From Comamonadaceae bacterium (GTDB taxonomy: Bacteria; Pseudomonadota; Gammaproteobacteria; Burkholderiales; Burkholderiaceae_C), in NCBI GenBank assembly GCA_947458305.1, contig CANGZO010000002.1, forward strand, positions 1-32,763: 32,763 nt of DNA, written 5' to 3'. Position 1 is the stretch's first letter. Each line of letters starts with the position of its first letter. The translations under genes were made by a program, and so were the position numbers. Shown in pieces: positions 1 to 32,763 of the stretch. The notes under the pieces were generated by a model that worked only from the letters and a program-made list of their open reading frames with translations, was not told where the DNA came from and did no database searches.

Positions 1-77
1 AACTGGGCCAACTGCTTGAAATCGCCGGTATCGGCCACCACCGTGGTGAATTGCTTGAGGGCGTCGAGTTGGTTCAT
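1..77 (-). CDS. tal: transaldolase, N-terminal fragment (continues off the left edge)
   Basis: Minus strand from ATG at 75-77 reads [25 protein letters not shown], typical TalB N-terminus; divergent from zwf. Confidence 0.8.
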
Positions 78-117
78 GGTCGTTACAAAAATCAAACTTG
101 AATTATCCATGAAACAA

Positions 118-148
118 AGTTACATTACAAAGTCAATTTTATGTAACT
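118..148. promoter_or_regulatory. inverted repeat AGTTACAT-N15-ATGTAACT in the tal/zwf intergenic region (candidate regulator operator, possibly HexR)
   Basis: Perfect 8-bp arms at 118-125 and 141-148, ending about 10 nt before the zwf ATG; an RpiR/HexR-type gene lies downstream. Confidence 0.4.
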
Positions 149-158
149 CTAAAACAGC

Positions 159-1622
159 ATGGCTTTTGATTTGGTTTTCTTTGGCGGCACCGGCGATCTG
201 GTCTGGCGCAAACTCATGCCCGCGCTGTTTCAAGCCTTTCGCCACGGCAGTTTGCCCGAAGGCGGCCGCATCATCGGCGTGGGGCGCGATGAGCTGAGCG
301 ACGAGCAATACCGCCAGCGCATCCAGTCGCGCTTCGAACAAGTCGATGGCGACAAGCGCCCCCAAGCCGAAGAGTTCGCTGAATTTGCCAGCTTGCTTTG
401 TTATGTGCGCATGGACCTGTCCCAGCCCGCGTCCTACGCAGCGCTCGCCAAGCGCCTGGCCGAGCGCGAGACCGACAGCGTGGTGATGTACTTGTCCACC
501 GCGCCCAGCCTGTTCACCACGGTGTGCGAGCAACTGGCCGCCAACGGCCTGAACACATCCAAGACGCGCATCGTGCTGGAAAAGCCGCTGGGGCACGACC
601 TGGCGTCCAACCGCTCGATCAACGCGGCCGTCGGCAAGGCCTTCAAAGAGCAACAGATCTTCCGCATCGACCATTACCTGGGCAAGCCCGCGGTGCAAAA
701 CCTGTTTGCCCTGCGCTTTGGCAACGCCTTGTTTGAGCCCCTGTGGCGGCGCGAGCACATCGCCAACATCCAGATCACCATGGCCGAAGAATTGGGCGTG
801 GAAAAGCGTGGCGGCTTTTACGAGACCACTGGCGCCTTGCGTGACATGGTGCAAAACCATGCCCTGCAACTGCTGTGCGCCATCGCGATGGAGCCGCCCA
901 TCAACGCCCACGCCGACGCGATCCGCGACGAAAAGCTCAAGGTGCTGCGCGCCCTCAAACGCTGGACGCCCGAGACCCTGAGCCAGCACGTCATTCGCGG
1001 CCAGTACAGCGCGGGCAATGTGTTCGGTCAGTCTGTGCCCGGCTACCGCGATGAAACTGGCGTCAGTGCCCAAAGCAGCACCGAAACCTTCGTGGCCCTG
1101 CGTACCGAAATCGCCAACTGGCGCTGGGCGGGCGTGCCCTTTTACATCCGCACCGGCAAACGCATGGCCTCGCGTGAGGCGCACATCGAAATCAACTTCC
1201 GCCCCACGCCGCACGAAATTTTCAAAAGCCCCATGGGTCAAGCCAACAAACTGGTGATCCACCTGCAACCCAAAGACGGGCTGGAGCTGCACCTGTTTGC
1301 CCAAGGTCAGAGCAAACGCGGCCCAGGCAGTGGCGGCGCCACCTTGAGCCCGGTGCACCTGGACTTGGACTTTGACAAACGCTTTGGCAGCCAGCGTGTG
1401 GGTGCCTACGAGCGCTTGCTGCTCGATGTGCTGGACGGGCGTTTGAACTTGTTTGTGCGCAGCGACGAACAAGAAGAGGCCTGGCGTTGGGTCGAGCCCA
1501 TCTTGCAACACTGGCAAAACGACACCATCGGCCCCCGCCCCTACGCTGCAGGCACCTGGGGCCCTAGCGCGTCCAGCGCGATGATCGCGCGCGACGGCTT
1601 TTGCTGGTCCGAAGAAGTCTGA
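159..1622 (+). CDS. zwf: glucose-6-phosphate 1-dehydrogenase
   Basis: 487 aa; FFGGTGDLVWRKLMPALF dinucleotide-binding motif and RIDHYLGKPAVQN active-site motif. Confidence 0.96.
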   Translation: MAFDLVFFGGTGDLVWRKLMPALFQAFRHGSLPEGGRIIGVGRDELSDEQYRQRIQSRFEQVDGDKRPQAEEFAEFASLLCYVRMDLSQPASYAALAKRLAERETDSVVMYLSTAPSLFTTVCEQLAANGLNTSKTRIVLEKPLGHDLASNRSINAAVGKAFKEQQIFRIDHYLGKPAVQNLFALRFGNALFEPLWRREHIANIQITMAEELGVEKRGGFYETTGALRDMVQNHALQLLCAIAMEPPINAHADAIRDEKLKVLRALKRWTPETLSQHVIRGQYSAGNVFGQSVPGYRDETGVSAQSSTETFVALRTEIANWRWAGVPFYIRTGKRMASREAHIEINFRPTPHEIFKSPMGQANKLVIHLQPKDGLELHLFAQGQSKRGPGSGGATLSPVHLDLDFDKRFGSQRVGAYERLLLDVLDGRLNLFVRSDEQEEAWRWVEPILQHWQNDTIGPRPYAAGTWGPSASSAMIARDGFCWSEEV

Positions 1623-1636
1623 CAAGGAAACGCCCC

Positions 1637-2482
1637 ATGCTTGACCGCATCAAAGCCTGCCTGCCCTCCTTGGCCCCGGCCGAACAACGCGTGGGCCAAC
1701 TCGTGCTGGCCGACCCTCGGGCCTTTGCCAACTTGCCCGTGACCGAGTTGGCCGACCGCGCCCATGTGAGCAAACCCACGGTGGTGCGCTTTTGCCGCAG
1801 CGTGGGTTACGACGGCTTGTCTGACTTCAAACTCAAGCTGGCGGGCAGCGTGAGCGAAGGCGTGCCCTTCATCCACCGCAGCGTGGACGCCGACGACAAG
1901 ACCAGCGACATCGCGGTCAAAGTCATCGACAACACCGTGGCCGCCTTTTTAAAGTACCGCAACGACGCCAGCTCGTTCGCACTCGAAAATGCCGCGAAGG
2001 CCCTGGCCGCCACCCAAAAAACCAAGCACCGCATCGAGTTTTACGGCGTGGGCAACTCCGGCATCGTGGCGCAAGACGCGCAGCACAAATTCTTCCGTCT
2101 GGGCGTGAACGCCATCGCCTACAGCGACGGCCACATGCAGGTCATGAGCGCTTCCATGCTGCAGCCGGGTGACTGCGCCGTCATCATCTCCAACTCGGGC
2201 CGCACCCGCGACCTGATGGACGCCTGCGACATCGCCCGCAAACAAGGCGCCACCACCATCGTCATCACCGCCAGCGGCTCGCCCCTGGCCAGCGCCGGGC
2301 ACATCCACCTGACGGCAGACCACCCCGAGGGCTATGACAAATACAGCCCCATGGTCTCGCGGCTGCTGCACCTGCTCATCATCGACATCCTGGCCACCAC
2401 CGTGGCCCTGCGGATTGGTGAAGCGCTGCAACCGGCCCTGCGCGACATGAAGAAAAACCTGAGCAGCAAGCGCTACACCTGA
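1637..2482 (+). CDS. hexR: RpiR-family transcriptional regulator (HTH_6 + SIS), HexR-like
   Basis: MLDRIKACLPSLAPAEQRVGQLVL...SKPTVVRFCRSVGYDGLSDFKLKLA HTH and SIS domain (GVGNSGIVAQDAQHKFFRLG); downstream of zwf. Confidence 0.85.
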   Translation: MLDRIKACLPSLAPAEQRVGQLVLADPRAFANLPVTELADRAHVSKPTVVRFCRSVGYDGLSDFKLKLAGSVSEGVPFIHRSVDADDKTSDIAVKVIDNTVAAFLKYRNDASSFALENAAKALAATQKTKHRIEFYGVGNSGIVAQDAQHKFFRLGVNAIAYSDGHMQVMSASMLQPGDCAVIISNSGRTRDLMDACDIARKQGATTIVITASGSPLASAGHIHLTADHPEGYDKYSPMVSRLLHLLIIDILATTVALRIGEALQPALRDMKKNLSSKRYT

Positions 2483-2605
2483 GTCTCGGGCTGACAACAG
2501 GCCAAGTGCACCCCCACCCCGGTAAAATCTCGCTTTTGCCAGCCTACACAGGGCTTGGCCACCTCGGGGGCTGCTTGGCCACCCGCACGATCTTCAGGAC
2601 CCCTT

Positions 2606-4234
2606 GTGACCTACGCCCACGAAACCCGGCGCCGCCGGACTTTTGCCATCATTTCGCACCCCGACGCCGGTAAGACCACGCTGACCGAAAAGCTGCTGTT
2701 GTTCTCGGGCGCGATCCAGATCGCCGGCTCGGTCAAGGCCCGCAAGGCCTCGCGCCACGCCACATCGGACTGGATGGAAATCGAAAAGCAACGTGGCATC
2801 TCGGTGGCATCCTCCGTCATGCAAATGCTCTACCGCGAGCATGTCATCAACCTGCTCGACACGCCCGGCCACAAAGACTTCAGCGAGGACACTTACCGCG
2901 TGCTCACCGCGGTGGACTCGGCCCTGATGGTGATCGACGCGGCCAACGGTGTGGAAGCCCAGACCCGCCGCCTGATCGAGGTGTGCCGTCAACGCGACAC
3001 GCCCATCATCACGTTTGTGAACAAGATGGACCGCGAGGTGCGCGACCCGCTCGACATCCTCGACGAGGTCGAGCGCGAGCTGGGCATGCCCTGCGTGCCC
3101 ATGACTTGGCCTGTGGGCCAAGGCAAATCGTTTGGCGGCATCATCAACCTGCGCACGCAGGCCATGACGGTGTTCGACTCTGGCAGCGAACGCCTGCCGC
3201 AAGACTTTGAAACCATTCCCCTCACCGAGCAAGCCCAACTGGCCGAGCGCTTTGGCCTGGAATGGCAAACCGCCATGGACAGCATGGAACTGGCCACGGG
3301 CGCATCGCCCGCATTTGACGAAGCGGCCTTTTTGGCGGGCAAACAAACGCCTGTGTTCTTTGGCTCCGGCGTGAACAACTTCGGTGTGATGGAAGTGCTG
3401 GACGCCTTGGTGGACTTGGCCCCCGCGCCCAAGCCCCGCACCAGCAACCTGCTGGTCAACAAGCAGCCCGTGGTCAAAGAAATCCAGCCCGAAGACAGCG
3501 CGTTCTCGGGCGTGGTGTTCAAGGTGCAAGCCAACATGGACGCCAACCACCGCGACCGCATCGCCTTTGTGCGCATGGCTTCGGGCAAATATACGCCCGG
3601 CATGAAGCTCAAGGTGCAGCGCACCGCCAAGGAACTGCGCCCGACCAGCGTGGTCACTTTCCTCTCGCAACGGCGCGAAGCGGTGGACGAAGCCTATGCG
3701 GGTGACATCATTGGCTTTACGACCCACGGCGGTGTGCAGCTGGGCGACACCATCACCGACGGCGCCAATTTGCAATTCACCGGCCTGCCCTTCTTTGCAC
3801 CCGAACTCTTCATGACCGTGATCCTGAAGAACCCGCTGCGCACCAAGCAACTGCAAACTGGACTCGACCAATTGGGTGAAGAAGGCGCGATCCAGGTCTT
3901 CAAACCCGAAATCGGCGGCCCCATGCTGCTGGGCGCGGTCGGTCAGCTGCAGTTTGAAGTGGTGCAACACCGCCTGAAAGCCGAATACGACTGCGATGTG
4001 CGTCTGGAAGGCTGCCAGTACACCGGCGCCCGCTGGATCACGGCCGACACCCCGGCCGAGCTGCGCGAATTCACCAACGCCTACCCCCAACGCATGTCAC
4101 TCGACGCGGCGGGCACGCTGGCCTATCTGTGCACCAGCCCGTATGACGTGCGCCTGGCGCAAGAGCGCTTTCCCAAGATCCACTTCCACCCGCTGCGCGA
4201 GCACGCGGGCTTGGCGTTGGGCTCAGCGGGTTGA
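2606..4234 (+). CDS. prfC: peptide chain release factor 3
   Basis: GTG start; TFAIISHPDAGKTTLTEKLLLFSGAIQIAGSVKARK, DTPGHKDFSEDTYRVL, NKMDRE GTPase motifs. Confidence 0.96.
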   Translation: MTYAHETRRRRTFAIISHPDAGKTTLTEKLLLFSGAIQIAGSVKARKASRHATSDWMEIEKQRGISVASSVMQMLYREHVINLLDTPGHKDFSEDTYRVLTAVDSALMVIDAANGVEAQTRRLIEVCRQRDTPIITFVNKMDREVRDPLDILDEVERELGMPCVPMTWPVGQGKSFGGIINLRTQAMTVFDSGSERLPQDFETIPLTEQAQLAERFGLEWQTAMDSMELATGASPAFDEAAFLAGKQTPVFFGSGVNNFGVMEVLDALVDLAPAPKPRTSNLLVNKQPVVKEIQPEDSAFSGVVFKVQANMDANHRDRIAFVRMASGKYTPGMKLKVQRTAKELRPTSVVTFLSQRREAVDEAYAGDIIGFTTHGGVQLGDTITDGANLQFTGLPFFAPELFMTVILKNPLRTKQLQTGLDQLGEEGAIQVFKPEIGGPMLLGAVGQLQFEVVQHRLKAEYDCDVRLEGCQYTGARWITADTPAELREFTNAYPQRMSLDAAGTLAYLCTSPYDVRLAQERFPKIHFHPLREHAGLALGSAG

Positions 4235-4248
4235 TGACTTGATTAATT

Positions 4249-4269
4249 AATCGGGATCTGACCCCAATT
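4249..4269 (+). repeat. GGGATCTGACCCC-type near-palindrome, copy 1 (AATCGGGATCTGACCCCAATT)
   Basis: Direct read; one of eight same-orientation copies. Confidence 0.95.
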
Positions 4270-4297
4270 ACTGCTGCGATTCCCGCAAGCCCGTCTC

Positions 4298-4624
4298 TTA
4301 TCTCGGCAAGCCGAGATGCACCTTGATGGCGTCTTCGACGGCCAGCATATCGGCCTTGACGAGACTTCCCAGCTGGGTTTTCAGCCTGGCCTTGTCAGCA
4401 GCCATGATCTGGTCGGCCATGGCCTTGCTGGCCTGTCCTTCAACAGTCACAACAGCCTCGCCTGGATAGGCCCTGCCCGTGTTGCTTGTCAGCGGCACCA
4501 CCACCACCCGGGCTAGGTTCCTGTTCGCTGCATCGTTGCTCACGATGACTGCAGGGCGGGTTTTCTTGATTTCCGTACCCAGCGCTGGATCGAATTCAAC
4601 CCACCAGACATCACCGCGCTTCAT
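4298..4624 (-). CDS. type II toxin, PemK/MazF family
   Basis: MKRGDVWWVEFDPALGTEIKKTRPAVIVSND...VVVPLTS; overlaps upstream antitoxin ORF. Confidence 0.92.
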   Translation of the reverse strand: MKRGDVWWVEFDPALGTEIKKTRPAVIVSNDAANRNLARVVVVPLTSNTGRAYPGEAVVTVEGQASKAMADQIMAADKARLKTQLGSLVKADMLAVEDAIKVHLGLPR

Positions 4625-4841
4625 TGGCCATGTCCTTCGCCAGTGCGTTGGTCCATTCCATCGCTTCGGCTTCACGTGTCTGGTCTTCGGCCATGGCCTT
4701 GTACCCGTCATCGAGGGACTTCCCCAGGACGTGCGGACGCAGCAAGTCCTCGATGAATTGGCTCATCTTCCGCTTGCCAATCGTGCGCCACAGTCCTTCA
4801 TAGACCGCCTCATCGAGCGTGATGGTCATCTTCTTGTGCAT
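4611..4841 (-). CDS. MazE-like/RHH antitoxin
   Basis: 76 aa MHKKMTITLDEAVYEGLWRTIGKRKMSQFIEDLLRPHV; overlaps the MazF start. Confidence 0.8.
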   Translation of the reverse strand: MHKKMTITLDEAVYEGLWRTIGKRKMSQFIEDLLRPHVLGKSLDDGYKAMAEDQTREAEAMEWTNALAKDMANEAR

Positions 4842-4916
4842 GATCGTCCTTGAACACGTTGTACGTATACATTATAAGACTGCCATGCCAACTGGCATAG
4901 GGGACGATTACCCCAG

Positions 4917-5678
4917 TTACCTCGTCACTCCATACACCCACAAACCCAGCCACTCGTGCAAAGCCGTCTGCCAAAGCAGCAGGCTGCGCGCCAACGAGTA
5001 CTCGGTCCAAGGCGTATCGGCGCCGGTTCTGAAGTCAACCGGGTAAGGCGTGACGCAGCAGCCCACGGACTCAAACTCGGGCAATGACCGGGGCATGTGC
5101 CAGGCCGAAGTCACCAACAACCAAGGCTGGCGGCAGCGCTCGCCCAAAAGCGCCGCCACTTGTTGGGCGTTTTCTCGGGTGGTGCGCGAACCGCCTTCCA
5201 AGCGCACACGGGCCATGTCCACACCCTGTTCTTCATAAAAAACCTTGGCCAATTCGGACTCGGTCACCCCGGTGGTCAGCAACCGCCCCTCTCCACCCGC
5301 AAACACCAAAGTCAGCTGCGGGTGCTGCCGCATCCATCCCACTGGCACGGTCATGCGCTCAGCTGCCTCACCAAGTGGCACCTGCCCATGCGCTTGGTAA
5401 CTGCCAGGATGCTGCGTCGCCCCGCCCAACACGATCACGCCCACATGTTCCCCCACAGAAGCACGACTGGGCACCGGGTAACGGTTTTCCAGAGCGCGCA
5501 ACAAAGCCTGGGGCGCCGACTCAAAGCCCAGCAGCCCCAACACCACCAAGCCACTCCACAGCATGGCCATCGCCAGCTTGCGCCACCGCAGCAGTATCAG
5601 CAAAGCCATCGCCCACCACAGCGCCAACCAAAACATGGGCTGGGTGATAGCGGTGAGCAATTTAGAGAAAACAAACAT
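4917..5678 (-). CDS. YdcF/ElyC (DUF218) membrane-anchored envelope protein
   Basis: N-terminal TM segments; VIVLGGATQ, AGGEGRL, SRTTRENAQ, LVTSAWHMPRS motifs. Confidence 0.88.
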   Translation of the reverse strand: MFVFSKLLTAITQPMFWLALWWAMALLILLRWRKLAMAMLWSGLVVLGLLGFESAPQALLRALENRYPVPSRASVGEHVGVIVLGGATQHPGSYQAHGQVPLGEAAERMTVPVGWMRQHPQLTLVFAGGEGRLLTTGVTESELAKVFYEEQGVDMARVRLEGGSRTTRENAQQVAALLGERCRQPWLLVTSAWHMPRSLPEFESVGCCVTPYPVDFRTGADTPWTEYSLARSLLLWQTALHEWLGLWVYGVTR

Positions 5679-5706
5679 GGGGAAATTTTAGGAGAGCATC
5701 AACAAG

Positions 5707-5728
5707 AAAAGAGCCTGGCGGCTCTTTT
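5707..5728. terminator. AAAAGAGCC-TGGC-GGCTCTTTT bidirectional terminator-like hairpin
   Basis: Perfect stem with A/T tracts; 5 nt before repeat copy 2. Confidence 0.75.
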
Positions 5729-5733
5729 GAAAC

Positions 5734-5754
5734 AATTGGGATCTGACCCCAATT
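5734..5754 (+). repeat. GGGATCTGACCCC-type near-palindrome, copy 2
   Basis: AATTGGGATCTGACCCCAATT. Confidence 0.95.
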
Positions 5755-5793
5755 TACGGTCAAAGCTCCGCTTCAGGGGGCTGACCCGGCTGT

Positions 5794-6063
5794 TCATAGA
5801 TTTCGGGCTGCGTGATGCAATCTCAAAATTTCAACATCGTCGCCACGTACGCGGTAAATGGCGATGTATTTATTGTGCAGGACCAGCTCACGCGTGCCGG
5901 GAACGCGACCAGCCCGGCCCATGCCAGGATGAGCCTGAAGTTTGGTCACAGCGGCCTGCAACTCCATCACAAAGCTGGTGGCGCGGGTCGGATTGTCTTT
6001 GGCGATAAAACCAGCGATTTCATCAACAGACGCGAGCGCTGCCTTGGTCCATTTGATCAACAT
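5794..6063 (-). CDS. RelE/ParE family toxin
   Basis: MLIKWTKAALASVDEIAGFIAKDNPTRATSF...RVPGTRELVLHNKYIAIYRVRGDDVEILRLHHAARN. Confidence 0.92.
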   Translation of the reverse strand: MLIKWTKAALASVDEIAGFIAKDNPTRATSFVMELQAAVTKLQAHPGMGRAGRVPGTRELVLHNKYIAIYRVRGDDVEILRLHHAARNL

Positions 6064-6066
6064 GAA

Positions 6067-6303
6067 TCAAGCGCCGTATTTGGCAAATACCGCTTTGACC
6101 TGCTTGTCGGTTGCGAATTCGCCTGCATCGGCCTCCTTAATGCCTTCGTGAATGTCACGAATCTGCCAGGATTCACTTTGCACATAGTGGGTCAGCGCAT
6201 CGATGGCCAAAAAGCTCTTGGTCCGTGCGGTCGCCTTGGCCAGCTCTTCGATTTGGTTGTAAAGCGCCTCGGGCAGGCGTACGTTGATGGTTCTGGCGGT
6301 CAT
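6067..6303 (-). CDS. CopG/RHH antitoxin (ParD-like)
   Basis: MTARTINVRLPEALYNQIEELAKATARTKSFLAIDALTHYV; directly upstream of the ParE-like gene. Confidence 0.9.
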   Translation of the reverse strand: MTARTINVRLPEALYNQIEELAKATARTKSFLAIDALTHYVQSESWQIRDIHEGIKEADAGEFATDKQVKAVFAKYGA

Positions 6304-6425
6304 TGCAACACTCCTGTACACATGTAATACAACAAATTATCCACTTCACAAAGCCAAAGGTCAAAGCGGTCGTCGATTTCTCCATGCCCGAGGCACAAGG
6401 CAAATCCATGGCCGCCTCGATTCGA

Positions 6426-6451
6426 TCATCGCGGGGCACGAAGCGATCCAT
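6426..6451. repeat. half copy of the TCATCGCGaGGCACGAAGCGATCtAT element
   Basis: TCATCGCGGGGCACGAAGCGATCCAT matches the left arm of the element at 9154-9207. Confidence 0.8.
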
Positions 6452-6464
6452 CCCCCACAACCCC

Positions 6465-6481
6465 GGGATCTGACCCCAATT
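6465..6481 (+). repeat. GGGATCTGACCCC-type repeat, copy 3 (left arm truncated)
   Basis: GGGATCTGACCCCAATT. Confidence 0.93.
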
Positions 6482-6545
6482 TCACTTCGCGCAAAAAACT
6501 TCGGCATCACAGACCGCGCAGCAAGCCCCTGGGCGCGCAACAAAC

Positions 6546-6566
6546 AATTGGGATCTGACCCCAATT
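6546..6566 (+). repeat. GGGATCTGACCCC-type near-palindrome, copy 4
   Basis: AATTGGGATCTGACCCCAATT, 81 bp after copy 3. Confidence 0.95.
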
Positions 6567-6641
6567 ACTTATAGCCAAATAAAAATAAACGCTCATATAT
6601 GAGTTGCTAAAATCCATAGAGGGCCATAAAATGCGTCTTAA

Positions 6642-6977
6642 ATGAAATCCTTGTCTCCTGTACCGCTGCCTGTCAGGCGCAGCCTGACCCGTCTGGGCCA
6701 AGCGATTTCGCTTGCGCGTCGGCGCAGACACCTGACACAAGAAGATCTGGCAGAACGCATTGGCGCATCTGTCCACACCGTGCGGCGAATGGAGGTTGGC
6801 CACCCTGGCACCGCACTGGTTCATTTCGCCCGGGCCTTGCAGGTGTTTGGCGAGCTCGACAAACTCGATCAACTCCTGGACACCCCCCAAGACACCATTG
6901 GCTTGACCTTGATGGATGAGCAGTTGCCCCAGCGCGTTCGCAAGTCCCGCAAGTCACCAGAGTCAGGAGCGTTTTGA
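6642..6977 (+). CDS. hipB: HipB-like XRE antitoxin
   Basis: HTH_XRE (LGQAISLARRRRHLTQEDLAERIGASVHTVRRMEVG); immediately upstream of hipA. Confidence 0.85.
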   Translation: MKSLSPVPLPVRRSLTRLGQAISLARRRRHLTQEDLAERIGASVHTVRRMEVGHPGTALVHFARALQVFGELDKLDQLLDTPQDTIGLTLMDEQLPQRVRKSRKSPESGAF

Positions 6978-8257
6978 TGGCCACAAAACCTGCATTCAAA
7001 CAGGCGAGGCAGCGCACGCAGTTGAACGTCTTTCTTGGCAAGGCGGAAAAACCGCTGGGTCGGCTCAGCTTCATCAAGGACGGGCAACGGGAGTTCTCTC
7101 AATTCGCCTACAGCGACGATTGGCTGGCAGATGCCCAGTTCTTCGATGTCTCTCCTGACCTCAACCGCCAAAGCGGCTACCAACTGCGTAAGCCTCCGAC
7201 CAAGAACGACACCTGCTTCTTTTTGGCCTTGGCTGATACCGAGCCAGATGCGTGGGGGCGCAGGGTGATCGCGCGCGCGCATGCCAAGGCACGTGCCAAA
7301 GATGCGTCGCTCGGGCCACTGACCGAAGCGAACTATCTCGCTTGTGTCGATGATTTCAGCCGAGTGGGCGCACTGCGGCTGCGAGATGAGAACGGGCACT
7401 ACCTGCGCAGCGTGGCCGATGGTGCGCGATCAACGCCCGCATTTTTGGAGCTGGAAAAAATCCTCCTCGCCTCCCGCGCAGTGGAAGTGAGCCAAGAAAC
7501 AGCCGAAGACTTGGCCTACCTTCAGGGCAAAGGAACATCCCTGGGCGGCATGCGCCCCAAATGCACCATCCTGGATTCAGATGGCGCTTTGTCGCTCGGC
7601 AAGTTTCCCAGCGTGAACGATGAGCGCTCTGTCACCCGTGGCGAGGTGTTGGCACTGCGACTGGCCCAACTGGCAGGCATTGACAGTGCTCAAGCACGGA
7701 TCGTGATGGTGCAGGACCAACCCGTTGCCATGATTCGACGCTTTGACCGCACATCCGAACAAAATCGCATCCCTTACATTTCGGGCGCAACGCTGCTACA
7801 AGCCAACCGCGACGACGAGCATTCGTACACGGAAATCATCGATGTGATGCGCTCCAAGTGCGAGAACTTCAGGGATGACGCCAGGCAGTTGTGGCGACGG
7901 TTGGTGTTCAACCACCTGATCACGAATGTGGACGATCACTTGCAGAACATCGGGTTCCTGTACAACGGAAACAACCAGTGGCGACTGGCGCCTGCTTTTG
8001 ATTTGAACCCTTTTCCCGACAAGGAGTCGGAATCCAAAACCTGGCTCAGCGAAGACAGTGGACCGATCACCTCAATACAGCAACTGCTAGGTCAAGCCGC
8101 TCGCTTCGAGTTATCACAGCCCCAAGCGAAATCCATCCTTGAAGAGGTGGCCTCAGCAGTCAAGCGATGGAAAGATGTAGCGACCTCAGCAGAAGTTGGA
8201 CTGCAGGTGCACGAACTCAATGACTTCAAGCCCGCATTCAAAATCGACATCAAATAA
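6977..8257 (+). CDS. hipA: HipA-family serine/threonine kinase toxin
   Basis: GKGTSLGGMRPKC Gly-rich loop, NHLITNVDDHLQNIGF catalytic and LAPAFDLNP metal-binding motifs. Confidence 0.93.
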   Translation: MATKPAFKQARQRTQLNVFLGKAEKPLGRLSFIKDGQREFSQFAYSDDWLADAQFFDVSPDLNRQSGYQLRKPPTKNDTCFFLALADTEPDAWGRRVIARAHAKARAKDASLGPLTEANYLACVDDFSRVGALRLRDENGHYLRSVADGARSTPAFLELEKILLASRAVEVSQETAEDLAYLQGKGTSLGGMRPKCTILDSDGALSLGKFPSVNDERSVTRGEVLALRLAQLAGIDSAQARIVMVQDQPVAMIRRFDRTSEQNRIPYISGATLLQANRDDEHSYTEIIDVMRSKCENFRDDARQLWRRLVFNHLITNVDDHLQNIGFLYNGNNQWRLAPAFDLNPFPDKESESKTWLSEDSGPITSIQQLLGQAARFELSQPQAKSILEEVASAVKRWKDVATSAEVGLQVHELNDFKPAFKIDIK

Positions 8258-8288
8258 GCAAGAAAATCAGAGCGACTTTTGCAGCCAT
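8250..8288 (-). other. micro-ORF MAAKVALIFLLI within a repeated segment
   Basis: Starts inside a 35-bp segment repeated at 9273-9307. Confidence 0.3.
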
Positions 8289-8299
8289 ACAGAATCAAT
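8265..8299. repeat. 35-bp direct repeat, left copy flanking the HigBA (Gp49) module
   Basis: AATCAGAGCGACTTTTGCAGCCATACAGAATCAAT; 31/35 identical to 9273-9307. Confidence 0.8.
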
Positions 8300-8376
8300 C
8301 ACTATAAGGGTTTGCATAGCGCTTCACCTGTCGTTCAAGGAGCCCCATAGGGCTCGTGGAGTGTTTGAATTACCTA

Positions 8377-8697
8377 TCAAGCAAAAACGACACTGATTCG
8401 TCCAGTGGCGCGAGAACGGGATGGCTTACACACCACTATTTGAACATCCCGGCCCAGCCGGTTCATACACTCCAGCATCTTCGCTTCGCTGATGCCTCGA
8501 AACTGACCACGCAGCATGCCCGAAAGCTTGGGCTGGGGCATACCCAGAATCTCAGCAGCCTGAGTTTGGGTCAGGTGGCGGTGTTTGATGATTTCACCAA
8601 TTTTGGCGGCCAGTGTCGCCTTAACCTGCATCTCGGCAGCATCGGGCAAACCAAGGTCCTCGTAGACATTGGCCGATCCTGTTTCAATCTCGATCAT
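8377..8697 (-). CDS. HigA-like XRE antitoxin
   Basis: MIEIETGSANVYEDLGLPDAAEMQVKATLAAKIGEIIKHRHLTQTQAAEILGMPQPKLSGMLRGQFRGIS. Confidence 0.88.
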   Translation of the reverse strand: MIEIETGSANVYEDLGLPDAAEMQVKATLAAKIGEIIKHRHLTQTQAAEILGMPQPKLSGMLRGQFRGISEAKMLECMNRLGRDVQIVVCKPSRSRATGRISVVFA

Positions 8698-8698
8698 T

Positions 8699-9055
8699 TC
8701 AGGCTCCTTTGGCATGCGCTTGCGCTGCCTTCAAACGTTCACGAATCAGATCCATGTCTTGCTTTGGGGTTTCGATGCCTTTGGTGGACTTCTTTTGGAA
8801 ACAGTGCAAGACGTACACCCTCTCGGCGATCTTGACCGTGTAAACGGCACGGTATGTATCGCCCATGTGGTCTTCAACCACTTCCAAAACACTGGCACCA
8901 CCAAAACCCTTCAGCGGCTTGGCGTGTTCATACTTTTTGCCTGACTGCGCCAGATGCAAGGCAAAGCCGAAGACGTCGACGACGTCGCTTGGCATGGCAA
9001 GGAGATCCTTCTTTGAGGACCCCACCCAGTGCAGTGGCTTCAGATAATCAGACAT
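8699..9055 (-). CDS. phage-derived Gp49-like/HigB (RelE superfamily) toxin
   Basis: LHWVGSSKKDLLAMPSDVVDVFGFALHLAQSGKK...YRAVYTVKIAERVYVLHCFQKKSTKGIETPKQD. Confidence 0.9.
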   Translation of the reverse strand: MSDYLKPLHWVGSSKKDLLAMPSDVVDVFGFALHLAQSGKKYEHAKPLKGFGGASVLEVVEDHMGDTYRAVYTVKIAERVYVLHCFQKKSTKGIETPKQDMDLIRERLKAAQAHAKGA

Positions 9056-9153
9056 CCTTGAATTATATCCATATAGGTCTAAAACGTTGCCCCTGCAGAA
9101 TTCATTTCAAGCCTCCCCCTCTGTCACGATAGTTGTCCTATTTCTAGCTCCCC

Positions 9154-9207
9154 GTCATCGCGAGGCACGAAGCGATCTATAGATTGCCGCGCTTCGCTCG
9201 CAATGAC
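9154..9207. repeat. palindromic element GTCATCGCGAGGCACGAAGCGATCTAT/AGATTGCCGCGCTTCGCTCGCAATGAC
   Basis: Two imperfectly complementary 27-nt arms read directly. Confidence 0.85.
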
Positions 9208-9296
9208 AAAGCAAAATCGGGATCTGACCCCAATTTAATGCCCAAAATCGCCCCGATGAACAGGCCAAAGAGAATAAGAGCGAGTTTTGCAGCCAT
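9182..9296 (-). other. 38-aa hydrophobic micro-ORF MAAKLALILFGLFIGAILGIKLGSDPDFALSLRAKRGNL
   Basis: Start lies in the 35-bp repeat; single putative TM; C-terminus is encoded by the two palindromic repeats. Confidence 0.35.
9215..9235 (+). repeat. GGGATCTGACCCC-type near-palindrome, copy 5
   Basis: AATCGGGATCTGACCCCAATT. Confidence 0.95.
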
Positions 9297-9307
9297 ACAA
9301 ATTCAAT
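9273..9307. repeat. 35-bp direct repeat, right copy
   Basis: AATAAGAGCGAGTTTTGCAGCCATACAAATTCAAT. Confidence 0.8.
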
Positions 9308-9638
9308 GCAAAGCAGCCAGAGCAGCCTCAGGCGCTTTGTCGAGCACCTTCAAAAGTGCTTTTGCCGCCCCAGTTGGGCAGCGTTTGCCTTGCTCCCAGT
9401 TACGGATTGTGTCTAGAGACACATCAATCCGCTCGGCAAATTCGATCTGACTAAAGCCAAGCCGACGGCGAACCCGGCGCGCAAACTTTGCAGCATCCAG
9501 CATGGCGTTGGCATCATCCTCTGCTTTGTGTCCACCGATGTCAGCCTCTGTCGTCACATCTACGCGCCTGACATCGATTCGACCTATCGGCTTGGCATTG
9601 GGGCTTTGAACATCAATCTTCATGCGAACGGTTTTCAT
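9303..9638 (-). CDS. XRE-type antitoxin paired with BrnT
   Basis: HTH_XRE at C-terminus (FSQIEFAERIDVSLDTIRNWEQGKRCPTGAAKALLKVL); overlaps the BrnT stop. Confidence 0.88.
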   Translation of the reverse strand: MKTVRMKIDVQSPNAKPIGRIDVRRVDVTTEADIGGHKAEDDANAMLDAAKFARRVRRRLGFSQIEFAERIDVSLDTIRNWEQGKRCPTGAAKALLKVLDKAPEAALAALH

Positions 9639-9894
9639 AGCGCTTTATCTCTCGTGAATTGGCCTTGCGGGCTGAAATGATCCGAATCCCATCATGCCGT
9701 GGCGTATAGATCAGCACAAACAGACGGCCCTCGATACGCCCGATCAGCTCATAGCGGTCTTCGCCATAGCTGAATCGGTCGTCTTGGCGAATGATTCGAT
9801 CCGGATCAGCAAAAGCAAACACGGCATAGGCGAAGTCAAAACCCCGTAACCTAAAGCAAGCATTGCTCTTGTCTTCGTCCCATTCGAAATTCAT
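9613..9894 (-). CDS. BrnT-family toxin
   Basis: FEWDEDKSNACFRLRGFDFAYA...RYELIGRIEGRLFVLIYTPRHDGIRIISARKANSREIKRYE. Confidence 0.92.
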   Translation of the reverse strand: MNFEWDEDKSNACFRLRGFDFAYAVFAFADPDRIIRQDDRFSYGEDRYELIGRIEGRLFVLIYTPRHDGIRIISARKANSREIKRYENRSHED

Positions 9895-9957
9895 GACTCA
9901 AATGTAGTTCAATGAACGACTTTTGACAAGTTCAAGTGAAATCTACAGCCCCAAAGC

Positions 9958-9982
9958 AAAAAGCCGCCCGAAGGCGGCTTTT
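9958..9982. terminator. AAAAGCCGCC-CGAA-GGCGGCTTTT hairpin
   Basis: Perfect stem plus T tract, 7 nt before repeat copy 6. Confidence 0.8.
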
Positions 9983-9989
9983 ATAAAAC

Positions 9990-10010
9990 AATTGGGATCT
10001 GACCCCAATT
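9990..10010 (+). repeat. GGGATCTGACCCC-type near-palindrome, copy 6
   Basis: AATTGGGATCTGACCCCAATT. Confidence 0.95.
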
Positions 10011-10026
10011 AATGCAATGCGCGCAC

Positions 10027-10182
10027 TCACTGAACGCTCAACTTCTGGTTTGCCAAGGCCAACAACGCGCCGGCTTGCTCGATGCACTCCCTCAACAGAC
10101 TGTCTGTGACAAGCTCTCCATCGTAGTCGGTCAAGTTTCTCTGTTTGCGCAGGCTGTCCAAAATTCGAAAATGGTTCAGAGT
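10027..10182 (-). pseudogene. HEPN-domain protein, C-terminal remnant
   Basis: Frame not in the supplied track: TLNHFRILDSLRKQRNLTDYDGELVTDSLLRECIEQAGALLALANQKLSVQ*; HEPN-like RKxRNxxDY motif; follows an MNT gene. Confidence 0.55.
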
Positions 10183-10787
10183 TCATGCTCAGAGCCTACG
10201 ATGAAAATCTTTGGCTTGTCCATCAATTCTTGAACGAACACGTTTTGAGCATTTTTCTTTTCTGACCACTCTACACGGCTCATAAGCTTCGGATTGATAT
10301 CTCGCGCCAACACCAACTGCGCGTCATACACGGCATTGGCCACCTGTCCGAATGTGGCATTGCCAATGAGCAACAAATCCACGTCGCTTTGCGGCCCTTC
10401 AGTAGCTTTCGCCATCGAACCAAAAACAAACGCCACTTCAATTTGAGCGGCTAAGGGCGCCAGTGCAAGCGCCAACACATCGCGCAGCCCAGTTGTTTTC
10501 CTGACCAATGCAGACAACTCCGGAAACACCGGATGCTCCATGTTGGCACTGAACTGTGTTTGATTACCCACTTTTTGGAGCTTGAGCAGCCCCACAGATG
10601 TCAGAGCATCCAACTCTTTTTTCAAAGTACCTGGCGAAGCACCTGTCAGTCGAGCCAATTCCCTCAGGTGAAGCCACCTTTGAGGATTCAGCATCAACAA
10701 AGCCAAAACCTTTCGGCGGTACTGATTGGGAAATAACAACTCAGAGACGGACAAAATGTTTCCAATTAAAAAACGATTGTTTTCCAT
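10176..10787 (-). CDS. winged-helix + MNT nucleotidyltransferase protein
   Basis: N-terminal wHTH (LRELARLTGASPGTLKKELDAL) and NTase motif FVFGSMAKATEGPQSDVDLLLIG. Confidence 0.85.
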   Translation of the reverse strand: MENNRFLIGNILSVSELLFPNQYRRKVLALLMLNPQRWLHLRELARLTGASPGTLKKELDALTSVGLLKLQKVGNQTQFSANMEHPVFPELSALVRKTTGLRDVLALALAPLAAQIEVAFVFGSMAKATEGPQSDVDLLLIGNATFGQVANAVYDAQLVLARDINPKLMSRVEWSEKKNAQNVFVQELMDKPKIFIVGSEHEL

Positions 10788-10844
10788 TAAGAAACATTAT
10801 AGAACTTCGTCCAATGCGCTGCTAGAACAAACCAAGCCCCAGAA

Positions 10845-10877
10845 ACGACCAAGGAGCCCGTAGGCTCCTTGATCGTC
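10845..10877. terminator. ACGACCAAGGAGCC-CGTA-GGCTCCTTGATCGT hairpin
   Basis: Long stem; 6 nt before repeat copy 7. Confidence 0.65.
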
Positions 10878-10883
10878 CAAAAC

Positions 10884-10904
10884 AATTGGGATCTGACCCC
10901 AATT
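10884..10904 (+). repeat. GGGATCTGACCCC-type near-palindrome, copy 7
   Basis: AATTGGGATCTGACCCCAATT. Confidence 0.95.
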
Positions 10905-10917
10905 TACGTGTGCAATC

Positions 10918-11892
10918 TCATCCCACCTGCCTTGTCTCCCACGCCCACGCGTGGGCCACGATGGTGGCCAAGTCTGCGTAGCGCGGCTGCCAGCCCAACT
11001 TTTTTCGGATCAGGCTGGAGTCGGCCACCAATCGCGCTGGGTCGCCTGCACGGCGGGGACCGTTGACCACGGCAATGCTGCGGCCGGTGACCTGCTGTGC
11101 CGTGTCGATCACCTCTTGCACCGAAAAACCTTGGCCATTGCCCAAGTTATAAGACTGGCTCCCCGCGCCACCCAACAAAGACTGCAGCGCCAACCAATGG
11201 GCTGAACACAAATCTTCGATGTGGATGTAATCGCGAACACAGGTGCCATCAGGCGTGTCGTAATCGCGGCCAAAAACCCCAATGCTCGGTCTGCGGCCAG
11301 AAGCCGCTTGCAACACCAGCGGAATCAAATGCGTCTCGGGCTCGTGCCGCTCTCCCAACTGGCCCTCTGGGTCGGCACCAGCCGCATTGAAGTAGCGCAA
11401 ACACACCGAGCGCAAACCATAGGCTTTTTCGTAATCGGCCAACACCTGCTCCACCATCAACTTGGTGCGGCCGTAAGGGTTGATGGGTTGCTGCGGATGT
11501 TGCTCGTCCATGGGCGAATACTGCGGCTCGCCGAAGGTCGCGGCCGTGGATGAAAAAATAAAGCGCCCCACCCCATGCGCACGCATCGCTTCCAACAGCA
11601 GCAGCGTGTTGACCACGTTGTTTTGGTAATACTTGGCGGGCTGCTGCACCGACTCGCCCACCTGAATGAAGGACGCGAAATGCATCACCGCGTCAAAACC
11701 CCGTGACAAAACGGCGTCCAGCACAGCGCGGTCGCCCATGTCGCCTTGCACAAAGTCGCCGCACAACACCGCATCTCTGTGGCCAGACGACAAATCGTCC
11801 AGCGTCGTCACGCTGCAGCCTTGGCGGCCCAACATCTTCACCATGTGCGAGCCGATGTAACCGGCCCCACCCACCACCAAAACCTGGGTCAT
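10918..11892 (-). CDS. galE: UDP-glucose 4-epimerase
   Basis: MTQVLVVGGAGYIGSHMVKML, SSTAATFGEP, NPYGRTKLMVEQ, RYFNAAGADPEG. Confidence 0.95.
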   Translation of the reverse strand: MTQVLVVGGAGYIGSHMVKMLGRQGCSVTTLDDLSSGHRDAVLCGDFVQGDMGDRAVLDAVLSRGFDAVMHFASFIQVGESVQQPAKYYQNNVVNTLLLLEAMRAHGVGRFIFSSTAATFGEPQYSPMDEQHPQQPINPYGRTKLMVEQVLADYEKAYGLRSVCLRYFNAAGADPEGQLGERHEPETHLIPLVLQAASGRRPSIGVFGRDYDTPDGTCVRDYIHIEDLCSAHWLALQSLLGGAGSQSYNLGNGQGFSVQEVIDTAQQVTGRSIAVVNGPRRAGDPARLVADSSLIRKKLGWQPRYADLATIVAHAWAWETRQVG

Positions 11893-11910
11893 CTTTTCAT
11901 CCATTCAAAA

Positions 11911-11931
11911 AATCGGGGTCTGACCCCAATT
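11911..11931 (+). repeat. GGGGTCTGACCCC-type palindrome, copy 8
   Basis: AATCGGGGTCTGACCCCAATT. Confidence 0.95.
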
Positions 11932-11992
11932 ACACTGATTCACGACCCTGATTATTTTTAAGGAGTCGAAGCTGCTGAACAGCCTTCACTTC

Positions 11993-12937
11993 TTAATCGT
12001 TGATCAACATTTCAAAGTGCTTGTAACTTTCGTCCATCTTGACATTCAGACGAATGCTGGAAAAGCTCTCATCATTTTCATCCACCGAAATCAGCCCGGT
12101 GACAACGCTTTTGAAATGCTCAGGATCCTTGTGCCTGATGGGCTGATAGGCATCGATGGCCGCAAAGATGTCTTTCAACGTGTAGCCATGGTCACGGGTC
12201 AGAACCATCAAATCAAAGATATCTCGTGACCTGACACGGTCATAAAGGGCGATGCTTTTCTTGGTCAAAAGCTCATCCAAGCCCACAACGTCGAAGCCCT
12301 CTTCGCCAATCTCCAGCTTTGGGGATGACTCCAAGAAGTCAACCTGACGCCAAGGTCTATCACTTGCTTCGTCTGCCTGTGTTGCGCTCAGGCCTTTGCT
12401 GATGTTGCCCAGCACTCTGGTCACAATGTCGCGGGTCATTTGCCCGAGCTCACACCGCTTGAACACGCGTTTGACCTTGGACACGCCGTAAGAAAAACAC
12501 AGCCGTGCAACGTCCTCAAATTTATGCACTTCGAGCACCTTGCCGATCAACACATCATCACGGATGTTCGGGTTGGACCAGTCGTACGCGCCAGACAGAC
12601 CTAAATTGACGGATTTGCGCGGCGCATTGGTACCTTGAATGGCTGCAAGCAGCCACGCAGGAATTAAGCCGGCGAAGCTGTCGACATCGCCCTTCTCCCA
12701 ATCACCAGTTGCTTGCTTGATCTCTGTCGTTGTCAGCTCTTTGACGCCACGGTTCCAGAGCGCCAACAACACCCTGCCCTTCGGGCTTGCTGCAAGCTGG
12801 ACTTTTCGCAAACTCATGCTCTGGGACTGCGGCACATGCCCTGCGGCCTTCACGGTCGGCGACAAACAAAAGGTGGGCATCAGAGGCACATCATTCGGAT
12901 CTGCGGTGGGTAAAAGACAAAGTAGGTTACATGTCAA
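11993..12937 (-). pseudogene. possible fusion/remnant: AbiEi-like partner N-terminus joined to an AbiEii-like nucleotidyltransferase C-terminus
   Basis: C-terminal LDELLTKKSIALYDRVRSRDIFDLMVLTRDHGYTLKDIF resembles AbiEii C-terminal regions, but no GSxxxDxD NTase core is present; family recall only. Confidence 0.4.
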
Positions 12938-13047
12938 AAATTATGCGTTCATTTCAAAACTTCTCAAACCAACAATTCATCCGCTTTGTGCGCGCCCGAC
13001 CTTCCCGTTGCTCCTATGGCTGTAAGTTCAAACCCAACCCGCAAAAG

Positions 13048-13165
13048 TTACCCACAGCGCAGCGGAGTTATCCACAAAAAATCTATGAAAACTTAGTTTT
13101 TCCATGATTTCGGTGGTTAGGCGTTGATTTTATTGAAGAAAATTTTCGCCAAAAAGTTATCCACA
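13048..13165 (+). promoter_or_regulatory. cluster of DnaA-box-like 9-mers: TTACCCACA (13048), TTATCCACA (13068), TTATCCACA (13157)
   Basis: Direct read; two match the DnaA consensus TTATCCACA; A/T-rich spacer. Confidence 0.55.
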
Positions 13166-13301
13166 GCCTGTTCTTTTCGTCAGAGTCAAACAAAGGTAAC
13201 CCTAAGGTCTGGCGGGACTCATGCGGTTTCTGGTTGGCCAGATAAATATATGAAAACACAATGCAGTTAACGCAAACACATGATTCAAGGAGACGCACAC
13301 C

Positions 13302-13873
13302 ATGGCACAAGCAAAGACACTGACCCCGGAAGAAATAGAGCGATTGTTATTGCACATCAACACCCGCAAGTACGCCGCACGGAACAGATCGATGATGGTG
13401 CTCACCCACTGGGCGGGCCTGCGTATTGGCGCGGTGGCGGGCTTACGCTGGAGCGACGTCACCACCACAGAGGTGCTGGTGAAGGATGAGATTCGCCTGC
13501 TGCCCGACATGGCCAAGGGCCGTCACACGCGCACCGTGTTCGTCAGCACTAAACTGAAAGAGGAACTGCAAACCTACGCAGCTCAAGCCACGTGCTTGGA
13601 CCGCAGCTACCCGTTCTTTGCCAGACAAAAAACATCAAGCTGGGGTTCAACGCCAACAGCTTGGCTCAGACCTTTGCACTGATCTACGAAGGCGCTGGCC
13701 TGGAAGGCGCCAGCAGCCACAGTGGCCGCAGGACTTTTTTGACCAACTTGGCCAACAAAGGCACAGCGATTCATATTTTGAAAACGCTGGCTGGGCACCG
13801 CAGCATCAGCACCACCGCCGCCTACCTCTACAGCAGCCCCAATTTGCTTAAGGCAGCGGTGGAGTTGGCGTGA
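13302..13873 (+). pseudogene. catalytic-domain-only tyrosine recombinase, split by a -1 frameshift at an A6 tract (13627-13632)
   Basis: Frame 1 LTHWAGLRIGAVAGLRWSDV...GRHTRTVFVS; frame 2 ASSHSGRRTFLTNLANKG...LAGHRSISTTAAYLY; R...K...HxxR...H...Y set split over two frames. Confidence 0.85.
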
Positions 13874-13931
13874 GCACTTAATTTGAAGCTGCCAACATAC
13901 CTTCATCCAACACCTGTTTAACAACAATAAC

Positions 13932-14216
13932 CTAGGCCCCAGCCTGCACCTTCAATATCTGCAGCATCTGACCCGCAAGAGATGAACGGTCATAGCGCTT
14001 GGCACCAAGAGGGCCGTTGGCTTTATAACGAGCGTGCAAGTTTGGGTCATCGGCGAGGCGGCGTAGCCCATTGATGAGCGCTTCATAGTTCTCGGGTTCG
14101 AACAACAACCCAACGTCTTCACGCGTCACAATGCCCGCTGATTCACCCTCTACACCGTGAAGAACAGGTATGGCCATACCCATGCACTCAAACAACTTGG
14201 ATGGGATGCCCTTCGC
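13932..14216 (-). pseudogene. GT4-type glycosyltransferase, C-terminal fragment
   Basis: [56 protein letters not shown]; no N-terminal domain. Confidence 0.8.
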
Positions 14217-14646
14217 GCAGAAACTCGGGGCTAAACAGCAGATTGGTGGTGCTGTATTGCTGGCGGGCTTTTTCAACAAACCCCACGGGGATGGTGGATT
14301 TGATGACCATGACCACCTGGGAGTTGATGGCCATCACGTCTTGAATTACGGCCTCTACCGAGCCAGTGTTGAAGTGGTTTGTGACCGGGTCGTAATCGGT
14401 AGGAGTAGCAATGATGACGAAGTCTGCTCCGGTATAGGCCTCCTCCTTGCTCAACGTGGCGCGCAGGTTGAGGGGCTTGTTTTGTAGGTAATCCTGCAAC
14501 TCGGCCTCGTGTATGGGGCTGATGCGCTTGTTAATCATGTCCACTTTGGCAGACACGATGTCCAGCGCCACCACTTCGTGGTGCTGAGCCAGCAGCACGG
14601 CTATGGACAGTCCGACGTAACCGGTTCCGGCAATGGCGATTTTCAT
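14188..14646 (-). pseudogene. ugd: UDP-glucose 6-dehydrogenase, truncated N-terminal fragment
   Basis: [30 protein letters not shown]...STIPVGF...[11 protein letters not shown], then out-of-frame sequence and stop. Confidence 0.88.
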
Positions 14647-15779
14647 TCAACGCTCACGTTCACCGCAAACCCGTTAGCCTTGAGCAACGCATGCTGCTTG
14701 GCCGCTTGTAGGTCGACGGCCACCATTTCGGCGCACATTTGTTGCACAGTGATTTCAGGCGTCCAGCCCAGTGTGGCTTTTGCTTTACTGGGGTCACCCA
14801 GTAGGGTTTCGACCTCGGTGGGACGGAAGTAACGTGGGTCGATTTTGACAATCGCCTGCCCCACCTGAAGGGCTGGGCTGTTGTCTCCTTCGATTTTGTC
14901 CACAATAGCAACTTCGTCCACCCCCTGACCTTCAAAGTGCAGGGTGATGCCCAGTTCTTGTGCGCTCCACTGGATGAACTGACGCACGCTGTATTGCACG
15001 CCGGTGGCGATCACGAAGTCTTCGGGCTGGTCTTGTTGCAGCATCATCCACTGCATGCGCACATAGTCTTTGGCGTGGCCCCAGTCGCGCAGGGCGTCGA
15101 TGTTGCCCATGTACAGGCAATCTTCCAGCCCCTGGCTGATGTTGGCCAGGCCGCGGGTGATTTTGCGGGTGACGAAGGTTTCGCCGCGGCGCGGGCTTTC
15201 GTGGTTGAACAGAATGCCGTTGCAGGCATACATGCCATAGGCCTCGCGGTAGTTGACCACGATCCAGTAAGCGTAGAGCTTGGCCACGGCGTAGGGGCTG
15301 CGGGGGTAAAACGGTGTGGTCTCCTTTTGCGGAGTTTCTTGCACCTGGCCATACAGCTCGGAGGTACTGGCTTGGTAGAAGCGGGTTTTCCTTTCCAAGC
15401 CGAGGATGCGGATGGCCTCCAGAATGCGCAGTGTGCCGATGGCGTCAACATCTGCGGTGTATTCGGGGGACTCGAAAGACACGGCTACATGGCTTTGTGC
15501 GCCCAGGTTATAGATCTCGTCGGGCTGAGTTTCTTGGATGATGCGAATCAGGTTGCTGGTGTCGCTCAGGTCGCCATAGTGGAGTTTAAAGCGGGCATTC
15601 TCGATGTGGGGGTCTTGGTAGATATGGTCCACCCGCTGGGTATTGAAGCTGCTGGCGCGGCGCTTGATGCCGTGGACGATGTAACCTTTTTCCAGAAGAA
15701 ATTCGGCCAGGTAAGAACCGTCTTGGCCAGTGATGCCGGTAATCAGTGCGACTTTAGGGTTGGCTTGGGATTGGGTCAT
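14643..15779 (-). CDS. gmd: GDP-mannose 4,6-dehydratase
   Basis: [44 protein letters not shown]. Confidence 0.97.
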
Positions 15780-15800
15780 TGTTTAGGTGTCCAGAGGAGT

Positions 15801-15827
15801 CAATCGCCCACGGGGTGGGCTCCTACA
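15801..15827 (-). repeat. REP-like hairpin TGTAGGAGCCCACCCCGTGGGCGATTG
   Basis: Inverted-repeat stem; matches the element inside manC. Confidence 0.75.
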
Positions 15828-15831
15828 GGGG

Positions 15832-16803
15832 TCAGATTCTGGTCAAAAAGTCTTGATAGGCTTGAGTCAGGCCTTGCAGCAGGGGCACTTGGGCTTGCCA
15901 GCCCAGGCTGTTGAGTCGGCTGCTGTCCATCCACTTGCGCGGTGTGCCATCGGGTTTGCTGGTGTCGAAAGTCACCGCGCCTGTGTAACCCACTACTTGG
16001 GCAATGGTCTGCGCGGCTTCGGCAATGCTCACGTCCGATCCGTAGCCCACATTGATGTGGCTGAGCATGGGGCTGGTGTGTTGGTCATAAGTGGGCTTGG
16101 GCAAGTTCATGACGTGCACGCTGGCGGCGGCCATGTCGTCCACATACAAAAACTCGCGCTTGGGTGTCCCCGTGCCCCAGATGGTGACGCTGGGTGCCTG
16201 TTTAACCTTGGCTTCGTGAAAGCGACGGATGAGTGCCGGGATGACGTGGGAGTTATCCGGGTGGTAGTTGTCGCCAGGGCCGTAGAGGTTGGTGGGCATG
16301 ACGCTGCGGTAGTCAACGCCGTGGCTGGCGCCGTATTGGCGGTTGTAGCTTTCGCAGAGCTTGATGCCAGCGATCTTGGCGATGGCATAGGGCTCGTTGG
16401 TGGATTCCAGCGTGCCGGTGAGCAAGGCGTCTTCGCGCATGGGCTGATCTGCCAGCTTGGGGTAAATGCAGCTGGAGCCAAGGAACAGCAACTTTTGCAC
16501 GCCATTGCGGAAGGCCGCGTCGATGACGTTGGCCTGCATCATCAGGTTTTGGTAGATGAACTCGGCCGGGTAGGTGTTGTTGGCGTGGATGCCGCCGACC
16601 TTGGCTGCGGCCAGGTAGACCTGGTCGAGCTTTTCTTGTGCAAAAAAGGCTTGGACAGCTGCTTGGTTGGTCAGGTCTAGCTCGGCGTGGGTCCGGATGA
16701 CGATGCGCTCGGCCGGGTAGCCATTGGATAACAGCTTGCGCACGATGGCCGAACCCACCATGCCCCGGTGGCCAGCGACGTAGATTTTCGGGTGATGGGT
16801 CAT
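15832..16803 (-). CDS. fcl: GDP-L-fucose synthase
   Basis: [51 protein letters not shown]. Confidence 0.96.
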
Positions 16804-18263
16804 GGTTGCGCCCGTCCGTAGGTGTCTTCAAAACGGACGATATCGTCTTCGCCCAAATAGCTACCCGACTGAACCTCAATGATTTCCAAAGGGATCGTCC
16901 CGGGATTAGCGAGACGATGAACTTCCCCCAGCGGGATGTAGGTGGATTGGTTTTCGGTCAAGGTCAGCACCTTGTAGCCGTTGGTGATTTCGGCAGTGCC
17001 AGTGACCACGATCCAATGCTCGGCACGGTGGTGGTGTTTTTGCAGGCTCAGACTGGCTTTGGGCTTGACCTGAATGCGTTTGACCTTGAAGCGGCCACCC
17101 TCGTCGATGCTGTCGTACCAACCCCAGGGGCGATGCACTTTGCGGTGCAGCGTGTGCTCTTCGCGCTTTGTTTTCTGTAGTTGGGTGACGATGTACTTGA
17201 CGTCTTGGCTGCGGGTTTTGTCAGCCACCAGCACTGCGTCTGCGGTTTCGATAACAACCAGATCGCTCACGCCCACCAAAGTAACCAAGCGGCTGCTGGC
17301 GTGCACCAGGGTGTTGCGGCTGTCGGTGGCCAGCACGTCACCCAGATGGGCGTTGCCTTGGGCGTCTTTGGGCAGCACGTTCCAGACGGCGTCCCAAGCG
17401 CCGAGGTCTGACCAACCAGCATCGAGTGGAACCATTTGGATGGGGAATGCGCTGCCGGGGCAGTGCTCCATGACGGCGTAGTCGACCGACTCGGCGGGGA
17501 TGGCGGCAAACTGCTCTTTGCCAGGGCGGATGAATTGGGCGTCTTGCGTTTTGGCGGCCCAGGCAGCTTGGCAAGCTAGGGCTATGTCGGGGCGAAAGGT
17601 TTGCAGGGCTTTAAGCCAGACCGATGCCCGAAGCACGAACATGCCGGCGTTCCAGAAGTAGCCGCCTTGTTTGATATAGGCATCGGCGGTGGCTTGGTTG
17701 GGCTTTTCTACGAAGGCAGCGACATTCAAGACATTCGCGCACGGGGGTGCGCTCCTACTTTGGTCTGTGCGGATGTAGCCGTAGCCTGTTTCGGGTTTGT
17801 CGGGGGTGACGCCCAAGATGACGATATCGCCGTTTGCGGCTTGGACGATGGCTTGTTGCACCGCTGCTATGAAAGCGGCAGTGTTGGCAACGGTTTGGTC
17901 GGCGGGGGTGACAACCAACACGGGGTCTTGGCCGTTTTGGGTGGCAGCCAAAGCGGCCATGCTCAAGGCTGGGGCTGTGTTGCGGCCCACGGGCTCTAGC
18001 AAGGCTGCTTCTAAAGTGATGCCCACTTCGCGCAATTGCTCAGACGCCAAAAACCGATGATCTTCGCCACTGACGATGAGGGGCGCGGCCAGTTGTATGT
18101 TGTCATGCCCCAAGCCCGCCAGGCGCTGGGCGGCTTGCTGAAAAAGGCTTTCGTTGCCCGTGAGGCACAGAAACTGTTTGGGGAAACCTGTGCGGGACAA
18201 GGGCCACAGGCGCGTGCCTGAACCGCCGCAAAGGATTACTGGCGTGACTTGGATTTTGCTCAT
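16800..18263 (-). CDS. manC: mannose-1-phosphate guanylyltransferase/mannose-6-phosphate isomerase
   Basis: [38 protein letters not shown], cupin C-terminus [21 protein letters not shown]. Confidence 0.96.
17733..17759 (-). repeat. REP-like hairpin inside manC (AGTAGGAGCGCACCCCCGTGCGCGAAT)
   Basis: Matches 15801-15827; encodes an in-frame loop (SRSAPPCAN). Confidence 0.75.
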
Positions 18264-18339
18264 GGTGTTTGTTTCATGGTCCGATGGCCATCGCCCTGCC
18301 CTTCACCCACTTCAGCCTTGAGCGCCTCAATCTCGACCT

Positions 18340-19482
18340 TCAGAGCCTTGGCTGCTTTTGCAGAGTCCGCATGAAGCGGCGGTTGATGGGAGGCTTGCGC
18401 AACAAAAATGCAATGGGCGAACACCAGTGGAAGGACACCAATCGCGCATACAAAGTGACATAGCCCAGCATGAACACCAGGCACAGCATGGCGGCAGTCA
18501 AAGTCTGGTCGTACACCGCATAAACGGCCAGCACCGCAGGCGCCGACATGAGGGCCAGCAAAATACCAGTCAGGGGGTTGGTCAAGTGCGGGGGCACCCG
18601 CAAGGTGCTGCGCACAACGCGGCGCATGATGAGGCTGTGCAGGTGCAGCCTGTCGGGCTGGCCGGGGTGGGTTTGGCGCAGTTTGCGGCGGTAGATGCTG
18701 AAGAGCACTTCAGTCACGGGGTGGATGCACACCAACAAGGCGGCAAAGGCGGTGACGCCAGAATTGCGCTCGATGAGCATGACGCAGGACCAAGCCAGCG
18801 CAAAGCCCCCAAAATAGCTGCCCCCGTCGCCCAAAAAGAGCTTGCCCCAAGGCCAGTTGATGAACCAAAAGCCCAACGCTGCTCCGGCCACGCACAGGCA
18901 GGCGATGGCCAAATTGGTGTCTTGAACGACCGTGGCGATGCCGGCAATGCCCACAAAGGCCAAGATCACAAAACCACTGGCCAAGCCGTTGAAGCCATCA
19001 ATGATGTTGATGGCGTTGGCCACGCCACCAATGGCGAAGGCGGTGAACAGCACAGACACCAAGCCGATACCCAGCAAAGAGTCAAACCATGGGATGTCAA
19101 CCGAGGTGAGGGATACCCCCGTGAGCCACCAACCCACCACACCAGAGGCCATGGTGGCCAAAAGCCGCGCCATGACGCTGACTTTTTTGGTGATGTCTTC
19201 GGCCAAGCCGAAGGCAAACGCGGGCAAGCCCGCCAACAGCAAGGGCCCCAAAATGGCTTGGCGCTCGGGCTTGGCCACCGCCCAAGCGGCAATCAACCCA
19301 GCCCAAATGGCCACGCCGCCGATGCGGGGTGTGGGCATGGTGTGGGCTTTTTGGATGCCTACCAGCCCGTCAATGCTGAAGCGGCCATGCAGCTTTGTGG
19401 TAAGCACCAAGACGATGGCCGTCACAAGAGACACGGCAAAGGCGGTGTAGGGGCTGGGCGGTATATCCAGGCTGGCGAACAT
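18340..19482 (-). CDS. WecA/MraY-like undecaprenyl-phosphate glycosyl-1-phosphate transferase
   Basis: Polytopic; TPRIGGVAIWAG, NIIDGFNGLASG, FLGDGGSYFGGF, HLHSLIMRR. Confidence 0.92.
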   Translation of the reverse strand: MFASLDIPPSPYTAFAVSLVTAIVLVLTTKLHGRFSIDGLVGIQKAHTMPTPRIGGVAIWAGLIAAWAVAKPERQAILGPLLLAGLPAFAFGLAEDITKKVSVMARLLATMASGVVGWWLTGVSLTSVDIPWFDSLLGIGLVSVLFTAFAIGGVANAINIIDGFNGLASGFVILAFVGIAGIATVVQDTNLAIACLCVAGAALGFWFINWPWGKLFLGDGGSYFGGFALAWSCVMLIERNSGVTAFAALLVCIHPVTEVLFSIYRRKLRQTHPGQPDRLHLHSLIMRRVVRSTLRVPPHLTNPLTGILLALMSAPAVLAVYAVYDQTLTAAMLCLVFMLGYVTLYARLVSFHWCSPIAFLLRKPPINRRFMRTLQKQPRL

Positions 19483-19508
19483 GTTGATAAACGTGCGGAT
19501 GTTGGGGC

Positions 19509-20690
19509 TTAGCGGCCGGTTGCTTGTCGACCGATGGCTTTGCGCCAGCTGGTTTTAAGGGCAACCAATTTTTGTGCCGATTCGCTGTCTTGGCTGGCGT
19601 TGCGCATGGCCTGGCGGATAAAGACGAAAAGCAAGAGGGCAAAGCCTGCGGCCAGGGTGGCGATGATGGCGATCTGGGCTTTTTTGGGTTTGCTCTTGCG
19701 CTCGGGGGGCTGGGCAGCGTCGAGCACCTGGATGACCGCGCCTTCACGCGATTCGTCCACCTTGGCCATCTCGAACTGGCGGGCGAAGAGTTCAAACAAG
19801 GTTTCTTGGTATTTGAACTCGCGGAACTTGGCCACATAGTCGCCCTGCCCGGCAGCGGCGGCGGGTTCGTCTTTTTCTTGTTTGGCCAACTGAGCCCGCA
19901 GGTTGGCCAGCTCGGTCATGGCTTGTTTGAAGTCGGGCGCGGTTTCGGCCAGGTAGCCGCGCATGGCGCCTACTTTGACTTCTTGCGCCGTGACTTGCGC
20001 CTTGAGGCCGGCCACAGCGGCCAGTGCCGATGTGGGATTAGATTTGAGCACGCTGCTGCTCACGCCAGTGGCGCGCAGGGCTTGTTCGGCCTCGGTGAAT
20101 TTTTCTTTGACTTGGCTCAGTTGCTTTTCAAAGAAGGCGCGGCGTTGCTGCGCTTCGGTCACGGCCAAGCGGGCCAACAGCTTTTGCAACTCTTCCACAT
20201 GGGCGTTAGCCAGGTCGGCGGCAAACTTCGGGTCTTTGTCGTCGATCTGCACCGTGATCAGGCCGTCTTTGCCACTGCTGGCGCGGGTGCTGCCGGTCAG
20301 TGCCGCACGCGCATCTTCTTTGAACTTGGCTTGGTATCGCTCGTCCAGCTTAAACCGCGCTATCAGCTCGTCTTGCACGCTGTTACTTTTCATAAAGGCG
20401 AGGTATTGGTCAGCCGGGTTTTTGATGCCCGCAGCACCGGCCAAACCACCCAGCCCACCCAGGCTGGCCAGCATGCTGGCGGCAGCGCTTTGCTGTTGTT
20501 GGGGCGGGAGGAATTTGACGGTGGCCGTGAAAGTGGGGGGAATGGTGAAGCTGTAGCCCAATGCGGCCAGGCCCACCACCAGCGGGCCGAGAATCAGCAG
20601 GCGCAGGTTGTCGACAATGGTTTGCAGCAAATCAAGCAGGCTGATTTCGTCGTCTTCTGCGGTGTCGGGGATGTGTGTGTTGTCGGTCAT
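19509..20690 (-). CDS. Wzz/GNVR-domain polysaccharide chain-length regulator
   Basis: N- and C-terminal TM segments; DDEISLLDLLQTIVDNLRLLILGPLVVG; coiled coil; LDAAQPPERKSKPKKAQI. Confidence 0.9.
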   Translation of the reverse strand: MTDNTHIPDTAEDDEISLLDLLQTIVDNLRLLILGPLVVGLAALGYSFTIPPTFTATVKFLPPQQQQSAAASMLASLGGLGGLAGAAGIKNPADQYLAFMKSNSVQDELIARFKLDERYQAKFKEDARAALTGSTRASSGKDGLITVQIDDKDPKFAADLANAHVEELQKLLARLAVTEAQQRRAFFEKQLSQVKEKFTEAEQALRATGVSSSVLKSNPTSALAAVAGLKAQVTAQEVKVGAMRGYLAETAPDFKQAMTELANLRAQLAKQEKDEPAAAAGQGDYVAKFREFKYQETLFELFARQFEMAKVDESREGAVIQVLDAAQPPERKSKPKKAQIAIIATLAAGFALLLFVFIRQAMRNASQDSESAQKLVALKTSWRKAIGRQATGR

Positions 20691-20708
20691 GCGGGGTGTG
20701 GAGGCATT

Positions 20709-20741
20709 TGTCGGGGCTGAAGCTGCCGACCTACGGGGTCA
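20709..20741 (-). repeat. REP-type hairpin copy A (TGTCGGGGCTGAAGCTGCCGACCTACGGGGTCA)
   Basis: Matches 21467-21499 and 23112-23144. Confidence 0.88.
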
Positions 20742-20760
20742 ATGGGTAGTGTTTTTAGTA

Positions 20761-20781
20761 TTGGGCGGGGGTCAGGCGCAT
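20761..20781 (-). pseudogene. remnant of the MNT 5' head (ATGCGCCTGACCCCCGCCCAA)
   Basis: Identical to the first 21 nt of MNT genes C and D; runs into a stop (MRLTPAQY*). Confidence 0.75.
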
Positions 20782-20807
20782 GGCGGTATGAGTCTGGACT
20801 TGTAGGG

Positions 20808-21179
20808 TCAATGCACGGGCTCTGCCCAGGCACAGCCCAGGGTTTGCGCCACCGCAAGCAGTCTTTTGTCGCGGGTCCACAACTTGAAGCCAGAAATCAA
20901 TGTGCTGGCACAAAGGTGGGCGTCGATGTAGCCGATGCCTTTGCCCATCAGGTTTTTGCTATCGATGAAGTGCATGACCTCGTGGTCCATGGCGGGTTTC
21001 ACGGGTGGCAGTGCTTGCAACAGTTCAATCAAGGCTTGACGATTTTTCAGGTTGCCACAGGCGAGTTCGCCCACCACAAATGGATGGGTGGCGGCCTGGG
21101 TTTGCATCAGGGCCTGAACCAACAGCGGTTCGCCTTGACGCAAATGGTCTACCCACACAGAGGTGTCCACCAAAATCAT
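20808..21179 (-). CDS. vapC: VapC PIN-domain toxin
   Basis: MILVDTSVWVDHLRQGEP...YIDAHLCASTL...LWTRDKRL PIN acidic residues. Confidence 0.94.
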   Translation of the reverse strand: MILVDTSVWVDHLRQGEPLLVQALMQTQAATHPFVVGELACGNLKNRQALIELLQALPPVKPAMDHEVMHFIDSKNLMGKGIGYIDAHLCASTLISGFKLWTRDKRLLAVAQTLGCAWAEPVH

Positions 21180-21370
21180 GCTGCCGATTGTTGCCGTGCG
21201 ATGGGCTTGAGTTGGGGCTCGGTTCCGCCCAGTTGCGCCAAGCGATGGGCACTTTCGCGCTGAACAAGGGCCAACAAGGCTTCTCGCAGCAGCTGCGTGC
21301 GCTCAGTTAACCCGCTGATCTTCTGCGCTTGGGCCAGCAATTGATCATCGAGTGTCAGTGTGGTTCTCAT
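21176..21370 (-). CDS. vapB: VapB antitoxin
   Basis: MRTTLTLDDQLLAQAQKISGLTERTQLLREALLALVQRE; 4-nt overlap with vapC. Confidence 0.9.
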   Translation of the reverse strand: MRTTLTLDDQLLAQAQKISGLTERTQLLREALLALVQRESAHRLAQLGGTEPQLKPIARQQSAA

Positions 21371-21423
21371 GGCCAAGGTCCTTTGATCATCAAAATTCGC
21401 ATCATTTTATTCGAATAATGATG

Positions 21424-21461
21424 CCTTGGATGGTGTCGATTTGGGCGGGGATGAGGCGCAT
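21424..21461 (-). pseudogene. remnant of the MNT 5' head (MRLIPAQIDTIQG...)
   Basis: Near-identical to the starts of the three intact MNT genes, then stop (MRLIPAQIDTIQGIIIRIK*). Confidence 0.85.
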
Positions 21462-21462
21462 G

Positions 21463-21500
21463 TTTTTGTCGGGGCTAAAGCCCCCGACCTACGGGGTCAT
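21463..21500 (-). repeat. REP-type hairpin copy B
   Basis: TTTTTGTCGGGGCTAAAGCCCCCGACCTACGGGGTCAT. Confidence 0.92.
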
Positions 21501-22045
21501 TGTGTTTTTTTGTATTGATTTGACACTTGTTGAAATTCAATAGCAAAGTCTTGACTGAGCGGCTCGACTTTCAACTGTTCTGCGCAATAGCTCATGAATT
21601 TGGCAGCAATGCGAACCTGTTCAGGCACCAATTCATGCAAGGTGTTGAAGTGCTCCGCGACTTTGTCGTAGTCGGTTTCGTAGTCATGTGCGGCCAGATT
21701 GCGGGCCGTTCTGGCCAGTTGCCAAGATTCAATGCTGGTCACAACACCCTGCTTTTCAAACAGTGCCAACACTTTGATGAAGCTGTCAGCTTGTTCACCC
21801 GACAACAACAGGCTGTGCCGCATGGCCGAACCCGTTGTGTCTTGCAATTTGGCAAACCGTTCGTTGACTGCAGCCAAGGCTTCAAAGAGCGGATTGTCTT
21901 TTTTGTGCTCGCTCAAATAAGCGCCCGACAATGGCCAAGTGATGGTGCTGGTGCTGGCATTCAAAAAATACACGCAGCGCTGAATGGCTTCCAGCAATCC
22001 CGCCAGATGCTCACGCTGGTTTCCTAACAGTTGCTCGGTGCTCAT
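21497..22045 (-). CDS. HepT-like HEPN toxin, module 1
   Basis: RX4HxY motif RNLAAHDY; 4-nt overlap with upstream MNT; stop lies in the REP hairpin. Confidence 0.82.
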   Translation of the reverse strand: MSTEQLLGNQREHLAGLLEAIQRCVYFLNASTSTITWPLSGAYLSEHKKDNPLFEALAAVNERFAKLQDTTGSAMRHSLLLSGEQADSFIKVLALFEKQGVVTSIESWQLARTARNLAAHDYETDYDKVAEHFNTLHELVPEQVRIAAKFMSYCAEQLKVEPLSQDFAIEFQQVSNQYKKTQ

Positions 22046-22344
22046 TTCACGAACCCCGTCAAAACCTGGGCTTGGCTGCGTGCCATGCGTGCAAATGCGC
22101 TGGCGTGCTGTGGTGAAGCGGTCACGATGTCGACTGGAAGCTGTAGTTGCATCTCCAGCCGGTTTTTGATGCGGGCACGATCCAGCAGCACTGGCTCCGG
22201 CTGCGCCTCGATCAAGAGATCCACGTCTCCCCCTCGCCGACTGTCATCCAACCGCGAACCAAACAGAGACACCACCGCACCCTCACCCAGCACCGCGTGC
22301 ACGGTGCTTTGGATGGTGTCGATTTGGGCGGGGGTCAGGCGCAT
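22042..22344 (-). CDS. MntA-like MNT antitoxin, module 1
   Basis: MRLTPAQIDTIQSTVHAVLGEGAVVSLFGSRLDDSRRGGDVDLLIE. Confidence 0.92.
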   Translation of the reverse strand: MRLTPAQIDTIQSTVHAVLGEGAVVSLFGSRLDDSRRGGDVDLLIEAQPEPVLLDRARIKNRLEMQLQLPVDIVTASPQHASAFARMARSQAQVLTGFVK

Positions 22345-22363
22345 GGGTAGGTGATGGTTAAGC

Positions 22364-22825
22364 TTATTTTTTGGTGTACGTGGCTTGGCAAAAGCTGTTG
22401 AGCTGTTCGTGCCATGCCAACAGCTCTGGTGCAGCCTGAATCATTTGCTCGAAGAATTCATGCAGCGTTGCTGGATCGTCTTCGTATTCGTGGTTCACCG
22501 CGTTGCGCAGCTCGCGGATGTCTTTCCAGCGCTCCACCGATGCAATGCAGCCCAGCTTTTCCATGTAGAGAAGCACGGCGGTGAAGGGCTCGGCGGGTTT
22601 TTCTTCTTCGATGGCGATGGCTTTCATGGTTTTACCCATGTGCTCTTGGTATTCGCTGAAGCGAATGCGAAATGCTGCCAATGTTTCGTGCTGGTCTGGC
22701 TGCAAGGCGTGCCAGTCTGAGATGGGCAAAAGGGCCGCTGCCCGAGAGATGGAATAGCTCAAGTACTCCCGCATGCGGGCCAAGTGGTCCAGCTTTTTAA
22801 AGATCAAAGCAATGTGTTCGCTCAC
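22364..22825 (-). CDS. HepT-like HEPN toxin, module 2
   Basis: RX4HxY motif RNAVNHEY; 4-nt overlap with MNT. Confidence 0.85.
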   Translation of the reverse strand: MSEHIALIFKKLDHLARMREYLSYSISRAAALLPISDWHALQPDQHETLAAFRIRFSEYQEHMGKTMKAIAIEEEKPAEPFTAVLLYMEKLGCIASVERWKDIRELRNAVNHEYEDDPATLHEFFEQMIQAAPELLAWHEQLNSFCQATYTKK

Positions 22826-23106
22826 AGGCGGATGCCTTGTTGTTTGGCGATCAGCGCGATGGGGCTGCGGTCGCCATGCGGTTTGACGATCAAATCTACC
22901 GGCAAATCAAGCTGGTCTTGCAGGCTGACTTTGCAGCGGATTTTTTTCATCAAATCAGGTTGCGCGGTTTCCACGTACAAGTCCACGTCACCGCCTTTTT
23001 GCTGGTCATTGACCCGCGACCCAAACAGCGTGACCTGCGCATCCTCCCCCAGCACCGCGTGCACGGTGCTTTGGATGGTGTCGATTTGGGCGGGGGTCAG
23101 GCGCAT
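22822..23106 (-). CDS. MntA-like MNT antitoxin, module 2
   Basis: MRLTPAQIDTIQSTVHAVLGEDAQVTLFGSRVNDQQKGGDVDLYVE. Confidence 0.92.
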   Translation of the reverse strand: MRLTPAQIDTIQSTVHAVLGEDAQVTLFGSRVNDQQKGGDVDLYVETAQPDLMKKIRCKVSLQDQLDLPVDLIVKPHGDRSPIALIAKQQGIRL

Positions 23107-23107
23107 A

Positions 23108-23145
23108 TTTTTGTCGGGGCTAAAGCCACCGACCTACGGGGTCAT
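23108..23145 (-). repeat. REP-type hairpin copy D
   Basis: TTTTTGTCGGGGCTAAAGCCACCGACCTACGGGGTCAT. Confidence 0.92.
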
Positions 23146-23613
23146 TAGTTGGGTTGCTTTGGCGATCATGGCCTCGCCTGCTTTGACCAGCGTGCTCACA
23201 TGCTGGTGACCAGCTTGGAGGGCGCTGGTCAGGATGGCGAGGTCTTCAATGTATTCATGCACCATTTGGTTGCGCAGTTTTCGAATTTCAAGCCAGGTTT
23301 CCGCCGATTCGATCCAACCCAGATGCTCGGCACGGTCAAGGTTGTCAATGGCAGCACCAGGTTTTTCTGCCACGGCCATCAACAGTTGCGGCAAAAACTT
23401 GTCGCCAATGTTGTCTTGCAAGCGCCCAAAACGGCTGACAAATGCGTCCAGCCGTTCGGCCAAAATGGGATCGGTCTCGATTTTTTGCGCTGCTTCGATG
23501 GTGAACAAATCGGCAAACAGTCGTCGATCTGTATCGAGTAAGTGCTTGATTTCTTTTTGCGTGATGCGGCAAAGAAATGTCAGGCGTTCGTGCTGAGCTT
23601 GCTGGAGCTTCAC
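23134..23613 (-). CDS. HepT-like HEPN toxin, module 3
   Basis: RX4HxY motif RNQMVHEY; stop lies within the REP hairpin; 4-nt overlap with MNT. Confidence 0.87.
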   Translation of the reverse strand: MKLQQAQHERLTFLCRITQKEIKHLLDTDRRLFADLFTIEAAQKIETDPILAERLDAFVSRFGRLQDNIGDKFLPQLLMAVAEKPGAAIDNLDRAEHLGWIESAETWLEIRKLRNQMVHEYIEDLAILTSALQAGHQHVSTLVKAGEAMIAKATQLMTP

Positions 23614-23909
23614 AACCGTACCCCTTCTTGGCTGGCAATACGGTGGATGGGTTGCTCCAACAAGTTGGGGGCTTTCAAAAGAACATCCACTTTACGGCCG
23701 TGCATCACGCGCGAGATGCGGCTGGCAATACGGGCGGACACCACGGCGGGGTCTTCAATGCCTTGTTGGACTTCCACCATCAAATCGACATCACCACCCT
23801 TGAGGCTATCGTCCACCCTAGATCCAAACAGCGTGACCTGCGCACCCTCCCCCAGCACCGCGTGCACGGTGCTTTGGATGGTGTCGATTTGGGCGGGGGT
23901 GAGGCGCAT
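23610..23909 (-). CDS. MntA-like MNT antitoxin, module 3
   Basis: MRLTPAQIDTIQSTVHAVLGEGAQVTLFGSRVDDSLKGGDVDLMVE. Confidence 0.92.
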   Translation of the reverse strand: MRLTPAQIDTIQSTVHAVLGEGAQVTLFGSRVDDSLKGGDVDLMVEVQQGIEDPAVVSARIASRISRVMHGRKVDVLLKAPNLLEQPIHRIASQEGVRL

Positions 23910-23919
23910 GGGGTAGGGA

Positions 23920-26349
23920 TCAGTTGCGTAAGGTGCGGATGGCGGCGGCGCCGATGCCGAGGTTGCTGAAGATCTGGGTCCAGTCGCGCAGGGCGCGGAC
24001 CAAGAAGTTGTAGCTGCTCTCGCGGTCTATTTTTGCGGGAACGACCAGTGTGTCGCCGGGCATGACGGCTAGGCTTTCAAAGTTATTGAAAAAGCTGGCA
24101 CCTTGGCGGCTGAGGATCGAGCCGTCGGCGCGCACCACAAAGGCGGCTTTGGCATTGGCCTCTTCGGTCAGGCCGGCTGATTTGATGACATCGCCCACCG
24201 TGCGCCCGGGTTTGTAGATCAGGCTGTTTTCATTGTTGACACTGCCCGCCGCGGACACGAATGCGGGCAAGCTGGGCACCAAGAAAGTGTCGCCGTCTTC
24301 AAGGGGCAAAGCCGGCAATGTAGCCTGCAGGCTTCGCAGCGTTTCGGTGGACAAGGGCTCTGACAAAGTGCTGCGAGCATGCAAGGCAGGGTTTAACTCG
24401 AGCGACACGCGGCCTTGGCTGCGCATGGTTTTGAGCTTGTCGATTTGCGCGCGCTGCTGAGCCATTTGCTGTTGTTGGAGCGCAGACGCCTGGGCGACGC
24501 GGTCGGGCGACAAATTGGCGGTCAAGGTGGCGCTGGCACTGGAGGCTTGGGCCTCTAGGCGGCGAATGACTTGGTCGAGGTTTTTTTGCTGTTGCTGGCG
24601 CACCGATTCGCGGGTGAATTCGGCGCCAAACAAATAGGCCTCCGAGGTGAGGCCACCCACGCGTTGCAACAGTTGAGGCAAAGTTTCGCCTGGGTTGATT
24701 TGGTAGATACCGGGCACCTTGACCTCACCGCCAATGCGCACAAACTGGGTGCGCCTGGACACAGGCACCGGCACATCGTTGACGCTGAATACGGTGACCA
24801 CGTCGCCGGGCTGCAGGACCAAATTGTGCTGGGGGTCCTTGTCAATCACCGCTTTGCGCAAGTTAAAGGTCACCAAGTTGGTTTTCACCTCTTTGGGGTC
24901 GAGGCGCTCAATGGCGGCATAGTCCCAATTGACTTCTTGCAGCAGGTTTTTAACGTCGTTCAAAACCTGCACTTTGTTGATGGTTTCAGGCTCCTTCAAT
25001 TGGACCAGGCCGTTTTTGCGCACGAAGTAATCACTCTGAATCAAGGCCTGCGGCTCGGGGATCAGGTCCGAGATGCGCATGCCGCTGATGAAGCTGTAGC
25101 GCAAGGGTGCGGCCACGTTGCCGCGCAAGGTGACGGCATTTGAAAACTGAGGGCTGATGGCAAACAGGGTGAGCACATCACCGTCTTGCAGGGTTTGCTG
25201 CAGGCCCTGTGCATTGAGCACGATTTCTTGCACTTGGCGGGGGTGCTTCTGCTGGGGCGAAACCCGCTCGAGCAAGGCTTTTTGGGGCGTGGTGAGAGAG
25301 GCCAAACCACCGCCCAGCTGCAAGATGGATTGCACGGTGTTGCCGGGCTTGAGTTCGTAAATGGCCTGGTGGTCGGTGGCGCCCGTGAGGGCCACGCGCG
25401 GACCCGCTGGCGGGATCATGATGACGTCGCCCGGCTGCAGGCGGGCGTCTTTGCTTTTGTCGCCTTGGGCGATGAAGTCGTACAGGTCGAGCGTGGTGAT
25501 GGTCTGGCCGCCGCGCTTGAGCTGGATGTTGCGCATGCTGCCGTTGGCACCCGGGCCGCCACTGGCAAACACCGCGTTGACCAAGGTGGACAAACTGCTC
25601 AAGTTGTAAGTGCCCGGCTGCTGGGCTTGGCCGACCACATAAACCGTGATGCCGCGCAACTTGCCCAGACTGGCGCTGAGCGTGACGTTGTTGAACACCG
25701 TGCTGACGTGTTTGCGCAAGGTGGATTCGAGGTCTTTGACTTGAACGCCGCTCAGCTGAACGCTGCCGATCTTGGGCAAGGTGATTTGGCCGTTGCGGTC
25801 GATGGTCTGGCTGTCGGCATAGTCCACACTGCCCCAAATGCGGATGCGCACCTCGTCGCCTTGGCCCAGCACATATTCAGCCGGGGCAGGCGCTGCAGCG
25901 TCTGGCGCATAGGTTTGGGGGTTGTCAAACAGGTTGCTGCCAAAGTGGGGCAACAGGTTGCCGGTGCCGGCCTGCACAAAACGCTGAAACTGGCTAAGAG
26001 TAGGTGTGCGGGGCGCGCGTTGTGGGGTGAGCGCGCCGCTGGGGGCGTCTGAGGCGCCCAAGTCGCGGCCTTGCTGCGAGCCTGGCGCTTGTGCGCCACC
26101 CATGGGGTTGGGTGCAGTTGGCAAAGCACCCAACGGGGCACCTGCTGAGCCGGGCACACCCTGAGCCGCGCTCGGATTGCCCACAAAACCGCCAGCACCA
26201 CCCATGCCCGCAAAACCAGACAATGACGGGGCAGCCACTGTTGCGGCCACCTGCATTTGCGCCTGGGCCTGAAAGCCGATTGCAGCAAGGAGCGACAGCA
26301 GCAAGACATGGGCCACAGATTGCGAGTGCTTCTGGAACTTGTGAAACAT
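23920..26349 (-). CDS. SLBB-domain polysaccharide export outer-membrane protein (Wza-like)
   Basis: Signal peptide; AEYVLGQGDEVRIRIWGSVDYADSQTIDRNGQITLPKIGSVQLSGV; multiple SLBB repeats. Confidence 0.93.
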   Translation of the reverse strand: MFHKFQKHSQSVAHVLLLSLLAAIGFQAQAQMQVAATVAAPSLSGFAGMGGAGGFVGNPSAAQGVPGSAGAPLGALPTAPNPMGGAQAPGSQQGRDLGASDAPSGALTPQRAPRTPTLSQFQRFVQAGTGNLLPHFGSNLFDNPQTYAPDAAAPAPAEYVLGQGDEVRIRIWGSVDYADSQTIDRNGQITLPKIGSVQLSGVQVKDLESTLRKHVSTVFNNVTLSASLGKLRGITVYVVGQAQQPGTYNLSSLSTLVNAVFASGGPGANGSMRNIQLKRGGQTITTLDLYDFIAQGDKSKDARLQPGDVIMIPPAGPRVALTGATDHQAIYELKPGNTVQSILQLGGGLASLTTPQKALLERVSPQQKHPRQVQEIVLNAQGLQQTLQDGDVLTLFAISPQFSNAVTLRGNVAAPLRYSFISGMRISDLIPEPQALIQSDYFVRKNGLVQLKEPETINKVQVLNDVKNLLQEVNWDYAAIERLDPKEVKTNLVTFNLRKAVIDKDPQHNLVLQPGDVVTVFSVNDVPVPVSRRTQFVRIGGEVKVPGIYQINPGETLPQLLQRVGGLTSEAYLFGAEFTRESVRQQQQKNLDQVIRRLEAQASSASATLTANLSPDRVAQASALQQQQMAQQRAQIDKLKTMRSQGRVSLELNPALHARSTLSEPLSTETLRSLQATLPALPLEDGDTFLVPSLPAFVSAAGSVNNENSLIYKPGRTVGDVIKSAGLTEEANAKAAFVVRADGSILSRQGASFFNNFESLAVMPGDTLVVPAKIDRESSYNFLVRALRDWTQIFSNLGIGAAAIRTLRN

Positions 26350-26386
26350 ATGTGATGACAAATTAGGAGGGGTGCTGCGCGACATG

Positions 26387-26398
26387 CAGGCTACCGCA
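26387..26398 (-). promoter_or_regulatory. candidate ops element TGCGGTAGCCTG in the leader of the SLBB export gene
   Basis: 11/12 match to ops consensus GGCGGTAGYNTG; adjacent RfaH-like gene on the same strand. Confidence 0.5.
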
Positions 26399-26527
26399 AT
26401 GTTGATGCTGGAACAACAACACAATCATGAGCAGCGGTTTTGCTAAAAATACAAAAACAACAACTGTCTATCTTAACCTGTGCAGATTAATCGGTTCTGA
26501 CGGTTGGCGACAAAGATCTGTGTGTAC

Positions 26528-27079
26528 TTATTGGGTGACGTCGACTTGGTGGTGTTCCAGCTGCACCAAGGTGGGGCGCCCCAGAATTTCGAGCAGCACG
26601 GCCACCCTTTTGCTGGACACGCTTTGAATCAGGCCCTCAACCCCGCCCAGGGCGTTGTGCTTGAGGCGCACCGTTTGACCCACTTTGAGGTTGCTGAGCT
26701 CTTGCAAGGTGGCTTGGTTGCGGTCTTGTTCAAGTTGGCGGATGCGTTGCACCAAGTCGTCATGCAGTTGGGCGGGTTCGAAGCCAAAACGCACGATGGT
26801 GGCAATGCCTTTGGTGCTGCGCACGGCCGAGATGCTTTGGTCTGGCTTGCTGGGCCGGAACAGGATGTAGCGAGGGAACATGGGCTCAAACAGCGCCACC
26901 GGGCCTTGCTCGGTTTTTTTGAATTTTTTGTACAGCGGCAGGTAGGCTTCAAAGGCTTGCCGCACCAAGTTGTCTTGGGCAATCGACTCTTGACGGGGTT
27001 TGGTGTACGCCAAGTACCAGCGGTCAGGTGGAGCGCTTGGAAGCCAAGGGGCGTCTGTTGTTTGCGGGTTCTGAGTCAT
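26528..27079 (-). CDS. NusG/RfaH-family transcription antiterminator
   Basis: RWYLAYTKPRQESIAQDNLVRQAFEAYLPLYKK...PMFPRYILFRP; KOW-like LKVGQTVRLKHNALGGVEGLIQ. Confidence 0.92.
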   Translation of the reverse strand: MTQNPQTTDAPWLPSAPPDRWYLAYTKPRQESIAQDNLVRQAFEAYLPLYKKFKKTEQGPVALFEPMFPRYILFRPSKPDQSISAVRSTKGIATIVRFGFEPAQLHDDLVQRIRQLEQDRNQATLQELSNLKVGQTVRLKHNALGGVEGLIQSVSSKRVAVLLEILGRPTLVQLEHHQVDVTQ

Positions 27080-27167
27080 TCTGCTGTCACAATTTTTTTG
27101 ATTTTACGTTCAGTAAGCCGCTGGGATGGATCGATGATAATTGAGCGATTCTTTTATTTATAAATTT

Positions 27168-28745
27168 ATGCAACGTTTTTTTTATGGGCTCGGTTTGGTG
27201 GCTTTGTGGGCCGGTGCGGGGCAGGTGCATGCGCAGCCAGGGTCACAGACAAGTGCCAGTGTGCCCTTCACCCCCAGTTGGGCGGCTCGGCATTATTTGC
27301 AGTGGCTGGGTGACCATGCGGGCTTGCCTTTGACGGGCAGCCACTAGCCTTTGCCTGCTGCGGCGGTTCGGCAGGCACTGGACAGGATGGCGCCAGCAGC
27401 AGCCCAGGCCGATGTGCAAACGGCCCGCGACTTTGTGCTGAAAGAGCTGGACATGGCACAGAACCAAGGGCGTGCCCAAGTGCATTTGCGCTCGGAGTCT
27501 GAGGCGCTCAATGGCTATGGCGAGAACTACACGCCGGGCAGCAGTGCGCAGCTGAGTTCTGCCGAGTTGCGCCGCTCATGGGGCGATGTGTCGGTGGCGG
27601 GCCGTTTGGGTGTGCGAGTAGAAGCCAACCCCAATTCTCTGCAGTCACAGTTCAGTGGCATGGGCACAGAAGGCGAATTTCAGGCGCGGCTCGGTGGCAG
27701 CGCAGCAGTGCTGAGTTTTGGCGGCTGGAATGTGCAGGCGTTTTCGCACCGCCAGTGGTGGGGGCCGGGTTGGCAAAGCAGTTTGGTGAGTGGGCACAAC
27801 AACCCGTCTTGGACGGGCGCTGGCATTCAACGCGCGAGTGTGGCGCCGTCAGACAGCGCTTGGTTGAGCTGGATGGGCCCTTGGAACCTGGATGTGTTTG
27901 TGGCCAAAGCGCAAGACCCCCGGGTGGTGGCCAACCAGCCACAGGGCTTTATGTTTTCGGGCATGCGCCTGACCATGAAGCCCCAGCCTTGGCTGGAAGT
28001 GGGCCTGAGCCGTGGTCTGCAGACCGGCGGTGCTGGCAGGCCCAGTGGGGTCATGAACTTGGCCAAGTCATTTTTTGGGCAAGAGGTCAATAAAAACCCA
28101 GAAGACCCGTTCACCGACAGCAGCGGGCAGATTGCCGGCTACGACGTGCGGGCGCGTTGTCCCAAGTCTTGGTCAGGGATGTTGGGGTCTTGCGCCGCTT
28201 ACACCCAGTGGATGGGCGAGGATGCGGCGGGCAGCGCCATACCTTTGCCCTTCAAGTTCATGAGCCTGTGGGGCGTTGAAAGCACTTACGGCCAGGGCCA
28301 GTACCGGGTATTTGCCGAATGGGCCAACACCAATGCCTACAGCTTGCCGTGGGACACCAAGGAACGGTTTCCGGGCTATGTGAATGGTGTTTACAGCCAG
28401 GGCTACACGCAAGGCGGACGATGGGCTGGGTCTGCGCAGGGTTCGGGGTCTGAGATCTTGACCGTGGGCTGGATGGATGCGGCACGCCAACGCATGGTCA
28501 AGGTGCATGCGGGCAAAGTGCACACCAGCTTGGGTGCCTATGATCCGCGCGTGAGACCCGAGAGCCCACGAGTGGGCGCACCCCGTGGTGACTTGTGGGG
28601 CGTGAATGCCAGCCAGGTGTTTTCTTGGATGGGCATGCGCCTGACGCCCGAATTGGCCTACACCGAGTTGACTGACGGCCAAGACCAGCGGGCCAACAAA
28701 CGCCAGAACTTGCGCGTGGGGCTGGTGGTGGCTGTGCCGCTCTGA
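27168..28745 (+). pseudogene. Wzi-like capsule assembly outer-membrane protein, interrupted by an in-frame TAG at 27345-27347
   Basis: Same frame before and after the stop: ...YLQWLGDHAGLPLTGSH*PLPAAAVRQALDRM...; signal peptide is upstream of the stop. Confidence 0.8.
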
Positions 28746-28794
28746 TGGCCGTTCCGCTTGAGCGACCCGTTCAGCTGAGACAATAGCCTGCACC

Positions 28795-28817
28795 GGGCCT
28801 CAGGGCCCTCTTTTTTT
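28795..28817 (+). terminator. GGGCC-TCAG-GGCCC followed by T tract
   Basis: Rho-independent terminator structure. Confidence 0.7.
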
Positions 28818-28843
28818 ACACAGGCGCCCCAGGGCGGCATGGC

Positions 28844-30013
28844 ATGACGGCGCGCACACAGTTGCATTGGACGGAAAACGGCGAGGCCCGTTCGGCTTTG
28901 TGGCGCATGGATGCGGGAGCGGTGATGCCCAAGACGGTGGTGCTGGCCGATGACACGCTGACGGCCGATTCGGCTTATCGGCTGGCGTGTGCGGGCACAG
29001 GGCTGCTGTGGCGCAGCGACTTTCAAAACGCGCGGCAGCTCTTGCAGGCCATGGCCCGGCGCATGGACAAACCCAAAAAGACCCGTGCCAAAAAAGCCAG
29101 CACGGATGCGGCCCCGGTTCCAGGCGCAGCTTTTCATGCGCACCGCTTGGCACAGTCGCAGCGCAACCGGGTGCTGAGTGCGATCTTGATCGAGCTCGAT
29201 GGTGACTACGGCATGGCCCTGCGCCGTGCGCCCGATGTGCGCCAAGCCTGTGTGCAGGCTTTTGGCCCGGCGCAGGGGCAGGCCTCGGTGATCTCGTTGC
29301 GCAGTTTGCAGGGGGCGGTGGGCGCTTTTGAATGGCGCAAAAACGGCGTTGAAGTGCCCGGCATGGGCGAGGCGCTGCGCATTTACCCGCATTACGGGGT
29401 GTTTTCTCCGGTGCGGGGCGAGTATGTGGACTTGGTGGCCCAGGCCCCGCTGCCCGAGGCGCTGAAGGCGCAGTCCCTGGCTTTTGATGTGGGCGTGGGC
29501 ACGGGCGTGTTGTCGGCGGTGCTGGCCCGCCGGGGCGTGGCGCAGGTGGTGGGCAGCGACTCGTCAGAGCGGGCCGTGGCCTGTGCGCGGGACAACCTGC
29601 AGCGCCTGGGCCTGCAAAACCAAGTGTCTTTGGTGCAGACCCACTTATTCCCGCCGGGGCAAGCAGCCTTGGTGGTGTGCAACCCGCCGTGGTTGCCCGC
29701 ACGCCCGGTGGGCTTGCTGGACCAAGCCGTGTACGACGAGGGCAGCCAGATGCTCAAGGGCTTTTTGGCGGGCCTGCGCGAACACCTGTGTGAGGGCGGA
29801 GAGGGTTGGTTGATTTTGTCGGACTTGGCCGAGCACCTGGGCCTGCGCAGCCGCGAGGCCCTGCTGGGCTGGATCGCCGATGCGGGGTTGGTGGTGCTGG
29901 GGCGGCTGGACGCCAAGCCGGTGCATGCCAAAGCACAAGACAGCACCGACCCCTTGTATGCGGCCCGGTCGGCCGAAGTCACTTCGCTGTGGCGGCTGGG
30001 CGCAGCGGGCTGA
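28844..30013 (+). CDS. class I SAM-dependent methyltransferase (HemK/PrmC- or RsmC-like)
   Basis: FDVGVGTGVLSAVLARRGVAQVVGSDSSERAV and VVCNPPWLP motif. Confidence 0.88.
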   Translation: MTARTQLHWTENGEARSALWRMDAGAVMPKTVVLADDTLTADSAYRLACAGTGLLWRSDFQNARQLLQAMARRMDKPKKTRAKKASTDAAPVPGAAFHAHRLAQSQRNRVLSAILIELDGDYGMALRRAPDVRQACVQAFGPAQGQASVISLRSLQGAVGAFEWRKNGVEVPGMGEALRIYPHYGVFSPVRGEYVDLVAQAPLPEALKAQSLAFDVGVGTGVLSAVLARRGVAQVVGSDSSERAVACARDNLQRLGLQNQVSLVQTHLFPPGQAALVVCNPPWLPARPVGLLDQAVYDEGSQMLKGFLAGLREHLCEGGEGWLILSDLAEHLGLRSREALLGWIADAGLVVLGRLDAKPVHAKAQDSTDPLYAARSAEVTSLWRLGAAG

Positions 30014-30040
30014 ACTGCCCCCCTAATCTCCCTGCTCCCG

Positions 30041-30075
30041 GCCCTCTCCATCAGACCTTGCTGAAGTCGGGCTTG
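30041..30075. repeat. 35-bp perfect direct repeat, left copy flanking higBA
   Basis: GCCCTCTCCATCAGACCTTGCTGAAGTCGGGCTTG. Confidence 0.95.
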
Positions 30076-30097
30076 AAGTCTGCCCGTGTGTTGTGCA

Positions 30098-30481
30098 TCA
30101 GCCCGCAGCCGTCTCTGCAATCAGCACATCGGCCGGGATGCCCAGGCTGTGGTGCAGTCGACGGATCATGGCCAGCGTCAGGGGGCGCTTGCGGTTCAGG
30201 ACTTCGTAGACTCGGTTGCTCTTGCCGATGATCGGCTCGAGATCTTTAACCGACAGACCACTCTGCTCCATCCGGAATTTGATGGCCTCCACCGGATCTG
30301 GCGCAGAGATGGGCACGTGTTTGGCTTCGTAGGCCTGCACCAGCGTGGCCAAGATGTCGAGCCGATCACCATCCGGCGTCCCCAGATCAGGGTCGGATTC
30401 CATCAGGGCCGAAATCTCTTTCAAAGTAGCCTTGTAGTCTGCTTCGTTGTGGATAGGGCGAATGTCCATGTTTTCCTCCAT
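30098..30481 (-). CDS. higA: HigA-type XRE antitoxin
   Basis: MDIRPIHNEADYKATLKEISALMESDPDLGTPDGDRLDILATLVQAYE...GLSVKDLEPIIGKSNRVYEVLNRKRPLTLAMIRRLH. Confidence 0.93.
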   Translation of the reverse strand: MEENMDIRPIHNEADYKATLKEISALMESDPDLGTPDGDRLDILATLVQAYEAKHVPISAPDPVEAIKFRMEQSGLSVKDLEPIIGKSNRVYEVLNRKRPLTLAMIRRLHHSLGIPADVLIAETAAG

Positions 30482-30487
30482 GACTGG

Positions 30488-30790
30488 TCAGGGCATTTCA
30501 ATGGTTTCTGCGTCTACCTGGTCGTATTCCTTGTGGGAGCCGACAAACTTCACGTAGACGATCTGCAACTTGTATGCGACGGACACGATAAGACGGTAGT
30601 CATTGCCTTTGATGTTGAAGACCACTCGTCGGTTCTTCAATACGCTGGCGCTGCGGTACTGCGCCTTGATGTCTGCCGGCTGCGACCAGATCGCACCCGT
30701 GGCTTCCTCATACCAAGCCTTTAACGGCTGCTCGGCATCCGGATAGCGCTCCCAAAATGCCCGAAGGGTAGACACAGCAATGACTCGCAT
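30488..30790 (-). CDS. higB: HigB-type mRNA interferase toxin
   Basis: MRVIAVSTLRAFWERYPDAEQPLKAWYEEA...RVVFNIKGNDYRLIVSVAYKLQIVYVKFVGSHKEYD. Confidence 0.94.
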   Translation of the reverse strand: MRVIAVSTLRAFWERYPDAEQPLKAWYEEATGAIWSQPADIKAQYRSASVLKNRRVVFNIKGNDYRLIVSVAYKLQIVYVKFVGSHKEYDQVDAETIEMP

Positions 30791-30878
30791 GGCTCAAATT
30801 ATAGTCCCAATATGGGACTTTGCAACTACCATCTGTGCCAGACTGGTGATCAAGCTTGGCCGTTGAGTGCCGAGCCCT

Positions 30879-30913
30879 GCCCTCTCCATCAGACCTTGCT
30901 GAAGTCGGGCTTG
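30879..30913. repeat. 35-bp perfect direct repeat, right copy (3' end of the enoyl-CoA hydratase gene)
   Basis: GCCCTCTCCATCAGACCTTGCTGAAGTCGGGCTTG. Confidence 0.95.
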
Positions 30914-31650
30914 CGCTTTTCCATGAAGGCGCCAAAGGCTTCTTTGGCGGCGGGCTCGCGCAGCATGCGGCCAAAGTCTTGGCCTTCTTCGTCCATCTTT
31001 TTCAGCACGTCGTGGGTGTCGCCCTTCATGAGGCGCTTGGTGGCGATCAATGATGTCAGGGGCTTGGCCGCCAGCTTGCGGGCCTGCGCTTGGGCGTAAC
31101 CATTGACTTCGGTGGGCGGCACGACGCGGTTGACCAAACCAACTTCTTGCGCGGCTTCGGCAAAGAAGGGCTCGCCCATGAGCAGGGCTTCGGCGGCGCG
31201 GTGGTAGCCGAACATGCGCGGGGCCAGCAGGCTGGATGCCGCCTCGGGGCACAGACCCAGATTGACAAACGGCATGGAAAACGCGGCGTTGTCACCGGCA
31301 TAAACCAGGTCGCAATGGAACAGCAGGGTGGTGCCGATGCCCACGGCAGGCCCGGCCACAGCGGCAATCAGCGGCTTTTGAAAGGTGGCGATGCCGCGCA
31401 GAAAGCGGAACACGGGCGACTCTTGCGTGGTGGGCGGCTGGTTCAAAAAGTCGCCAATGTCATTGCCCGCGCTGAAGATGCTTTCGTGCCCCTGAAACAC
31501 CACCACGCGAACGCTGGGGTCAGCCCCGGCCTGCGCCACCGCATCGGCCATGGCCGCGTACATGGACGAGGTGATGGAGTTCTTTTTGTCCAGGCGGTTG
31601 AAGGTGATGGTCATCACCCCCGCGTCGGTATGGGTCAGGATGTCAGACAT
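30889..31650 (-). CDS. enoyl-CoA hydratase/isomerase family protein
   Basis: VMTITFNRLDKKNSITSSMYAAMADAV, FSAGNDIGDFL, AAVAGPAVGIGTTLLFHCDLVYA. Confidence 0.94.
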   Translation of the reverse strand: MSDILTHTDAGVMTITFNRLDKKNSITSSMYAAMADAVAQAGADPSVRVVVFQGHESIFSAGNDIGDFLNQPPTTQESPVFRFLRGIATFQKPLIAAVAGPAVGIGTTLLFHCDLVYAGDNAAFSMPFVNLGLCPEAASSLLAPRMFGYHRAAEALLMGEPFFAEAAQEVGLVNRVVPPTEVNGYAQAQARKLAAKPLTSLIATKRLMKGDTHDVLKKMDEEGQDFGRMLREPAAKEAFGAFMEKRKPDFSKV

Positions 31651-31686
31651 GCGGGTCCTTGAAGTGTGTCGTAGGGGTAAGAAGGC

Positions 31687-32142
31687 TTACTGAACCCGAA
31701 TCCAGGTTTGGGTGCGGCCCAGCAGGGGCGCACCGATGAAACCACGGACTTCGAGTTTTTTGCCGCCGTCGACGGGTGTCAATCGCAGGCTGTAGTTTTT
31801 GCCGTTCTCGGGATCGAGGATTTTCCCACCCTCCCACACCGCTTTGCCGTCACTTTGTTGACCGCCCCGGATGATTTCCATGCCGATTTTGGGCTGGCCC
31901 TTGCGGTCGTCGGTGCACAGGTTGCAGTTGGGTTCGGCACTGGGAGTGGTGGCCAAAGAGCGTTCAACCACGCCCGACAAGCCGCCACCGGCTTTTTGGG
32001 TGATGCGGATTTCGGCTTTGGGCTGCTGGGTGGCGTCGTCGATGCTGCGCCACAGGCCCACGGGGCTCATTTGAGCGTGGGCAGCCAGGCTCAGCAGGCC
32101 CGCGCTCAGGGTCATGGTCAATGTCAAAGCGGTTTTGATCAT
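31687..32142 (-). CDS. DUF2147 domain secreted protein
   Basis: Signal peptide; SPVGLWRSIDDATQQPKAEIRI...GGKILDPENGKNYSLRLTPVDGGKKLEVRGFIGAPLLGRTQTWIR. Confidence 0.92.
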   Translation of the reverse strand: MIKTALTLTMTLSAGLLSLAAHAQMSPVGLWRSIDDATQQPKAEIRITQKAGGGLSGVVERSLATTPSAEPNCNLCTDDRKGQPKIGMEIIRGGQQSDGKAVWEGGKILDPENGKNYSLRLTPVDGGKKLEVRGFIGAPLLGRTQTWIRVQ

Positions 32143-32172
32143 GGCGGTTTTCCTTTCGGTGAATCAAACGGC

Positions 32173-32763
32173 TCAGGCCAGCGCGGCGTCGGTGTCCATC
32201 AGCACATCGCTGCCTGCGCGGATGCGGCGCATCAGGCTGGAGGTCTCGGGCATCAGGCGGGTGAAGTAAAAACGCGCCGTCTGCAGCTTGGCTTGGTAGA
32301 ACGGATCGGGGCGCTGGGCTTCTTCTTCGGCTTCGGCCAGTTTGGCCAAGGCGATTTGTGCCGAGCGGGCCCAGAAGTAACCCAACACCAAGTGGCCCAC
32401 CACGCGCAGGTAGTCCACGGCGGCCGCGCCCACTTCGTCGGCATTGCTCATGGCTTTCATGCCGACTTCACCGGTGAGCTGCGTGAGCTTTTGGCCCAAA
32501 TCGGCCAGCGGCTTGATGAACTCGCCCATGGCTTCGTTGGCCATTTCGGCCTTGACCAACTGCTCGACCAATTTGCCAAACTTTTTGAGTGTGGCGCCTT
32601 GGTTGCCCAGCACTTTGCGGCCCAGCAAGTCGAGCGACTGGATGGTGTTGGTGCCTTCGTAGATCATGTTGATGCGGGCGTCGCGCACGTACTGCTCCAT
32701 GCCCCACTCTTTGATGTAGCCGTGGCCGCCAAACACCTGCTGGCAGGCCGATGTCGCCTCCCA
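32173..32763 (-). CDS. acyl-CoA dehydrogenase, C-terminal part (continues off the right edge)
   Basis: CQQVFGGHGYIKEWGMEQYVRDARINMIYEGTNTIQSLDLLGRKVL. Confidence 0.92.
   Translation of the reverse strand, partial: WEATSACQQVFGGHGYIKEWGMEQYVRDARINMIYEGTNTIQSLDLLGRKVLGNQGATLKKFGKLVEQLVKAEMANEAMGEFIKPLADLGQKLTQLTGEVGMKAMSNADEVGAAAVDYLRVVGHLVLGYFWARSAQIALAKLAEAEEEAQRPDPFYQAKLQTARFYFTRLMPETSSLMRRIRAGSDVLMDTDAALA

Follow-up and report, generated by a model that had tools for sequence, protein, structure and literature searches.

Toxin-antitoxin (TA) pairs of the MNT-HEPN kind, and their mobility, are already known (PMC2701414), and one described system is HepT/MntA (type VII), represented by SO_3166/SO_3165 of S. 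oneidensis (PMC7641770). Chromosomal integron cassette arrays are also rich in TA pairs (PMC11551772, PMC1382264). It remains an open question how TA modules are gained, lost and diversified without exposing the cell to free toxin. The DNA analysed in this study, referred to as the window, is a stretch of 32,763 nucleotides carrying a tandem array of MNT-HEPN modules whose antitoxin genes have a near-identical 5' end, referred to as the head. A published TA array with a concertedly evolving antitoxin 5' end and an exchanged body and toxin was not found in the open-access literature, to which our search was limited.

The locus resembles HepT/MntA in that each MNT gene of the window adjoins a HEPN gene, the HEPN proteins carry RX4HXY and the predicted MNT fold matches MntA and MNT antitoxins. 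It differs in that the window modules score far under the family cut-offs, have GSX9DXD rather than GSX10DXD, place the MNT gene first and form a tandem array with common heads. Like integron cassette arrays, the array consists of small tandem modules in one direction, each accompanied by a repeat, with content that varies between relatives. Unlike in integrons, no integron integrase was found (in a genome that is 76% complete), the repeat lies within the antitoxin coding sequence and the junctions do not fall at a single base. Tandem paralogs undergo concerted evolution and unequal crossing-over, and polymorphic toxins and pilin genes undergo cassette recombination. In all of these, as in the array, a constant segment is followed by downstream parts that can be exchanged, but in the array it is the 5' end of an antitoxin gene that is constant and the antitoxin body together with the toxin that varies.

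Organization of the array

The array belongs to Limnohabitans, a genus of freshwater bacteria, and its own genome is a 2.17-Mb metagenome-assembled genome (MAG), 76% complete. On the minus strand the order is head-MNT1-HEPN1, head-MNT2-HEPN2, head-MNT3-HEPN3, a 40-nt orphan head, VapBC and a 21-nt orphan head (Table 1). The array is flanked by a polysaccharide-export gene, whose stop codon is 10 nt ahead of the first head, and a chain-length determinant gene, within a surface-polysaccharide cluster for mannose/fucose-type polysaccharide synthesis.

Table 1. Features of the array and its two flanking genes in the window.
Feature	Position	Strand	Evidence
Polysaccharide export gene (Wza-like, SLBB/Poly_export), left flank	23920..26424	-	Pfam PF02563, PF10531; ORF list
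MNT module 1 antitoxin gene, type T1, 99 aa, GSX9DXD, head nt 1-~84	23610..23909	-	Fold similar to 8xeo, TM 0.67
HEPN module 1 toxin gene, 159 aa, RNQMVHEY (RX4HXY), overlaps MNT stop by 4 nt	23134..23613	-	Fold like HEPN/HepT chains
REP-like palindromic repeat adjoining second head upstream; copy at 21463-21500	23109..23147	.	D2 repeat
MNT module 2 antitoxin gene, type T2, 94 aa	22822..23106	-	
HEPN module 2 toxin gene, 153 aa, RNAVNHEY, without Pfam match	22364..22825	-	
MNT module 3 antitoxin gene, type T3, 100 aa	22042..22344	-	
HEPN module 3 toxin gene, 182 aa, RNLAAHDY, without Pfam match	21497..22045	-	
Orphan head, 40 nt, then VapBC where MNT-HEPN body would be	21422..21461	-	
VapB antitoxin	21176..21376	-	PF09957
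VapC PIN-domain toxin	20808..21179	-	PF01850
Terminal orphan head, 21 nt, ahead of chain-length gene	20761..20781	-	
Chain-length determinant gene (Wzz/GNVR; 'wzc'), right flank	19509..20690	-	PF02706, PF13807

The original prediction listed two further heads without bodies. Both are present, at 21461 (40 nt, 93% identity, E = 1.7e-10) and at 20781 (21 nt, 100%, E = 3e-4; searches of the 2.17-Mb own genome), but the DNA between them is not empty and holds the VapBC pair (21376-20808). No close copy of the head was found outside the array locus in this incomplete genome. The head at 23106 and the orphan at 21461 also have about 38 nt of REP-like sequence upstream in common, so the homology does not always start at the ATG.

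Several observations were made in passing. The REP-like repeat GTAGGTCGGGGGCTTTAGCCCCGAC adjoins heads at 23109-23147, 21463-21500 and approximately 20697-20740, and related REP-like repeats occupy the same gap in other Limnohabitans genomes. An attC-like hairpin in the G000 head (stem AGCACCG...CGGTGCT) was considered and dropped, being broken by eye in G503 and G466. Elsewhere in the window, a short N-terminal piece of a UDP-glucose/GDP-mannose dehydrogenase (14188-14646) adjoins a C-terminal piece of a glycosyltransferase (13932-14279), both on the minus strand, which are signs of rearrangement. An AbiEii-like nucleotidyltransferase toxin (PF08843), another TA-type gene of the same polysaccharide cluster, is encoded at 11993-12937 (minus strand).

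Identity of the MNT and HEPN proteins

Membership in MntA/HepT was judged by the NCBIfam equivalog cut-offs (NF047752 / NF047751, 60 bits). The window MNT proteins scored 16.5-23.1 bits and HEPN1 16.0 bits, and HEPN2 and HEPN3 had no match, so this criterion was not met. The RX4HXY toxin motif is met in all three HEPN proteins; the GSX10DXD antitoxin motif is not, as the window MNT proteins have GS-X9-DXD. Because of the low scores and the shorter motif spacing, the window modules were not filed as members of MntA/HepT, and the name MntA-HepT used in the original prediction is too strong for them.

The criterion for the MNT-HEPN superfamily was met: small MNT-fold and HEPN-fold proteins adjoin in one operon with a 4-nt overlap. 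MNT2 and MNT3 are over the cut-off of Pfam PF01909 and MNT1 is under it. The MNT fold prediction (pLDDT 89; helix 5-19, strands 24-28 and 41-46) matches antitoxin structures (8xeo, TM 0.67; 6m6v MntA-HepT, 0.67). The HEPN1 prediction (pLDDT 92.5) resembles HEPN/HepT chains at TM 0.5-0.6 with E > 0.001, and for this reason is taken as supportive only. A PDB sequence search with an MNT profile gave chance-level matches only. The window modules are thus described as MNT-HEPN relatives that probably act in a HepT/MntA-like way, their chemistry being inferred from motifs and fold.

Heads and bodies in related genomes

A strict pattern search allowing one mismatch in 400 family genomes recovered the head in its own genome only. 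This limit was too tight and missed the relatives, since a DNA search of the genus found the head in 22 of 91 Limnohabitans species genomes. A DNA search of plasmids for the head gave no match, and a plasmid protein search gave a single distant match from Parabacteroides. One contig with a Limnohabitans-type cluster (L146, CALQKH020000008.1) is titled as an Akkermansia muciniphila MAG; the title looks mislabelled and the contig was filed under Limnohabitans.

The bodies of the 38 full-length MNT genes collected fall into seven types. In intact pairs of types T1-T6 the HEPN protein is specific to the MNT type, with RX4HXY in HEPN types 1-6, and in all intact T1-T4 and T6 pairs the MNT and HEPN genes overlap briefly, nearly always by 4 nt. 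The site after the export gene holds a head with differing bodies or remnants in seven genomes; in several relatives the export and chain-length genes abut without an array. Further TA genes in or beside the arrays include MazE, ParD, DUF2442 and AbiEii. The arrays are present in cultured isolates and not only in MAGs, which rules out an assembly artefact.

As a separate observation, the T1 MNT genes of L. planktonicus II-D5 (G424, L047) and DM1 (G460, L078) have no HEPN partner and instead overlap a SLFN_AlbA_2/HATPase gene by 4 nt. In G489 a gene of this type follows the HEPN gene, as if HEPN had been excised between two overlaps in G460 and G424.

Concerted evolution of the heads

Compared pairwise over their first 60 positions, the three MNT heads of the window (23909, 23106 and 22344, minus strand) have 1, 2 and 1 mismatches, leaving 58-59 identical. 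When codons were randomised under the same protein and local codon usage, 48.7 of 60 matches were expected, and the observed agreement was not reached in any of 20,000 randomisations. Sliding identity of the three genes is about 0.97 or more to nt 45-60, then drops and reaches about 0.57 by nt 91-120; past the head the bodies are about 41% identical, and the proteins about 57%. Both the near-identical starts and the strong divergence after them, as originally predicted, are therefore borne out.

Seven genomes have both T1 and T2, and these were used to contrast identity within and between genomes. Over codons 1-20 the heads were 96.4% identical within genomes, compared with 87.8% (T1) and 88.9% (T2) between orthologs. 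At third positions the values were 96.4% compared with 79.3% and 82.9%. The contrast fades over codons 21-34 and 35-43, and in the bodies it is reversed, with 41% within a genome (T1 vs T2) vs 72% and 85% between orthologs. In an exact permutation of the genome pairing (5040 pairings), the three head segments gave 2, 10 and 27 and the body 3875. In the body tree every type is one clade (96/88, 99/97, 94/86), while the head tree does not separate the types (11 changes; shuffled mean 10.8) and joins the head pairs of G000, G482 and G496 in supported clades.

Thus the criterion for concerted evolution was met, with paralogs within a genome closer than orthologs between species in one segment only. 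The heads are homogenised within genomes, and this is not explained by shared ancestry with selection on the head alone. The head-body permutation and the trees strongly support the predicted recombination or gene conversion at the head with body swapping, although swapping in living populations has not been shown.

Breakpoints and module presence

The end of the near-identical tract within a genome varies, at about nt 84 in the window and at 99 (G423), 117 (G489) and 129 (G482 and G496). In the last two genomes the T1 and T2 genes are approximately 96-99% identical across 129 nt and unrelated beyond. Shorter heads of 21, 31, 36, 40, 42, 60 and 72 nt stand on other MNT types or alone. At the protein level the shortest heads cover part or all of helix 1 and the longest reach up to the catalytic DXD.

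Only T5, found in other genomes, is over the NCBIfam MntA and HepT cut-offs (63.5 and 77.3), and it has the X10 spacing. The T5 match begins at residue 23, just past the head, and from there on the protein is a true MntA; the N-termini of four relatives from other genera are unrelated. T6 has a 31-nt head in G461 and none in G406. Body and toxin travel together without the head, and the head is grafted onto other MNT families. The check proposed with the original prediction, a search for the same head joined to other families, was thus met by true MntA-HepT (T5), by MNT types T4, T6 and T7 and by VapBC after an orphan head.

DM1 has the order T5-T2-T1 and II-D5 has T2-T1, with a left flank common to both. 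Informative sites of II-D5 favoured the DM1 T5 flank upstream by 32 to 5 and DM1 T2 after the head by 47 to 9. The same pattern holds for T5 ahead of T1 in the pair T6-5 (G465) and MMS-10A-192 (G466), with counts of 28 to 4 upstream and 42 to 8 after the head. In these two species pairs the presence or absence of the MntA-HepT (T5) module of about 820 bp is exactly head to head. In addition, every array holds each body type at most once (0.0009 when shuffled without regard to relatedness).

Discussion

From the variable tract ends, the single orientation and the absence of a linked recombinase, general homologous recombination between direct repeats is inferred. It is likely that through such recombination the heads of a genome stay alike and bodies are lost, gained or replaced along with their toxins; current activity is unproven, as no array variants of a single species could be compared. 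The MNT-HEPN array is inserted between two surface-polysaccharide genes. The toxin is presumed, from motifs and fold, to be an RNase silenced through adenylylation by the MNT antitoxin. The first 60-130 nt of each MNT gene would serve as direct-repeat homology for crossing-over and gene conversion, probably RecA-dependent, together with uptake of DNA from relatives. Each exchange would remove, add or replace the antitoxin body along with the toxin and keep the reading frame. Other TA pairs have also lodged behind orphan heads. The exchange point lies inside the antitoxin gene, ahead of the toxin-linked part, and therefore a matched pair would stand under an existing start each time. What is inferred and not shown is that the route is homologous, how the toxin works chemically and whether there is any benefit. 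Two further points count against this reading. Codon identity at shared residues between species is 0.69 for head codons 1-20 vs 0.61 for the chain-length gene, so some nucleotide-level constraint or between-species transfer is possible, and grafts as short as 31-36 nt come close to the minimum commonly cited for efficient RecA recombination.

That slight excess of synonymous identity over the flanking gene would also be expected if the head nucleotides were fixed by purifying selection for translation start, RNA structure or antitoxin function, without recombination. The coding start might matter for translation, given that no clear Shine-Dalgarno sequence was seen by eye ahead of the heads. 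Such selection is nevertheless very improbable as the explanation: the heads match within genomes yet differ between species, MNT genes of other genera keep the protein motif only (an adjoining pair there is 47% identical in the head), and orphan heads persist without a gene. The finding named beforehand as refuting recombination was thus not seen, as synonymous differences separate species despite 96% agreement within a genome. A weaker claim is that gene conversion alone acted, the modules having arrived otherwise (by illegitimate insertion or transfer with the polysaccharide cluster) and the heads having been homogenised later with no role in gain or loss. Conversion would account for the graded tract ends, and REP-like repeats and headless TA families also occur in these clusters. 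We regard this as unlikely, because both junctions of module presence or absence lie in heads in two species pairs, and because the lack of repeated body types would follow if identical modules collapsed or excluded one another.

The head could also be a recombination site at which TA cassettes are moved by an integrase of an integron-like or similar kind. The modules have one orientation, with heads on both sides, VapBC included, and a truncated tyrosine recombinase (Phage_integrase, PF00589) is encoded at 13302-13682 on the plus strand, within the polysaccharide cluster and opposite to its neighbours. However, this fragment is short and 7 kb off, the tract ends are scattered over 21-129 nt with no single crossover point, no recombinase was recognised by eye among the array ORFs, and the best score for an integron integrase (TIGR02249) was 63 bits against a cut-off of 265 in the 76% complete genome. 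A site-specific system is considered improbable, but with an incomplete genome and no search for attC folding it cannot be ruled out.

Under general homologous recombination, the head is probably where paralogous MNT genes stay similar enough, and whether it is selected as a handle is open. Swapping may be a mere consequence of homology in common, and more than that is not shown. It is a tentative suggestion, and rather doubtful at present, that the head is a recombination handle kept for use in the in-frame uptake and swap of antitoxin-toxin bodies at a fixed polysaccharide site. Cultured freshwater isolates make module turnover at this surface-polysaccharide locus directly measurable. If the handle reading were true, the array would be a recombinase-free counterpart of the integron for TA or anti-phage modules in Limnohabitans.
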